A stretch of 59,190 nt of DNA from Crocinitomicaceae bacterium TMED16 (GCA_002167775.1 NHBV01000001.1:1-59190); one strand, 5' to 3'; positions 1-59,190 are shown, counted from the first letter of the stretch. The notes: generated by a model not told the origin, from the sequence alone. Numbers and translations are program-made.

Positions 1-504
1 AATATTTACACCGCCACTCATACTTCCTGCTGCTCCCCATATTTCTTGATGTCTGAAAGCAAGGTAAAATGCCCCATGACCACCCATACTTAATCCAGTG
101 ATTGCACGTCCATTTTTTTTCTTTATGGTTCTGTATTTTTGGTCTATTGCAGGCACAAGCTCTCTTGTGATATAGCTTTCGTATTGACTTGTAGAATCTA
201 TTGGGCTATCTATGTACCAGCTGGTTTTATCGCCGTCAGGACACACAATAATCATATTGTAATCAGTGGCATATTGTTTTATTTCGGGTACACGAAAGAA
301 CCAATTGCTAAAGTAGCCACCAGCACCATGAAGCAGGTAAGTGACGGGCAGCTCATCATTTTGTTCAGTATAATCTTTAGGGGTAATGACTAGGTTGGGA
401 ATAGTTTGATCCATCGCTTCGCTATATACCTGAACCGTATCTACTCCTCCAAAAGCAATATTTGTAGAAATACACAGGAGATAAAGAAGTATGATTTGTT
501 TCAT
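1..504 (-). CDS. Secreted esterase, alpha/beta hydrolase (esterase D/antigen 85-like), partial
   Basis: The reverse strand reads open from an ATG at 502-504 through the left window edge, giving the first 168 residues of a larger protein. It starts with a signal peptide (MKQIILLYLLCISTNIAFG). It then shows the oxyanion-side motif YLLHGAGG, the segment VCPDGDKTSW and the nucleophile elbow GLSMGGHGAL, with Ser in G-x-S-x-G. This order is typical of the putative esterase family that includes esterase D, antigen 85 and feruloyl/xylan esterase domains. It probably acts in the periplasm or outside the cell on an ester. The acid and His of the triad and any C-terminal module lie outside the window, so the substrate is unknown. 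The reading frame has no break. Confidence 0.85.
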   Translation of the reverse strand, partial: MKQIILLYLLCISTNIAFGGVDTVQVYSEAMDQTIPNLVITPKDYTEQNDELPVTYLLHGAGGYFSNWFFRVPEIKQYATDYNMIIVCPDGDKTSWYIDSPIDSTSQYESYITRELVPAIDQKYRTIKKKNGRAITGLSMGGHGAFYLAFRHQEIWGAAGSMSGGVNI

Positions 505-564
505 ATATGGGCTTATTGATCCAATGTAGGTAAATATATATTTATACAATACATTTTAAAAATG

Positions 565-594
565 AATACGGCGACGCTAATGGGCCGCCGTATT
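565..594 (-). terminator. Hairpin, possible terminator of the SPFH gene
   Basis: A perfect 9-bp inverted repeat (565-573 with 586-594, 12-nt loop) lies just downstream of the minus-strand gene that ends at 623. On the minus strand it is followed by a short, imperfect T-rich stretch, so it is only a weak intrinsic terminator. Confidence 0.5.
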
Positions 595-622
595 TAATTT
601 CTAGATGTAAAGATTAGGCATC

Positions 623-1402
623 CTAGTCCTTGTCGCCTCCGATCAAAACGGGTGTTTTACCGTCGGTTAAGATGAGCTTGGCATTGGGTGACATCGAAAT
701 TTCCTTTAACACCTCAAGGCTTTTCCACTGAATGTTTCCTTCCGTGATTCCTTCCTTGATAATGAGCTGTGCATCTCTTATCCCGGCTGCCTCAATTCGT
801 TTTCTTTCTGCCTCTTTTTCTTCTCGCTGTAGCACGAATTTCATCTGTTGAGCCTCTTGCTCTGCCTGAAGTTTGGCCTCAATAGCGGAATACAGGCCTT
901 TGGGTAAAGTGATGCTTTTTAGAAGGATCGCTTCAATTACAAAACCTCTTCCCTCGAGGAGCTTGGCCATTTGAACCTTGATTTCTTTTTCGATTTCACC
1001 ACGTTTTCCTGAATGCATGTCTTTGGCAAAGAAGCGTGCACAAACATCTGCAGACGCGGATCTAAAGGTGCTTAAGATTAAGGTTTGCTCGTAGCGCTTT
1101 CCAACAGTAGAGATTATTTCTGCTACTTTATCCTCTTCAATATGATAGAGAATTGAAATTTCTGCTTGAACGTTAAGCCCTTCCTTGGAAGGCAGATTTA
1201 AACGAATCTCTTTATTTACCGTTCGAATAGGAACTCGAACGATGCTACTTGTAAAAGGGTTAAAAAGCATTACGCCTTGTGTTTTTGTTTTGCCCTTGAG
1301 CTTACCAAGGTTTTGTTTGATGCCCACGTCTCCTGGACGAATTACGGCACATGATGACAAGAATGCAACAACACATCCAAGTATTAAAATTTTAGTTTTC
1401 AT
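623..1402 (-). CDS. SPFH/Band 7 (prohibitin-type) lipoprotein
   Basis: A 259-residue protein that starts with a lipoprotein signal peptide ending in the lipobox LSSC (mature Cys about residue 18). The segment RPGDVGIKQNLGKLKGK is the usual start of the prohibitin/Band 7 (SPFH) domain, which runs to about residue 190. It is followed by a Glu/Lys-rich coiled-coil stretch around AKLQAEQEAQQMKFVLQREE and a short C-terminal domain. SPFH proteins form oligomeric scaffolds on membranes and often modulate membrane proteases. The lipobox predicts anchoring by lipid, with the domain in the periplasm or on the surface, rather than by a transmembrane helix. It stands alone on the minus strand with a hairpin downstream. 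The family call is firm; the client is unknown. Confidence 0.88.
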   Translation of the reverse strand: MKTKILILGCVVAFLSSCAVIRPGDVGIKQNLGKLKGKTKTQGVMLFNPFTSSIVRVPIRTVNKEIRLNLPSKEGLNVQAEISILYHIEEDKVAEIISTVGKRYEQTLILSTFRSASADVCARFFAKDMHSGKRGEIEKEIKVQMAKLLEGRGFVIEAILLKSITLPKGLYSAIEAKLQAEQEAQQMKFVLQREEKEAERKRIEAAGIRDAQLIIKEGITEGNIQWKSLEVLKEISMSPNAKLILTDGKTPVLIGGDKD

Positions 1403-1454
1403 GTTTTATTGATTTTTAGACATTGACTAATTTGAACTTATTTCGAATTATAAT

Positions 1455-1736
1455 TTAACAAAATAGTGATTCTGGAGGAGGGGTTTCAACATCTTTAAAT
1501 TGAAGTTTTACTTTTCCGGAACAACATATAGATGGCTGCTTTTCTGAAGCCGAAAGTCCTATAAAAAACCAATGTGTACAAATTGATTCTTCAGAAACAA
1601 AATCCTCACCAAGCTCATAAATAGTAATTTCTTCAGTATCATGAGAAGAAAAAACTACATCGATAGGGAAACTGCTTGAGAACAATATAATGCTGCAGCT
1701 CAAAATGACTGGGAAAAGTAAAAGGCATTTATTCAT
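1455..1736 (-). CDS. Small secreted protein of unknown function
   Basis: A 93-residue open frame that I do not recognise. It begins with a hydrophobic signal-like segment (CLLLFPVILSCSIILFSSS) that could be a signal peptide or a lipoprotein signal (LSC). The mature part has several cysteines (ICTHW, SICCSG, final C), suggesting disulfides in an exported protein. It lies upstream of, and on the same strand as, the SPFH lipoprotein, with a 52-bp gap. It could be transcribed with it. The short length leaves some doubt that it is real. Confidence 0.5.
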   Translation of the reverse strand: MNKCLLLFPVILSCSIILFSSSFPIDVVFSSHDTEEITIYELGEDFVSEESICTHWFFIGLSASEKQPSICCSGKVKLQFKDVETPPPESLFC

Positions 1737-1813
1737 ATCAACATCTTATGTGTAGCAATAAATGTACCAAGAAAGAGCTTTGCCTAAACCCCGCCTCTTA
1801 TGGTCGTCAAAGT

Positions 1814-3076
1814 TTAATTGTGTATGCGCAGTAATTGCGGTACTCCATTTAATTCAAAATGAATAAGTAGTTGGCCTTTATGTGCGAATTCAATGTTCAC
1901 CGAATGCATATTTAATGCATTTAATTTCACTTTCATGGTTCTTCCCATCAAATCTAAAATTTCAATTTTCTCAATTCTATTTTGATCTAAACTAGACAAA
2001 TTGTAGGCGTTTTCTGAAATCCTTTTAAAGGTGTAATTTCCGCCATCTTGTAGCTGTTCTAATCCTCCAAATGGTATTTCAATGAGAATGTTTTGTGAGC
2101 TTGTATCTCCTGAGCATGGACTGTAGCCAATTAATTCTACTGTATATTGTCCTGGATCAATGTAAGCGTGTGTTGGGTTTGATGCAGTAGAAGTATTACC
2201 GTCTCCAAAATCCCACAATACTGAATCCACGTAAGCAATATTTTCATTAAAGCTTACGCTTAAATTTAAAGTATCTATGTCGAATGAGAAATTTACTGCA
2301 CTCAAAGAGTCATGGTGCTGAAGACTCCAGGTTTCAATACTATCTAAAACACAAATACTAGCCGCTTGCTGTAACTTAAGTGCCCTATTCGCTGATAGGC
2401 TCCCAATAAATGTTGAGCCAACGGGTGAGCTATGAAAAATTGAAGCATAAAAGGTACATGCCGCGAGGTATGAACCCGCATAGGAGGGATGTGAACCATC
2501 GGCGGTATACAAATCGATATTGGGATGATTGTCTCTAACATATTTCCATGCAACGCCCACTGGAGAAACGGAAGCATTAGAGGAGTCCGCAAAACGTAAA
2601 TATGCGCGTCGCAGTCTTTCGTTCATTTTATCAAATGTATTGATAGAATCCCATTGTGGATCTCCATTTTCACGTCCCCAAGTCATGTAATACATTACCT
2701 GTGCGCAGGTCGATGTTGCATGTGCACTATCTGCAAGCTGCATGGCATAAGGTAATGATTGTGTGTTCACCTGCCCATAGGGGAATGAAGGTTCTTGGCT
2801 CTGTCCTTGGAGCACAACATAATCCCAGATTTGGCTATTTATAGCGTTGAACGTGTTTGTGTTCCCAACATGCCCCGAAAAGGTTGCTCCTCCTGTGGTC
2901 TGCGAGACATTATTGACACTGTTACCCAACGATGCTGCAATATCGGATAATATGTCCGGCATATCGTTGTAATAGGTATAGCTATTTCCAATAAATAAAA
3001 CGGAGGCATCGTCTTGTGCTTGTGTAATGCTCGTAAAGATCAATATACTAGATAAGATGAATAAATACTTTTTCAT
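1814..3076 (-). CDS. Secreted SGNH/GDSL-type hydrolase with PKD domain and C-terminal tail
   Basis: A 420-residue secreted protein with a signal peptide ending at about residue 20 (FTSITQAQ). Residues about 25-250 look like an SGNH hydrolase. Block I is VLFIGNSYTYYNDMP, with the Ser of GNS as nucleophile. A Gly in TTGGATFSGHVG and an Asn/Gln region in VVLQGQSQEPS follow. The Asp-x-x-His of block V is in DGSHPSYAGSYLAA. A PKD domain follows (LWDFGDGNTSTASNPTHAYI, about 285-335). The C-terminus (about 350-420) has the EILDLMGR element of a type IX secretion sorting tail, although it lacks the usual NP start. It is predicted to be an exported esterase or acetylesterase; the substrate is unknown. 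The gene is monocistronic on the minus strand. Confidence 0.82.
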   Translation of the reverse strand: MKKYLFILSSILIFTSITQAQDDASVLFIGNSYTYYNDMPDILSDIAASLGNSVNNVSQTTGGATFSGHVGNTNTFNAINSQIWDYVVLQGQSQEPSFPYGQVNTQSLPYAMQLADSAHATSTCAQVMYYMTWGRENGDPQWDSINTFDKMNERLRRAYLRFADSSNASVSPVGVAWKYVRDNHPNIDLYTADGSHPSYAGSYLAACTFYASIFHSSPVGSTFIGSLSANRALKLQQAASICVLDSIETWSLQHHDSLSAVNFSFDIDTLNLSVSFNENIAYVDSVLWDFGDGNTSTASNPTHAYIDPGQYTVELIGYSPCSGDTSSQNILIEIPFGGLEQLQDGGNYTFKRISENAYNLSSLDQNRIEKIEILDLMGRTMKVKLNALNMHSVNIEFAHKGQLLIHFELNGVPQLLRIHN

Positions 3077-3278
3077 AGGTATAAATGTACTTTGTTCTGT
3101 TTTCGTATTCTTGCATTTTTCACGGTTCTAAAATAAGTAGATATTTAAAACTGAGTTCATCAATCACTTGACTTAGTGTTCTTTGAACAATTTGAGGTTG
3201 ATACTGACTTCTATATTTTCTTTAATTAAAAGATAAAAAATGCTTAATTTCGTGATATTAATAATTTAATTTAAGACT

Positions 3279-4253
3279 ATGAAAAAAATTTTACTTTCTG
3301 CCGCTTTTGCGGTACCTTTTTTAATGAATGCTCAGATTACGCTTATTTCGGAAGACTTCGAAAGCTACTCTGATGGAGATGTTTTGACTGATGTCGCTGG
3401 TGACAACGGTTGGAGAGAATGGGGAGCAGACTTTGGAGCAGCTACCGCTGGATATTCCTCATTAGCAAGTTCTACTTATGCTGCAAATGGATCAATGTCA
3501 GGACGTTCTGTAAGCAATGAAACTGTCGACTCAGACGGAATATTTGCTTGGAATAATATCAATGCGGGTCAATACATGATCAAAATGAATTTATATGTAC
3601 CTGAAGGAAGCGCAGGTGGATACATTGGGATTGGCGACAACTTGATGGACATAAATGAGACTTATTCTTCAATGTACTACATTATTTCAGGAGACACATT
3701 GCTATTGGTTTCTGACGGTGCTGCATATATCGCGCAAGCGCCTTTAACCCCAGGAGCATGGGATGCCGTTGATTTAATGGTTGACCTTGACGCAAATACA
3801 TCTGAAATTATGGTGAACGGCGCATCTGTGGGAACTGGAACAGCTGGGAATGGAAACATGGCTATTAATGGCCTTGGTGCATTCGATTTATGGGGAACTG
3901 GAATTAATGTTTTCGCAGATCCTGTTGAGTACAATCCAGGAGAGTTTTTCTATGATGATCTAGAAGTTATAGACATGACTGGTGGTGCTGGAATCGAAGA
4001 AAACAACGTAATGGCCATTGGTGTTGCACCAAACCCATCTAACGGTGAGTTCTCGATTGATTTTAACGACTATGCTTTTGACAATGCGTCATTAACAATC
4101 ACGAACATGATGGGAGCTGTTGTTTACACTGAGAAGTTGTCTGCTGTCTCTAATTCTTCTAAAAACTTGAACCTTGACCTAAACGCTGGTGTTTATGTTT
4201 TAAAGGTTGCTGACAATACAAACGAATTTTCTTCAAGAATCGTTATTAAGTAA
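3279..4253 (+). CDS. T9SS-exported protein, jelly-roll-like, tandem paralogue 1
   Basis: A 324-residue protein with a signal peptide (SAAFAVPFLMNAQ) and a region that opens with ISEDFESYSDGD. That opening is common in secreted Bacteroidota proteins with a laminin-G or MAM-like beta-sandwich. The last 80 residues are a typical type A T9SS sorting tail, with APNPSNGEFSIDF, LTITNMMG and LNAGVYVLKV and a Lys end. No catalytic motif was found, so a binding or surface role is the most one can say. The next gene downstream encodes a clear paralogue with the same architecture. A UUCG-loop terminator follows 20 nt after the stop, so the two copies are transcribed separately. Confidence 0.85.
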   Translation: MKKILLSAAFAVPFLMNAQITLISEDFESYSDGDVLTDVAGDNGWREWGADFGAATAGYSSLASSTYAANGSMSGRSVSNETVDSDGIFAWNNINAGQYMIKMNLYVPEGSAGGYIGIGDNLMDINETYSSMYYIISGDTLLLVSDGAAYIAQAPLTPGAWDAVDLMVDLDANTSEIMVNGASVGTGTAGNGNMAINGLGAFDLWGTGINVFADPVEYNPGEFFYDDLEVIDMTGGAGIEENNVMAIGVAPNPSNGEFSIDFNDYAFDNASLTITNMMGAVVYTEKLSAVSNSSKNLNLDLNAGVYVLKVADNTNEFSSRIVIK

Positions 4254-4274
4254 GTATTGTACTTATAAATTTAG

Positions 4275-4302
4275 AAAGGTAGCTTCGGCTGCCTTTTTTT
4301 TT
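4275..4302 (+). terminator. Rho-independent terminator with TTCG loop
   Basis: A 9-bp stem (4275-4283 with 4288-4296, one G-T pair) closes a TTCG tetraloop and runs into a nine-T tract. It lies directly after the gene ending at 4253. Confidence 0.92.
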
Positions 4303-4379
4303 AACCTTAAAATAAAAATCTGTTTTTGGGTTTTCTTTGATTAATCAATAACTTTAAGGTCAAATTAAAAAAGAGTGGT

Positions 4380-5324
4380 ATGAATAAAGTTTTAGGTATT
4401 GTTATAATGTTGCTTCCATCGATGGCCTTTAGTCAATGGAGTCTTTTGAATGAATCATTTGATGACTACAATGTAGGAGAGCTTGTCAGCACAGTAGGGA
4501 CTGACAATGGATGGGGTCTATGGACAGGCTTAGATGCAGAGTCCTGTGTTGTGAGTACAGACCAATTTCTGTCAGGCACGAATTCTGGACATGTTTTAGA
4601 TGACGGAACAACAAGCACTAGAGCAACCTGGTCTTGGTCAGAATATAATGAAGGAAAGTATTCATTTTATACAAACATTTTTGTCCCAGAAGATAGTGAA
4701 GGAGGGTTTATCGGTTTTCATGATTCATTAAATCTTGAGATGCCACATTCCATAAGTATCCTTGGTGATTCTGCCTTACTCTTTCTTGATTGGGAAGCAT
4801 TTGATTACTTAGAGGCAAATAATCTCACTGCAGGAGAATGGCATGAAATCCATGTCATTTTTGATCTAGACAATGCAACATCTGAATTTATTGTAGATGC
4901 CGTTTCCATCGGAACGATGGGGACATCATTCGGGGTAGCCGGAGGAATTCCTTTTGGAAGCATTGAATTCGCATCTTATGCTTACAACCCATTTACGGGT
5001 CAACAACCTCCAGGATCTTATTATATTGATGACCTTAACCTAGTCGATGAGTTATCTTTGGTTGGACTTTCTGAACAAGTTACTCCAAATTTAAAGGTCA
5101 TGCCAAACCCTTCTAATGGATCTTTCACAATTGATTTCAATGGCTCTTCATTTGAGCAGGCTCAGCTTACAATCACCAATATGACGGGTGCAAAAGTTTA
5201 TGCGAAGACGCTCTCAGTAGTTTCTGGTCTTGAAAATTTCCAAACTTCCATGGATGCTGGTGTATATTTGATTGAAGTTGCTGATGACATCCAAACTTGG
5301 AATTCTAGGATCATTATCAAGTAA
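4380..5324 (+). CDS. T9SS-exported protein, tandem paralogue 2
   Basis: A 314-residue paralogue of the protein at 3279-4253. It has a signal peptide (MLLPSMAFSQ), an opening LNESFDDYNVGELVSTVGTD, the shared middle segment in which LDNATSEFIVD matches LDANTSEIMVN of copy 1, YYIDDLNLVD matching FYDDLEVIDM, and a T9SS type A tail (MPNPSNGSFTIDF, LTITNMTGAKVY, MDAGVYLIEV). The pair evidently arose by tandem duplication and has since diverged over its whole length. Function is unknown; a surface beta-sandwich that binds a ligand is possible. The next gene starts 7 nt after this stop, with no terminator between. Confidence 0.85.
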   Translation: MNKVLGIVIMLLPSMAFSQWSLLNESFDDYNVGELVSTVGTDNGWGLWTGLDAESCVVSTDQFLSGTNSGHVLDDGTTSTRATWSWSEYNEGKYSFYTNIFVPEDSEGGFIGFHDSLNLEMPHSISILGDSALLFLDWEAFDYLEANNLTAGEWHEIHVIFDLDNATSEFIVDAVSIGTMGTSFGVAGGIPFGSIEFASYAYNPFTGQQPPGSYYIDDLNLVDELSLVGLSEQVTPNLKVMPNPSNGSFTIDFNGSSFEQAQLTITNMTGAKVYAKTLSVVSGLENFQTSMDAGVYLIEVADDIQTWNSRIIIK

Positions 5325-5331
5325 ATTATTT

Positions 5332-5913
5332 GTGTTTCGAACAATTGAAGGACCTGGAGAAGGTTTCTATAAAGAAAAAGGATCCAAGTTCTTAGGCTAT
5401 GCTTATCCTTGTTCAAGAATTGATGAGGTCAAGGCTCATCTTGATCGGCTCCGAAAAGAAAACCATGGCTGTGTGCACGTTTGCTATGCCTATTGCCTAG
5501 GGAGTAAAAAAGAAGACTATCGTTACAGTGACGACGGTGAACCTTCCAATAGCGCTGGAGCGCCAATCTATGGCCAAATAAAATCTTTTGATTTAACCAA
5601 TGTGCTCGTGGCAGTAGTCCGCTATTATGGAGGTACCAATTTGGGTGTTGGAGGCTTGATCAATGCCTACCGAACTGCAGCAAAAGGGGCTTTTGAAAAC
5701 GCAACAATTGTGGAGGATGAGGACCGAAATGAAATCGAGCTTCATTTTACTTATGAGGCCATGCCTTTTGTCATGAATGCTGTTAAAGCTGGCAACTGTA
5801 GAATCCTACATCAAGACTTCGAAGAAAACCCGCGCTTGAAACTCAGCATTCCGGAATCTAATGCGCAGTTACTTCTTATACTTGATAAAATAGAAGGGGT
5901 ATTTCGATCTTAA
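5332..5913 (+). CDS. YigZ/IMPACT family protein
   Basis: A 193-residue protein matching the YigZ/IMPACT family along its length. The N-terminal UPF0029 domain shows EGFYKEKGSKFLGYAYP, then HVCYAYCLG, the hallmark YSDDGEPSNSAGAPIYGQI and VVRYYGGTNLGVGGLINAYR. A small ferredoxin-like C-terminal domain follows. E. coli YigZ and the eukaryotic IMPACT protein are linked to translation control, but the biochemical role is not settled. I chose the GTG at 5332, 7 nt after the upstream stop, because family members begin just before this point. Longer starts at TTG 5272 or ATG 5284 would overlap the upstream gene. It is probably co-transcribed with that gene and converges with aspS. Confidence 0.9.
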   Translation: MFRTIEGPGEGFYKEKGSKFLGYAYPCSRIDEVKAHLDRLRKENHGCVHVCYAYCLGSKKEDYRYSDDGEPSNSAGAPIYGQIKSFDLTNVLVAVVRYYGGTNLGVGGLINAYRTAAKGAFENATIVEDEDRNEIELHFTYEAMPFVMNAVKAGNCRILHQDFEENPRLKLSIPESNAQLLLILDKIEGVFRS

Positions 5914-5926
5914 GTTTTTAAACTAA

Positions 5927-7663
5927 TTATAATCCGAGCTCTTTGCGTTGTGCGGCATCAATGGGCGCTGGTGCATCAATCATGGTGTCACGTCCACTGT
6001 TGTTTTTAGGGAACGCGATGTAATCTCTAATAGATTCTGAACCGCCCATTGTTGCAACGAGTCTGTCTAATCCAAAAGCCAATCCACCGTGTGGCGGTGC
6101 CCCATACTCAAAGGCATTCATTAAGAATCCAAATTGTGCTTCCGCCTCGTCTTTCGTAAATCCAAGCAAATCAAACATTCGTGACTGTAGTGCTTTATCG
6201 TGAATCCTTATGGATCCGCCACCTAGCTCAACACCATTCATCGCTAGGTCATAGGCATTTGCTCGAACCTTTCCAGGTTCTGTATCGATCAAAGCAAAAT
6301 CTTCAGGTTTTGGCGACGTGAAAGGGTGGTGCATGGCGTGATAGCGTTCGCTTTCGTCGTCCCATTCTAATAGTGGGAAATCAAGTACCCATAGTGGCTT
6401 AAACACTTTAGGGTCTCTTAGGCCAAGCTCAGTTCCTAAATGCAGACGCAATTCATTGAGCTGCTTTCTCGTTTTGTCAAGTTCGCCACATAGAAGTAAT
6501 AAAAGGTCACCGGGTTTGGCGCCGCATTCGTCCAACCATTCTTTTCTTTCCTCTTCGTTGTAAAATTTATCTACCGATGACTTGCTCGTACCGTCTTCGT
6601 TGTATTTCACATAGACCAATCCTCTCGCTCCAATTTGAGGGCGTTTGACCCAATTGGTTAGCGCATCAAGCTGTTTTCTTGAGTAGTTGGCACAACCCTC
6701 TGCATTAATAGCTAAGACAGCTTCTACACTATCAAAAACAACAAAGCCATTGCCTTGCGCTTTTTCGGTAAGGTCGTTGAATTCCATTCCGAATCGAATG
6801 TCGGGTTTGTCAGAGCCATATTTTTCCATGGCTTCAGCGTAGGTCATTCTTGGGAACTGTACATCAAGCTCAACACCTCTAACTTCTCTAAATAAATGCT
6901 GAATCAACCCCTCAAAGGTCTGTAATACATCTTCTTGCTCAACGAATGCCATCTCGCAGTCAATCTGTGTGAATTCTGGCTGGCGGTCTGCACGTAAATC
7001 TTCATCTCTAAAGCATTTTACAATTTGGTAGTAGCGGTCCATTCCCGAAACCATCAACAACTGCTTGAAGGTTTGAGGAGATTGCGGCAGGGCGTAAAAT
7101 TCGTTTTGGTTCATTCGACTTGGTACGACAAAATCACGTGCACCTTCAGGTGTAGATTTGATCAAGACAGGCGTTTCTACATCCATAAAGTCTTGACCAT
7201 CTAAATATTTTCTTGTCTCTAAGGAGACCTTGTTTCTTAGGCGTAGTTTTTCTTGAACAGGATTTCTTCTTAAATCTAAATATCGATATTGCATGCGCAA
7301 TTCATCACCACCATCTGTTTCATCCTCAATGGTGAAAGGAGGTGTTTTGGCATCATTTAAAATAGAGAGTTTTGAAACCTCAATTTCGATATCCCCTGTG
7401 GGCATATTTTTATTCTTGCTGCTGCGTTCAATGACCGTGCCTTCAATCTGAATTACAAATTCACGACCCAACTTTCGAGCAGTTTCGCAAAGCTTTGCGT
7501 CTGTTTCCATATTGAAAACAAGCTGTGTAATGCCATAACGGTCTCTTAAGTCCACGAAGGTCATCCCGCCTAAATCTCGGGAACGTTGTACCCAACCAGA
7601 GAGGGTAACATTAGCGCCAATATGTTCATTTCGGAGTGCTCCGCAAGTGTGTGTACGATACAT
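5927..7663 (-). CDS. aspS: Aspartate--tRNA ligase
   Basis: A 578-residue class II aminoacyl-tRNA synthetase that charges tRNA-Asp in the cytoplasm. The N-terminal OB-fold anticodon-binding domain is seen in [20 protein letters not shown]. The flipping loop and catalytic core follow, with motif 2 in [18 protein letters not shown] and motif 3 in [16 protein letters not shown]. Between motifs 2 and 3 sits the bacterial GAD insertion (about residues 285-420). Its length is normal for the bacterial type. Whether it also charges tRNA-Asn cannot be decided from the sequence. It lies on the minus strand, converging with the YigZ gene, with 13 nt between the stops. Start ATG 7661-7663 fits the conserved MYRTHTCG opening. 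Confidence 0.98.
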
Positions 7664-7766
7664 AGTTCAAGTGTTCTAGCGGCAAAAATAAGAAACATAA
7701 ACCGCTTCTAACTTTTTGAATCTATTTTTTGAGGCAATTAATGGAAATACAACAAATAATTTCAAG

Positions 7767-7774
7767 TACATTTG
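7767..7774 (+). promoter_or_regulatory. Bacteroidota -7 promoter element for the ALDH gene
   Basis: TACATTTG matches the Bacteroidota -7 consensus TAnnTTTG and lies 24 nt before the ATG at 7799. No clear -33 TTG is placed at the ideal distance. The position argues against the in-frame TTG at 7772 as a start, since that codon lies inside this element. Confidence 0.55.
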
Positions 7775-7798
7775 CACCAAATATTATTTAAATACAAT

Positions 7799-9334
7799 AT
7801 GGAAATCAAAGAGATATTAGCCACGTTTGGTATTGAAAAAATCAATAATGGTGCTTCAACGGGAAGCGAATGGATCAACACACAAGGAGAGCAGATAGAT
7901 TCTTATTCTCCGGTTGATGGCTCATTAATTGCATCTGTTACTGCTGCAGAGGAAGCAGACTACGAAAAAGTAATTGCAAAAGCATCTGAGGCATATAAAG
8001 TTTGGAGAACAAAACCAGCACCGCTTAGAGGTGAGGTGATTCGTCAGCTTGCTGAAAAATTAAGAGAAGTAAAAGAACCTTTAGGAGAATTGGTTTCCTA
8101 TGAAATGGGAAAATCATTGCAAGAAGGTCTTGGTGAGGTGCAAGAAATGATTGACATCTGTGATTTTGCGGTTGGTCTTTCTAGACAGCTTTATGGTTTA
8201 ACGATGCACTCTGAGCGCCCAGGCCACAGAATGTATGAGCAGTACCATCCAATTGGAATCGTAGGAATTATTTCTGCGTTTAACTTTCCAGTTGCGGTTT
8301 GGAACTGGAACACGGCACTTGCATGGGTTTGTGGAGATGTTTGCGTTTGGAAACCTTCTGAGAAAACACCATTGACAGCATTGGCTTGTCAGCAAATCAC
8401 AAAAGAAGTATTTGAAGCGAATGATGTTCCTGAAGGTGTTTCCGGTTTGGTTATTGGTGGTGCAGATATCGGAAAATTGATGTCAAATGATACAAGAGTT
8501 CCCTTGGTTTCTGCCACAGGTTCCACACGTATGGGGAAATCCGTTAGTGCCGCAGTTGGGGCAAGATTAGGAACCTCTCTTTTGGAGCTAGGTGGAAACA
8601 ATGCGATTATCATCACACCATCTGCAGACCTTAAAATGGTTGTTCCAGGTGCCGTATTTGGTGCCGTAGGAACTGCGGGACAAAGATGCACGTCCACAAG
8701 AAGATTGATTATCCACGCAAGTGTTTATGATAAGGTGAGAGATGCTTTGGTGAATGCATACAAGCAATTAAGAATAGGGGATCCATTGGATCAGAATAAC
8801 CACGTAGGTCCATTAATCGATACGGATGCAGTTGATATGTACCTCAAAGCTATTGAAGCTGCAAAAGCAGAAGGCGGAAACGTTGTTGTTGAAGGTGGTG
8901 TATTAGAAGGTCCAGGATATGAATCAGGTTGCTATGTGAAGCCAGCGATTGTTGAAGCTGAAAACAGCTTTGCGATTGTGCAGCACGAAACATTTGCACC
9001 CATTTTATATTTAACTAAATATGATGGTACGGTTGAGGATGCAATTGCAATTCAAAACAATGTACCACAAGGATTGTCCTCAGCCATCATGACAAGTGAG
9101 CTCCAAGAATCTGAAAAATTCCTTTCTTATGCAGGTTCTGATTGTGGAATTGCCAATGTAAATATCGGTACTTCAGGTGCTGAGATTGGCGGTGCCTTTG
9201 GTGGAGAAAAAGAAACAGGTGGTGGACGTGAGTCAGGATCAGATGCTTGGAAAGTATATATGAGAAGACAAACCAATACCATTAACTATACCGACAGCCT
9301 ACCATTGGCTCAAGGGATTAAGTTTGACCTATAG
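7799..9334 (+). CDS. Aldehyde dehydrogenase, ALDH7 type (likely aminoadipate-semialdehyde dehydrogenase)
   Basis: A 511-residue NAD(P)+-dependent aldehyde dehydrogenase. The conserved series is complete: PIGIVGIISAFNFPVAVWNWN for the Rossmann core, WKPSEKTPLTALA, the catalytic Glu in LELGGNNAI and the nucleophile Cys in GTAGQRCTSTRR. Asn-Asn after ELGG and the C-terminal GAEIGGAFGGEKETGGGRE are typical of the ALDH7/antiquitin group. That group oxidises alpha-aminoadipate semialdehyde in lysine breakdown, so that is the likely role, with related semialdehydes possible. The start is ATG 7799, downstream of a promoter-like element. The stop overlaps a small palindrome (9323-9339), and the tRNA-Arg region follows. 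Confidence 0.92.
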   Translation: MEIKEILATFGIEKINNGASTGSEWINTQGEQIDSYSPVDGSLIASVTAAEEADYEKVIAKASEAYKVWRTKPAPLRGEVIRQLAEKLREVKEPLGELVSYEMGKSLQEGLGEVQEMIDICDFAVGLSRQLYGLTMHSERPGHRMYEQYHPIGIVGIISAFNFPVAVWNWNTALAWVCGDVCVWKPSEKTPLTALACQQITKEVFEANDVPEGVSGLVIGGADIGKLMSNDTRVPLVSATGSTRMGKSVSAAVGARLGTSLLELGGNNAIIITPSADLKMVVPGAVFGAVGTAGQRCTSTRRLIIHASVYDKVRDALVNAYKQLRIGDPLDQNNHVGPLIDTDAVDMYLKAIEAAKAEGGNVVVEGGVLEGPGYESGCYVKPAIVEAENSFAIVQHETFAPILYLTKYDGTVEDAIAIQNNVPQGLSSAIMTSELQESEKFLSYAGSDCGIANVNIGTSGAEIGGAFGGEKETGGGRESGSDAWKVYMRRQTNTINYTDSLPLAQGIKFDL

Positions 9335-9339
9335 TCAAA
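9323..9339. promoter_or_regulatory. Palindrome at the ALDH stop codon
   Basis: TTTGAC and GTCAAA form a perfect 6-bp inverted repeat with a 5-nt spacer, covering the TAG stop of the dehydrogenase gene. It could act as a weak transcript end or a protein-binding site. No T tract follows. Confidence 0.3.
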
Positions 9340-9346
9340 TTTAAAC

Positions 9347-9367
9347 GGCCCCGTGGCGCAACGGATA
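9347..9367 (+). pseudogene. 5' fragment of a tRNA-Arg gene
   Basis: These 21 bases match the acceptor-stem strand, positions 8-9 and the D-arm start of the intact tRNA-Arg 55 nt downstream, but with GGCCCCG for GGCTCCG and a standard D-loop AACGGATA for AACTGAATA. The homology stops before the second half of the D stem. The acceptor strand would pair well with the CGGGGTC 3' strand present at both att sites. It is best read as the broken 5' end of an earlier or original tRNA-Arg. Confidence 0.7.
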
Positions 9368-9401
9368 CTAAAAAGTATGTAGTCGCTCCACTCGGCAAAT
9401 T

Positions 9402-9475
9402 GGCTCCGTGGCGCAACTGAATAGCGCACTGGATTTCGGCTCCAGCGGTTACAGGTTTGAATCCTGTCGGGGTCA
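9402..9475 (+). tRNA. tRNA-Arg (anticodon TCG)
   Basis: A 74-nt cloverleaf folds with acceptor GGCTCCG/CGGGGTC (two G-T pairs), D stem GCGC/GCGC, anticodon stem CTGGA/TCCAG with loop TTTCGGC (anticodon TCG at 34-36), T stem ACAGG/CCTGT and discriminator A. CCA is not encoded. Two tertiary positions are unusual: the D-loop reads AACTGAATA without the usual GG, and the T-loop reads TTTGAAT with T at position 56. Together they could form an A19-U56 pair in place of G19-C56. The last 16 bases belong to the att repeat of the integrated element, so the element rebuilt the 3' end of this gene on insertion. Confidence 0.88.
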
Positions 9476-9476
9476 C
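9460..9476 (+). repeat. attL core (17-bp att repeat)
   Basis: The sequence AATCCTGTCGGGGTCAC covers part of the T-loop, the T-stem 3' strand, the acceptor 3' strand and the discriminator of tRNA-Arg, plus one base. It is identical to 17347-17363. Confidence 0.88.
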
Positions 9477-9485
9477 TTTTTATCT

Positions 9486-9521
9486 TGCCAACCTTCTGTT
9501 TTACAGTTGGTTGGCATTTTT
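9486..9521 (+). terminator. Rho-independent terminator after tRNA-Arg, inside the element
   Basis: TGCCAACC (9486-9493) pairs with GGTTGGCA (9509-9516), with an inner CTGT/ACAG stem, followed by TTTTT. The element therefore brings its own terminator for the tRNA it interrupts. The likely original terminator is now beyond the right att site. Confidence 0.85.
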
Positions 9522-9523
9522 GA

Positions 9524-9544
9524 TTCCCCACATATTCCCCACTT
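9524..9544 (+). repeat. Left-end direct repeats, putative integrase arm-type sites
   Basis: Two copies of TTCCCCAC with 11-bp periodicity (9524-9531 and 9535-9542). The same pair in the same orientation and with the same period occurs at 17189-17209, close to the other att site. Paired short direct repeats near both ends of an element are typical of the arm sites bound by the N-terminal domain of tyrosine integrases. Confidence 0.65.
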
Positions 9545-9583
9545 CTGATTATTTCATCAAATATTCTCGATATAAATAATATC

Positions 9584-9591
9584 TATATTTA
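9584..9591 (+). promoter_or_regulatory. Possible -7 promoter element for the Fur-family gene
   Basis: TATATTTA fits TAnnTTTG with one mismatch and lies 9 nt before the ATG at 9601, which would give a very short leader. Support is weak. Confidence 0.3.
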
Positions 9592-9600
9592 TCACAAACA

Positions 9601-10017
9601 ATGAACAATCAAACAATAGAGAACGAATTACTTGGAAAAGGCGTAAAACCCACAGCAATGAGGATTCTTGTCCTGCAATTTTTTCAAAATTCAATAAATG
9701 CGACTACAATGCGTCAACTTGAAAACCATTTCGATGGTTCTGATATGAGTACACTTTATAGAACGCTTAAAACTTTTGTAGACCATAACATTCTGCATAC
9801 TATCGACGACGGAACAGGAACCCTGAAATATGCAAAATGTATTGAAGGCTGTGTCTGTGCTCCTACGGACTTACACTATCACTTTCATTGTTTAAAGTGT
9901 AAAGAGACAATTTGTTTAACTGAGCAAAGTATACATTCTGTCCAGTTACCTCAAAAATTTACTATGGTTGAGGCAAATATGGTTGTAAAAGGACATTGCT
10001 CAAACTGTTCCAACTAA
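9601..10017 (+). CDS. Fur-family metal-responsive repressor (Fur/Zur-like)
   Basis: A 138-residue regulator of the normal Fur size. The N-terminal winged helix covers residues 1-80, with GVKPTAMRILVLQFF for helix 1-2 and MSTLYRTLKTFVDHNIL for the recognition helix. The C-terminal metal and dimer domain has the HYHFHCLKC block, a Cys pair CLKC and a final CSNC that together would hold the structural zinc. The His-rich stretch LHYHFH is the usual regulatory-metal ligand. Whether it senses Fe, Zn or another metal cannot be told by eye. It is the first cargo gene of the element, 55 bp before a TonB receptor whose upstream region has a palindrome suited to such a dimer. It likely represses the receptor and transporter genes when metal is plentiful. 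Confidence 0.9.
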   Translation: MNNQTIENELLGKGVKPTAMRILVLQFFQNSINATTMRQLENHFDGSDMSTLYRTLKTFVDHNILHTIDDGTGTLKYAKCIEGCVCAPTDLHYHFHCLKCKETICLTEQSIHSVQLPQKFTMVEANMVVKGHCSNCSN

Positions 10018-10021
10018 ACTT

Positions 10022-10036
10022 TGCAAGTCACTTGCA
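10022..10036. promoter_or_regulatory. Palindrome upstream of the TonB receptor, candidate Fur-family operator
   Basis: TGCAAG-TCA-CTTGCA is a perfect inverted repeat with 6-bp arms, in the 55-bp gap between the Fur-family gene and the TonB receptor. It sits 13 bp upstream of the TAACTTTG -7 element, over the expected -33 region, where a bound repressor would block RNA polymerase. Confidence 0.6.
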
Positions 10037-10048
10037 TTAGACATCTAT

Positions 10049-10056
10049 TAACTTTG
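10049..10056 (+). promoter_or_regulatory. -7 promoter element for the TonB receptor
   Basis: TAACTTTG is an exact match to TAnnTTTG, 16 nt before the ATG at 10073. The candidate operator lies just upstream. Confidence 0.6.
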
Positions 10057-10072
10057 CGTCAAACAATTAAAA

Positions 10073-12274
10073 ATGATTAGAGTTATATCCTTGGTTGCCT
10101 TCCTCGCCACCTTCAATTATTCATTTGGACAAAATAATACGCTCAGGGCTGTTGTCATTGAGGCAGAAAGTAATGAGCCCATAATTGGGGTGAAATTCTA
10201 TTTTGAAGAATTAAAAAAAGGTGCGGTCTCTGATATAGATGGAAAGATTACAATTACAGAGATACCTGACGGAAAACATGAAATTGAAATCTCTATGCAT
10301 GGATTTCAGGAAATAGACACAATACTTTCATTCCCTCTTGCGTCAAATGACCTGACATTTCAGTTAGAGGAGGTTGAGCAAGAAATTGAAGGGGTTACGG
10401 TTACTGTCTCAAGGAGTACAAGGACTATCGAAAACCTACCTACAAGAATTGAATTTATTGGAAGTGAAGAATTAGGCGAAAAAGCAATAATGAACTCGGC
10501 GAACATCTCAATGGTACTTCGTGAAAGCACAGGGATTCAGATGCAACAAACCTCAATTAATAGTGGCAACATGGGGATTCGTATTCAGGGATTAGATGGT
10601 AGGTATACACAGTTGCTTAAAGACGGCTTTCCACTATATGGAGGGTTTGCAGGAGGATTGAGTGTGATGCAAATCCCTCCATTAGACCTTCAACAATTCG
10701 GAATCATTAAGGGAAGTTCATCTACATTATATGGTGGAGGGGCAATAGCAGGGCTGGTGAACATGGTTTCACGGACTCCAGATTACGAACCTTCATTGGA
10801 CATCATGCTTACCCAAACACATGCGTTAAGTAGCACAGCGAATGTGTTTTTCAGTCAACGTAAGAAGAAAATAGGAACAACGATTTATGCATCTGGTAAC
10901 TATCAACATGCCTACGACCCAGACAACGATGGGTTTAGTAACCTTGGACAATCCACAACAATTACATTGAATCCAAAAGTGTTCTTCTATCCATCCGAAA
11001 AAACAACAGTTTGGTTTGGTATCAATGGAACATACGACACCCGAGCAGGTGGAGATTTGCTTGCCATAAGAAACGGTACGAGCATCGAAAATCCATATTT
11101 AGAAAGAAATGAAACACAACGTGCAAGCACGCAGTTATTCTATGCTACTCGATTCTCAGAAGGTAAAAAACTGACTATTAAAAATAGTGTTGCATACTTT
11201 GATAGAAACATTGAAATTCCGAATTACACATTCAAAGGAAATCAATTTAACACCTTCACTGAACTGAATTATCAATTGAAAAAAGAAAAGACGGAGTGGA
11301 TATTTGGTGCAAACTTATACACGAACTCTTTCAATGAAATTGCTGATAGTTTGGAGCGTGACCAACAGGATATTACTACAGGAATTTTCATAAACAATAT
11401 TGTCGACCTGTCTGATAAATGGGCACTTGAAACAGGAGTCCGTGCAGACTATTCAATAGATTGGGGAATATTCCCATTACCCAAACTCTCAATCCTTTGG
11501 AAACCAACCAGTAAATTCACGAGCAGACTTGGCGGAGGATTGGGGTATAAGATACCCGACCTATTCACTGAAGAAGCAGAAAGCAGATTCTTTCAAAACA
11601 TTCTTCCGCTGAACAAAAACAACCTCGTTGCAGAACGTTCTTACGGTGGAAACATTGACTTTAACTATAAAACAAAACTTGGAGAGAAAGTAGTATTCTC
11701 AATCAATCAACTGTTTTATCTAACCTCGATTGACAATGCGCTTTTACTAAATACGGACACAACAACTGGATACTTCTACTATGAAAATGCAAGTGGGAAC
11801 GTCTTGAGCAAAGGAGCAGAAACCAACATCAAATTCAAGTACAAAGATTTTAGATGGATTTTGACATATGCGTTTATTGATGCTACCTTAAATTACTTGC
11901 CAGGAAACCCACAGAAACCACTTACAGCAAGACACAATGCAGGAACAGTACTCATGTATGAAAGTGATAAATGGAGAATTGGATATGAAGCCTACTACAC
12001 AGGAAATCAATCCCTCAGTGATGGAACTAAAACAACAGACTTCGTAACAATGGGGCTTATGGTAATGCGAAACTTTGAATGGGGGTCAATCTTTGTCAAC
12101 TTCGAGAACTTCACTGATAGAAGACAAGCACGGTACAGCCCAGTTGTAATACCTCCAACGAGCAACCCTTCCTTCCCAGAGATTTATGCACCAACAGATG
12201 GCATTGTAATAAGTGGAGGTGTTATCATCAAACCATTCGGAAACGACGATGACGATGACGATGACGATGACTAA
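10073..12274 (+). CDS. TonB-dependent receptor with poly-Asp C-terminus
   Basis: A 733-residue outer-membrane receptor for energised uptake. Signal peptide to about residue 20 (FLATFNYSFGQ). A carboxypeptidase-regulatory-like beta-sandwich spans about 24-100 (IEAESNEPIIGVKFYFEELK). The plug domain spans about 115-235, with NSGNMGIRIQGLDGRYTQLL and GSSSTLYGGGAIAGLVNM. The rest is the 22-strand barrel. The size is that of metal-chelate or siderophore receptors, not of the 1000-residue SusC type. The normal end at Phe (VIIKPFG) is followed by an Asn and nine Asp residues, encoded by a GACGAT-type hexamer repeat. The stop overlaps the next start (TAATG), so the transporter is translationally coupled. 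The cargo context points to a metal or metallophore ligand. Confidence 0.94.
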   Translation: MIRVISLVAFLATFNYSFGQNNTLRAVVIEAESNEPIIGVKFYFEELKKGAVSDIDGKITITEIPDGKHEIEISMHGFQEIDTILSFPLASNDLTFQLEEVEQEIEGVTVTVSRSTRTIENLPTRIEFIGSEELGEKAIMNSANISMVLRESTGIQMQQTSINSGNMGIRIQGLDGRYTQLLKDGFPLYGGFAGGLSVMQIPPLDLQQFGIIKGSSSTLYGGGAIAGLVNMVSRTPDYEPSLDIMLTQTHALSSTANVFFSQRKKKIGTTIYASGNYQHAYDPDNDGFSNLGQSTTITLNPKVFFYPSEKTTVWFGINGTYDTRAGGDLLAIRNGTSIENPYLERNETQRASTQLFYATRFSEGKKLTIKNSVAYFDRNIEIPNYTFKGNQFNTFTELNYQLKKEKTEWIFGANLYTNSFNEIADSLERDQQDITTGIFINNIVDLSDKWALETGVRADYSIDWGIFPLPKLSILWKPTSKFTSRLGGGLGYKIPDLFTEEAESRFFQNILPLNKNNLVAERSYGGNIDFNYKTKLGEKVVFSINQLFYLTSIDNALLLNTDTTTGYFYYENASGNVLSKGAETNIKFKYKDFRWILTYAFIDATLNYLPGNPQKPLTARHNAGTVLMYESDKWRIGYEAYYTGNQSLSDGTKTTDFVTMGLMVMRNFEWGSIFVNFENFTDRRQARYSPVVIPPTSNPSFPEIYAPTDGIVISGGVIIKPFGNDDDDDDDDD
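12244..12271 (+). repeat. GACGAT hexamer microsatellite encoding the poly-Asp tail
   Basis: Alternating GAC/GAT codons occur nine times just before the TAA of the TonB receptor. The 6-bp unit can gain or lose copies without changing frame, so tail length may vary between strains. Confidence 0.85.
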
Positions 12275-13068
12275 TGGAGGTCTCAATATTTAAGATATCT
12301 AAAATGGATTGTCCTTCGGAGGAGAATCTAATTCGATTAAGGCTCAATGAAGTAGAAGGTATTCAAAACCTTGATTTTAATCTTGAAGAAAGAAAACTTG
12401 CAATTTATCATATTGGCAACCTAAACCAAATCGAGGAGGCTATTCGAAGTCTTAATTTGGGGTGTGAACATATATCCACAAAACAATCAGCAAGAAAAGA
12501 GTTTTCTAAAGAGAAAAATCAGAAAAAACTCTTGTGGTCAGTTCTTGCTATTAATTTTATCTTTTTTGTCTTAGAGATGACGACAGGTTTGATTTCCAAA
12601 TCAATGGGGCTCGTTGCAGATAGTTTAGATATGTTGGCGGATTCCTTTGTCTATGCGATTAGTCTATTGGCTGTTGGAGGAACAGTGGTTAAGAAAAAAA
12701 GCATAGCTAAAATCGCAGGCTATTTTCAAATTCTATTAGCGGTAATTGGGTTTATTGAGGTTGTTAGAAGGTTTGTGGGTGAAGAACAAGTGCCGAACTT
12801 CTCAACCATGATTGTCGTATCAATTCTCGCTTTGATTGCTAACGGAATATGTTTATATATACTTCACAAATCTAAGAGTAAAGATGAGGCTCATATGAAA
12901 GCAAGTATGATTTTCACTTCAAACGATGTAATAATAAATACTGGTGTAATCACTGCTGGCGTTCTCGTTAATTGGTTAGATTCAAATAAACCAGATTTAA
13001 TCATCGGGGCTGTTGTCTTTCTAATTGTAATGAGGGGAGCAATGAGAATTTTAAAACTTGCGAAATAA
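12274..13068 (+). CDS. HMA-like domain fused to CDF-type cation transporter
   Basis: A 264-residue inner-membrane protein. Residues 1-70 resemble a heavy-metal-associated (HMA) domain (IFKISKMDCPSEENLIRLRL), with a single Cys where classic HMA domains have CxxC. From about residue 85 there are several membrane helices with the cation diffusion facilitator signature in GLVADSLDMLADSFVYAISL, where the Asp residues would form the transport site. Known CDF proteins expel Zn, Co, Fe or Cd by proton antiport. Lacking the usual long cytoplasmic C-terminal domain, it is a short form. The start overlaps the receptor stop by one base (TAATG). Receptor, transporter and regulator form a metal-handling unit; direction and metal are inferred. 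Confidence 0.85.
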   Translation: MEVSIFKISKMDCPSEENLIRLRLNEVEGIQNLDFNLEERKLAIYHIGNLNQIEEAIRSLNLGCEHISTKQSARKEFSKEKNQKKLLWSVLAINFIFFVLEMTTGLISKSMGLVADSLDMLADSFVYAISLLAVGGTVVKKKSIAKIAGYFQILLAVIGFIEVVRRFVGEEQVPNFSTMIVVSILALIANGICLYILHKSKSKDEAHMKASMIFTSNDVIINTGVITAGVLVNWLDSNKPDLIIGAVVFLIVMRGAMRILKLAK

Positions 13069-13078
13069 GGACTTCAAT

Positions 13079-13618
13079 ATGGAACAATCATCTCATCAAA
13101 GGTTACTATTAAATTATTCGAGTGCTCGCAGAAGTTGGGAGTCTTGGTGCTATATGAATAACCTCCATTTGAAGGTCTCTAATTCTGATTTAAAGTCATA
13201 CTGTACTGATAACGAATTGCTTTCACATCTAAGGTATTTGGCTTTGAAGGACATCCATATAGAACTTTACAAGATAATAAAGGACAAAGACAGAACTTGT
13301 GCAGATAATATATTCAAATGTCTAAGAAAGTTTGAGAGTGAAGATGCCAATGTTTCAAAACATTTGGAATTATCAGAAGACTTGAAATCATCAATTGATA
13401 GCATATTAAATGCCCGAGATAAATTTTACGCTCATTTAGATGCAGACTATAAATTCTACCTTGACCCCAAGTTTAAGGTTCAAAGTTATTATGATGTCTT
13501 TGTATACATAGAACAAGGCATCAAATTATTGGGGCTTAACAAAGAGTTTGAGGTTACATTGAGTCAAATCCCATCACGAGATGATTTTGAATTGGATTTG
13601 AAATATCAAAATGTGTAG
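13079..13618 (+). CDS. HEPN-like protein (AbiU2-type resemblance)
   Basis: A 179-residue, probably all-helical cytoplasmic protein. The motif ARDKFYAHLD near residue 122 has the R-x5-H spacing of HEPN RNases (R-D/N-x4-H), and the layout with upstream helices (LRYLALKDIHIELYKII) recalls AbiU2-like HEPN proteins annotated in phage-defence or toxin settings. I chose ATG 13079 over the in-frame TTG 13058, which overlaps the transporter gene. It lies 10 nt after the transporter stop, so it is probably co-transcribed with the metal genes, but it seems unrelated to them. No cognate antitoxin or nucleotidyltransferase (MNT) partner is adjacent. The HEPN assignment rests on the motif alone. Confidence 0.6.
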   Translation: MEQSSHQRLLLNYSSARRSWESWCYMNNLHLKVSNSDLKSYCTDNELLSHLRYLALKDIHIELYKIIKDKDRTCADNIFKCLRKFESEDANVSKHLELSEDLKSSIDSILNARDKFYAHLDADYKFYLDPKFKVQSYYDVFVYIEQGIKLLGLNKEFEVTLSQIPSRDDFELDLKYQNV

Positions 13619-13628
13619 TTAATATAAT

Positions 13629-14657
13629 TTAACACGCCTCTTTATCGATGCATTGTTCTAACAAATATTGAAGTTTGGGTGGGGCAACATATTTGGAAAG
13701 AACCTCATCCGAATTAACATTTCTCCAGTCTCTTAACTTGGGGATGTAAACCCACTTATCAAAGTCTATGACTGTTTGTACTTTTGAAAGGCTCGTTTCA
13801 CTTGTTTTTGGAAGATTAAAACCAAACCTATCAAAGATTCTGTGACCTTTCATAGCATTCAAAATGTTGTGCAGTGCACCTGCATAGATTTTAGTCCCAA
13901 GTCCTTTTGATTTTTGTTTTAAATCGGGTTCTGTGAATATCTTACTACCATACTTAATTACTTCAATCAATGTGCTTTCAACACTATAGCAACGCTCGTT
14001 TTTTTGAGCATATTTTCGGGCGTACTTATATGTCCACAAGTTGAGCCATTCTTCTACAATTGCTTCTCCAGTTTCTTTATTCGGAACGATGAGGTGAAAG
14101 TGAGGATTGTAGGTTTTCTTCACTGGATTGTAATTACATTCTAAAGACCTTATTCCCATTATTTTAATCCCTTTTCCCCTTTGGTGTCTTTTTCGAAGTC
14201 TCTGATTAATGATTTTGAAGGCTTCAATGGTTTTGTCGATTCGTCGCTTTAATACCCTTTTAGAGCAAGCCTTAGCGGTTAATGTTACAAAGTGAGGGTC
14301 TTCCCAAGTCTTTATTACTGGATAGTACTTATTAATTAATTCAGCCTTACGAATATTGGAACAAATAGTGCAAATTCTATTCTTGCAATACCTTCCATAT
14401 ATCTTTCCATCCGAGGTTGTGATTCTATTTTGACAGTGATAGGTGTTCCAGTATGATTGCCTACATTCATATACCCGATTTTCTTTTGATACATCAACCA
14501 AACTTAAAGCCATAGTTTGGGTGATTATTTTTTTCTGAGCCTTGGATTTAGCGGTCTTGTTGTTTGTGATGTCTGAGCCTTTCCCAATAAGGATTATGGA
14601 ATGTTCAGTATAGTTTTTTGTCCCGCTTTGTGCTAATGTATAGATTTCGTCATCCAT
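13629..14657 (-). CDS. Rolling-circle replication initiator (Rep_1-like, HUH)
   Basis: A 342-residue protein with the marks of a plasmid rolling-circle Rep. A Cys cluster (CRQSYWNTYHC and GRYCKNRICTICSNIRKAEL, about 63-105) is the N-terminal zinc-binding stretch common in Rep_1 proteins. FVTLTAKA is motif 1. NPHFHLIVPN holds the H-x-H of motif 2. STLIEVIKYGSKIF has the Tyr-x-x-Lys of motif 3, the nicking Tyr. The order is correct and all key residues are present. In an integrated element it could nick an origin to replicate the excised circle, or act as a relaxase-like initiator. It is encoded opposite to the cargo genes, between them and the excisionase-like gene. Confidence 0.8.
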   Translation of the reverse strand: MDDEIYTLAQSGTKNYTEHSIILIGKGSDITNNKTAKSKAQKKIITQTMALSLVDVSKENRVYECRQSYWNTYHCQNRITTSDGKIYGRYCKNRICTICSNIRKAELINKYYPVIKTWEDPHFVTLTAKACSKRVLKRRIDKTIEAFKIINQRLRKRHQRGKGIKIMGIRSLECNYNPVKKTYNPHFHLIVPNKETGEAIVEEWLNLWTYKYARKYAQKNERCYSVESTLIEVIKYGSKIFTEPDLKQKSKGLGTKIYAGALHNILNAMKGHRIFDRFGFNLPKTSETSLSKVQTVIDFDKWVYIPKLRDWRNVNSDEVLSKYVAPPKLQYLLEQCIDKEAC

Positions 14658-14682
14658 ATTTTCGAATTTATTAGTGAGAAGA

Positions 14683-14973
14683 CTACGCTCGTTTGTTGGA
14701 AGACAACAATGATTCTAACAAATCCGAATATTTGAAGTAAGTTCGGTTTCCGACTTTATAAGGGATAAGGATATTCTTATTGCACCAGTCATGGATGCAG
14801 ACGAGTGACACGTCAAAAAACTTTGCGGTCTCCTTTCTTGTTAGAAACTCTTTATGTTGGTGGGAGGAAGTGAGATGTTCTTTAAAAAGACTTTCGATTT
14901 CGGGTTTTAAACCCTCTTTAATGAGTTGTGTAAGTTCTTCTGGGCTTACTTGTAATAATTGTATTGTTGCCAT
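14683..14973 (-). CDS. Excisionase-like helix-turn-helix protein
   Basis: A 96-residue protein. Its C-terminal half (about 40-90) fits the MerR-like/HTH_17 excisionase domain: FLTRKETAKFFDVSLVCIHD with WCNKNILIPYKVGNRTYFKY. The N-terminal half is acidic and helical. In Bacteroidota elements such proteins sit next to the integrase or Rep gene and act as recombination directionality factors or transcription regulators. It is upstream of the Rep gene on the same strand, with a 25-nt gap, so both may be expressed together. Confidence 0.8.
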   Translation of the reverse strand: MATIQLLQVSPEELTQLIKEGLKPEIESLFKEHLTSSHQHKEFLTRKETAKFFDVSLVCIHDWCNKNILIPYKVGNRTYFKYSDLLESLLSSNKRA

Positions 14974-15034
14974 ATCTTCTATTTTCTTCGAAGTACGACA
15001 CTGTTCTTTTCCGTTTTTTTTCCGAAAATGGTCT

Positions 15035-15871
15035 TTATTTATTCCTCGCTTTGAAATTAGACTGTAAAAGCATCAAAACTCCTTTAGCCCTATCAAAATA
15101 TATACTATTAGTTGGGTGAATTTTGGATATATCTATTCCGTGTTGTTCACGTAAAAATTCTAAGTATTTGACCTTTGATATGGATTTTTCCCCTTGTATC
15201 TCCTCAATAAAATGGAATATGTGTGAAAATTTAGATGGTGTTTTAGGGTTATCATACGCCTCTACGAGATAATTGAACAACTCATAAATTTCACCATCCA
15301 GAAATATTTGTGGAATTTCAATTAATGCTTGTTCGGACCTGTTACCATTGTTCACACTCCATAATTCTTGTAGCGTATCATAAATTTCTATCGCCTTCGT
15401 CTTTCTGTTATCTTTTACTTCTTGCAACCACTCAAAATAGATGAGGCACATTTTGTAATTAATATCGAAAGCCTTCCATATCTTTTTGTCGGTCAAATCA
15501 ATTTTACCTTTCCTAATACAATCAACAAAAACTTTGAGTTGACTCAAATAGAAATCAATCATTTCATTCAGAAACTTCAGTTTTTCCTTTGCTGACACGA
15601 TTTCATTCTCCAATTTAATAGAAGTCATTGCCCACTCTAACACATATATTGCAGTAAAGGCTCTCGGAAGACGTTTAAATATATCTGTTGCAATTAGAAT
15701 AAAATCTAACTCGTCAATATTAAGGTCCGAATGATTCTCTAAATCTCCATTTGGCATTCTTACCTCAACTGGCGTGTAATGAGATGATAAGTCCAAATAG
15801 GGTTGATAGAACCATTCGTAAGTTTCTCTCTTTTGCAAATGCAATTCCTTTGGTCTAATGATTTCGTTCAT
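15035..15871 (-). CDS. Unknown protein translationally coupled to the integrase
   Basis: A 278-residue protein that I do not recognise. It is mostly helical and polar, without signal peptide or membrane helices, and has a Tyr/Trp-rich N-terminus (ETYEWFYQPYLDLSSHYTP). Its ATGA start overlaps the integrase stop by 4 nt, so it is translated with the integrase. Position between integrase and excisionase-like gene is where many Bacteroidota elements keep accessory recombination or regulatory genes (for example RteC-like), but no specific similarity is claimed. Confidence 0.75.
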   Translation of the reverse strand: MNEIIRPKELHLQKRETYEWFYQPYLDLSSHYTPVEVRMPNGDLENHSDLNIDELDFILIATDIFKRLPRAFTAIYVLEWAMTSIKLENEIVSAKEKLKFLNEMIDFYLSQLKVFVDCIRKGKIDLTDKKIWKAFDINYKMCLIYFEWLQEVKDNRKTKAIEIYDTLQELWSVNNGNRSEQALIEIPQIFLDGEIYELFNYLVEAYDNPKTPSKFSHIFHFIEEIQGEKSISKVKYLEFLREQHGIDISKIHPTNSIYFDRAKGVLMLLQSNFKARNK

Positions 15872-17157
15872 ATCACTTTAATGATTTCTTTGTCCGAATT
15901 ATTTGATTGTTCCTCCCAGAGTTCAAAAAAGTCATCAACGTGGTCATCTTCTACTTCGCCTATATAATTGAGTAACATTTTCTCTGTAGCGTGTCCTGTG
16001 ACAGCCATTATCCTTTTGTTTGGTAACTTGTTATAGTGATTCGTTGCAAATGAGCGTCTGCAAGTGTGAGACTTTATTAATTCCCATTTTTCAAACGAAC
16101 CCACCTCCTTCAAATGAGTGAATGGGTTTTGTTTTGCCCCTTCCACCTTATATGTCATTCCCACGATTTTACAAACTTCTTTGATGTACTTATTAAAATT
16201 GACAGATGAAAGCGGTCTTGGAAAGCCTTTTAATCTTTCCACAATCATTTCTACATGAGGGTGCATAGGCACGTTCACTTGTCTGCCTGTTTTGCTCTGA
16301 GTATATTGAACTATCTTCTTCCCACTTGTATGGGTAATTATGTTTTTATCATTCAATTTCATTAAATCTCCAACTCGGCAACCAGTCCAACTACCGATAA
16401 GTAGCCAATCCCTTGCGTTCTCTAAATAGTTTTTCCCTTCGTATTCAAATAGTAAATTGAGTTCTTGTTCATTCAGGGTTGTAAATATTGTCGGTTCAGA
16501 TGGTTTATTAAACTTTTTAGAAAGTACTTGTTCGTTAATTCTCTCTCCACTCTCCTTTGCGTCAATACAAACTGTTTTTATCTGTTGAATGTCTTTTCCA
16601 ACGCTATTCAACGAGAGTCCCATTTCTTTAATAGCAAATTTCATATATCTATCGTGAAACGTCAAATCCACCTCTATCAACCGAAACTTTCTCTTCGAAT
16701 CCAACTCAAACCTTTTAAGTCTGCTAATTGTTGTATTATAATTTCGGATAGTACCTTCAGACACACCCCTTTTGCCATTTCTAACTCTATTCGGCAAACC
16801 ATCTTTATAGTTGATGAGGTGCGTTATTAATAGTTCTTTATCACCCTCTGTTTGTTTTCCCTGTTCTCTATCAACAAGGTTCTTGAGCCAGTCTTTCGTA
16901 ATTGGCAGCCCAATGTCAACACGTTTGTTTCTTTCGTCATAGATAAGGGTTTCTAACTTTCGAAGCCTATTATCAAAGTTTTGTTTCTCTTTAAAGGATG
17001 CAATTTGCTTAACCCAGCCTTTTGAATCACTCCAGTTCATCGGGTTAATTGTTATGTTGGTTGAGAGAATAATATCAATCTTTCGACCATCTCTGAGTCT
17101 TACATATATCGATGAAGGGTTCTTTTTTCCTTTAAGTACAAATTTGACCGTTGCCAT
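15868..17157 (-). CDS. Tyrosine-type site-specific integrase
   Basis: A 429-residue phage/ICE integrase of Bacteroidota type. An N-terminal arm-binding domain (about 1-110), a SAM-like core-binding domain (about 120-215, SEGTIRNYNTTISRLKRFEL) and a catalytic domain (about 230-410) are in normal order. Catalytic residues are visible: Arg in GSWTGCRVGDLMKL, the beta-hairpin Lys in YTQSKTGRQVNVPM, His-x-x-Arg in SHTCRRSFATNHY, the second His in VTGHATEKMLLNYI and the nucleophile Tyr in the same segment. It recombines the 17-bp att site at the 3' end of tRNA-Arg. The start lies 190 bp from the right att site, with arm-type repeats in between. Confidence 0.96.
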   Translation of the reverse strand: MATVKFVLKGKKNPSSIYVRLRDGRKIDIILSTNITINPMNWSDSKGWVKQIASFKEKQNFDNRLRKLETLIYDERNKRVDIGLPITKDWLKNLVDREQGKQTEGDKELLITHLINYKDGLPNRVRNGKRGVSEGTIRNYNTTISRLKRFELDSKRKFRLIEVDLTFHDRYMKFAIKEMGLSLNSVGKDIQQIKTVCIDAKESGERINEQVLSKKFNKPSEPTIFTTLNEQELNLLFEYEGKNYLENARDWLLIGSWTGCRVGDLMKLNDKNIITHTSGKKIVQYTQSKTGRQVNVPMHPHVEMIVERLKGFPRPLSSVNFNKYIKEVCKIVGMTYKVEGAKQNPFTHLKEVGSFEKWELIKSHTCRRSFATNHYNKLPNKRIMAVTGHATEKMLLNYIGEVEDDHVDDFFELWEEQSNNSDKEIIKVI

Positions 17158-17188
17158 AATGTTCGTTTATAGGATTGAAGATACAATT

Positions 17189-17209
17189 TTCCCCACATTT
17201 TCCCCACAT
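17189..17209 (+). repeat. Right-end direct repeats, putative integrase arm-type sites
   Basis: Two copies of TTCCCCACAT (17189-17198 and 17200-17209) with 11-bp spacing lie just upstream of the integrase start. They match the pair at 9524-9544. A position beside the integrase promoter would also allow autoregulation. Confidence 0.65.
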
Positions 17210-17346
17210 TATCTTTACTTAATTTTATTTCAGTTAACCTCACTTAATCTAAATGCTCCACCATGAACCCCTTTAATAGTAAGTTTTTACTTATTTTTAA
17301 AAAGAATACTTGGGCTTGTGTCTTTGCGGTAAATAAATAGGATTAT

Positions 17347-17363
17347 AATCCTGTCGGGGTCAC
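17347..17363 (+). repeat. attR core (17-bp att repeat)
   Basis: Identical to 9460-9476. It is the orphaned 3' end of tRNA-Arg and is followed at once by an intrinsic terminator, as expected of the original tRNA 3' end. Confidence 0.88.
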
Positions 17364-17366
17364 AAA

Positions 17367-17400
17367 CAAAAAAGCTTCCCTTTTGGGAGGCTTTTTTTGT
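17367..17400 (+). terminator. Displaced tRNA-Arg terminator
   Basis: AAGCTTCCC (17372-17380) pairs with GGGAGGCTT (17385-17393, one G-T pair) across a TTTT loop, then a run of seven Ts. It directly follows the right att copy and was probably the terminator of the uninterrupted tRNA gene. Confidence 0.88.
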
Positions 17401-17417
17401 TTAGGTACTTTCAATGG

Positions 17418-17477
17418 ATGAAAACCTGGTTTGACCTGAGCATCAAGGATGCGAAAGCACCGACCGAAGAGAGGTAA
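17418..17477 (+). CDS. Possible micro-ORF or gene fragment, GC-rich
   Basis: ATG to TAA encodes 19 residues (MKTWFDLSIKDAKAPTEER). Its base composition is richer in G and C than its surroundings and its codons look like real coding sequence, suggesting a leftover of an acquired gene. No family is recognised. Confidence 0.3.
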   Translation: MKTWFDLSIKDAKAPTEER

Positions 17478-17485
17478 TCCTGTCG

Positions 17486-17566
17486 TTAGCGATATTTATC
17501 TTTTGATAGCTTCTCATAGTTCGTTTCTATGAAGTCAAGTAGTTCGTCTATTGTTTGTATTGGCAT
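17486..17566 (-). CDS. Possible small ORF or gene fragment
   Basis: ATG at 17564-17566 to TAA at 17486-17488 encodes 26 residues, acidic and helical (IDELLDFIETNYEKLSKDK). It reads like the N-terminus of a cytoplasmic protein cut short at the insertion scar. Not recognised. Confidence 0.35.
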   Translation of the reverse strand: MPIQTIDELLDFIETNYEKLSKDKYR

Positions 17567-17583
17567 AATGTGTAAATTATAGC

Positions 17584-17715
17584 ATGAAAATTGTTGTAAG
17601 TATTTTGTTCTTCGTTTTTTTGATAAACCTATTTAGCTGTTCTTCATATAATTATTGGCTAGCTGAATATAATATCAATACAGTAAATCCATTCCAAAAT
17701 AAGAGTTGCCCATAA
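17584..17715 (+). CDS. Possible small lipoprotein ORF
   Basis: A 43-residue frame with a clear lipoprotein-type signal (ILFFVFLINLFSCSS, lipid-anchored Cys at residue 19). Its last 41 bases overlap the 3' end of the minus-strand esterase gene. It may be a truncated lipoprotein gene left at the element junction. Confidence 0.4.
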   Translation: MKIVVSILFFVFLINLFSCSSYNYWLAEYNINTVNPFQNKSCP

Positions 17716-18622
17716 ACTCATGTCCAACGTTGGGGAGGATGTGGTGCTCCCAATTAAAAGCTGAACTCAAACTTGTTGCACTATTTTGCGCTTCATCGTA
17801 AAAATGTTGTGCGCGGTCTAAACGGTTTAAACCTTGCAAATCAACAATATCATTTCTCCTTAAACCTGGTGCGTTTTCGTCATTGTCATTGCTCCCAACA
17901 ATAACATAGAGCTTTTTAGAGAATAATAGAGATAAATCAAGCTGCTCTGCAGGGCTCTCTGCCAGGCCATAAGGGAAAGTAATTTCATTGTTTAAAACAG
18001 TGTACCATCCTGAAGCCGCAGCCACAATTCTATTGATGCGTGCATTCAGGCTGAAAATCATAAAACGATGTGCCACTTGGGCACCTGCTGAAAAGCCCAT
18101 GACATCATAAACAGAAACATTGCTTATGCACGAAGCACGAATTTTATCAAACAGCGGTTCGAACACTGCAAAAGTCCATTCGCTTTGTGGGTTTAAACTA
18201 CTTGATGAAGGATTGTCGCCATCTACAAAAATATTCCCTAGATTGTAACTATCGCCTCCTGGATAATAATCAGAGCTAAACGTAGGACACACTAAAATAC
18301 AATTGTGTTGATCTGCTTTGTTTATGAGTTGGTCCCTATTTTGCATTCCATCTCGACCACCTCCATGCAAAACAAAGAGAATTGGTGAGTATGCCGTGGC
18401 CGTCAGAGGGACATGATAAAAAACTTCAACAGGTTTATTCGAAAGCGGGGCATAGCTATCAAAAACAAAAGAGCCCGTACCCAACATTTCGATGGCAGTT
18501 GAGTCCTCTGTCTCTTCTGGAATGTCTGGACTCAAAATTTCATTTTTGTCACAAGATGGTAGTATGTAGGTAATGAAAATTAAGCCAAAAAGGATAGGTA
18601 TAAATCGAACGTGAAGCATCAT
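17675..18622 (-). CDS. Lipoprotein alpha/beta-hydrolase (PHB depolymerase/feruloyl esterase-like)
   Basis: A 315-residue lipoprotein with a signal peptide ending in the lipobox LPSC (Cys about residue 24). The fold signals are ILFVLHGGGRDGMQN for the oxyanion loop, VYDVMGFSAGAQVAH with nucleophile Ser, VIVGSNDNDENAPGL for the acid and PNVGHEFMG for the catalytic His. This is the layout of serine esterases related to PHB depolymerase and feruloyl/acetyl-xylan esterases. Lipid anchoring puts it in the outer membrane or periplasm. It sits divergently from a glycoside hydrolase gene at the start of the glycan cluster, so removal of acyl or aryl esters from a polysaccharide is a fair inference. 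Confidence 0.85.
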   Translation of the reverse strand: MMLHVRFIPILFGLIFITYILPSCDKNEILSPDIPEETEDSTAIEMLGTGSFVFDSYAPLSNKPVEVFYHVPLTATAYSPILFVLHGGGRDGMQNRDQLINKADQHNCILVCPTFSSDYYPGGDSYNLGNIFVDGDNPSSSSLNPQSEWTFAVFEPLFDKIRASCISNVSVYDVMGFSAGAQVAHRFMIFSLNARINRIVAAASGWYTVLNNEITFPYGLAESPAEQLDLSLLFSKKLYVIVGSNDNDENAPGLRRNDIVDLQGLNRLDRAQHFYDEAQNSATSLSSAFNWEHHILPNVGHEFMGNSYFGMDLLY

Positions 18623-18757
18623 TATTTTTTTGCGATATTCATTTTAAATAGTTGAAAAAGGAAAGTTATTTTTTAAAACTACCACATTTTATGGATTAAA
18701 ACTATTTCTCTCCATTCAAGGTCGTTGAAGGTTTTTACCTAACCGTAAACAATAAAA

Positions 18758-18788
18758 TTTCAATTAACACAATCAATGTGTATATTTG
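18758..18788 (+). promoter_or_regulatory. Bacteroidota promoter for the glycoside hydrolase operon
   Basis: A -7 element TATATTTG (18781-18788) fits TAnnTTTG exactly. TTTC lies 19 nt upstream as an imperfect -33. The start codon follows 28 nt downstream. It would drive the GH-A-like and GH3 genes. Confidence 0.6.
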
Positions 18789-18816
18789 ACACTAATTACC
18801 AAGTATTAGAACAATT

Positions 18817-20637
18817 ATGAAAACATGCCCAAATAACTCTTGTTTCATTATTTCAATTTTTGTGTTGCTTTTTTTTCCTGCGAGAACTCAGCTGACCACA
18901 TTTTTTGAAGATTGGCAACCCAGAACTTTTACAATCCCGAGTCTAACCACAATAGCCCCTTCAATTAATGCGAATCCAACCATTGGTATAAATGTGAATA
19001 TTTCCAATGAAATCGCAGATGTTTTACCCACCCATTTCGGAACCAATCTGACTCATTTTTTGGGAGAGTCTTCTCTTGCCGAACAGGACTTTATGGATAA
19101 TTTAGACAACCTGGGAAATGTGTTTTTTCGCTATCCCGGAGGTAATGGATCTAATCAGTTTTTTTGGGATGGAAATATACCGTCCTCTATTTTAAATGAT
19201 GCAGCCATTTCCGTTGATGACCTAATCGATGGTTCGGGATGGAGAATCAGTCCAGATGATTTCTCTGATGTTTTGTTGCAGACCAATAGCAATGGAATCA
19301 TTGCTGTGAATGCATCCTATGCAAGATACGGAACTGATCAAAATGCACTTCAGGTTGCTGCTGGTTATGCCGCCGATTTTGTTCGACACATGAACAATGA
19401 TTTGAATGCCAATATTAAATATTGGGAGGTTGGAAACGAAAATTATGGGTCATGGCAAGCTGGATATGAGGTCAACGGAAATCAAATTGATGGAACTGAC
19501 TATGGTAGTATTTTTAATGTTTTTGTTGATTCTATGAAAGCGGCGGATCCATCCATTAAAATTGGTGCTGTTATTTTCCCGCATGATAACAATTACAACA
19601 ACTGGACAAGAAAGGTCCTTCAGCAAGTCGAAAACTCAGCTGATTTTTTAATTATTCACGACTACTTCAAACGAAAAAATAATCCAAATAATGTTACTTA
19701 TCCTGAAATGATGATTGCTGTTTCAGAGGTTGAGCAGGATGTTGATAATGTCAATAACATGGTGACTTCATATACTTCCAAACCATCTGGATATTTTCCC
19801 ATTGCCATGACGGAGTTTAATTCCAAAACGGGCGAGAGAGAGATTGCAATGGCCAATGGGATTTTCATTGCGCGCGTGCTGGCAGAACAAATCAAGCATG
19901 AAATCGGCTTGTCACTAATTTGGAGTTTTCAAAATGGTTTGGACAGTCATGGTGGCGATCATGGTATTACTGCCAGGAACAGTACAGTGGCTCCTAAAAA
20001 TACACCGAGGCCAGTATACCACGTTTGTCGCTATATTAACCAATTCTTTGGCGATAAAATGATATGGTCCTACGCGAATGATACTTCTATTAATTCGTAT
20101 GTCACTAAGTTTTCCAATGGAGATTTAGGTATGCTACTTGTTAATCATACTTCAAATGCAGAAGTTGTTGAGTTCGACTTTGGTGCCGTGTCATTGAAGC
20201 AAAATTTTTATTGGTATGAAATAAACGCTTTGAATGAGACAGATAAGAAAGTTTTCATTAATGGTCAGACGACAAACCTGACGGAAGGCGGTCCCGAAAA
20301 CTATGCTCAAGTTCCAGCCTATACAAGGGAAGTGGATGGGAATACAAAATTCGAAATAAAGCCTTATTCAGTAACTTTCATCGCCAACACGGACAACACT
20401 GCAGGTCAAATTACAGTGCCTAAGAAAAAAGTTAATTTCAATAATCCATTTCAAAACCAGCTTTCTTTTTTAGGAGAGCTTATTCCAGAGCAGGTCACCA
20501 TATTTGACGTGAATGGCGTCCCTGTTCTTTCTTCAACATCAAAAATCATAGATACCTCTCAGCTATCTCCAGGTGTTTATTTTTTAGTACTTGAAATTGA
20601 GGGAGCCCAAGTTGTTTATAAATCCATTAAACTTTAA
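18817..20637 (+). CDS. T9SS-exported clan GH-A-like glycoside hydrolase (arabinofuranosidase/GH39-51-like)
   Basis: A 606-residue secreted enzyme. After a signal peptide (FVLLFFPARTQ) a TIM-barrel hydrolase begins with LPTHFGTNLTHFLGE and VFFRYPGGNGSNQFFWDGN. The proposed acid/base Glu208 is in WEVGNENYGSW, at the end of strand 4, and the proposed nucleophile Glu333 is in IAMTEFNSKTG on strand 7, the clan GH-A pattern. A beta-sandwich follows (to about 525, ending IKPYSVTFIAN), then a T9SS tail (NNPFQNQLSFLG, VTIFDVNG, LSPGVYFLVL). The exact GH family is not decided. A homologue without the tail lies at 30807-32573. The GH3 gene starts 2 nt after the stop, so they are co-expressed. Confidence 0.85.
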   Translation: MKTCPNNSCFIISIFVLLFFPARTQLTTFFEDWQPRTFTIPSLTTIAPSINANPTIGINVNISNEIADVLPTHFGTNLTHFLGESSLAEQDFMDNLDNLGNVFFRYPGGNGSNQFFWDGNIPSSILNDAAISVDDLIDGSGWRISPDDFSDVLLQTNSNGIIAVNASYARYGTDQNALQVAAGYAADFVRHMNNDLNANIKYWEVGNENYGSWQAGYEVNGNQIDGTDYGSIFNVFVDSMKAADPSIKIGAVIFPHDNNYNNWTRKVLQQVENSADFLIIHDYFKRKNNPNNVTYPEMMIAVSEVEQDVDNVNNMVTSYTSKPSGYFPIAMTEFNSKTGEREIAMANGIFIARVLAEQIKHEIGLSLIWSFQNGLDSHGGDHGITARNSTVAPKNTPRPVYHVCRYINQFFGDKMIWSYANDTSINSYVTKFSNGDLGMLLVNHTSNAEVVEFDFGAVSLKQNFYWYEINALNETDKKVFINGQTTNLTEGGPENYAQVPAYTREVDGNTKFEIKPYSVTFIANTDNTAGQITVPKKKVNFNNPFQNQLSFLGELIPEQVTIFDVNGVPVLSSTSKIIDTSQLSPGVYFLVLEIEGAQVVYKSIKL

Positions 20638-20639
20638 TT

Positions 20640-22895
20640 ATGACAAAGTATTCAGCAAAACATTTTTTGACTTTTCTTTTTTTCTGTAACGCCCTATGCT
20701 TTATAGGTCAAGATCAAATCGATTTGTTAATTGAAAAGATGACTGTTGAACAGAAAGTAGGTCAAATGACCCAAATCAATTTGGGTTTTCTATCCTCTAG
20801 TGTGGATCAACATGACGGTAAAGTCAAACAAATTGACAACGAAAAGCTAAAGAGGGCAATTGAAAATTACCATGTAGGTTCAATTCTAAATACTGCTGGA
20901 ACTGCTTACTCGATTGAAAAGTGGCATAGAATTTTAACGCAAATCCAAGACATTGCCTTGGCAACCCCGCTTGAAATCCCTGTTTTATACGGAATAGATG
21001 CTATTCATGGTGTCACATACACCAAAGGTTCCACTTTATTTCCTCATAACATTGGATTGGCAGCAACAAGAAATCCTATCATTGCGAATCAGATTGCTGC
21101 TGCAACAGCAAAAGAAACGCGAGCTTCAGGTCTTCGATGGAATTTTGATCCTGTTTTGGATGTTGGCAGAAATCCATTGTGGCCAAGATTCTGTGAAACT
21201 TTTGGTGAGGATCCTTTTTTGGTTTCTACCCTCGGAACAGAACTTATCAAGGGATACGAGCAAGATGGTTTGTCTGAAAAAACGGCTGTCGCCTCTTGTA
21301 TGAAACATTTTATTGGTTATTCCGATCCTAAATCTGGAAAAGACAGAACGGAAGCTTACATTTCTGATATCACATTATGGCAAAAACATATCCCTTCATT
21401 CAAAGCCGCTATTGATGCTGGTGCATCAACGGTAATGATCAACTCTTCGATGATCAATGATGTGCCCGTTCACGGCAGCTACAAGCTATTAACGGAACTA
21501 CTCAGAAACAAATTAGGCTTCAAGGGAATGATTGTTACGGATTGGGAGGATATTATTCGACTACATTCAAGACATAAAATTGCGGCAACGCCAAGAGAAG
21601 CTGTTAAAATTGCAATTGATGCCGGAATTGATATGAGTATGGTTCCCAATAGCTTTTCATTCTGTGAGCACCTTATAGATTTGGTTAAAAGTGGAGAAGT
21701 TTCGGAAGATAGAATTGATGCTTCTGTAAAGAGGATCTTGGTTTTAAAGAAGGATCTTGGGCTCTTTGACGAGCCATATCCTGAAAAGGATGCAGTACAA
21801 AATTTTGGATTGCAAGAATATCAATCGCTGGCATTAAATTCAGCCAGAGAATCCATGGTTTTATTGAAAAACGAGGGCGACGTACTACCCCTTCCTAAAA
21901 ACAAAAGGTATTTACTCTTAGGTCCAGGTGCCAATTGTTTGAGTGCTTTAAATGGATGCTGGTCATACTCTTGGCAGGGAGACAAAGAGGACGTATATCC
22001 AAACACGAGTAAAACGATTTTAGATGTCTTTCAAGAAAGATTTGGCGATGAACAGGTGATGTGCGATGTAAAAAGAGACTACTCTGATGCGACAAATTTC
22101 AACATTAATTTTTCTGATGAAGAGATTAGCAATGTTGATTATGTCATTCTCTTTCTCGGTGAAAATGCCTACGCGGAATCACCTGGTAATATTGATGATT
22201 TAACGCTCGATCAAAATCAAATTGATTTGGCAAAAAGAGCGATAGCCTTAGACAAAAAAATAATCCTTGTACTCATCCAAGGAAGACCAAGAATAATTAA
22301 CGATTTTTCAGAAAATATAGATGGAATCGTCAACGCGTTTTTACCCGGTAGCATGGGAGCTCAGGCAATTGTAGATGTACTTTTTGGAGATTTTAATCCT
22401 TCTGGAACCTTGCCTTTTACATATCCTGCGTATTCAGGAGACTTATTGACGTATGATCATAAAAATCTTTCTGCTATGGTAAGAACAGCACCGAATAAGA
22501 AAACATATGGAGGATATCATCCAGCCTTTAAATTTGGTGATGGTTTGAGTTATTCTGATTTCGTAATCAGTAATTTTAAATTAAGCGCAGATACGATTAA
22601 TGTTGATGAAAAAATTCAAATTTCCTTTCAGTTAAAAAACAATAGTGAACGTGATGGTACAAAAAATATTGATGTGTTCATAAAAGACCATTATGCCTCA
22701 CTTGCACCTGATGTAAGGAATTTGAAATACTTTACTAAAGTTTCTCTTAAAGCTGGTGCTCAAAAAGAGGTGCGAATAGATTTGGATAAAAATGATTTGT
22801 TTTTCTTCAATTCAAAAGGGGAGAAGCTTTTAGAAGAAGGTAGTTTCTCCGTATTTGTTGAAGAACAAAATGCAACTTTTTATCTTAATAAGTAG
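20640..22895 (+). CDS. Glycoside hydrolase family 3 (beta-glucosidase/xylosidase type), exported
   Basis: A 751-residue GH3 enzyme with a signal peptide. The (beta/alpha)8 domain holds VPVLYGIDAIHGVTYTKG, RNPLWPRFCETFGEDPFL and ASCMKHFIGYSDPKSG. The nucleophile Asp, at about residue 301, is in MIVTDWEDI. The second alpha/beta domain starts near LALNSARESMVLLKNEG and includes VILFLGENAYAESPG. A C-terminal Fn3-like domain ends in DLFFFNSKGEKLLEEGSFSV. GH3 enzymes release terminal beta-linked sugars. It starts 2 nt after the GH-A-like gene. No sorting tail is present in frame, but a T9SS-like tail remnant lies just downstream in the +1 frame, so this gene may have lost one. Confidence 0.95.
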   Translation: MTKYSAKHFLTFLFFCNALCFIGQDQIDLLIEKMTVEQKVGQMTQINLGFLSSSVDQHDGKVKQIDNEKLKRAIENYHVGSILNTAGTAYSIEKWHRILTQIQDIALATPLEIPVLYGIDAIHGVTYTKGSTLFPHNIGLAATRNPIIANQIAAATAKETRASGLRWNFDPVLDVGRNPLWPRFCETFGEDPFLVSTLGTELIKGYEQDGLSEKTAVASCMKHFIGYSDPKSGKDRTEAYISDITLWQKHIPSFKAAIDAGASTVMINSSMINDVPVHGSYKLLTELLRNKLGFKGMIVTDWEDIIRLHSRHKIAATPREAVKIAIDAGIDMSMVPNSFSFCEHLIDLVKSGEVSEDRIDASVKRILVLKKDLGLFDEPYPEKDAVQNFGLQEYQSLALNSARESMVLLKNEGDVLPLPKNKRYLLLGPGANCLSALNGCWSYSWQGDKEDVYPNTSKTILDVFQERFGDEQVMCDVKRDYSDATNFNINFSDEEISNVDYVILFLGENAYAESPGNIDDLTLDQNQIDLAKRAIALDKKIILVLIQGRPRIINDFSENIDGIVNAFLPGSMGAQAIVDVLFGDFNPSGTLPFTYPAYSGDLLTYDHKNLSAMVRTAPNKKTYGGYHPAFKFGDGLSYSDFVISNFKLSADTINVDEKIQISFQLKNNSERDGTKNIDVFIKDHYASLAPDVRNLKYFTKVSLKAGAQKEVRIDLDKNDLFFFNSKGEKLLEEGSFSVFVEEQNATFYLNK

Positions 22896-23046
22896 TAGCT
22901 TCTCACTTGTCTTTATCAGTTCCATTAAAGCGAATTCAGGAATAAATACTTTTGTGATTCAGCGAAACCTTGCTACTGGCATATATTACATCAATATTGA
23001 AAAGGGTTCAAGATCAACAAATGTTCTAAAGTATTGCATTAGGTAG
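22896..23046 (+). pseudogene. Remnant of a T9SS sorting tail downstream of GH3
   Basis: In the +1 frame relative to GH3, the reading frame over this region encodes INTFVIQRNLATGIYYINIE, followed by about 14 more residues up to TAG. This is the back half of a type A T9SS tail (the usual L-x-x-G-x-Y-x-x-x-I pattern). The front half (NP motif and first strands) is missing. A T5 run near the GH3 stop (about 22876-22880) is a plausible frameshift site. It is either a decayed tail of GH3 or the end of a deleted gene. Confidence 0.55.
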
Positions 23047-23166
23047 CGCTCAATTTTAAATCGTAAAGAGAGCTTGTATCTAAACAATGTGGCATTTAGT
23101 CTACCACGGTTGTGTGTAGAATTAATATTTATTAATTATATTCGTGTCTAATCTACACTAAGTATA

Positions 23167-24996
23167 ATGTTAAAGCTCAGAAATTTAATTTTTGCTATTT
23201 TATTTCTTTATCTCAGTTTTGACAGCGCAGGGCAGTACGAGCCAAGATTTAATTTCCCCATCTTTAAAACGTCTCCCACAACAGTTTCAGTTAAAGGATA
23301 TTTTAGGTTTATGACTTATCATAGACATCTCTATGACCTTTTTGGAGACTCCTCTAAGCCTTATGTCTTTCGCGCAGACGATGAGTTTAATTCTCCTTCA
23401 ATGAATCTTGAGTTGAAGTTGTTTAATAAAAAGGCGGGCTATGTTAAAACCCAATTGTATCTTTTTGATCCTTTTTCAGGGATAAGCACGGACGTAGATT
23501 ATTTCAAACTCAATAGAAAAGGAATTTCAATCGAAGCAGGGAGAAAAACGTCTATCGGTAATATTAAACTTGTTGCAGGAGGTATTAATTTTTTAAGGTT
23601 TAGCGACTTTACATTAAGCTCGGCAAAGCAGGTTAGAAATTCCCTTTTTGATAGAAATGCTTGGACCAATGTTTGGGATGTCAATACGCAATACCAAAAC
23701 TATTGTCAAGAGTCCGATTATGAAAGAGCAGCGGATTTTGGAAAAAGACAATTTAGTGGAATTCATCTGAGCATTACTGAAATGCCGAAACAAATGGGCA
23801 TTGAACTCATTTATGGAAAAACCCCTTTCAATGCGCTGGACTATGATTATCTGGCAGGGATTAAACTGCAAAAAAAAGCAGGATTGAATACTTTTTCCGC
23901 CGGTTTTCTTAATTCATCTGGTTTAGACAATACTATTAATGGCTCATCCTTTTACAATCGCATCCTCAACAGTACATTTGATGCAAATATCAATGAATGG
24001 AAGTTGAACGGTGAATTGGCACTTAGTCAATATTTTTTTGAATCGGTAGGCACAAAGAACAACGGTATTGCTGCTGAGGTTACAGTAAAGCCGAGTAAAC
24101 GATTGATTAATTTCCCTCTTATTCTCGAGGGATATTTCATTTCAAGAAAATTCACGAATGTGCATTCATCAATAATAAACGGCTCTGTGCCTGAATTCAG
24201 CTCTCAAACAGAGAGTTTTGATGGCGCGGGAATTCCGGATGGTGCCCGTCCTTTTGGCTCCGTAATGACGCCTATGCACATAAAATCAAATAACCGTTAT
24301 GGATTAAATTTAAATATGGAATTTGATATCGGGAATTTTAAAATAAATATTGGCAACGGAGCTTCGAGAGAAATTAAAAATGACACCAACCTAATCACTT
24401 TTTTTCATAAGGTAAATGGGCTCTATCTTTCGAGAGTCGAGAGATTCCAGACCAACACAGGCCCTAATAGCAACTTAACTACTTTCTTTAGAGGCTATTA
24501 CGAAAGCGTTTGGATCAATGATTCAATCAATGCTGAAATAACAAAGTCTTTTAATGTTTTTCTTTTTAACCTGAAGTACCAGACTAAAATTTTTAGCAAA
24601 CAGCTGTTTTTATTTTATCTCGGAGAATTTCATTCGGTACAGGGCTTCTTGCGTCCAGTTCCTGTTTTCTCAAATAAGGCGCTTCTTCGAAACCATTTTC
24701 ATGAGCTAGACGCCTATCTTCAACTTTCTAAGAAAATGGCTCTTGTAGGTTATCATGGGCGGGAGTTTATTTATGGAAATAGAGACGCGGGAATAGGAGA
24801 TGTACTGAACCAAGAAAATAGATATTCGCCAAAAAGAGGAGTAGGAATAGTTTATGGACTTGGCCTAGATTATAATATTTCAAAACGTGCTTGTATCTAT
24901 TTAAGATTTAAAAATGTATCCTATACGGATGCGAGCTTTGAAAACGAACATTACAGTGGCTATGAGGCCACTGCTGAACTTAAAGTATTTTTCTAA
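23167..24996 (+). CDS. Putative outer-membrane beta-barrel protein, family not recognised
   Basis: A 609-residue exported protein (signal peptide LIFAILFLYLSFDSAGQ). It has many short alternating hydrophobic/polar strands with aromatic ends (VSVKGYFRFMTYHRHLYD, YKTQLYLFDPFSG-like segments) and ends in an aromatic residue (TAELKVFF), the outer-membrane assembly signal for BAM. That supports a large barrel. No plug domain, no TonB box and no OmpA domain were found, so it is not a SusC-type receptor. Its stop overlaps the start of the next barrel gene (TAATG). Placement between a GH3 gene and a surface lipoprotein suggests a role in glycan binding or passage. Specific function is unknown. Confidence 0.7.
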   Translation: MLKLRNLIFAILFLYLSFDSAGQYEPRFNFPIFKTSPTTVSVKGYFRFMTYHRHLYDLFGDSSKPYVFRADDEFNSPSMNLELKLFNKKAGYVKTQLYLFDPFSGISTDVDYFKLNRKGISIEAGRKTSIGNIKLVAGGINFLRFSDFTLSSAKQVRNSLFDRNAWTNVWDVNTQYQNYCQESDYERAADFGKRQFSGIHLSITEMPKQMGIELIYGKTPFNALDYDYLAGIKLQKKAGLNTFSAGFLNSSGLDNTINGSSFYNRILNSTFDANINEWKLNGELALSQYFFESVGTKNNGIAAEVTVKPSKRLINFPLILEGYFISRKFTNVHSSIINGSVPEFSSQTESFDGAGIPDGARPFGSVMTPMHIKSNNRYGLNLNMEFDIGNFKINIGNGASREIKNDTNLITFFHKVNGLYLSRVERFQTNTGPNSNLTTFFRGYYESVWINDSINAEITKSFNVFLFNLKYQTKIFSKQLFLFYLGEFHSVQGFLRPVPVFSNKALLRNHFHELDAYLQLSKKMALVGYHGREFIYGNRDAGIGDVLNQENRYSPKRGVGIVYGLGLDYNISKRACIYLRFKNVSYTDASFENEHYSGYEATAELKVFF

Positions 24997-26687
24997 TGAA
25001 ATATATTCCATTTATAGCTTTTGTGTTTTTCGTAAACTGCATTGTTGCACAATTTCCCAAATTTCAACTTGGTGGATTGTCCAGAGCGCTATTTGATGTC
25101 TCTGAATTGAGTCCAACGGATACCATCAATAAAGATGTAAATCAAGAACTAAACATTGTATTTGACCTTGCTATGAACGCCCAGTTGAATAAAAAAATAA
25201 ATTTCTACAGTGAATTGAGACTTGGCTCAAGCCTTGAAGTCTTTGATACCTCTGCCTCTTATATAAAAGTTAGGAGAATACTTCTGTTTGGGGACATCAC
25301 CAAAAACTTATCCTTTGAGGTTGGGGACATAGATGTAAAAATGACTCAATTTACTTTGTGGAACAATAATGAAGAGGGAGCAATTAATGAAAATGAGCTA
25401 TTTAGTGCTTACAGAGAAATTCAACGGTATGAAAACTTCAACGAAGGCAATTATTGGAGACGACAAGGGGCCAAATTATATGGGAAAAACAAGCTCTTTT
25501 CGGCTGATTCTCTTTCTTATCAGTTCTTCATTTCAAGGGAGCAGGCTTCCAATGAAATATCCATTCCAGATCGATTTCTTTACGGAGAATCTATTCATTA
25601 TGAATGGCCAAAATTTTCCTTTGGGATGAACCATGTCGACTTATTTACTTTCAACAAAGGAATCGTAGGTGATACCAATTTGCACAACCATGTTTACACC
25701 CTGAATTCATCTGTCAAAATTAATAAGTTAATGGCTAAAATAGAGCTTGGGCAATCCTCTAGGACGATGACGCAGTCCGAAAATGATTTGTGGCTAAACG
25801 GTCAGTTCTTACATCTAAACCTTCATTATCCGATACTAAAGAACTGGTCAATTGAATTGGGCTACAGATCTGTAAGTGATGATTTTTCGTCTCCGGGTGC
25901 ACAGACCAAAAGAATCAACTATACCCAAGCGGCTAATCTCTTTTCTACTGTAAACAACAGCGCATCACAAAGAGAATTGCTTTTGGCTGATGTCATATCA
26001 GACATCACTCTTTTTCGACAAAACTCTATTTACAATAGAACCATAGACTACGATTTAGATGCTTACAATCCCTTGTTTGGGCTCAGTGAACCATACGGGG
26101 TTTCAACACCGAATAGACAGGGCTTTGATTTAAATACCGTTTTTAAAGATTCAATGGAAAGAATTAATTGTTTTGCAAGTACCTCTTTACTTACCGACTT
26201 GACAGGCGAGGGTATTGATCAAAGAAAATCCTTTTTTCAATACAAAATTGGCGCCTCCTTGGCAATTCATAAGCTCCTTGGCTGGAAAAAAGAGTTGGTC
26301 CTTCAGCTTGGCTTTAAGGGGGAGCAGGTTTCAAGAAAGCATCCGGATGAATTATTTGTGGACGATGTTGATGTAAGTAGCACCTTGCTAGATGCTGGTT
26401 TTAAAGTTGAGATTTTTAAAGATTTTAAGCTTTTGGCGGCATATAAAAGATTGGCTGTAAAAGGCAAAGACTATCTTGCTGTTAGGGATGGAGATTTTAC
26501 AATTACATCGTTCAATTTGTTTGATGCAAACCATATCCAACAGATTGCCAGCGCAGGAATTATGTATAGCTTCAATGAAAAAACCAGTTTTATGGTGAAT
26601 TACCAGCTGGTTACGTTTGAAAATCTTATGACTACTTCCTCATTTGACTTTAACCAAATTTTTGCTTTAATTCAACTCAAATTTTAA
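24996..26687 (+). CDS. Second putative outer-membrane barrel protein (alginate/phosphate-porin-like features)
   Basis: A 563-residue exported protein (signal peptide FIAFVFFVNCIVAQ), translationally coupled to the preceding barrel gene by a one-base stop/start overlap. Strand-like segments such as INFYSELRLGSSLEV, LSFEVGDIDVKMTQFTLW and KTSFMVNYQLVTFE and the C-terminal QIFALIQLKF ending in Phe indicate an outer-membrane barrel. I could not assign a known family. The opening FPKFQLGGLSRALFD differs from the neighbour, so they are not obvious copies. The pair plus the next two genes may form one export/import module at the outer membrane. Confidence 0.7.
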   Translation: MKYIPFIAFVFFVNCIVAQFPKFQLGGLSRALFDVSELSPTDTINKDVNQELNIVFDLAMNAQLNKKINFYSELRLGSSLEVFDTSASYIKVRRILLFGDITKNLSFEVGDIDVKMTQFTLWNNNEEGAINENELFSAYREIQRYENFNEGNYWRRQGAKLYGKNKLFSADSLSYQFFISREQASNEISIPDRFLYGESIHYEWPKFSFGMNHVDLFTFNKGIVGDTNLHNHVYTLNSSVKINKLMAKIELGQSSRTMTQSENDLWLNGQFLHLNLHYPILKNWSIELGYRSVSDDFSSPGAQTKRINYTQAANLFSTVNNSASQRELLLADVISDITLFRQNSIYNRTIDYDLDAYNPLFGLSEPYGVSTPNRQGFDLNTVFKDSMERINCFASTSLLTDLTGEGIDQRKSFFQYKIGASLAIHKLLGWKKELVLQLGFKGEQVSRKHPDELFVDDVDVSSTLLDAGFKVEIFKDFKLLAAYKRLAVKGKDYLAVRDGDFTITSFNLFDANHIQQIASAGIMYSFNEKTSFMVNYQLVTFENLMTTSSFDFNQIFALIQLKF

Positions 26688-26688
26688 A

Positions 26689-27654
26689 ATGACTATAAAA
26701 AATATAATTGTTGTTGTTCTCCTTCTTGTCTGTTTTTCTTGTAAAAAAGACAATCCTGTGGGGCCACCCATTGAGAGCTATTTTGGTGAGCTATCCATTT
26801 TTGAACCCTTTTCTCACGATAAACCTGTGGGAGTTGACTTTTCTTTAGGAGAGTCTGTTAATTTTTCTGCAGAATTTTCGGTTCAGGCAGATTATACCAT
26901 AGATATTGAAGGTAGAATTTCAGGAGCCAATTATAGTATTAATGAAACAGGTCAAAATTTAGAAAATGTGTTTTGGGCAGGAAATTCCAATAACATTTTT
27001 TTTAAACAGTATGAATGGTGTGATGTTACGCTTTCCTTTAACGGCCATGATACGGTATTGACCGATTCCGTTTTAATATTGGGGGTTCAAGATTTCAGTA
27101 ATCTAGGTCTTCTTTTAACCAGTTTTGAGGATGCCTCTGAATTCAGTAGTGTAAGTGGTCAGGAAACGGTAACAAATAATATTATATCTAATGCATCTTT
27201 ATCGGTGCATGGGACCAACCATTTAGAAATTAACGGAGAAGGCTCGGGCACTTATTTTGGAGCGACAAGATTTCAATTTAATCCAGGAACCATAACCGAA
27301 CAAGATGTCAATGAGATTTATTTTAATGGATTCTTCAAATCCAGCTACGCTGGTTCCACAGTTGGTGTAAAACTTTTTGAAGACCATAACAATAATAACC
27401 AATATGATCAGGGTATCGATGAGGCATGGGTGTTAAAGGTGCCGCTTGAATCCGATGGAATGTGGCATAAATTGTCATTTAATTTAAGTGAGCTGATCGT
27501 GGATGTATTTGCTGGTAATGTTGAGATTGATGGAATACTGAATACAAACAATATTATTAGAATAGATGTTATTGCCAGTCAGCAAGGAAATGTATTCGGC
27601 ACATTTGGATTCTTTTCCGATTACTATATACTAACTTATAATGCTCCTCTATAA
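26689..27654 (+). CDS. Surface lipoprotein, putative glycan-binding
   Basis: A 321-residue lipoprotein with lipobox FSC (Cys about residue 18) followed by KKDNPVGPP, an Asp/Pro-rich linker usual in surface-exposed Bacteroidota lipoproteins. The N-terminal half looks like an Ig-like domain (VNFSAEFSVQADYTIDIEGR). The C-terminal half (about 145-321, LLTSFEDASEFSSVSGQE to FFSDYYILTY) looks like a carbohydrate-binding beta-sandwich with a DHNNNNQYDQGIDE calcium-type loop. It is not SusD. The start is one base after the barrel gene stop, so it belongs to the same operon. Confidence 0.75.
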   Translation: MTIKNIIVVVLLLVCFSCKKDNPVGPPIESYFGELSIFEPFSHDKPVGVDFSLGESVNFSAEFSVQADYTIDIEGRISGANYSINETGQNLENVFWAGNSNNIFFKQYEWCDVTLSFNGHDTVLTDSVLILGVQDFSNLGLLLTSFEDASEFSSVSGQETVTNNIISNASLSVHGTNHLEINGEGSGTYFGATRFQFNPGTITEQDVNEIYFNGFFKSSYAGSTVGVKLFEDHNNNNQYDQGIDEAWVLKVPLESDGMWHKLSFNLSELIVDVFAGNVEIDGILNTNNIIRIDVIASQQGNVFGTFGFFSDYYILTYNAPL

Positions 27655-27685
27655 TCAATATTAAGAAACAAAAAAAGATAAAATC

Positions 27686-29395
27686 ATGATGAAAAACGTT
27701 TTACTTTCCGGAATAATTATAATTACAAATTGCTATTTAGGATGGTCTCAATCTGACACCATATGCAACGCCTCTTTCGAGGATTCTTTAGCGTCTTGGG
27801 GTGTGATTTCTAATGGAGGAGCAATCGCAAATGCTTCTATTTCTTCTGATGCTGCTTACAGTGGGAATCTTGGATTGATTTTGCAGGCAGATAATGTTAC
27901 TCCCCCATCAAGCTCTTGTGCTTTGACTAGCTGCTTACTAAACCTAGAGCAAGGGAGCTACTACAGAATTAGTTTTTGGGCGAAATCAGATACTCAGGAA
28001 TCCTTGCTTGTCGTCTTACAGCCTACTTCTGCTCCTTTTACTAATTATGCCGAAGCGACATTTACCACTTCGCCTACTTGGACACAGTATGATTTATATA
28101 CTGCTGATTCAAATGCTGTAGCGGGATTAAAGGTTAAGGTAAAACCAGAAGCTTCAGGAGTCTATTATTTTGATGATTTTTTAATGGAGGGGATTTCTGC
28201 TCTACCCACAAACACGGTAGTTTGCAATTCAGATTTTGAAATAGGATTAAGCGAGTGGACACAAAGTCCAAACGGCGGAGAAATTGATGCGATTGTTGAG
28301 AGTTCCGAGGTGCAAAACGGTGCTTCATCCGTAAAGGTTACTGCTTCTAATACCGAATCTGGCCAGCCTATTTTATCCAGTTGTAAGTCAGATGTGGAGG
28401 AAGGTAAGAAGTATGAAATATCGTTTTGGATGAAATCTGATCTCGGTGGAGAAACGGTTGTTGCGACAAGTTCTCTGTCCGCATCCCCTTATACGAACTA
28501 CGGTCAAACTTCCATAACACTTGCCAATTCTTGGACTGAATATTCTTTTATTACTGAGGCAGATACGACCGTGTACAGTAATGTTCGACTAGCCAAGTTT
28601 AAATTTTTAAACGACGGTGTTTATTATGTTGACAATATAACTATTGAAGTAGTTCCTCCTCAACCCCTGTTTTGTGATGGTGATTTTGAAACAGGCATAA
28701 CAGACTGGACACAAACCGTAAACAATGAGGCGATCGCCTCTATTAGTGTGACTCCATCACAAGCTCAAAATGGCTTACAATCTGCTATGGTACTTCTAAA
28801 CACACCAGGAACAACAAACGGTTCGGTGCAGCTTTCAAGTTGCCCAACGGACGTCGTTCAGGATTCAACTTATACAGTTAGTTTTTGGGTCAAAGGTTCA
28901 GCGGGAGGTTTGAATTTTAACGCCATAACGGCTTTTTCTAGTGCTCCTTTTGCTGCGCTTTCTTCAAATTCTTTTCAGACCAATGCGGATTGGACAGAAT
29001 ATTGCTACACGTTTAGCCATGATTCAACTGTAATAGGAGGAATTCGATTGCTTAAATTACAGTTTTTAGATGCAGGAACATACTATATCGACAATGCAAC
29101 TGTGCAAGATGAAAGCTATATTTGTTCTTCTGCGCCTCCAAGTAGTGTTCTTGAGCATTCTTTTGATGAGCTTAATCTGTGGCCAAATCCTTCATCGGGA
29201 GAACTTCATCTAAAGAGCTCATCATCAATTTCAAGTTTGTTTATAAAGGACCTTTCAGGTAAAATTATTTTTTCGTCGCGCCCGGATTCTCTCACATCGA
29301 CAATCAATGCATCTAATCTCAACATGGGAACTTATTTTATAGTTGCTGAGTTAGAATCAGGAGTAATGATTCAAAAGAGATGGATTAAATTATAG
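27686..29395 (+). CDS. T9SS-exported protein with three carbohydrate-binding-module-like repeats
   Basis: A 569-residue protein made of a signal peptide and three about 150-residue beta-sandwich repeats (about 25-170, 178-325, 332-480). Each starts with C-N/D-x-x-F-E-x-x-x-x-W, has a YRISFWAKSD / YEISFWMKSD / YTVSFWVKGS strand, and ends with YYFDDFLME / YYVDNITIE / YYIDNATVQ. This is the CBM4/9-like layout. The last 80 residues are a type A sorting tail (LWPNPSSGELHLK, LFIKDLSGKI, LNMGTYFIVA). No catalytic domain is visible, so it is probably a secreted or surface glycan-binding protein. Its 3' end overlaps the converging sulfatase gene by 6 nt. Confidence 0.85.
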   Translation: MMKNVLLSGIIIITNCYLGWSQSDTICNASFEDSLASWGVISNGGAIANASISSDAAYSGNLGLILQADNVTPPSSSCALTSCLLNLEQGSYYRISFWAKSDTQESLLVVLQPTSAPFTNYAEATFTTSPTWTQYDLYTADSNAVAGLKVKVKPEASGVYYFDDFLMEGISALPTNTVVCNSDFEIGLSEWTQSPNGGEIDAIVESSEVQNGASSVKVTASNTESGQPILSSCKSDVEEGKKYEISFWMKSDLGGETVVATSSLSASPYTNYGQTSITLANSWTEYSFITEADTTVYSNVRLAKFKFLNDGVYYVDNITIEVVPPQPLFCDGDFETGITDWTQTVNNEAIASISVTPSQAQNGLQSAMVLLNTPGTTNGSVQLSSCPTDVVQDSTYTVSFWVKGSAGGLNFNAITAFSSAPFAALSSNSFQTNADWTEYCYTFSHDSTVIGGIRLLKLQFLDAGTYYIDNATVQDESYICSSAPPSSVLEHSFDELNLWPNPSSGELHLKSSSSISSLFIKDLSGKIIFSSRPDSLTSTINASNLNMGTYFIVAELESGVMIQKRWIKL

Positions 29396-30817
29396 ATTTG
29401 TTTTTCTTAATGAATCAATCTGATTTTTAAAATTGGAGATTAAGGTGTTGTAAGAACTGTCTTTAGCCAAGCTAGAATTTTCTTCAGCGTCGCTGTTTAA
29501 ATCAAAAAGCATGTCGCCAATTACCGTATTGTTTTTGCTGTTGAACCATTCCGTGTATGCGTAATCAGAGGTGGTTATAGTGGTTCCTTTGTGATAGCTT
29601 GAAAATCCCACTGAATTTTTCGCATCTTCTTTATTTATTTTGACCAAGCTTTTTCCTTGGGCATGGTTTGGAGTTTCAAGATTACTTAATGCACAAAGTG
29701 TAGGAAATAGGTCTATGAGTTCCACTACGGACTCGATTTTCTGTTTTTGTTTTTGACCAGGATACTTTAGTAAAAGAGGAACTTTTAGAGAGGTTTGAAA
29801 GTTGCAATGCTTTGCCCATAAATTGTGCTCGCCTAGCTGCCATCCGTGGTCTCCCACAAAAACGATAATAGAATTATCGTACATATCTTTTTCTTTTAGT
29901 GCTTGAATCAATCTACCAATTTGCGCATCTACAAATGAAATACATGCATAGTATCCGTGAATGAGCTGGAGCTGCACTGAATCTGGAATGTCTGTTGTTT
30001 TATCATCTGGTATATTGAGGTATCTTCTTAGCTCAGCATAATTATGCATTGCGATTTTTGGTGTGTTATGGGGCTGATATCTGTTATTAGCGAGCTTCAG
30101 ATCGGACTCAGTATATAGATCCCAATATTTTTTTGGTGCATTAAAAGGTAGGTGCGGCTTTAAAAATCCAATTGCCATAAGACAGGGTTGATTGTTGGTA
30201 TTTATTGTTTCCAAATCCCTAATCACTTTATCAACCATTTTTTCATCTGCATAGATCTCTTCTATATTTTCACCAACTTCAAAAGCATTTGCAACCCCAT
30301 TGTTTTCGTTTGCAAGCGCTATGTTTTCAAAAGTTTGATAATCCCTCCATTGTTTATCCGCTCTCCATGCAGGCAAGGACCAGCTTTTAGGGGAATCGTT
30401 TTTATTGTGCGAAATTTTCCCATAGCTCAGCGTGAAATAACCATTTTTCTTGAACCATGAACCTAAAGTTTCAACATCAGGAGCTTCTTCATCAATTCTA
30501 GACTTATAGGTTTTAAATCTTTTTTCATTTGGACGAAGACCGCTGAGCATAGAGGCTCTAGAAGCACCACATACAGGATAATTACATACTGCATTTTCGT
30601 ATAAAAACGAGTTTGAGGCGAGTTTATCGATGTTTGGAGACTTAATAGTGCTTTTGTTGTAACAATTGATTTCTGGCCTTAAGTCATCAACCATAATTAA
30701 AATTACATTTGGTCTTGATGGGTCTTGCTCTTCTTTTTCAAAAGAACTCAGTAGCATAAGGGATAAGAAACCAAAAAAGCATAATGTAACTGAGGTAATG
30801 AGTAATTTATTTTTCAT
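29390..30817 (-). CDS. S1-type sulfatase (iduronate-2-sulfatase-like)
   Basis: A 475-residue sulfatase with an N-terminal signal or anchor segment. The metal-binding start NVILIMVDDLRPEINCY and the formylglycine site in VCGASRASMLSGLRP (C-x-A-x-R) are clear. The more common form is C-x-P-x-R; the Ala variant is known in the S1 family. Also seen are LPAWRADKQWRDYQ, GFLKPHLPFNAPKKYWD and the second metal site VFVGDHGWQLGEHNLWAKH, all typical of iduronate-2-sulfatase-like (S1_7 group) enzymes. It would remove sulfate esters from a glycan and needs a formylglycine-generating or anaerobic maturase, not seen here. It overlaps the GH-A-like gene upstream by 11 nt. Confidence 0.93.
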   Translation of the reverse strand: MKNKLLITSVTLCFFGFLSLMLLSSFEKEEQDPSRPNVILIMVDDLRPEINCYNKSTIKSPNIDKLASNSFLYENAVCNYPVCGASRASMLSGLRPNEKRFKTYKSRIDEEAPDVETLGSWFKKNGYFTLSYGKISHNKNDSPKSWSLPAWRADKQWRDYQTFENIALANENNGVANAFEVGENIEEIYADEKMVDKVIRDLETINTNNQPCLMAIGFLKPHLPFNAPKKYWDLYTESDLKLANNRYQPHNTPKIAMHNYAELRRYLNIPDDKTTDIPDSVQLQLIHGYYACISFVDAQIGRLIQALKEKDMYDNSIIVFVGDHGWQLGEHNLWAKHCNFQTSLKVPLLLKYPGQKQKQKIESVVELIDLFPTLCALSNLETPNHAQGKSLVKINKEDAKNSVGFSSYHKGTTITTSDYAYTEWFNSKNNTVIGDMLFDLNSDAEENSSLAKDSSYNTLISNFKNQIDSLRKTNL

Positions 30818-32573
30818 TTTCTACAAGAATATAATTAGCGCTAAAAGGTTTGATTGCAAGTGTGATTTTGTCATTTTTTAATGCGATTTTATTGGCTTTA
30901 ACTTTTAAAAAGTTTTCAGGGCCACCAGCATTTTTTTTCGGAACGACTCCATTGACCGCTACTTTTCTGGAGGAAGGTGCATCACTCGAGAGTTCATACA
31001 CACCCGCGACATCACCAATTTTAGCATTGCTTATTGAAAGCTCTAATATTTCTTCTTTTGACGACATATTCACAGCTACAATTCCCAACTCCCCTGATGA
31101 AAAACTAGAGGCATGTATACGCACCGATGATTTCGTGCTTCGAGACTCGTAGTAGGTGTCTCCAAAATATTGATTGTAAAAGAAGTAATGGTAGAATGAA
31201 GGGTGTGGGTTGAGCCAAGGAACATCACCTTCTTTTTTCGAGGCAAACATTCCATGGTCTTGTCCGTCTTTAAATCCATTTTCAATATCCCACATCATTG
31301 CCATTCCATAACCCTGTCGAATAATTTCGCCCAATGCATGCGCAAAGAAAAGACCTGCGCAGTGCGAAACATTCGATACACCAACATTCTCAGATATTTT
31401 CGCAAAACTTCTAGTATTAAATTCCGTCAAAGCGATCGGTAGATGATTCGCTTTCTTATCAGTGAATTTTTCAATTGCCTCATTCACAACTCTAATATGA
31501 GAATAGGTTGTATCAATTGCGTTCAACATTTCTTCGGGGGTTAAAACGGCCCCATGCTTTGCATAGTAGTCATGTAAAATGTAAAAATCTGCAACATCAA
31601 TAATTTCTGGTAGCACAAGCTCATTCCACCTTTTTTGAACGGGGTCCCTTGTCTTCGGTTTTTGATAGCCAACTACGCCAACTTTAATTGATGGGTCAAC
31701 TGCTTTCATTTTCTCAATAAATAGCTTGCAGTGTTGTCCATATTTCTGAGGGTCAATAATTCCCCCATTTTTCACTTCGTAGCCCGCTTGCCACTTCCCC
31801 CAATTTTCATTTCCAATCTCCCAAAACTTGATATTAAGCCCCCTTTTAATGTTGACCTCTTTGACCCATGCTGCGGCATAATCTGCAGCAACTTCTACTC
31901 GTTTTTGCTCATCCTCAATTTCTGAGTACAAGGCCATACTATAGTTTACACATATTGATCCGGTTGATTTTGTTCTTAATAGCAATTCGTAGTAGTCTTC
32001 CGGTCTTGTTCTAAAGGAGCCATTTGTCCCAAGTTTGGGTGGAGTCGTTTTTTTAAAGCCCTGCTTGTAAATAACACTGGGAGTTCCCTCTGGGCATTGG
32101 TCTAACGAGCCGGCATTCCAAAAGTAATCGTTCGAGGCATTTCCTCCAGGAAATCGTATAACGGGAATTGAAATATCTTTTAGATTAAAAATGAAGTCGT
32201 CGTTTGCCAACATCTTTCGATTGGTCCAGTGGCCTAGATTGTTTCCAAAAATATACTTTGAAACTTTTACAAGTGGGGAGCTGTAATCAACTGCTGCTTG
32301 AACAGTGACAGGTCTGCTTTCGCTGAGAGAGACTTTTGAATACGAGATTTTAGGATTCTTTTTTTCTTTCCAATCATCAATAAAAAATCCAGGATCTCCC
32401 TCCATGGGTGCACGAACTTGAGTGAATTTTTGGAGATTTGAATCCAACTCGATGAGCTGTTCGATTGAATGATTCGGATGATTATTTGACTGGGCGAAAA
32501 ACTGAGGGCTCAGAACCATAGATAAACCCAAAAAAACAATTGAAACAGCTTGTATTGGATGATAGTTGGACAT
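30807..32573 (-). CDS. Clan GH-A-like glycoside hydrolase without T9SS tail
   Basis: A 588-residue exported homologue of the enzyme at 18817-20637. Signal peptide to FFAQ (about residue 28). A roughly 70-residue N-terminal extension precedes the barrel. Shared blocks are VSKYIFGNNLGHWTNRKML, VIRFPGGNASNDYFWNAGS, the acid/base FWEIGNENWGKWQAGYEV, LHDYYAKHG and the nucleophile segment IALTEFNTRSF. It ends in the same beta-sandwich strand (IKPFSANYILVEN) with no sorting tail, so it likely stays in the periplasm. It is the first gene of a two-gene operon with the sulfatase and is divergent from the 1092-residue repeat protein, with 146 bp between. Confidence 0.83.
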   Translation of the reverse strand: MSNYHPIQAVSIVFLGLSMVLSPQFFAQSNNHPNHSIEQLIELDSNLQKFTQVRAPMEGDPGFFIDDWKEKKNPKISYSKVSLSESRPVTVQAAVDYSSPLVKVSKYIFGNNLGHWTNRKMLANDDFIFNLKDISIPVIRFPGGNASNDYFWNAGSLDQCPEGTPSVIYKQGFKKTTPPKLGTNGSFRTRPEDYYELLLRTKSTGSICVNYSMALYSEIEDEQKRVEVAADYAAAWVKEVNIKRGLNIKFWEIGNENWGKWQAGYEVKNGGIIDPQKYGQHCKLFIEKMKAVDPSIKVGVVGYQKPKTRDPVQKRWNELVLPEIIDVADFYILHDYYAKHGAVLTPEEMLNAIDTTYSHIRVVNEAIEKFTDKKANHLPIALTEFNTRSFAKISENVGVSNVSHCAGLFFAHALGEIIRQGYGMAMMWDIENGFKDGQDHGMFASKKEGDVPWLNPHPSFYHYFFYNQYFGDTYYESRSTKSSVRIHASSFSSGELGIVAVNMSSKEEILELSISNAKIGDVAGVYELSSDAPSSRKVAVNGVVPKKNAGGPENFLKVKANKIALKNDKITLAIKPFSANYILVENEK

Positions 32574-32719
32574 TATTTTTTTTTATAATTTGAATAAATT
32601 TGACTGAATTCTTAACTAAAAAAGATATTGTTTATATGCAAATAAAGAGTTTATTTTTCATATCTTGTCATTTCAACACTAACTAATAATAGTTTTATAA
32701 CAATAACCGAATATTTATT

Positions 32720-35700
32720 ATGAGAAATTTATTTACTACAATTTGTCTTTTTGTATTGAGTTCAACTTTACTTTTTGGGCAAATTTTTACCGACAATTTT
32801 GGAGCTTATCCAAACAATGCTAGTTTATCGTCTACATCATCTTGGCAACACGATGGAGTTGGTGATTTCACCAACAAGGTAAATGCAACTTTTGGTGCTT
32901 TTTCCTCGAACTGCTTTGGCCAGCTCGCTACGACTGGAGCAGCATCTGCATATGTTGACATGCCTTTATTGGCAGGCAATACATATGTTTTTAAGGCTTA
33001 CTTGAAAACGACCAATAATATGATTTATTCCACGATCAAAATACGATCTGGTGGGATTTCTGGTACAGAGGTAGGGTCACCTTCAGGAAATGTATCATCA
33101 AATTTTTCCTGGGAAGAACTTCAAACTGAGTATACACCCACTACTAATGAAACTGCTACTTTTTCGATTGAAAAGTCGCAAGGTCAAATATTAAACATTG
33201 ATAAAGTAAGGATAATCTGTACAACGTGCCCTGAAAACACCTTGGTTTACGATTTTCAAGACTCTAAGGAAGGCTGGTTGAGTGGCGGCGGATGTAACAT
33301 TCTTCTTGGTAATGATGCTATGGCAATGAAAGCAACGAATACTACTCCGGTTGGTAGATCAGGAAACTTAGCTACCGCAAATTTTGCGTCTTCTGCCGAT
33401 TACAATACTGCAAGAATCACTTTTAAAACCCCATATGCTGCTTCTGGAGCGGGTGCGGGAAAATTGTTTTTTTATAGCAATGCAGCTGGGAATGCCCAAT
33501 TTGCAACTTTTGATTTTGACCGGGATGCCGCCAATACGACTACATTTCAAACTGCAACCGTTGACTTGACAGCAGCAACTGCTGCAGGAGTATTCAATGA
33601 CTCCATTGCAAGGGTTGGTGTTCGCGGCCCTTGGGGTGTCGCTTCGGGAGACACAGTATATATTCAGAAAATTGAGATATTTAAAGAAATGCCGACTCCT
33701 GCTCTTGAACTAGCAGGGATAATGGATTTCAGTCTTCCTAGTAGTGGAGGAAAGGCATTTCACCTAAGAGCTACGGCTTCTTCGGAGGATATCAGTAATC
33801 ATGGAATTGGTATTGCTCAAAATGGAGGCGGGACCGATGGTCAAGAAATAGACCTCCCGGCTTTGGCTGTTGAGGCAGGAGATGATATTCTTCTAGTGAG
33901 AGATGAAGTCGCAATGACTGCCTATTTCAATGATTGTATGTCAGAATTCGAACACGTCATAGTGATCGGAACTGATATAAATCAGAACGGTAATGATGCA
34001 ATAGAATTATTTTTTGATGGTGCGGTCATCGAAACTTTTGGAGATGTTGACGTTGATCCAGACACTTTTGGTGCTGGTTGTGGAGGAGATCCTGCATGTT
34101 GGGACTATGAGGACACTTGGGCCTACAAAGATAATGGGACATGGACTTTAGGAGAGGTAAATTGTTCAGATAATTCTACTACTACTCAAACGTCAAGTTG
34201 CCCTTATCCATTATGTCCGCCTCCTCCAGTAGATTTGGTAATTACCACTGAGGTTTGTGGAAATGCTGGTGGTTCGGAGGTTAGGTTAACTGGCCCATGG
34301 TGGGGCTGGGATCCAGCGGCAGGACCTGTGGCAGCTGACAATGGTGATGGAACATATACGTTTACTTTCTCACCAGCGCCCACAGATAATATGGAATACC
34401 TATTAGTACTAGATGGCGTTCAAGAAAACTTGATTCCAGGAGGAGATTTTTCCTGTACACCAATTACAGATAACGCGACGTATGCAAACAGACAGTGGTT
34501 GACAACGGACGCTACAACCTTCTCAAATGTATATGGTCAATGTACTCCTTGTGTTGTAACTCCATCAGATTTGGTTATTACAACCGAGGTTTGTGGAAAT
34601 ACAGGAGGATCAGAAGTCAGATTAACAGGTCCATGGTGGGGCTGGGATCCAGCGGCAGGACCAGTAGCAGCTGACAACGGAGATGGAACATATACGTTCA
34701 CTTTCTCACCGGCGCCTACAGATAATATGGAATACCTTTTGGTACTAGATGGTGTTCAGGAAAACTTGATTCCGGGTGGAGATTTTTCTTGTACGCCAAT
34801 TACAGACAATGCTACCTATGCGAATAGACAATGGTTGACAACAGATGCGACAACATTTTCAAATGTATATGGTCAATGTGCTCCCTGTCCACTGCCAGAC
34901 TTAGTCATTACCACAGAGGTTTGTGGGAACACAGGCGGATCAGAAGTTAGGTTGACAGGTCCATGGTGGGGCTGGGATCCAGCTGCCGGACCAGTAGCGG
35001 CTGACAATGGTGATGGAACGTATACATTTACTTTCTCACCGGCGCCAACAGATAACATGGAATACCTTTTGGTATTAGATGGTGTTCAGGAAGACATGGT
35101 CGCTGCAGGAACTGCTTCTGGAGATTGGTCATGTACGCCAATTACAGACAATGCAACCTATGCCAACAGACAATGGTTGATGACTGAGCCTTATACTTTT
35201 TCAAATGTATATGGACAATGTGGTCCTTGTCCTCCGACGAGTGTCTCGTTATCCTTGAAAGGAATCCTTGATTTTGACTTGGAATCAGGAGGAGCTACAG
35301 GTAAAGCCATTCATGTGATGGCAGAAGCTGCGATCGCGGATCTTTCCCAATATGCAATCGGTGTAGCCAATAATGGTGGCGGTACGGACGGAATTGAGTA
35401 CGTTTTCCCAGCCATGTCAATTGATAGTGGCGCTCATGTATTAGTTGCAAGAGATTCTTTAGCAATGTCGATTTACTTTGATGAATGCTTCTCTGAATTT
35501 GATTATGTTCTTGCAGCTAGTGATGATATTTCTCAAAATGGAGACGATGCTATTGAATTATTTAAAAATGGGTTCGTAGTTGAGACCTTTGGAGATATTA
35601 ATGTGGACGGTACAGGAGAGGCATGGGAATATGCTGATTCTTGGGCATACAAAGTAAATGGGGATTGGACTTACGGAGGACCCCTTTGTACAGTTGGTTC

Positions 35701-35998
35701 ATTAACTACTCAAACATCGAGTTGTCCATATCCACTTTGTGATGGAACAGTTACGCTAAATGAGTCTATGAACGCATCGATATTGAAATTGTATCCAAAC
35801 CCAGCAACTTCATCGATAACATTGAAATCTGATGACGGAATTGAAAACATTCAAGTCTATACGCTTTCTGGAAAGGTCATAAACAATATAATGGTGAACA
35901 ACACGGTAATTAACATTCAGGCGCTCGAGACTGGAATGTATTACGTAGTTGCAAATATCAATGGACAGCCTGTGCGTGCTTCATTTGTGAAGCAATAA
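32720..35998 (+). CDS. Large T9SS-exported protein with three near-identical modules and two lamin-tail-like domains
   Basis: A 1092-residue secreted protein. After the signal peptide (LSSTLLFGQ) comes a carbohydrate-binding-like domain (about 22-165), then a second beta-sandwich (VYDFQDSKEGWLSGGG, about 170-325). A lamin-tail-like domain follows (about 330-480, ELAGIMDFSLPSSGG, QNGNDAIELFFDG). Next are three repeats of about 105 residues (505-608, 617-720, 727-834), each with VRLTGPWWGWDPAAGPVAAD and ADNGDGTYTFTFSPAPTDNM. A second lamin-tail-like domain (about 846-985) and a type A sorting tail (LYPNPATSSITLKS to the end) close it. No catalytic motif was found. It probably binds a glycan at the surface. 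The promoter is shared with the divergent sulfatase operon. Confidence 0.85.
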   Translation: MRNLFTTICLFVLSSTLLFGQIFTDNFGAYPNNASLSSTSSWQHDGVGDFTNKVNATFGAFSSNCFGQLATTGAASAYVDMPLLAGNTYVFKAYLKTTNNMIYSTIKIRSGGISGTEVGSPSGNVSSNFSWEELQTEYTPTTNETATFSIEKSQGQILNIDKVRIICTTCPENTLVYDFQDSKEGWLSGGGCNILLGNDAMAMKATNTTPVGRSGNLATANFASSADYNTARITFKTPYAASGAGAGKLFFYSNAAGNAQFATFDFDRDAANTTTFQTATVDLTAATAAGVFNDSIARVGVRGPWGVASGDTVYIQKIEIFKEMPTPALELAGIMDFSLPSSGGKAFHLRATASSEDISNHGIGIAQNGGGTDGQEIDLPALAVEAGDDILLVRDEVAMTAYFNDCMSEFEHVIVIGTDINQNGNDAIELFFDGAVIETFGDVDVDPDTFGAGCGGDPACWDYEDTWAYKDNGTWTLGEVNCSDNSTTTQTSSCPYPLCPPPPVDLVITTEVCGNAGGSEVRLTGPWWGWDPAAGPVAADNGDGTYTFTFSPAPTDNMEYLLVLDGVQENLIPGGDFSCTPITDNATYANRQWLTTDATTFSNVYGQCTPCVVTPSDLVITTEVCGNTGGSEVRLTGPWWGWDPAAGPVAADNGDGTYTFTFSPAPTDNMEYLLVLDGVQENLIPGGDFSCTPITDNATYANRQWLTTDATTFSNVYGQCAPCPLPDLVITTEVCGNTGGSEVRLTGPWWGWDPAAGPVAADNGDGTYTFTFSPAPTDNMEYLLVLDGVQEDMVAAGTASGDWSCTPITDNATYANRQWLMTEPYTFSNVYGQCGPCPPTSVSLSLKGILDFDLESGGATGKAIHVMAEAAIADLSQYAIGVANNGGGTDGIEYVFPAMSIDSGAHVLVARDSLAMSIYFDECFSEFDYVLAASDDISQNGDDAIELFKNGFVVETFGDINVDGTGEAWEYADSWAYKVNGDWTYGGPLCTVGSLTTQTSSCPYPLCDGTVTLNESMNASILKLYPNPATSSITLKSDDGIENIQVYTLSGKVINNIMVNNTVINIQALETGMYYVVANINGQPVRASFVKQ
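34232..35221 (+). repeat. Three near-identical about 330-bp tandem repeats
   Basis: Units start at 34232, 34568 and 34898 and end at 34543, 34879 and 35221. Protein identity is almost complete between units 1 and 2. Unit 3 has a short insertion (about 3-4 residues, AAGTASGDW in place of PGGDF) and a changed end. Third-base differences between units show the copies are not brand new, yet amino acids are held constant. Confidence 0.92.
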
Positions 35999-36021
35999 AT
36001 ATTGTAGATTAAAAGACCTAC

Positions 36022-36978
36022 ATGAAAATGCAAAATACTTCATTGCTTTTAAGAGCAGCCTTTTTAGGGCTGCTCTTTTTTTCGGGCTGCACCACAAACG
36101 ATGTGGCTCCTATAGTTACTCCTTTGAGTGTTTCGATTTCAGCCGATATAGCAGGTATTTCAGAGGACCAACAGCTTGTTGAGATTACGGCAACACTTTC
36201 TGAAACCTCTGCAGATATCACATATATTACCATCGCGTTATCTGGGACAGCTGTCATTAATGAAGACTACTCTATATCAGACACACAAATAGCGATTCCC
36301 GCAAATAGTTTAAGTGGCGCTGTTAATCTTATTTCTATTCAAGATGAAATTGAGGAAGGGAATGAGACGATAGAAATCTCTATTTCATCAACAACAGGCC
36401 CCTTATTTGATGGGGAACAGATTGTTTCTGTTTTCATTGAAGATGATGATGTTCCCTTTCAGATGCAGCTCATAATTAATGAAGTTTTGTATGACCCTTC
36501 TAATTCCGGGTTAAATGGAGATGCCAATGGAGATGGAGTATATGTGCACGCAGAAGATGAATTTATTGAGCTAATTAATTTATCAACTCAAGCTGTCGAT
36601 TTAAGTGGCTATAAAATATACGATGAAACGGCCTTGGCATCAGGGACACCTCGACACGTGATTGCAGATGGTACGATAATCCCTTCAGGGGCAGCGTTGG
36701 TTATTTTTGGAGGAGGAACCCCGACAGGAGACTTTGGCGGGGCAATCATACAGACTTCAACCACTGGAAATATGAATATGTCTAATGCTGGTGATGTTAT
36801 GACTATAACGGATACAATGGATCAAGTAGTACTTACCTTCGATATAGAACCTTTGTCTAATAATCCTAATGAATCTTATACAAGAAATCCGGATATTACA
36901 GGTGATTTTGAACAGCATAGTGCCAGTACGCCTTTGCTTTTCTCACCAGGAACGAGAATAGACGGGAGTTCCTTTTAA
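36022..36978 (+). CDS. Lipoprotein with Calx-beta and lamin-tail domains
   Basis: A 318-residue lipoprotein with lipobox FSGC (Cys about residue 23). Residues about 35-140 fit a Calx-beta domain (ALSGTAVINEDYSISDTQIA, IPANSLSGAVNLISIQDEIE, EGNETIEISI). Residues about 150-318 fit a lamin-tail domain (LIINEVLYDPSNSGLNGD, FIELINLSTQAVDLSGYKIY). Both are Ca-dependent or adhesive beta-sandwiches found on cell surfaces. It follows the large lamin-tail repeat protein by 23 bp and may be its surface partner. An intrinsic terminator coincides with the signal-peptide codons (36051-36082), so expression may depend on ribosome movement over that hairpin, or this start may be wrong. Confidence 0.78.
   Translation: MKMQNTSLLLRAAFLGLLFFSGCTTNDVAPIVTPLSVSISADIAGISEDQQLVEITATLSETSADITYITIALSGTAVINEDYSISDTQIAIPANSLSGAVNLISIQDEIEEGNETIEISISSTTGPLFDGEQIVSVFIEDDDVPFQMQLIINEVLYDPSNSGLNGDANGDGVYVHAEDEFIELINLSTQAVDLSGYKIYDETALASGTPRHVIADGTIIPSGAALVIFGGGTPTGDFGGAIIQTSTTGNMNMSNAGDVMTITDTMDQVVLTFDIEPLSNNPNESYTRNPDITGDFEQHSASTPLLFSPGTRIDGSSF
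36051..36082 (+). terminator. Rho-independent terminator inside a signal-peptide coding region
   Basis: A perfect 10-bp stem (36051-36060 with 36068-36077), 7-nt loop and a seven-T run. It is 52 nt after the stop of the large repeat protein and lies wholly inside codons 11-20 of the next ORF. Confidence 0.85.
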
Positions 36979-36989
36979 ACTTTTGGAAA

Positions 36990-38354
36990 ATGACCTATTT
37001 GGGCCCCATTGTTTCGCTGATTGTCGTCGTTATCGTGGCGATATTGTTGCTCAAAAGATATTATCCTCATGCAGTACTTTTGATTGCAGGGTTAATGATG
37101 CTAATCACCGCAGAGATATTTGGTTTGGCTATGCCTGAATTGAGAAACCCTACTGGATTTACAGGTTTTGATTTTTTCACCTATATAAAGGAATCCTTTG
37201 TTAAAACAAACGGAGGGGTTGGACTCATGATCATGGCTATTGGTGGATTTGTTGCCTATATCAAATCAATAGGTGCTTCGGATGCACTAGTGCATTTAGC
37301 GATGAAACCTCTAAAGCTATTAAAAAAGCATCCCCAATTGACAGCAGTGTGTCTTATTCCTATAGGTCAAATACTGTTTGTTTGCATTCCCTCCGCGGCA
37401 GGATTAAGTCTGCTGTTAATGGCTTCAGCGTTTCCGATTTTACTTAAGCTTGGTGTCACTCGTCTTTCTGCAGTTTCAGTGATTACGTGTAGCACCGCTT
37501 TTGGTATAGGTCCAGCGTCTGCTATAACGGCTAGTGCAACCAAGATAGCCGAACAAGATTCTATTTCTTATTTTTTGACAGAACAAATACCCCTTGTCCT
37601 TCCGTTGACTATCGTGCTGATGATTGTTTACTTCTTTGTAAATAGGCATTTTGATAAAGGAACCTCGGTAGGGCATACTGGAAATGATTCACAACCAGAT
37701 GTAAAGCCCAATGTCCCTGTGGTATATGCATTCATCCCCTTGTTTCCAATGGTGCTGCTCATTGTCTTTTCGGATCTCCTAAGGCTTTTCCCGGGATCGA
37801 TAAAGTTGGATACAACAACTGCAATGTTTATTAGCTTATTTGTGGCTTTGATTTTTGAATTAGTCCGTACCCGAGATATAAAAAAAGTTATGCTTTCTTT
37901 ATCCGTATTTTGGAGTGGTATGGGAAATATATTTAAAACAGTAGTAACCTTGATTATTGCCGCTGACATTTTTGCTAAAGGTCTCATTGCTTTAGGCTTT
38001 ATTGAAGGCTTAATCTCTGCTTCTCATGGTTTTGGCTTCGGTGCTATTGGCATAGGAGTGGCGATGGTGACTATGATTTTCTTGGCCTCAATGTTGATGG
38101 GAAGTGGTAACGCTTCTTTTTTTGCATTTGGGCCCTTGATTCCTGAGATTGCTACTAAGTTCGGAATTACCACAACAAAAATTATTTTGCCTATGAATTT
38201 GGCTGCTTCAATGGGAAGAACAGTCTCTCCCGTTGCAGGTGTAATCATAGCCACTGCTGAATTGGCTGAAGTTTCACCTATGGATATTGTAAAACGAAAT
38301 TTAATTCCATTTATATCTGCTTTAATCGTTATGTTAATTTATCATTTTATATAG
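36990..38354 (+). CDS. dcuC: C4-dicarboxylate transporter, DcuC family
   Basis: A 454-residue inner-membrane protein with about 12 helices. The start GPIVSLIVVVIVAILLLKRY, the loop MSELRNP-like MPELRNPTGFTGFDFFTYIK, LFVCIPSAAGLSLLLMASAF, and GSGNASFFAFGPLIPEIATK with MGRTVSPVAGVIIATAELA match the DcuC family. Members exchange or take up succinate, fumarate, malate and aspartate. In this operon it sits 3 nt before an isoaspartyl dipeptidase gene. Import of aspartate or of aspartyl dipeptide breakdown products, or export of succinate, is therefore likely. It is the first gene of a five-gene same-strand group. Confidence 0.9.
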   Translation: MTYLGPIVSLIVVVIVAILLLKRYYPHAVLLIAGLMMLITAEIFGLAMPELRNPTGFTGFDFFTYIKESFVKTNGGVGLMIMAIGGFVAYIKSIGASDALVHLAMKPLKLLKKHPQLTAVCLIPIGQILFVCIPSAAGLSLLLMASAFPILLKLGVTRLSAVSVITCSTAFGIGPASAITASATKIAEQDSISYFLTEQIPLVLPLTIVLMIVYFFVNRHFDKGTSVGHTGNDSQPDVKPNVPVVYAFIPLFPMVLLIVFSDLLRLFPGSIKLDTTTAMFISLFVALIFELVRTRDIKKVMLSLSVFWSGMGNIFKTVVTLIIAADIFAKGLIALGFIEGLISASHGFGFGAIGIGVAMVTMIFLASMLMGSGNASFFAFGPLIPEIATKFGITTTKIILPMNLAASMGRTVSPVAGVIIATAELAEVSPMDIVKRNLIPFISALIVMLIYHFI

Positions 38355-38357
38355 AAT

Positions 38358-39497
38358 ATGCTCTTAATAAAAAATGCAAATATTTACGCTCCCAGTCACC
38401 TTGGTAATAGGGATGTCATTGTTGGTGGTGGAAAAATTGAATCTATTAGAGATCAAGTTCAAAACGTTGATGTATTTGACGAGGTTGTAGATTTAAATGG
38501 AGCAATCTTAACACCTGGATTTATAGACCAGCATGTTCATGTAACAGGAGCCGGTGGAAAGAGGGGGTTTTCTTCTATGAGCCCAGAAATTAAAATTTCA
38601 GAGCTGCTCGCCTGCGGAACAACCACCGTTGTTGGTCTTTTAGGGACTGATGGCACTACACGAAGTATTAAAAGCCTTTATGCCAAAGTAAAAGCTTTAG
38701 ATAAGGACGGTATTTCAGCATATATGTACACAGGATATTATGGTTTGGACCCCAACTATATTATGGAATCTGTCAAGGATGATATTGTTTTCATTGACAA
38801 GGTTATTGGATGTAAAATAGCAATTACAGATATTCGTTCTTCGTTTCCAAGTGACATTGAGCTTCTCAGGATTCTGTCTCAACTTAGGGTTGGTGGAATG
38901 CTTTCGAGCAAAAAAGGAATTCTACACATTCATTTGGGGAACCTCACGAGTAAGATGGATGTGTTGTTTAAATTGGTAGAAGAACACGAGTTTCCAATTG
39001 AACATATTTCACCTACACATGTAGGGCGAACAGAGGATTTGTTTCATGAAGCAATTCGTTTTGCGAAAATGGGTGGAATGATTGACATCACAACTGGTGC
39101 CTCGAAATTCACTGATCCCTTCAAATCCGTGCTGATTGCCTTGGAAAATGGTGTTGATATAGACAATATTACTTTTAGTAGCGATGGGAATGCCGGATTA
39201 GATAAATTAGATGATCAAGGAAATTTTATTGGCTTTAGACGTGCACCAGTAAATCAAAACTATAAAGAAGTTGTAAGGCTTGTCAAAGAAGGAAAGGTTC
39301 CATTGGAGGAGGCGCTAAAGCTCATTACTATAAACCCAGCTAAAAATCTTGGATTAAAAAACAAGGGGGGTATTGAAGTGGGCATGGATGCAGATTTTTG
39401 CTGTTTGAATAATGATTTGAATCTCTTAGCAGTATTTGCCAAAGGCAAACAACTTATGGAAAATGGAAAAGTAATCAACAAAGATAATTTTGCTTAA
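38358..39497 (+). CDS. iadA: Beta-aspartyl (isoaspartyl) dipeptidase
   Basis: A 379-residue amidohydrolase-superfamily enzyme of normal IadA length. It hydrolyses beta-linked aspartyl dipeptides. Metal ligands are visible: H-x-H in TPGFIDQHVHVTGAGG, the carbamylated Lys in CKIAITDIRSSFPSD, His in ILHIHLGNL and in EHISPTHVGR, and the catalytic Asp in ITFSSDGNAGLDK. The family markers GGKRGFSSMSPEI and TTTVVGLLGTDG are present. It follows the DcuC gene by 3 nt and is followed after one base by a porin gene. This supports use of isoaspartyl peptides as food rather than only repair of damaged protein. Confidence 0.94.
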   Translation: MLLIKNANIYAPSHLGNRDVIVGGGKIESIRDQVQNVDVFDEVVDLNGAILTPGFIDQHVHVTGAGGKRGFSSMSPEIKISELLACGTTTVVGLLGTDGTTRSIKSLYAKVKALDKDGISAYMYTGYYGLDPNYIMESVKDDIVFIDKVIGCKIAITDIRSSFPSDIELLRILSQLRVGGMLSSKKGILHIHLGNLTSKMDVLFKLVEEHEFPIEHISPTHVGRTEDLFHEAIRFAKMGGMIDITTGASKFTDPFKSVLIALENGVDIDNITFSSDGNAGLDKLDDQGNFIGFRRAPVNQNYKEVVRLVKEGKVPLEEALKLITINPAKNLGLKNKGGIEVGMDADFCCLNNDLNLLAVFAKGKQLMENGKVINKDNFA

Positions 39498-39498
39498 A

Positions 39499-40803
39499 AT
39501 GAAAAAACAGATCCTATGTATGTTGTTTATGGTAGGTTTAGGTTCGCTTATTTTCGCCCAAAACCCAATTTTGGAAAGCTATAAACTGGGTGAAGGTTTA
39601 AGGTTTATTGGTAAATCTGGATATGAATTAAAACTTACTGGCTATGCGCAGCCTTATGTTGATTTTAAATCCTATACCGATGATAATTATGAAGAGGGAT
39701 ACACAAGGTTTAGACTTCGTAGAGCTAGATTTAGAATCTCAGGGAAATCGGCAAATAGTAAAATAGATTATCGCTTTCAAGCTGACCTTAGTGGTATTTC
39801 AGAAGTAGGTGATAATAATGCGGGCGCTCCTCTGCTTGATGCTTGGATTAGGTATAGTATAACCAAAAGAATTAAAATCATTTTTGGCCAAAAAGCAACA
39901 CCAACAGATAATAGGGAGTTGCCTATGGGTTCACAAACATTGCAGCTAGTAGAAAGAAGTAGATTAACCTCTGCCTTCAGCAGTATCCGTGAATTCGGCT
40001 TTTTTGCCCAGGGGAATTTTAGAACAGGAGGCGGGACTTATTTACGCCCTCAGATAGCGGTGACCAATGGTGATGGTTTAAATGCATTTGATGCTGATCA
40101 TGGTGGACTCAAAATTGGAGGAAGAATCGATTTCTTACCTTTTGGCCTATTCAATAATTTCGGGCAATTCCGTCAAGCGGATGTCATGCGAGAAAACACA
40201 CCGAAATTTGTGATAGGGGCACATTTTTCTAATAATTATGGCATGAGTAGTCGAAGAGGCCGCGCGGGCGGCGCCATTGTGTACCTCAACGACTCACTCC
40301 GAGAATCACTTCCTAATTATATGAAATTTGGGATTGATTTTTTATTCAAGTACAAAGGGTTTTCTGCTCTGGGTGAATTTATTTCTTCTCGCGCCGTCGT
40401 TCCTTCCGATATAACGACACGAGTCAGAAATGATGGTTCGACCTCTACTACTTTTTTGGTTGATGGTGTTCAGGATGTTGAAAATTATGTCAAAGGAAGG
40501 ATGATGCTAGGTAGCGCTTATAATTTACAAATGGGATATTATTTTAAAAGTAGAATCTCAATAGATGCAAGATATACGCACCTAAAGGCAGATGAGCACT
40601 CATTTTTAAACAATGGAACTTTTTACAATAGACCAAATTATTATACGCTTGGGGTTTCTAAATATTTTGGTCGAGGCTATGGATTTAAAATTCAAGGAGA
40701 CGTCACCTATAATGAAGCTTTAGATGGCTCTAATGATTTATATGGGGCGCCTATGAATGGTAATGAATGGGTCTTTAGAATAATTACAACTATATCTTTT
40801 TAG
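39499..40803 (+). CDS. Phosphate-selective-porin-type (OprO/OprP-like) outer-membrane porin 1
   Basis: A 434-residue outer-membrane porin with signal peptide (FMVGLGSLIFAQ). Features of the Porin_O_P family are the start FIGKSGYELKLTGYAQPYVDF, the block RFRLRRARFRISGKSANSKI, DAWIRYSITKRIKIIFGQ and the C-terminal VFRIITTISF with a Phe end. ATG 39499 was chosen over TTG 39490, since it follows the iadA stop by one base. The same family holds anion- and dicarboxylate-selective porins, so passage of acidic peptides such as isoaspartyl dipeptides is plausible here. A paralogue is two genes downstream. Confidence 0.88.
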   Translation: MKKQILCMLFMVGLGSLIFAQNPILESYKLGEGLRFIGKSGYELKLTGYAQPYVDFKSYTDDNYEEGYTRFRLRRARFRISGKSANSKIDYRFQADLSGISEVGDNNAGAPLLDAWIRYSITKRIKIIFGQKATPTDNRELPMGSQTLQLVERSRLTSAFSSIREFGFFAQGNFRTGGGTYLRPQIAVTNGDGLNAFDADHGGLKIGGRIDFLPFGLFNNFGQFRQADVMRENTPKFVIGAHFSNNYGMSSRRGRAGGAIVYLNDSLRESLPNYMKFGIDFLFKYKGFSALGEFISSRAVVPSDITTRVRNDGSTSTTFLVDGVQDVENYVKGRMMLGSAYNLQMGYYFKSRISIDARYTHLKADEHSFLNNGTFYNRPNYYTLGVSKYFGRGYGFKIQGDVTYNEALDGSNDLYGAPMNGNEWVFRIITTISF

Positions 40804-40804
40804 G

Positions 40805-42346
40805 ATGACGCGATTGACCATTTTATTTCTTTCCCTTAGCTTTCTTTCTTGCAGTCAGCTGATGAGCCCTCAATCTAAAAGTATTACTAAAAAATATTTC
40901 CCTGAGTTAGAGGTAGACATCAATACACCTGCTTTTGAAAAGAAAAAAGGTTTCACGACGCATGAAGAGCTACTCACCTTCATAAACAAACTTCAAAGCG
41001 AGCATCCGGAGATTGTATCCATTAAATATATTGGAAGCAGTCAAAAAGGGAAGCAAATACCTATGGTTTTATTCGATAAAATGAAGCGTTCAGACTCGAA
41101 CTCAAAAGTATGGATCCAAGGGGGCCTTCATGGGAATGAACCTGCAAGTACTGAAGGCGTTTTATACCTCATGGACCGCTTGTTGAATGACAATCAGTAT
41201 ACCTATTTACTTGATGATTTACACCTTGCTTTTGTCCCTATGGCGAATATAGATGGTTACGAAAAGCATGATAGATACGCCGCAAATGGTTTAGATTTAA
41301 ATCGGGATCAAACGAAGCTTATGGCTCCGGAAAGTGTGGTTCTAAAACAAGCATTTAGTGATTTCGGTGCCGAAGTCGCTTTGGATTTTCATGAATACCG
41401 TTCGTACCGAAAAGACCTTTCTCAATTACGTGATTATGGAGTCGCTGCGCGCTATGATGTGATGTTTTTGTATTCTGGAAACCTTAATGTACCAGAAAAT
41501 ATAAGGTCTTATACCCAGCAAGTGTTTGTCAAAAATGCCGTAGACATGCTTTTTGAAAATGGTCTAAAGACCCATGATTATGTCACGCCTGTTAAGATTT
41601 TTGGAGACCTTCATTTCAATCAAGGTTCCTCCAATGCAAGGTCGAGTGCGACGTCTTATGCACTAACTAATTCCGTATCGAGTCTCATTGAGGTTCGAGG
41701 GGTCGGACTTGGTCGAACTTCATTCAAGCGAAGAGTAAATGCGACATTTTTGGTAGGACTTTCTTATCTCCAAACAACTGTTGCTAATCAGGCAGACCTT
41801 AAGGCTGAAATTAGAAGTGCAATTGAAGCACAGCAAGCGGCTACAGTGATAAGTAAAAAAAAGCGCGTAAACCAAACCATCGAGGTAATTGATTTAGATA
41901 CGGAGGAAGAGGTTTTGCTCGATATTACTGTGCATGACGCTTTGCAATCAACCCCAGAACTTCAGAGGACTCGACCAACGGCCTATGTTATTCTTGCAAC
42001 GGAAGTTATGCTTATCGAAAAACTCAAAGTTTTGGGTCAAAAGCTAGAAGAGCTGACAGAAGAGCAATCCATTGAGATAGAAAAATATATTGTTACTGAA
42101 TACACAAAGGATGCTGCTAAATATGAGGGAGTCCACCGACAAAATGTAAAGACTGAGATCAAGAATTCATCAAAGGTTTTTCCTAAAGGGACCTATCTAC
42201 TTTATCTTGACCAACCGAAGGCGAATTTAGCCATCGAAGTATTGGAACCTGAGGCAGATAACAGTTTTGTCTCTTTTAATGTGCTGCCCACAAATGAAGG
42301 TGACGAGCTGCCCGTTTATCGTTACTTATTGAATAAAAAATTATAA
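40805..42346 (+). CDS. M14-family zinc carboxypeptidase lipoprotein
   Basis: A 513-residue lipoprotein (LSFLSC lipobox, Cys about residue 17). The M14 domain holds the zinc ligands His and Glu in QGGLHGNEPAST, the substrate-binding Asn-Arg in NGLDLNRDQTK, the third ligand His in EVALDFHEYRSYR and a Glu late in SSLIEVRGVGLG in the catalytic position. A C-terminal all-beta/alpha region from about 340 to 513 is not recognised. It would cleave C-terminal residues from peptides in the periplasm or on the surface and supply isoaspartyl dipeptides or amino acids to the neighbours. It starts one base after the porin 1 stop. Confidence 0.9.
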   Translation: MTRLTILFLSLSFLSCSQLMSPQSKSITKKYFPELEVDINTPAFEKKKGFTTHEELLTFINKLQSEHPEIVSIKYIGSSQKGKQIPMVLFDKMKRSDSNSKVWIQGGLHGNEPASTEGVLYLMDRLLNDNQYTYLLDDLHLAFVPMANIDGYEKHDRYAANGLDLNRDQTKLMAPESVVLKQAFSDFGAEVALDFHEYRSYRKDLSQLRDYGVAARYDVMFLYSGNLNVPENIRSYTQQVFVKNAVDMLFENGLKTHDYVTPVKIFGDLHFNQGSSNARSSATSYALTNSVSSLIEVRGVGLGRTSFKRRVNATFLVGLSYLQTTVANQADLKAEIRSAIEAQQAATVISKKKRVNQTIEVIDLDTEEEVLLDITVHDALQSTPELQRTRPTAYVILATEVMLIEKLKVLGQKLEELTEEQSIEIEKYIVTEYTKDAAKYEGVHRQNVKTEIKNSSKVFPKGTYLLYLDQPKANLAIEVLEPEADNSFVSFNVLPTNEGDELPVYRYLLNKKL

Positions 42347-42356
42347 TTATACCAAC

Positions 42357-43571
42357 ATGAAGAAATCCATCCTGTACTTTATTTGCTTTGTTTTCGCAAG
42401 CCCTGCTTTTTCACAAGAGAATAATAAAAACAACACCAATTTTGAATTGGGGAGTGGTCTTACCTTTAATTTTAATGATAAATATGAGTTTAAGTTAGGT
42501 GGTATGATTCAGCCGCATGTTGCATTTGATCAGCTCGATGATAATGAGCAGGATTATTATTTTAATGCCAAACGAACTTATTTTAATCTCTCGGGAAAGG
42601 CCATTAAAGAAAAAATGAGCTTCTTACTTCAAACAGATTTCAGCTTAAGTAATCCATTATTGGATGCATGGATTTGTTATCAGCCGGTCAAACAATTGAA
42701 AATTACCGTTGGTCAAAAACAAAGTATAGGAAACAATAGGGAGATGATGATTATGGAGGATAAACTCCAGTTTACTGACAGAGGAATACTCAGTAATACT
42801 TATAGCCTTTCTGGCAGAGAATTCGGCTTGTTTTTGGAAGCTAGTTTTGGTGGCAATAAATTTATGGTTCAACCTAAAATTGCTGTAACCTCAGGGGATG
42901 GAAGAAATTCTTTTGGCTCAGACTCGAGGGATGTAGACCTTGGTGGACTTAAATATTCAGGGCGTATAGATGTATATCCATTTGGGCGTTTTTCTAAAGG
43001 AAATGATGATTTAATTGCGGACCTTGTCCATGAAGAAAAACCAAAGCTAGTATTAGGTGGTGCCGTTAGCTACAATGATGGAGCTAGCCAAAGTGTGGGG
43101 GAAGGACACGGAGACTTCTATATATATGACGGATTAGGAGGCGTTCAGCTACCTGATTACCGTCAAATGTATTACGATTTATTATTCAAATACAAGGGTA
43201 TAAGCTTCCTAGGGGAATATGTATTTGCCACGGCAACAGAACTTCAAGGTTCTTTTACGGATGAGCTGGCAACCATACCCCTTATTCCAACTGAAATTAG
43301 TGAATACCTAGCTTTGGGAAGAGCCTACAATCTTCAGCTAGGTTATGTTACCAAATCAGGTTTTGGAGTAGACCTAAGAATGGAGAATAGTAACCCGGAA
43401 TTTGAATCTAACCCGAACACAGTGGTCACAAAAACAGATGCTTATGGAGTCAGCATTTGTCAATATTTTAAGGGCAATGATTTGAAACTACAAGCTTCTT
43501 TTCTACAGACGCAGCTTTCAAACAATACAAAGCTTTTATACGGAGGGCTAACCTTCCAACTTGTCTTTTAG
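42357..43571 (+). CDS. Phosphate-selective-porin-type outer-membrane porin 2
   Basis: A 404-residue paralogue of the porin at 39499-40803. Signal peptide to FASPAFSQ. Shared blocks include YEFKLGGMIQPHVAFDQLD, RTYFNLSGKAIKEKMSFLLQ, LDAWICYQPVKQLKITVGQK and a YNLQLGYVTKSGFGVDLR segment; it ends with TFQLVF. It is the last gene of the dicarboxylate/isoaspartyl group and follows the carboxypeptidase by 10 nt. Two paralogous porins in one operon suggest that they pass different sized products. Confidence 0.87.
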   Translation: MKKSILYFICFVFASPAFSQENNKNNTNFELGSGLTFNFNDKYEFKLGGMIQPHVAFDQLDDNEQDYYFNAKRTYFNLSGKAIKEKMSFLLQTDFSLSNPLLDAWICYQPVKQLKITVGQKQSIGNNREMMIMEDKLQFTDRGILSNTYSLSGREFGLFLEASFGGNKFMVQPKIAVTSGDGRNSFGSDSRDVDLGGLKYSGRIDVYPFGRFSKGNDDLIADLVHEEKPKLVLGGAVSYNDGASQSVGEGHGDFYIYDGLGGVQLPDYRQMYYDLLFKYKGISFLGEYVFATATELQGSFTDELATIPLIPTEISEYLALGRAYNLQLGYVTKSGFGVDLRMENSNPEFESNPNTVVTKTDAYGVSICQYFKGNDLKLQASFLQTQLSNNTKLLYGGLTFQLVF

Positions 43572-43615
43572 GTCGACTGAGACGATAGCTATTTAATTTG
43601 CGGCTGATTTTAAGT

Positions 43616-44752
43616 TTACGCTAATGTGATTTCATTGCCGTCAAAAATTTCTACTGAGATCTTCATTTTTTTCTGGATGACCTTAAAGTGATGTTCTTCA
43701 TTCGGGGAGACCAATGTAATGGCTTCTCCAGAAGACTCTGCCCTACCTGTTCTTCCTATTCGATGTATATAATCTTTAGGCGAACGAGGCAGCTCATAAT
43801 TGATGACATGGGGCAAAAACGCTATATCAATTCCTCTAGCCAATAAATCAGTAGCGACAAGAACCCTTAATTTACCTGCCTTAAAAGCTTCAAGTGCCTT
43901 CTTACGTGCATGCTGGCTTTTCTTACCATGTATGGACCTTGCATCAATACCATTTTTATGAAGCTTGTCTGCGACATGCTCAGATTTATATGCAGACGCA
44001 GTAAAGATTAAGACCTGCTTCATATCTTCATTTTTGATGAGGTGCCTTAAAAGTGGTCCTTTCTTCTCTTCAGCTATCGTGTAAGCTAGTTGCCGAATTT
44101 GATCTATATTTCCCTCTTTTGGTGAGACATTAATAACTTCAGGATCTCGAAGTAAGAATTGATGGATTTCTTCTACTTTTTCATTTAAAGTGGCCGAAAA
44201 AAGTAAATTTTGGCGTTTTTTGGGCAATAATGAGAAGATTTCATTCATTTCGTCCTTAAAACCAAGATTCAAAAGCTTATCGGCTTCATCGAGAATAAGT
44301 GTTTGGAGTTGATCGAATTGTACGGCATTAGAACCTACCAAATCCAAAAGTCGCCCTGGTGTTGCAACCAATACCGAGATGCCAAAAAGAGCTTTCATTT
44401 GTGGGTTGATAGACACCCCTCCATATACCGCCATTACAGGAGCACTATGCTCAAGCCCTTTCTCAAAACGAGTAAAGACCTCCTTGACTTGTTCTGCTAA
44501 TTCTCTAGTGGGAACCAAAACAAGCACATCTACTTGTCGGTCTTTCGCTCCTTTTTTTCGGTTTAATGTGTTCAAAACAGGTAAAACATAGCCCGCAGTT
44601 TTACCAGAACCTGTCGGTGCAATACCGAGTACATCACGTCCATTCAAAATCACGGGGATAGCTGCCTCCTGAATAGGGTAGGCTGCTTTGTAATCCTTTT
44701 TTTCTAAAATTTCAAGTAATGATGAAGATAGACCAAGCGCTTTGAAGGACAT
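43616..44752 (-). CDS. DEAD-box ATP-dependent RNA helicase (RhlE-like)
   Basis: A 378-residue helicase with all usual motifs: Q motif in AYPIQEAAIPVILNGRDVLG, motif I APTGSGKT, Ia PTRELAEQ, II DEADKLLNLGF, III SATLNE, IV VLIFTAS, V ATDLLARGIDI and VI HRIGRTGRA. It unwinds RNA with ATP hydrolysis, in ribosome assembly or mRNA turnover. It is short, lacking the basic C-terminal extension that many RhlE proteins have. It converges with the porin operon, with 44 bp between stops, and has no close partner gene. Confidence 0.93.
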   Translation of the reverse strand: MSFKALGLSSSLLEILEKKDYKAAYPIQEAAIPVILNGRDVLGIAPTGSGKTAGYVLPVLNTLNRKKGAKDRQVDVLVLVPTRELAEQVKEVFTRFEKGLEHSAPVMAVYGGVSINPQMKALFGISVLVATPGRLLDLVGSNAVQFDQLQTLILDEADKLLNLGFKDEMNEIFSLLPKKRQNLLFSATLNEKVEEIHQFLLRDPEVINVSPKEGNIDQIRQLAYTIAEEKKGPLLRHLIKNEDMKQVLIFTASAYKSEHVADKLHKNGIDARSIHGKKSQHARKKALEAFKAGKLRVLVATDLLARGIDIAFLPHVINYELPRSPKDYIHRIGRTGRAESSGEAITLVSPNEEHHFKVIQKKMKISVEIFDGNEITLA

Positions 44753-44854
44753 GTTGTTTGAATTAAATCAATCAAAGGTAGCTTTTTGTGCTTTCTTAAT
44801 CTAAGAAAAGATTTTGTCTCTATTTAAAAAAGTCACCCCACCTCTCTAAATGGG

Positions 44855-45787
44855 CTATTCTGAAAAGTATTTTTTTTCGGAAGAACCATCACTGTAGATG
44901 TAAATTAATGGTGTGTTAAAAACAGGTTTTATCGTTTTACCTGTGTAATCAATGATTTTTAGTAATTCCTTTGGTGCCTCATTTATTGAGCCTGATCCCG
45001 ACAGATCTCCCCAAATCATTTGGGCAAATTCAGGGTGGTCTATAAAAGGGTTGCGGTTATTCTGATAGTCATAATAAATAATGTCATTTCTATTTCTTTC
45101 CCAGTCATCAACAGGGTCTTGCATGTGCCACAGCAATAGATCTGATAATTTTGCATGTATAGGGGCGGAGGTATTGTTGTTTGAAGGAAGATAATCAATT
45201 ACTTGTAGATTAGGTTCTATTCCTTCTCCCTCATATCTGGTTGCCATATAAAAAATCATACGTGCGACATCTCCCTTAACATTTTCATTTGGTTTCCAAA
45301 CCCAATCTGTTGAACTAGTATAGCAGCCTGTTGGTCCGTCACCATCAATGTATGCTGTGCTACATTCTGCGAACCATCTGTTATTTCTCGCGGAGTTGAC
45401 CGATACATCACATGGCCTTAAAGCATGAACATCTGTTCCTGGACCTTCGATATTTCCCAAGTTACCATGGGATTTTGCCCAAACATGTTCTCGATTCCAA
45501 CCATTTCCGCCATTATATTCTTCTGCTCCGTTTGTAGACCATCCGGTATACAATAAAATAACGTTATCAGGGTTATTCGGATCTTTGTCTGTTTCCTTTA
45601 ATATATCCCATACATCTGTGCTATTACTTGTGTATGGAAACTCAACATGGTCTTTAATGATCGCGTTTAATTTTGTTTTTAACACTGTGCCAACGTATCC
45701 TTCTGCAGTATTATAATATCCATTCGGAATTTGTCCGAAAAGAAAAGAAGCACAAAACAGTGTGATTAGAAAAGTCGTGTATTTCAT
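44855..45787 (-). CDS. Secreted endonuclease I with short C-terminal tail
   Basis: A 310-residue exported nuclease of the endonuclease I (NucM/Bsn) family. Signal peptide TLFCASFLFGQ. The catalytic block NGWNREHVWAKSHGNLG has the His-containing beta-beta-alpha metal site, followed by DVHALRPCDVSVNSARNNRWF and DYQNNRNPFIDHPEFAQMIW. The C-terminal 40 residues are not the usual T9SS type A tail, but a short module LLKIIDYTGKTIKP, then PLIYIYSDGSSEKKYF, also seen in two esterases of this window. Start ATG 45787 fits the signal peptide better than ATG 45799. It would cut DNA or RNA outside the cell for nutrients. Confidence 0.9.
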   Translation of the reverse strand: MKYTTFLITLFCASFLFGQIPNGYYNTAEGYVGTVLKTKLNAIIKDHVEFPYTSNSTDVWDILKETDKDPNNPDNVILLYTGWSTNGAEEYNGGNGWNREHVWAKSHGNLGNIEGPGTDVHALRPCDVSVNSARNNRWFAECSTAYIDGDGPTGCYTSSTDWVWKPNENVKGDVARMIFYMATRYEGEGIEPNLQVIDYLPSNNNTSAPIHAKLSDLLLWHMQDPVDDWERNRNDIIYYDYQNNRNPFIDHPEFAQMIWGDLSGSGSINEAPKELLKIIDYTGKTIKPVFNTPLIYIYSDGSSEKKYFSE

Positions 45788-45921
45788 TAAGAAAATCATA
45801 AGTTGATGAACATTCTACGCAAAATAATCGTTAAGGTTCATAATTTGTTCATGATTTCTTAACCTAATTCTTATCATGAGCATTCGTATATTTAGGAAAA
45901 GTTAAAATAAAGCAGAAAAAA

Positions 45922-46356
45922 ATGATTCCAATAAAACATTTAATGCATATCAATGCACCAAAAGAACAAGTTTTCAAGGCCCTTTCAGAAGCCGAAGGTC
46001 TTTCCCAATGGTACACGACCTTAGTGAGCGGTGATTTTGCAATGGACCAAGTGGTTACCTTTGAATTTGTCAATTTTGCTGCCTTTAAGTTCAAGATTGT
46101 GGGCTATGTCCCTAATACCTCGATTCATTTTGAATGTGTTGAGTCTGAATGGGAAAACATTGGACACGTCATGAAATATGACCTAGATGAAAACGATGGT
46201 AAAACACGCCTGCGGTATTCTTATGAGGGTTTTTCAGAAATGGACGACTCCTACGCAAATATGAACTACAGCTCTGCGAAATACTTGGAAAGCTTGAGGC
46301 AATATTGTCAAAAGGGCATAGGTGAAGCCTTTGGATCTCCTTCTTATAGGTCTTAA
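45922..46356 (+). CDS. SRPBCC (START-like, AHSA1-type) protein
   Basis: A 144-residue cytoplasmic protein of SRPBCC/AHSA1 type: LMHINAPKEQVFKALSEAEG, LSQWYTTLVSGDFAMDQVV, TSIHFECVESEWENIGHV and a long C-terminal helix (SAKYLESLRQYCQKGIGEAF). The fold has a deep hydrophobic pocket for lipids or other small ligands. No catalytic residue can be assigned. It is alone on the plus strand. Confidence 0.88.
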   Translation: MIPIKHLMHINAPKEQVFKALSEAEGLSQWYTTLVSGDFAMDQVVTFEFVNFAAFKFKIVGYVPNTSIHFECVESEWENIGHVMKYDLDENDGKTRLRYSYEGFSEMDDSYANMNYSSAKYLESLRQYCQKGIGEAFGSPSYRS

Positions 46357-46493
46357 TTTTTTAAACAAATACCGGTAAAAATACGTATCTAGATATAGGT
46401 GCTGCTTGCCATTTCTGCAATCGAGCTTCGATTTTGTTTTACACAAACAATGCTTTGCTACATCTTTGGTGCTGAATTTAAAAACGCACAGCT

Positions 46494-46568
46494 ATGACAA
46501 GCTTAGTAACAGTTTTGGTCCTTTTTGGATACATCCTTTATGGAACCCATGACGGTCCATTATTATAA
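46494..46568 (+). CDS. Possible small membrane peptide ORF
   Basis: ATG to TAA encodes 24 residues, mainly hydrophobic (LVTVLVLFGYILYGTH), such as a single membrane helix. It ends exactly one base before the stop of the converging K+ channel gene. Several TTTG-type promoter-like words lie upstream, but none has ideal spacing. Too short to confirm as a gene. Confidence 0.3.
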   Translation: MTSLVTVLVLFGYILYGTHDGPLL

Positions 46569-47387
46569 TCAGACTTCAGGGTTTAATTCTGCTCCACAAT
46601 GTTTACAATGCTTTGCATTGTTATCATGTCCCTCTAGTGAGCAGCTCGGACAGCTCTGGGTGTTCATTTTTTCGGAAAGCGCTAATTCAACAGAAATCAT
46701 TCCTGTAGGAACAGCGATAATGGCATAACCCAATATCATGATAATGGAGGCAAAAAATTGCCCTAGTCCTGTTTGGGGAGAAATATCTCCATAACCGACC
46801 GTTGTTAGTGTAACAATTGCCCAATAAATACTTCTCGGAATGCTCGTGAATCCATCCTTCGGATCTTCAATCAAATAAATAATTGTACCCATTATTGTTG
46901 CAATTGCCAATACGGCTAAAAGAAAAACAACGATTCGTTGCCGACTTGCTTTGAGGGCTCTTCGTAGGTTGTTCGCTTCTTTCACATAACGAATCAATTT
47001 TAAGATTCTGAAAATTCTAAGTAGCCGTATGGTTCGAATGGTTTTGATGGAACCTATACTTTCGGAGGATAAGAATAGTCCAAAATAAGATGGCAGCAGT
47101 GATACTAAGTCAATCAAGCCATAAAAGCTAAAAATATACTTGAGGGGTTTCTTGACACTAATAATTCTGAGTAGGTATTCAATAGTGAAAAAGACAGTAA
47201 TCGTCCATTCAAATGGAACCAATATGTGGTGGTATTTGTCATGGTAATAGGCAACGCTTTCCAGCATTACTGCACCAATACTCAGCAGAATCAAAACCAT
47301 TAAGATCAAATCAAAGAGTTTACCTAGAAAGGTATCTGCTTCAAAAATAATTTCGTGGGTTCTTCGTCTGAAGTTTTTAATCATCAT
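46569..47387 (-). CDS. Voltage-gated K+ channel with C-terminal zinc ribbon
   Basis: A 272-residue inner-membrane ion channel. S1 to S4 are followed by the pore: S4 has repeating Arg in IRTIRLLRIFRILKLIRYVK, and the selectivity filter is TLTTVGYGDISP. S6 is IIMILGYAIIAVPTGMIS. After S6 comes a short linker and a zinc-ribbon-like CPSC...CKHCG module (last 30 residues). I chose ATG 47385-47387. A longer frame upstream to 47546 has Cys/Trp-rich sequence that does not resemble channel N-termini. It would set membrane potential or respond to voltage. It stands alone. Confidence 0.92.
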   Translation of the reverse strand: MMIKNFRRRTHEIIFEADTFLGKLFDLILMVLILLSIGAVMLESVAYYHDKYHHILVPFEWTITVFFTIEYLLRIISVKKPLKYIFSFYGLIDLVSLLPSYFGLFLSSESIGSIKTIRTIRLLRIFRILKLIRYVKEANNLRRALKASRQRIVVFLLAVLAIATIMGTIIYLIEDPKDGFTSIPRSIYWAIVTLTTVGYGDISPQTGLGQFFASIIMILGYAIIAVPTGMISVELALSEKMNTQSCPSCSLEGHDNNAKHCKHCGAELNPEV

Positions 47388-47627
47388 ACGTGAAAGTAAA
47401 AACAATTCTTTGCTTTCTAAGCAATTTCTCTCCGTTAATCCTATCCAAGGATGGTTAAATCCCGTGTAAAAAAACATGATTTCAGTTATGATACCCAAGG
47501 TATAGCAGGGACAAGACCAACAATATGAATCTCCTTCTAAGCACATCAGTCATGTAATGGGGCTTTTTATTTTACCTGTCTATATTTTCCTTATTTTAGG
47601 ATTTATAAAAACTATAAATTTAAAAAT

Positions 47628-47990
47628 ATGAGAAAGGGATTATGTGTTTTTGCACTTGGTGCAATTTTATCGTCTTGTGGTGGGGGTTCTGCTGCAGAAA
47701 TTGATGTTAAATCGATAGATTCTGCGTGCGGGTGCGCTGAGGCTGCTGCAAAAATAATGGGAGCTCAAAATGATTTGGCCAGAGAGATGATTGCCTTGGG
47801 AGAAGATGCCCCAGAAGATGATCAAAAAAGAATTTTGGATGTCAAAGAATCACTAAAGTCAAAAAGAAAGGAAATTGATAAGCACTGCAGAGGAGAGCTA
47901 AGTTTTAGAAAGGTGAAGGAGGACTGCGCTGCGCTTGAAGAATTAGAAAAACTCAAGGATGAGCAGAAGAGTTTAAGACGTCAAATGTAA
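47628..47990 (+). CDS. Small lipoprotein with coiled-coil region
   Basis: A 120-residue lipoprotein (LSSCGGGS lipobox, Cys about residue 17) with two more cysteines in DSACGCAEAA and two later in HCRG and DCAALEE, and a charged helical C-terminus (LEELEKLKDEQKSLRRQM). It follows a common pattern of small Flavobacteriales lipoproteins with a Cys-x-Cys motif; no function is known. A strong terminator follows at 48015. Confidence 0.75.
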   Translation: MRKGLCVFALGAILSSCGGGSAAEIDVKSIDSACGCAEAAAKIMGAQNDLAREMIALGEDAPEDDQKRILDVKESLKSKRKEIDKHCRGELSFRKVKEDCAALEELEKLKDEQKSLRRQM

Positions 47991-48014
47991 TCAGCTTTTA
48001 AAAAATTAATATCG

Positions 48015-48044
48015 ACCCTGCCAATTGTTTGGCAGGGTTTTTTT
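48015..48044 (+). terminator. Rho-independent terminator
   Basis: A perfect 10-bp stem (48015-48024 with 48029-48038), TTGT loop and a seven-T run, 25 nt after the small lipoprotein gene. Confidence 0.95.
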
Positions 48045-48109
48045 GTGGGATTATTTTCATCAGTATGCTTATTAGAAAAAAGGGGTCAAGAAAATCCCCG
48101 ATGTTTAAA

Positions 48110-48137
48110 TTGATTTTTCACTCTTTGTGTATATTTG
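48110..48137 (+). promoter_or_regulatory. Bacteroidota promoter upstream of the ABM-like gene
   Basis: TTG at 48110-48112 and TATATTTG at 48130-48137 (exact TAnnTTTG), spaced 17 nt. The ATG follows 24 nt later. Confidence 0.7.
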
Positions 48138-48161
48138 ACATAAACTAAAAATATCAATAGT

Positions 48162-48449
48162 ATGCATTACAGAATTTCAAAAGTTAAACATGCCGCAGGA
48201 GCCAGGGAATCAATGATTTCGCATCTCGAATCGATGTCTGATAAGATCCGCGCCATTGCTGGTCTTCATAGCGTGAAGCTCGTAGAAATATCGGAAACGG
48301 AGAGCATTGCTTTTTCGAAGTATGACAATGCGCAGCAGGTCATTGAAGCAGAGGATCAATTTAGAGAAATCATGGGTGGAATGATGCCGTTCATGACGGG
48401 TCCGCCTGAAATCATGAATGGTGATGTCATTTGGCAGATTGGCAAATAA
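48162..48449 (+). CDS. Small ABM/ferredoxin-like dimeric alpha-beta barrel protein
   Basis: A 95-residue protein with the layout of the antibiotic-biosynthesis-monooxygenase/EthD dimeric alpha-beta barrel: RISKVKHAAGARESMISHLE, IAGLHSVKLVEISETES, IAFSKYDNAQQVIEAEDQF. Members have varied roles (heme breakdown, monooxygenase, quinone metabolism) and no catalytic residue can be assigned here. It has its own promoter and terminator, so it is a single-gene unit. Confidence 0.7.
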   Translation: MHYRISKVKHAAGARESMISHLESMSDKIRAIAGLHSVKLVEISETESIAFSKYDNAQQVIEAEDQFREIMGGMMPFMTGPPEIMNGDVIWQIGK

Positions 48450-48458
48450 CGAATGAAT

Positions 48459-48494
48459 AAGTTGAGTGGTGTTATGCTACTCAACTTGTTTTTC
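48459..48494 (+). terminator. Rho-independent terminator
   Basis: A 9-bp stem (48459-48467 with 48479-48487) with an inner extension, followed by GTTTTT. It covers the codons of an upstream in-frame ATG (48453) of the acyl-CoA oxidase frame, which argues that the oxidase starts further on. Confidence 0.8.
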
Positions 48495-48533
48495 TACAAA
48501 GCTTTTTTCCTACTTTTATGTAAAACCCCGCCT

Positions 48534-50432
48534 ATGGATATGCATCTGAATGAAAAAAGCATTCGTACCTTACAAGATTTGCTCGAGTATGACAACCAGC
48601 AAACCCGACAAGCACTAAGAGATTTATTCAAGGATCCACTTTTCACGCCTAGGTATAACATTTCACTTGATGAGGAACGTGAACTTGCCTATCAGCGGCT
48701 AAAAAGTATTTGTGACAACCAGCTTATTTCAGTTCTTGACTTTAAAGAAAATCCACACCGTATTTTTTCTGTGCACGAGGCCGTCGGCATGATGGATGGT
48801 TCAGCAGCGACAAAAATGACGGTGCAATTCAATTTATTTGGAGGAACAATCCTTAAGCTAGGCACACAAAACCATCACGATCAGCTTTTGGGTGATATTG
48901 ACGCCTTGAAGGCGGTGGGCTGTTTTGGATTAACGGAGCTAGGCTGCGGAAACAATGCAGTGGAAATGCAAACGACTGCAACATATGATGGCGCGACAGA
49001 GGAGTTCATTATCCATACACCGGATGTTAAAGCAAGAAAATACTGGATTACCAATGGTGCGGTGCACGCACATTACGTAATCGTATTCGCGAGGTTAATT
49101 AACAAGGAAACCGATGAGGGGATACATGGCTTCCTTGTTCCAATTCGTGACCAAGAAATGAAAGTATTGCCAGGTGTAACTGTTTGGGATATGGGTTATA
49201 AAATTGGTGTGAATGGTATTGACAATGCCAGCATTGGGTTTGATCAAGTGCGTATACCTAGAGCGTATATGCTAGATTCGACATCGACAATGTCCAAGGA
49301 AGGAGTGTTCCAAAGCCAAGTAAAAAGCAAACGTGGTAGGTTTTTGACCCTTGCCGATCAGCTTTTGAGTGGGCGTTTGTGTATTGCATCCATGACCTTG
49401 GGTAGCACAAAAATTTGTTTAGATACCGCAATCCGTTACTCAAGCTCCAGGCTAGCTGTCGGACCTAGTGGGAAAAGCGACACCCCAATAATGGAGTATC
49501 AATTGCAGCAACGCGCCTTGATGCCCTTATTGGCTAAAACTTTTGCTTATAATATGGCGCTGAATCATACCAAGGATCTTTTTGCAGCACTTGACAATAA
49601 AGAAAGTGATCCGATGGAAGTCCTTTTGCTTTGTTGTGTTATGAAAACGCAAATATCTTGGCATGCTGAAAATACGGCGACTACGAGTAGGGAAAGATGC
49701 GGCGGACAAGGATTTTTGGCTGTAAATCGGCTTGGTGAAGGAATTGTAGGTGGTCATGCTGGTATTACGGCAGAAGGTGACAACCGTGTGTTGATGCAAA
49801 AAATTGCCAAAGAGCTACTCGGAAGAGCAGACAAAAGTCAGCTCGCCAGACAAAAAGTATTGACCTTACTTCCGGGATTTTTAAAAAGAATGATTCAAGG
49901 TACAGGTATTGGCAGTCTTTCAAATCCAACATTTCTTTTAAGTATTTTGAAGGCGAGAGAAAGCCATTTGCTTTCCGAGCTTGCACTGAGCTTACATTCG
50001 AAAAAGAAACAAGGAAAGAGTCTATATGACGCCTGGATGTTTGAGGAGTCTGATGCCATTCAGGCGTTGTCGCAAGCTTATTCAGACCGTGTTGTTTATG
50101 CCGCTTCTCTTCAGGCCTTAGAAAGCTGTGAAAATGCACTCAGGCCAATGCTTGAAAAGCTGTTTTTATTATCTGCATGTGATTGGATTTCGCAAGACTT
50201 AGGTTGGTTGCTTACAAACAAAATTATAGCCAATAAAACAGGTAGAGATCTCCCAATATACGTTCGATCGCTTTGTGCTGAGCTTGGACCGCATGCATTG
50301 TCCTTGATTGACTCCTTCGGAATTCCTGAGCACATGCGCCATGCGCCCATTGCAGGAGATTGGGAAAAGTACAATGAAACGGACAACTTCGGAGAATTAC
50401 TCTCTGAATTACAGAATCAATCTAAGGTCTAG
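48534..50432 (+). CDS. Acyl-CoA oxidase/dehydrogenase family protein
   Basis: A 632-residue flavoprotein of the acyl-CoA oxidase type (larger than the 380-residue dehydrogenases). The FAD-binding core reads [45 protein letters not shown] and [20 protein letters not shown]. The catalytic Glu region is near [12 protein letters not shown]. It would oxidise acyl-CoA to trans-2-enoyl-CoA with O2 or an electron acceptor in beta-oxidation. I chose ATG 48534; the in-frame ATG 48453 would start within a terminator hairpin and add a hydrophobic run uncommon in this family. A terminator of the opposite-strand protease follows closely. Confidence 0.9.
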
Positions 50433-50435
50433 ACA

Positions 50436-50463
50436 CAAAAAAAGCCCCCATTTCTGGAGGCTT
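50436..50463 (-). terminator. Rho-independent terminator of the subtilisin gene
   Basis: On the minus strand AGCCTCC pairs with GGGGGCT (one T-G pair) around a 6-nt loop, followed by a T-rich run. It is 22 nt past the protease stop. On the plus strand the same pair gives an A-C mismatch, so it works best for the minus gene. Confidence 0.85.
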
Positions 50464-50485
50464 TATTATTAGGTATTAAATCTTG

Positions 50486-53400
50486 TTACTTCACTTTAAA
50501 GAGTTTATCTGCGATGAGCGTACTTCCATCTTCTCCTAAAAGTCGATAGAAATAGGTTCCATTACTGAATCCTTCTATGTTAATTTGCGTCAGCTCTCCA
50601 ACGATATTTGAGCTCTTCACCTCTTTTCCTACAATATCCATGACGACAAGTGATTTTACATTTGGATGCGTGACATAGAAATTGACAAGAGAATTTGTTG
50701 GGTTTGGATAAACCGAAACATAATTTGCATAGTTCTCATCGATACCAGAATCATCTTCATCAACCGTTACAGCATTACAAGTTGTTTTATCTGCACATTC
50801 TGTACTTACAGTCAAACAAACATCGTAGGTTCCTGGTAGGGCATAACTGTGCTGAGGTGAGGTGGCATTACTTGTGTTCCCATCTCCAAAGTCCCAAGTG
50901 TATGAACCAGCAGATGAGGTGTTGTTGAATTGTACATTTAAGAAGCTAATATTCGATGAAAAACTCGCTTGATCTGCAGCGGGTTCCTGAACGTTGGCAG
51001 CACTTGTAGTCACACAACCATTGGCGTCTGTAACAGTCACCTCATAAGTACCTGCACCAAGTCCATCCCAAAAGTTTGAGTCTGGACCTCCAGTCCATTG
51101 GAAGGTGTAATCTGATGATCCTGATGGAATGGCTTGCACTGAACCGTCTGTTAAACCGTTGCAAGAGATATCCATTGCTTCAATCGCGACAGATAAATTC
51201 ACGTCATATTCAAGTGAAAAATTAATGGTTGTATCACAACTTGCATCAACATCAGTAATAACAACACTATAATTTCCAGCTCCTAAATTCGAAACACTTG
51301 CATTGCTTCCCAAGTTTGAAGACCAATCATATGTGTAATTTCCTGTTCCACCATCAACGTTTACAGAAAGAGATCCATTGTCATTTCCATTACATGTAGG
51401 GTCGATGGTTGTATTACTAACGTCTAAACCACATGTAATTCCCGAAAGAATTTCTACACAATAATCTTCTACCTCTCCCCACTGGAATCCATCACACACC
51501 TCAGGAAGTTCAGTTTGGTTACCCACGTATGCCATCTGTACACGCATTCTCGTGGTTCCTAACGGAGTACCTGCAGGAATTGTTACTTGGCCAATGACAT
51601 TAACGGTTTGATCTGCCGTGCCTTGATCGAAGACCAATTCGTCTGTACCAAATTCACCATCTTGATCTAAATCAATCCAAATTCTTGACTGCTCATTATA
51701 CAGCGTTCCTCCCCACGCAACTTCAATATCAATATCATAGGTATTGTCCACATCTAGTTGAATTGGGTTACCAGTATAGTCTCCATATCCACCGTCATTT
51801 CCAGATTGGTTGGTATAGGTATCTATTGTAAATGATTCAATCCATTCATCCACACCATCAGAAGCTGCATTTGTACAGTATTGGTTGTCGATGCATGCAC
51901 CGCAACCCAATGTTGCAAAAGTCTGAACTGAGGTAGGGTTCGAGATGTCACCTCCACAATTTGATTCCAAATAAAACTCATATTCTGAACAGCTATTGAG
52001 TCCAGTTAAGGCAACAGGAGAGCTTACATCAAGCTCTGGTGTCCAGTTGTTGCTTCCAACCTCTCTCCAATAAAGATTAGTGACATCTGCTTCAGACTGG
52101 GCCGTAAATTGAACATCCGCATCATTTTCCGCAACATTGGCTGCAGATATTGCACTTGGACCGAAACAAATAGAACCATTACAGCCCACAGCCATTAATT
52201 CATCTAAGGTATTCCTTGAATTTAATCTTCCACCCGTTACAAATTTATTTGCGAGCTGTGATTTAGGATCTGTTCCATCCATCATCGCCTGCAATACCAT
52301 GTCAGCACCCATTTGCGGGTTGGCAATAACCGTATTCATAAAGTCCGCGCAAGGAATAGAATAAGCTAGACCAATCACTCCAGCGGTAAGTGGACAAGAA
52401 AAAGAAGTTCCCGTGGTAGATGTTGTACCACTCGTTCCAGCTGTTGTGACAACATTGATTCCTGGCGCACCAAATTCTATGGTAGTTGCACCGTAGCCAC
52501 CTGCTGTGTTGTCATTGTGATCTGTTCTTCCTACTCCTATCATGTATGGAGTGTCACATGCTGTGGGCATATCTCCAGCAGTATCAACATTTAGGTTTGA
52601 GTTGGTTGTAGCTCCTACATTTAGAATACCAGCCTCTCCCATTGTAGTATAAAAGTTACACCATACAGGGTGGTTGTTTGGATTCTCTCCATCAATTCCC
52701 CATGATGAGCTTGTAGCCACAACAAATGCGCCTTGGGTTCCACCTGAATTATTCCAAAGCACACGCATGTCATAAGGATATTGGTAAGCCTGAATGGCAT
52801 TTGCATCTGTATTGATACTATAGCCTCCTACAACCATTAATTTAACATCCCAGTTTGCACCAACGACATTGAGACCATTGTTACCTTGCGCACCGATCAT
52901 ACCTAAGCAGTTTGTTCCATGCCCTCCTGTACCGTAGTTGTCGTTATTTTGAAGTGGATTCCAGCCATTGTAGTCATCTACATAACCGTTACCATCATCG
53001 TCTACGCCATTGTTTTCAATTTCATTTGGATTCACCCATCTGTTTGGCGATAAATCTTGGTGGTCAAGATTTCCACTTTCAATAAGGCATACAACGATGT
53101 CATGTCCTGAAGCAGTTGTTCCTCCTGTGGTAATGTCCCAGGCTAAGTCTGAATCAATATCAGCATCGGTTGTTCCTCCGGTTTGTCCAGTATTGTTGTG
53201 GTGCCATTGGCTAGTAAAAGTAGCATCATTGGGTATGGTCGACCTCATTTTCAGATAATAATTGTTTTGTGCCAATTGAATCTCATGCTGACCATAAAAC
53301 CAATCGATCATGGATTCATGCGAAATGGAATTAGGATCAAAATTCAAAAGCCAAATGTGCGAGGTTGGAGAAAGCTCTTGAGCAATTTCCAGTTTAAAAT

Positions 53401-53566
53401 TCTGTGGAGCGCTGGCAACAAGATTTCTTATGTTGGCGTCATTGTGTATTTGGATAATCACATCACCCGGCACGTATGGGTTTGTTTGTGGCTGATTTTC
53501 AGATGTATTTTGAGCAAAGACAGCTGAAAATACGAGTGTAAAAAATAGATTGAGATAAAGTTTCAT
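50486..53566 (-). CDS. T9SS-exported subtilisin-like protease with FN3, GEVED, SprB and PKD modules
   Basis: A 1026-residue secreted protein. Signal peptide to FAQ; pro-region to about 110; S8 domain about 130-465. His216 in GTGGHGTNCLGMIG and Ser in SGTTSTTGTSFSCPLTAGV are normal, but the position of catalytic Asp is Glu163 in VCLIESGNLDHQDL. A fibronectin III-like segment (about 470-560), a GEVED-type domain (about 565-695, ending WGEVEDYCVEI), two SprB-like repeats (about 700-850), a PKD domain (YTWDFGDGNTSNATSPQHSY) and a T9SS tail (VSVYPNPTNSLVNFYV) follow. It probably processes extracellular protein or surface adhesins. Activity is uncertain because of the Glu. Confidence 0.9.
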   Translation of the reverse strand: MKLYLNLFFTLVFSAVFAQNTSENQPQTNPYVPGDVIIQIHNDANIRNLVASAPQNFKLEIAQELSPTSHIWLLNFDPNSISHESMIDWFYGQHEIQLAQNNYYLKMRSTIPNDATFTSQWHHNNTGQTGGTTDADIDSDLAWDITTGGTTASGHDIVVCLIESGNLDHQDLSPNRWVNPNEIENNGVDDDGNGYVDDYNGWNPLQNNDNYGTGGHGTNCLGMIGAQGNNGLNVVGANWDVKLMVVGGYSINTDANAIQAYQYPYDMRVLWNNSGGTQGAFVVATSSSWGIDGENPNNHPVWCNFYTTMGEAGILNVGATTNSNLNVDTAGDMPTACDTPYMIGVGRTDHNDNTAGGYGATTIEFGAPGINVVTTAGTSGTTSTTGTSFSCPLTAGVIGLAYSIPCADFMNTVIANPQMGADMVLQAMMDGTDPKSQLANKFVTGGRLNSRNTLDELMAVGCNGSICFGPSAISAANVAENDADVQFTAQSEADVTNLYWREVGSNNWTPELDVSSPVALTGLNSCSEYEFYLESNCGGDISNPTSVQTFATLGCGACIDNQYCTNAASDGVDEWIESFTIDTYTNQSGNDGGYGDYTGNPIQLDVDNTYDIDIEVAWGGTLYNEQSRIWIDLDQDGEFGTDELVFDQGTADQTVNVIGQVTIPAGTPLGTTRMRVQMAYVGNQTELPEVCDGFQWGEVEDYCVEILSGITCGLDVSNTTIDPTCNGNDNGSLSVNVDGGTGNYTYDWSSNLGSNASVSNLGAGNYSVVITDVDASCDTTINFSLEYDVNLSVAIEAMDISCNGLTDGSVQAIPSGSSDYTFQWTGGPDSNFWDGLGAGTYEVTVTDANGCVTTSAANVQEPAADQASFSSNISFLNVQFNNTSSAGSYTWDFGDGNTSNATSPQHSYALPGTYDVCLTVSTECADKTTCNAVTVDEDDSGIDENYANYVSVYPNPTNSLVNFYVTHPNVKSLVVMDIVGKEVKSSNIVGELTQINIEGFSNGTYFYRLLGEDGSTLIADKLFKVK

Positions 53567-53740
53567 ATGTTTAGTTGATTTATTTGCCCCTAAAATATTA
53601 AATCTATCTCAGAATAAAGAATAATCTAGTCAAAAGGTTTTCGGCTCAAATCAAGTGTGGATGTGCATTTTATGTGCAATATTTTTCCACATAAGAATTC
53701 CCTCTTTGCAATTACCTTGTTTCATTTGTATCTTGCTGAT

Positions 53741-54757
53741 ATGAAAAATTGGTTTTTGATTTTCTCACTCGCTTTCGTCTCTCAACTAGAAGCCCAAATC
53801 GATGATAGCTATGTTTTTGATGGTGAAGAAAGAAGCTTTGTTTATTACGTTCCATCCTCATGGGAAGGTGCCCAAGAATACCCACTGCTTATTGTTTTAC
53901 ATGGTTTGACCCAGTCGGGAAATGGCATTATGAATATTACGAGTTTCAATGAAATTGCAGAAGCTAATAATGCTATTGTTTGTTATCCGGATGGCTTAAA
54001 TGCATCTTGGAATGCCGATATGAATTCCTTGAATTCGGAAGTAGACGACCTTGGCTTTATAGAATCTTTAGTAAGCTACTTCGAGACAAATTACAACACG
54101 AATCCATACCGAAGATATCTCTGCGGATTTTCCAATGGCGGTTATTTGAGTCATAAAATCGCAAGTGAGTCTAGCATGTGTTTTGCGGCTATTGGAACGG
54201 TTGCAGGCAATATGTCTACCATAACTGCCGCAAACTTTAACCCAAGCTTTCCGACCTCTGTTCTACATATCCACGGAACGGCTGATGCTATTGTCCCTTA
54301 TAATGGCGGTGCAGCGACGGGTGCCTCAGTGGAAGAGATCATGTCACTTTGGCAAAGTTATTTGTCCTGTGACGCTGCGCCAGAATTGATAGAGATGCCT
54401 AACCCAAACCTTCTGGATTTTTCTTTCCCAGAGAGATACGTTTATCAGAATTGTGAGGGAACTGCGCTTGAGCATATTAAAGTGAATGGTGGCGGCCACC
54501 AATGGCCAGGAATTGCCACTCTTTTTGGTGGCTTAGGAACAATCAATATGGACTTTTACTCACCGCAGGTAATATGGGATTTTCTAGAGAATAAGAGCTG
54601 TCCCGACGAGCTCGGAATCTCAGATTTATCCAGCCCCAATAAAAAGCTATTGAAAATAACCGACTGCTTAGGCAGGGAAAGTTCTTTTCGCACTGGGGTC
54701 GTTCAGTGGTATCTTTATACCGATGGTTCTGTCGAGAAAAGATGTGTTTCTCCGTAA
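53741..54757 (+). CDS. Secreted PHB-depolymerase-type esterase with short C-terminal tail
   Basis: A 338-residue exported serine esterase. Signal peptide (FSLAFVSQLEAQ). Motifs: LLIVLHGLTQSGNGIMN, NAIVCYPDGLNASWN, the nucleophile YLCGFSNGGYLSHKIA, the acid ILHIHGTADAIVPYNG and the His GGGHQWPG. This is the PHB depolymerase/feruloyl esterase (LpqC-like) family. The last 45 residues hold the module KLLKITDCLGRE, then VQWYLYTDGSVEKRC, matching the tail of the endonuclease at 44855 and the next gene. I chose ATG 53741; an earlier in-frame ATG at 53657 gives a poor signal peptide. A paralogous esterase domain lies in the next gene. Confidence 0.88.
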   Translation: MKNWFLIFSLAFVSQLEAQIDDSYVFDGEERSFVYYVPSSWEGAQEYPLLIVLHGLTQSGNGIMNITSFNEIAEANNAIVCYPDGLNASWNADMNSLNSEVDDLGFIESLVSYFETNYNTNPYRRYLCGFSNGGYLSHKIASESSMCFAAIGTVAGNMSTITAANFNPSFPTSVLHIHGTADAIVPYNGGAATGASVEEIMSLWQSYLSCDAAPELIEMPNPNLLDFSFPERYVYQNCEGTALEHIKVNGGGHQWPGIATLFGGLGTINMDFYSPQVIWDFLENKSCPDELGISDLSSPNKKLLKITDCLGRESSFRTGVVQWYLYTDGSVEKRCVSP

Positions 54758-54820
54758 ATTTTTCAAACCATCAGTGAAGCAGCTGAAAATGGCTACATTT
54801 AATTAAACCAAAAAGAATCC

Positions 54821-56683
54821 ATGAAAAACCTTCTATCAATATTCATAGTGCTCTATGCTTTTTCATCACTTGGCCAAAACATTTTGATTTCGGAAGATTT
54901 TGAAGGCAATGGCCTACCTACGGGATGGACAATTGCCACGAATGCCACAGATGGTGGTTGGAACATGGGAACGGCACAGAGCTTAGAGAGCGATTGGTGG
55001 TCTATTGCCGAACACGGAAATATTATCGGAACCAATGATGACGACTGCGATTGTGATAAAAGCATGGATTATTTAATTACTCCGCCATTAGATTTAAGCA
55101 ATAATATAGCAGCTGCATTGCAGTTTGAAAGTTACTATGACGGAGCAGAATTTCAGGGGAATACCGAAGTCGCCACCCTAGAATATAGCTTAGATAACGG
55201 TGCTTCTTGGACCATTATTTCAACCATAGAAGGTACAGAGGACGGTGCTTGGGACCTTCAGTCTTTTGACTTGTCATCTCTTTCCGGAAACGCAAATGTG
55301 CTTTTAGGATTTCACTATGATGATGTTGGTGGTTGGATGTTTGGCTGGGCCATAGACGATGTTATCATTTTTGAACCCGAAGGACTCGATTTGGCATTAA
55401 CCTCTGTAGCTATTCCGTCGAACGTAAATGTTCCCGCAATCATACCGGTGGCAGGTGAGGTTTCCAACCTCGGTGCAGAGACCATTACTTCTTTCGATCT
55501 TTCATGGGATATTGGTGGAGGTATGTCCTATAACACATCATTTACCAATCTATCTATACCGCCATTGGGAACTTTCAGCTTTACGCATCTAGACAACCTT
55601 GAAATATTTAATTCAGGACAAACAGCTTTGCAGCTTACCGTATCTAATGTGAATGGATTGCCTCAAGATGACAATGCATCGAATGATGTATTTTCAATGA
55701 CCATTCAGGCGCTAGAATACGGCACAATTCTAGATGGTGGTATTGAGCGTGATTATATTTATTACCACCCCTCAAGCGCCCCTGAAAATTGTCCTTTGGT
55801 GTTCGTTTGTCATGGATATACAGGAACAGCTCAGGGAATTATGAATTACTCTGGATTCAATCAGCTTGCCGATGAATATGGTTTTGCAGTTTGCTACCCT
55901 CAAGGAACCTTAGATGGAGACGGAGATACTTTTTTTAATGTAGGGTATGATTTTCAAAACAATGAGACGGTCGACGATGTGGCTTTTTTACAAAACCTGA
56001 ATACTTATTTTCAAAACACCTATTCTTTAGCTGCGGACAAAGTCTTTTGTACAGGGATGTCGAATGGGGGAGACCTTTGCTACATGCTGGCCTGTCAGGC
56101 CTCTGAAACCTTTAGGGCAGTGGCGCCAGTGGCGGGAATGATCTTGCAGAACATTATGGACGATTGTACTCCTTCAAATGAAGTATCAATTTTGGAGATT
56201 CATGGGACCAATGATAATACAACCTATTTTGGTGGAGATTTAACCAATCAGGATGGATGGGGTGTTTACCCGAGTATACCAGCGACTATGAACTTTTTTA
56301 ATAGTATGTTTGATCTGACACTTCAAAGCTCTGAGAATTTACCAAATACCGATCCTAATGATGGCAGTACTGTTTTGTCTGAAAAATATGGTGCTGAAAA
56401 TTCTTGTACTGAGGTATGGCTATATACGGTTCAGGGAGGAGGTCATGACTGGCCAGGGGCATACGGTAATATGGATATAGAGGCCAGCCGAGAGGCCTGG
56501 CTTTTCTTTGAGCAGCTTTGTGCGCCAACCTCTGACCTATCAGAAATTACATCCTCCTCAAGCAAGGAAGTGATCCGTGTTTTAGACCTTATGGGTCGAG
56601 AAGTGAAAAAAAATACTTCAGGTTTGGTTTTGTATCAATATTCTGATGGTTCTTCAGAGCGGATATTTGTAAATCCCCATTAA
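54821..56683 (+). CDS. Secreted two-domain esterase: MAM-like beta-sandwich plus PHB-depolymerase-type domain
   Basis: A 620-residue exported protein, signal peptide to SSLGQ. Residues about 20-190 form a cleaved-adhesin/MAM-like sandwich (LISEDFEGNGLPTGWTIATN, NDDDCDCDKSMDYLITPP). A CARDB-like linker domain follows (about 195-305, LALTSVAIPSNVNVPA). The esterase domain is at about 310-575 with LVFVCHGYTGTAQGIMNYSG, the nucleophile FCTGMSNGGDLCYML, the acid EIHGTNDNTTYFGG and His in VQGGGHDWPGAYG. It ends with the tail module KEVIRVLDLMGREVKK, then LYQYSDGSSERIF. It lies 63 bp after the single-domain esterase, so the two are likely co-transcribed. Confidence 0.88.
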   Translation: MKNLLSIFIVLYAFSSLGQNILISEDFEGNGLPTGWTIATNATDGGWNMGTAQSLESDWWSIAEHGNIIGTNDDDCDCDKSMDYLITPPLDLSNNIAAALQFESYYDGAEFQGNTEVATLEYSLDNGASWTIISTIEGTEDGAWDLQSFDLSSLSGNANVLLGFHYDDVGGWMFGWAIDDVIIFEPEGLDLALTSVAIPSNVNVPAIIPVAGEVSNLGAETITSFDLSWDIGGGMSYNTSFTNLSIPPLGTFSFTHLDNLEIFNSGQTALQLTVSNVNGLPQDDNASNDVFSMTIQALEYGTILDGGIERDYIYYHPSSAPENCPLVFVCHGYTGTAQGIMNYSGFNQLADEYGFAVCYPQGTLDGDGDTFFNVGYDFQNNETVDDVAFLQNLNTYFQNTYSLAADKVFCTGMSNGGDLCYMLACQASETFRAVAPVAGMILQNIMDDCTPSNEVSILEIHGTNDNTTYFGGDLTNQDGWGVYPSIPATMNFFNSMFDLTLQSSENLPNTDPNDGSTVLSEKYGAENSCTEVWLYTVQGGGHDWPGAYGNMDIEASREAWLFFEQLCAPTSDLSEITSSSSKEVIRVLDLMGREVKKNTSGLVLYQYSDGSSERIFVNPH

Positions 56684-56839
56684 ACAAAGGGATTCAGTTC
56701 TTTTTCTCTCAGGATTAAGGTTACCTAAAATACCATAATTATTTCCGAACTACGTAGTAATACATAATCATTTCGTTAGGACTACTTAAGGCTCATTTCG
56801 TGTCCTTCGGTATTTTTTATTCCCATACTTGATTTTTAA

Positions 56840-56869
56840 TTGAGGGTCCGTCATAGTGTTGCAGATTTG
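56840..56869 (+). promoter_or_regulatory. Promoter of the second subtilisin gene
   Basis: TTG at 56840-56842 and CAGATTTG at 56862-56869 (one mismatch to TAnnTTTG), spaced 19 nt. The GTG at 56869 overlaps the -7 element, which favours the ATG at 56908 as the true start. Confidence 0.55.
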
Positions 56870-56907
56870 TGTCAACAAAAACAAACAAACAACAAAAACG
56901 CACGGAT

Positions 56908-59043
56908 ATGCACTCTATTAAATCTTATTCACTAACAGTAGCTTTTATAGCTTTATCATTTATCACTTTGGCCCAAGGAGGTTCGAAAATTTGGCTGACA
57001 ATCGCCAACCCATCAAATATACCTTATACAGATGCATCTGGAGAGCTTGTCTCAAATGATCCAGCATTCAATAATGTAATTTCTTTATTAGACATTTCTG
57101 AAGTTCAGCGGGCAATTCCTACATCCAGGAAACCTCATTTATTGAATGTATATGAATTAACTTCATATTCAGCTGATGTTGTAGATATGTATACCGATTT
57201 GACAAATAACGTCGCTGTTGTTAGTCAAGTTGAATATGCGCCTGTATATGAGACAATGGATGTAACTGATGATTATAACACAGTTTTTTCTGAAGATTAT
57301 GCTCTAGATTTGATTTCTGCTCAAGGAGCTTGGGATATATCTACAGGAAACAGCGATATTGTCCTTGCGATTTCAGATCAAAATTATTTTGCGAATCATG
57401 AGGAACTTCAGGGAAAGTATGTTTATTATGATTCGACGAATACTTCCTCTCAAACACATGGGACGGCTGTTGCAATAGCTGCTGCGGGTTCAACTAACAA
57501 TAATCTCGGTAAAAGCGCTATCGGTTACAATAGCTCTTTAGCCCTTTACCGAATGAATTATAGTGAAGTTTTAGCGGCATCTTATGCTGGACACAGAGTT
57601 ATTAATCTGAGCTGGACATCTGGTTGCTCATATAATCAGTACATTCAGGATATTATCAATGAGGTCTATGAGAACGGTACATTTATTGTCGCAGCGGCAG
57701 GAAATGGTTCTACATGCGGCGGTCCAGAAAACTTGGTTTATCCAGCTGCTTTCGACAATGTTTTTTCTGTAACAAGTGTTGGACCACAAGACAACCATGA
57801 AAGAACAATTGGCAATGCATCAAGCACTCATCAGCATAATGCAAGCGTTGACTTGAGCGCACCGGGGTATGATATAGCGATTTCAGCGGCTCCGGGTTGG
57901 TATCTTTTTGGAACAGGAAGTTCTTATGCAACACCTTTGGTGACAGGGACAATCGGTTTGATACTGGATGTTAATCCTTGTATTTCTAATGAAGAGATAT
58001 CGTGGGTGTTAAAGACTTCTGCAAATAACATTGAAGCTTTGAATCCAGACTATGCAGGATTACTTGGTGCGGGGAGATTAAACGCCCGTGCAGCAGTTGA
58101 AATGGCTGAGAAAATTAAAAAATTCAATTTAGATGTTTCTTCATCAGTAACATGTGAAGCAAATAGTGGAGAAATTGAGGTCAACATTGTAGGAGGAAAT
58201 GCCCCTTACACCACGGTATGGTCAAATGGCGCAACTGAATTGACTCAATCTAATCTTGAACCTGGTCATTATACATTAACGGTTACTGACGCCCTGGGAT
58301 GTCAGATTGATACTGCTGTGACTATTGAAGAGGTAACTCCGACAATTTTTGAAGGTGCGATTCAACATGTTACTTGTAATGGAACGGCAAATGGAGCGAT
58401 TGATATTACTATTATCGATGGAACACCTGATTTTATTTTTGAATGGGACAACGGCATGACTACAGAGGATATTTCTGGTCTTGTTGCAGGTACCTACAGA
58501 CTAAAAATAACAAACGCCAACGGTTGTAGTGTTTGGGGAAGCTATACTATTGAGCAGCCCTCCGCTTTATCATCAAGTGTAGAAGTAATACAGCCGGCAC
58601 CTGGTCAAGAGGGAGAGATCGATTTAACTGTAACTGGTGGGACAGCTCCTTATACCTATATCTGGAATAATGGTGAAACTTCTGAAGATCTTTGGGATGT
58701 TGCTCCTGGATTTCATGAGGTGACTGTTATGGATGCAAACGGGTGTGATGTTGTAACAAGTGCGCTAATAGAAGAAATAAATATTGCTGGAATTGAAAAT
58801 GTGGATAGCGACGTGCAAGTAAGTGTTTATCCAAACCCAACGTCTGATGTTGCAACTGTTACTTGGAACAACGAAGCTGTAAATACCATTGAAATTCTAA
58901 ATGCAAATGGACAAGTTATTCAGAAATCGATGGTAGATATGCAGTTATCTTATAAGGTTAAAGGTTTAAATGCCGGAATGTACTTTATAAACCTTTCAGA
59001 TGGGTTCAATTATTCAAATGTACAGAAGCTTGTAGTTAGATAA
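56908..59043 (+). CDS. T9SS-exported subtilisin-like protease with SprB-like repeats
   Basis: A 711-residue secreted protease. Signal peptide to LSFITLAQ; pro-region to about 135. The S8 domain (about 140-415) has Asp in VLAISDQNYFANHEEL, His in SSQTHGTAVAIAAAG and Ser in FGTGSSYATPLVTGTIG; all three look normal. Three SprB-like repeats (about 420-630, each ending like YTLTVTDALGCQIDT or YRLKITNANGC) and a type A T9SS tail (VSVYPNPTSDVATVTW to the end) follow. ATG 56908 is chosen over GTG 56869 because the GTG lies in the promoter. It differs from the protease at 50486 in its modules. Confidence 0.9.
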   Translation: MHSIKSYSLTVAFIALSFITLAQGGSKIWLTIANPSNIPYTDASGELVSNDPAFNNVISLLDISEVQRAIPTSRKPHLLNVYELTSYSADVVDMYTDLTNNVAVVSQVEYAPVYETMDVTDDYNTVFSEDYALDLISAQGAWDISTGNSDIVLAISDQNYFANHEELQGKYVYYDSTNTSSQTHGTAVAIAAAGSTNNNLGKSAIGYNSSLALYRMNYSEVLAASYAGHRVINLSWTSGCSYNQYIQDIINEVYENGTFIVAAAGNGSTCGGPENLVYPAAFDNVFSVTSVGPQDNHERTIGNASSTHQHNASVDLSAPGYDIAISAAPGWYLFGTGSSYATPLVTGTIGLILDVNPCISNEEISWVLKTSANNIEALNPDYAGLLGAGRLNARAAVEMAEKIKKFNLDVSSSVTCEANSGEIEVNIVGGNAPYTTVWSNGATELTQSNLEPGHYTLTVTDALGCQIDTAVTIEEVTPTIFEGAIQHVTCNGTANGAIDITIIDGTPDFIFEWDNGMTTEDISGLVAGTYRLKITNANGCSVWGSYTIEQPSALSSSVEVIQPAPGQEGEIDLTVTGGTAPYTYIWNNGETSEDLWDVAPGFHEVTVMDANGCDVVTSALIEEINIAGIENVDSDVQVSVYPNPTSDVATVTWNNEAVNTIEILNANGQVIQKSMVDMQLSYKVKGLNAGMYFINLSDGFNYSNVQKLVVR

Positions 59044-59069
59044 AGTCAGTTTTTATTTTAACAAAACAG

Positions 59070-59093
59070 AGCCTCCATAAGGGAGGCTTTTTT
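59070..59093. terminator. Bidirectional intrinsic terminator
   Basis: AGCCTCC (59070-59076) pairs with GGAGGCT (59082-59088) around a 5-nt loop, with T tract on the plus side and an A-rich run on the other side. It can serve the protease gene and the converging CHU_C gene. Confidence 0.9.
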
Positions 59094-59190
59094 ATTTTAC
59101 AATAGTAACAATTCCGTTTGAATTTTCTGTTGTATCGTCGTTATATTCAATGATGTAATAGTAGGAGGCGACGGGTAATTCTTGTCCATT
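59092..59190 (-). CDS. C-terminal end of a CHU_C-type (T9SS type B) protein, partial
   Basis: The reverse strand has an open frame from the right window edge to TAA at 59092-59094, giving 32 residues. The sequence NGQELPVASYYYIIEYND, followed by SNGIVTIVK, is the standard end of the gliding-motility-associated CHU_C domain that serves as the type B T9SS signal. The N-terminal and all functional domains lie outside the window. Confidence 0.85.
   Translation of the reverse strand, partial: NGQELPVASYYYIIEYNDDTTENSNGIVTIVK

Follow-up and report, generated by a model that had tools for sequence, protein, structure and literature searches.

The DNA analysed here (the window) is a stretch of 59,190 nucleotides that forms part of contig C48 of the 2.46-Mb draft genome G000. 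A tRNA-Arg(TCG) gene, detected by ARAGORN and by Rfam (RF00005), occupies positions 9402 to 9476 on the plus strand, and its last 17 bases, AATCCTGTCGGGGTCAC, are present in exactly two copies, at 9460 to 9476 (left core, attL) and at 17347 to 17363 (right core, attR), both on the plus strand. The preliminary description had claimed such a 17-bp repeat and a restored tRNA 3' end; we found no further copy in the 59 kb, where the closest other sequence had 4 mismatches and the terminal 8-mer of the core, GGGGTCAC, was present solely at the two core positions. The left core completes the 3' end of tRNA-Arg(TCG); the right core, which aligned to the tRNA 3' end of a related genome (G017), would be the original tRNA 3' end. 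Directly 3' of the tRNA and left core lies an element-borne terminator-like hairpin with a T-run (9477 to 9522, plus strand), followed by a repeat pair, TTCCCCACATATTCCCCAC, at 9524 to 9542; a second pair, TTCCCCACATTTTCCCCAC, is found near the right end at 17189 to 17207. Both pairs, read on the plus strand, are made up of the 8-mer TTCCCCAC, whose copies within each pair are 11 bp apart, that is one helical turn, and in the same orientation; all four copies in the 59 kb fall within these two pairs, which would most simply be arm-type integrase sites. If excised, the element would be 7,887 bp long. Its GC content is 36.0%, as against 40.2% and 39.0% for the flanks. The hairpin just inside the left core, the arm-like pairs and a gene between those for Int and Xis (see below) had gone unmentioned in the preliminary description. 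For the right flank we considered an origin from a tRNA-Arg(ACG) locus, suggested by the match of positions 17347 to 17485 to sequence downstream of tRNA-Arg(ACG) in G027, G033, and G092, and rejected it because contig C191 of G033 begins with a TCG-type core and continues with sequence like the flank.

The element encodes eight proteins. Read from the right end, the minus strand carries in order the genes for a tyrosine integrase (Int, 15868 to 17157), a 278-amino-acid protein (15035 to 15871), an HTH_17 protein (14683 to 14973) and a Rep_1 protein, and those for Int, HTH_17 and Rep_1 are all intact. Int was recognized by Pfam SAM_5 and Phage_integrase and by a PHROG integrase family (1.8e-24); the HTH_17 protein (Pfam HTH_17, 2.5e-10), which also matched PHROG excisionase families, is probably an Xis-like excisionase or a regulator, and the claim of a tyrosine integrase accompanied by an excisionase-like protein was borne out. 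The 278-amino-acid protein, which occupies a variable slot between Int and Xis, gave zero matches in Pfam, PHROG and NCBIfam, and its structural model was all-helical, of low confidence and too poor for use; a resemblance of its C-terminal pattern to RteC, seen by eye, was unsupported by any library, and we dropped the assignment. Pfam searches of the eight proteins found no relaxase, coupling protein, T4SS or phage structural protein, in agreement with the earlier statement that the element lacks a relaxase and transfer genes.

Rep (13629 to 14657, minus strand) is a Rep_1-type HUH rolling-circle initiator that matched Pfam Rep_1 (PF01446, 2.7e-10) with 40.6 bits, the curated cut-off being 33.2. 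Its catalytic residues H186, H188, E232, and Y236 were invariant in 10 homologues, and it contains a T-L-T-type strand and the motifs P-H-x-H and E-x-x-K-Y-G-x-K, preceded by a Cys-rich region that is likewise conserved; the initiator can thus be regarded as intact, as had been proposed. An AlphaFold model of Rep had a pLDDT of 60 overall, with a core at residues 111 to 230 for which block means were about 71 to 91. This core aligned with SIRV1 ORF119, which we take to be a viral HUH Rep, with Z 8.0 and an rmsd of 3.0 over 104 residues, and many ferredoxin-like or unrelated folds scored nearly as high. Foldseek with the model returned nothing at E<=0.001, and searching PDB sequences with a profile yielded nothing beyond chance matches. 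Homologues of Rep, with a best identity of about 28%, were found on small rolling-circle plasmids of Bacteroides (about 5.6 kb) and of staphylococci. The nick heptamer of pC194-type initiators is CTTGATA; this heptamer was absent from the whole element. The presence of an HUH Rep in an element without a relaxase had been singled out in the preliminary description as unusual. This is less of a contrast than it seems, because Rep_1 initiators also serve mobilization, and Rep could be the relaxase: passages in two reports describe Rep_1 initiators of three Firmicutes plasmids that also act in mobilization by ICEBs1 (PMC5704250, PMC5357655). The C-domain of TraG/TraD coupling proteins (PF12696) was not found in the host genome, and therefore no resident conjugative helper of that kind can be seen.

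The remaining four genes lie on the plus strand, and encode a Fur-family regulator (9601 to 10017; Pfam FUR, 6.1e-9), a TonB-dependent receptor (10073 to 12274; Pfam Plug, 3.3e-15, and CarbopepD_reg_2), a CDF-type cation transporter with an N-terminal HMA domain (12274 to 13068; Pfam Cation_efflux, 1.4e-16, and HMA, 7.7e-6), and a HEPN/AbiU2-like protein (13079 to 13618). For the first three the cargo proposed earlier stood by Pfam; the HEPN-like assignment proved weaker than stated, since its match to PF18734 (HEPN_AbiU2) reached 24.4 bits, under the cut-off of 26.8, and PADLOC gave no match for it. Relatives of the CDF protein were present in 400 plasmid records with identities up to 64%, and relatives of the TonB receptor, 46-47% identical, occurred on Bacteroidota plasmids. 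On a Flavobacterium plasmid the gene that follows the receptor relative encodes a CDF protein, and on pOR1 of Ornithobacterium a heavy-metal P-type ATPase; in Haliscomenobacter a CusA/CzcA pump is encoded nearby, and in Flammeovirga a CDF gene occurs together with repressor and methyltransferase genes. That receptor and CDF homologues have efflux genes as neighbours on plasmids speaks for a role in metal resistance or homeostasis rather than in uptake, and we regard metal efflux or homeostasis as the likelier benefit of the Fur/TonB receptor/CDF cassette. It is plausible, as suggested earlier, that the element is a replicative integrated plasmid by which metal uptake or efflux is spread.

Comparison with related genomes, which the preliminary description had called for, gave two informative loci. 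The closest of the compared relatives at the flanking aldehyde dehydrogenase (Aldh) gene was G017 (92.7% nucleotide identity); there the Aldh gene is directly followed by an intact tRNA-Arg(TCG), the element is missing, and short matches to the right flank follow. We dropped G017 as a clean empty site when an arm-like pair was found in the downstream sequence, as the locus may therefore hold a degraded left end belonging to another element. In G089, another species of the same genus, the element is present at the same tRNA, with 0 differences from G000 in 3,352 bp (9375 to 12726); the Aldh genes of the same two genomes showed 141 differences in 1,142 bp (12.3%), most of them in the third position of codons. 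The identity of the element block cannot be the result of common descent at the host rate. The same gene order without the 17-bp repeat, or without interruption of the tRNA region, an arrangement that had been named as speaking against integration, was not found in the relatives. The cores, the arm pairs, Int and Xis, the element-free locus of G017 and the identical sequence in G089 together give good support to the reading of the locus as an integrated tRNA-Arg element, as does the G089 comparison to a very recent move between congeneric species. Rep itself was detected in 1 of 86 genomes of the genus, 3 of 399 in a sample of the order and 1 of 395 in a sample of the phylum, G000 being counted in each; the figure for the genus is a minimum, because the G089 assembly is without the Rep part of the element.

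We propose that this is probably a site-specific integrative element with a replicating excised form, passive transfer and exchangeable cargo. From the anatomy of the ends, Int and the HTH_17 protein would recombine the two cores to give a 7,887-bp circle and a restored tRNA. Judging from its family and conserved residues, Rep would then nick the circle and start rolling-circle replication, so that the element would behave as a plasmid when excised; Rep-driven replication of the circle is likely. Passive transfer might occur in either of two ways: through a visiting conjugative system acting in trans, for which we hypothesize that Rep would serve as the relaxase, or through DNA uptake and recombination into the tRNA region, which would account for the shared tRNA described below. 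The metal cassette (Fur/TonB receptor/CDF) would be exchangeable cargo, as would the HEPN-like gene.

The limits of the identical block bear on how the element reached G000 and G089. The block starts at 9375, which is 27 bp 5' of the tRNA and 85 bp to the left of the core, and integrase action alone therefore cannot explain the present tRNA in both genomes. This tRNA (GGCTCCG, with an ACTGG anticodon stem) differs in type from those of G017, G033, and G067. Its sharing could reflect homologous recombination of a tRNA-bearing fragment, the same tRNA type in both hosts, or an assembly join, and homologous recombination may have contributed to the transfer. In a stronger form of this argument, the element would be a resident with an inactive integrase, moving only inside larger fragments by uptake and homologous recombination; the extension of the identity across the complete tRNA and 27 bp of its leader, and the dissimilarity of the G000 tRNA to those of close relatives, speak for it. 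We nevertheless consider it unlikely, as an old remnant would not be expected to have intact Int, Xis and Rep genes and to keep the cores and arm pairs at both ends. A different concern is that the shared block in G089 arose as an artefact of assembly or binning, in which case the element would still be an integrated one and the recent transfer would be left unsupported. Both genomes are drafts, and the contig in G089, just 4.5 kb long, stops within the CDF gene at position 12726, no other part of the element being found in that assembly. However, this one contig runs without a break from a G089-type Aldh gene into the element, and the identity sets in within the leader, not at the core, so that an artefact appears improbable.

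The gene content also invites comparison with phage satellites of the PICI or P4-like type, in which Int, an AlpA-like regulator and Rep would replicate the element upon infection by a helper phage whose capsids would package it. PICIs have the gene order Int-HTH-Rep, and the same order is seen here in an element of compact size at a tRNA site; moreover, one relative of Rep adjoins a CHAP lysin-like gene in a viral contig, showing that the Rep lineage reaches phages. Against this, Pfam and PHROGs revealed no packaging, capsid or interference gene in the element, Rep was without a PHROG match, a pattern scan found that single Rep relative in 2.9 million viral contigs, and among 50,697 phage records there were two weak inovirus matches. 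There is, in our estimation, little chance that the element is such a satellite.

Taken as an integrative element that replicates when excised, it shares features with several known systems. Actinobacterial AICEs of the pSAM2 type are integrated in tRNA genes, carry an Int-Xis-Rep module and replicate when excised; the window element is like them in its tRNA integration and its Int-Xis-Rep genes, but AICEs have a TraB-type translocase and it has none. ICEs encode a T4SS and a coupling protein, whereas by Pfam neither is encoded here. The rolling-circle plasmids of Bacteroides and staphylococci have a homologous initiator but have been recorded as autonomous plasmids rather than as elements integrated in tRNA genes. 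Bacteroidetes IMEs of the NBU1, NBU2, and Tn4555 type are similarly integrated and mobile without conjugation machinery of their own; the canonical ones, however, have a MobP, MobV or other canonical relaxase, in place of which the window element has its Rep_1 HUH protein. Every Bacteroidetes IME in a 2017 review encodes a canonical relaxase (PMC5704250), and tools based on relaxases or T4SS would therefore miss elements such as this one. In Firmicutes, IMEs with MobT, Rep_2, and PHA00330 relaxases combine an integrase with a protein like an RCR initiator as sole nickase (PMC5357655). The window element has the same combination, with Rep as the putative nickase; the Firmicutes elements differ in having other Rep families, in belonging to another phylum and in often having a TcpA coupling protein, which is absent here. 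The window element would work in the manner of an integrated plasmid or of an integrative element that replicates, and perhaps in that of the Firmicutes IMEs whose relaxases are of the RCR type.

A peptide-pattern scan of 84,980 species, with one genome each, found 17 loci with Rep homologues, all in Bacteroidota. An integrase profile located Int on the strand of Rep, and upstream of it, at 12 of 19 Rep loci (that of G535 included), several of the others being cut by contig ends. Counting the window element with its 17-bp core at tRNA-Arg(TCG), seven elements could be delimited by repeats of tRNA 3' ends. A close counterpart is L108 in G535, at tRNA-Arg(CCG), with an 18-bp core and a length of 9.9-10.1 kb; its Int, Xis, and Rep are 49.6%, 54%, and 46% identical to those of the window element, and it has the same gene order, a core repeat and arm pairs at both ends, but differs in its cargo, a RadC-like gene and unassigned genes, and in the protein encoded between Int and Xis. 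The others lie at tRNA-Asn (L039, 50-bp core, type ISP R-M cargo), at tRNA-Ser (L040, 15-bp core, HindIII-like R-M; L041, 13-bp core, type I R-M), at tRNA-Leu (L043, core of about 12 bp, type I R-M by gene layout) and at tRNA-Val (G800, 44-bp core). In all seven, Int is at the tRNA-distal end and reads towards the tRNA; inspection by eye also showed in each an element-specific repeat pair at each end, with a spacing of 11-12 bp or one helical turn, and a terminator-like hairpin after the left core. The shared order is Int, a variable gene, HTH_17, Rep and cargo, except in L039, where the cargo lies between Int and HTH_17. The proteins encoded in the Int-Xis gap have no demonstrable homology across most of the elements. 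The Rep that had seemed unusual is thus present but not unique, as at least six other delimitable Bacteroidota elements have the same layout.

The element is real, was recently mobile and belongs to a little-described Bacteroidota family; a full-text literature search, with subscription journals mostly outside its reach, returned no description of a Bacteroidota family of Int/HTH_17/Rep_1 elements. We put forward as a tentative and rather doubtful extension that this family, perhaps undescribed so far, might use one HUH protein as both replication initiator and non-canonical relaxase, and might thereby represent a Firmicutes-like IME in Gram-negatives, with mainly R-M cargo and, here, metal genes. 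The family makes it testable whether one HUH protein serves both replication and transfer in Bacteroidota, and a Rep_1 gene beside Int and HTH_17 genes by a tRNA offers a signature for finding mobile R-M and metal cargo in environmental Bacteroidota. The cargo of the family is usually restriction-modification; the window element instead carries the Fur/TonB receptor/CDF cassette and the HEPN-like gene. Two further loci had related content: L049, for which a 17-bp repeat close to the ends of the contig is the sole boundary, encodes a type IIG enzyme, and L038 has Rep together with McrBC-like and ApeA-like genes and with recombinases that sequence inspection assigned to the serine type.

Pairs of arm-like repeats, comparable to those inside both ends of the element, were also found directly 3' of tRNA-Arg(TCG) in three more genomes of the same genus, G017 (locus L035, 719-900), G033 (L074), and G012 (L069). 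When the stretches 3' of this gene in G017 and G012 were examined by profile search, neither Int nor Rep was found; in G033, the core formed the start of one contig. tRNA-Arg(TCG) looks like a recurrent insertion site.

Immediately 5' of the target tRNA, at 9347-9401, the 5' end of tRNA-Arg was copied over 16 bp (GGCCCCGTGGCGCAAC), and this copy was followed by a small hairpin and then by a conserved stretch, GTATGTAGTCGCTCCACTCGGCAAA. Similar partial copies of the tRNA-Arg 5' end also preceded tRNA-Arg(ACG) and tRNA-Arg(TCG) genes in the same genus (G033, G089, G092, and G067).

To the right of the attR core there was a short unit, at 17364-17485, which terminated in a second, truncated copy of the core, AATCCTGTCG. 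This unit was also present after tRNA-Arg(ACG) in G027, G033, and G092, and in G033 a second, complete tRNA 3' end closed it. Similarly, the family element at tRNA-Arg(CCG) of G535 (L108) had two cores, spaced 166 bp. Possibly, the 17364-17485 unit represents a minimal, non-autonomous att unit. Further right, approximately 26 kb, from 17567 to 43652, were missing at the G017 locus, which lacks the element; they encode several proteins that carry Por secretion tails, along with a GH3 glycoside hydrolase, a sulfatase, and a CBM_4_9 protein, and are probably a polysaccharide-use region separate from the element.

Within the element, the TonB receptor gene was closed by a run of GAT and GAC codons (12244-12271) encoding nine aspartates, possibly a metal-binding tail.

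The family member in tRNA-Val of G800 (L111/L112, 1185000-1224999) contained an internal 8.74-kb tandem duplication, with copies 99.98% identical, that included HTH_17, Rep, and cargo; Int lay outside it. This duplication represents either amplification, which may be Rep-linked, or an assembly effect. A relative of Rep (50%) was encoded on an IMG/VR viral contig (L110, 9977-10990), with a lysin-like gene (CHAP/NlpC) nearby, as well as genes resembling type I R-M; the Rep lineage is thus found in a phage-like context as well.
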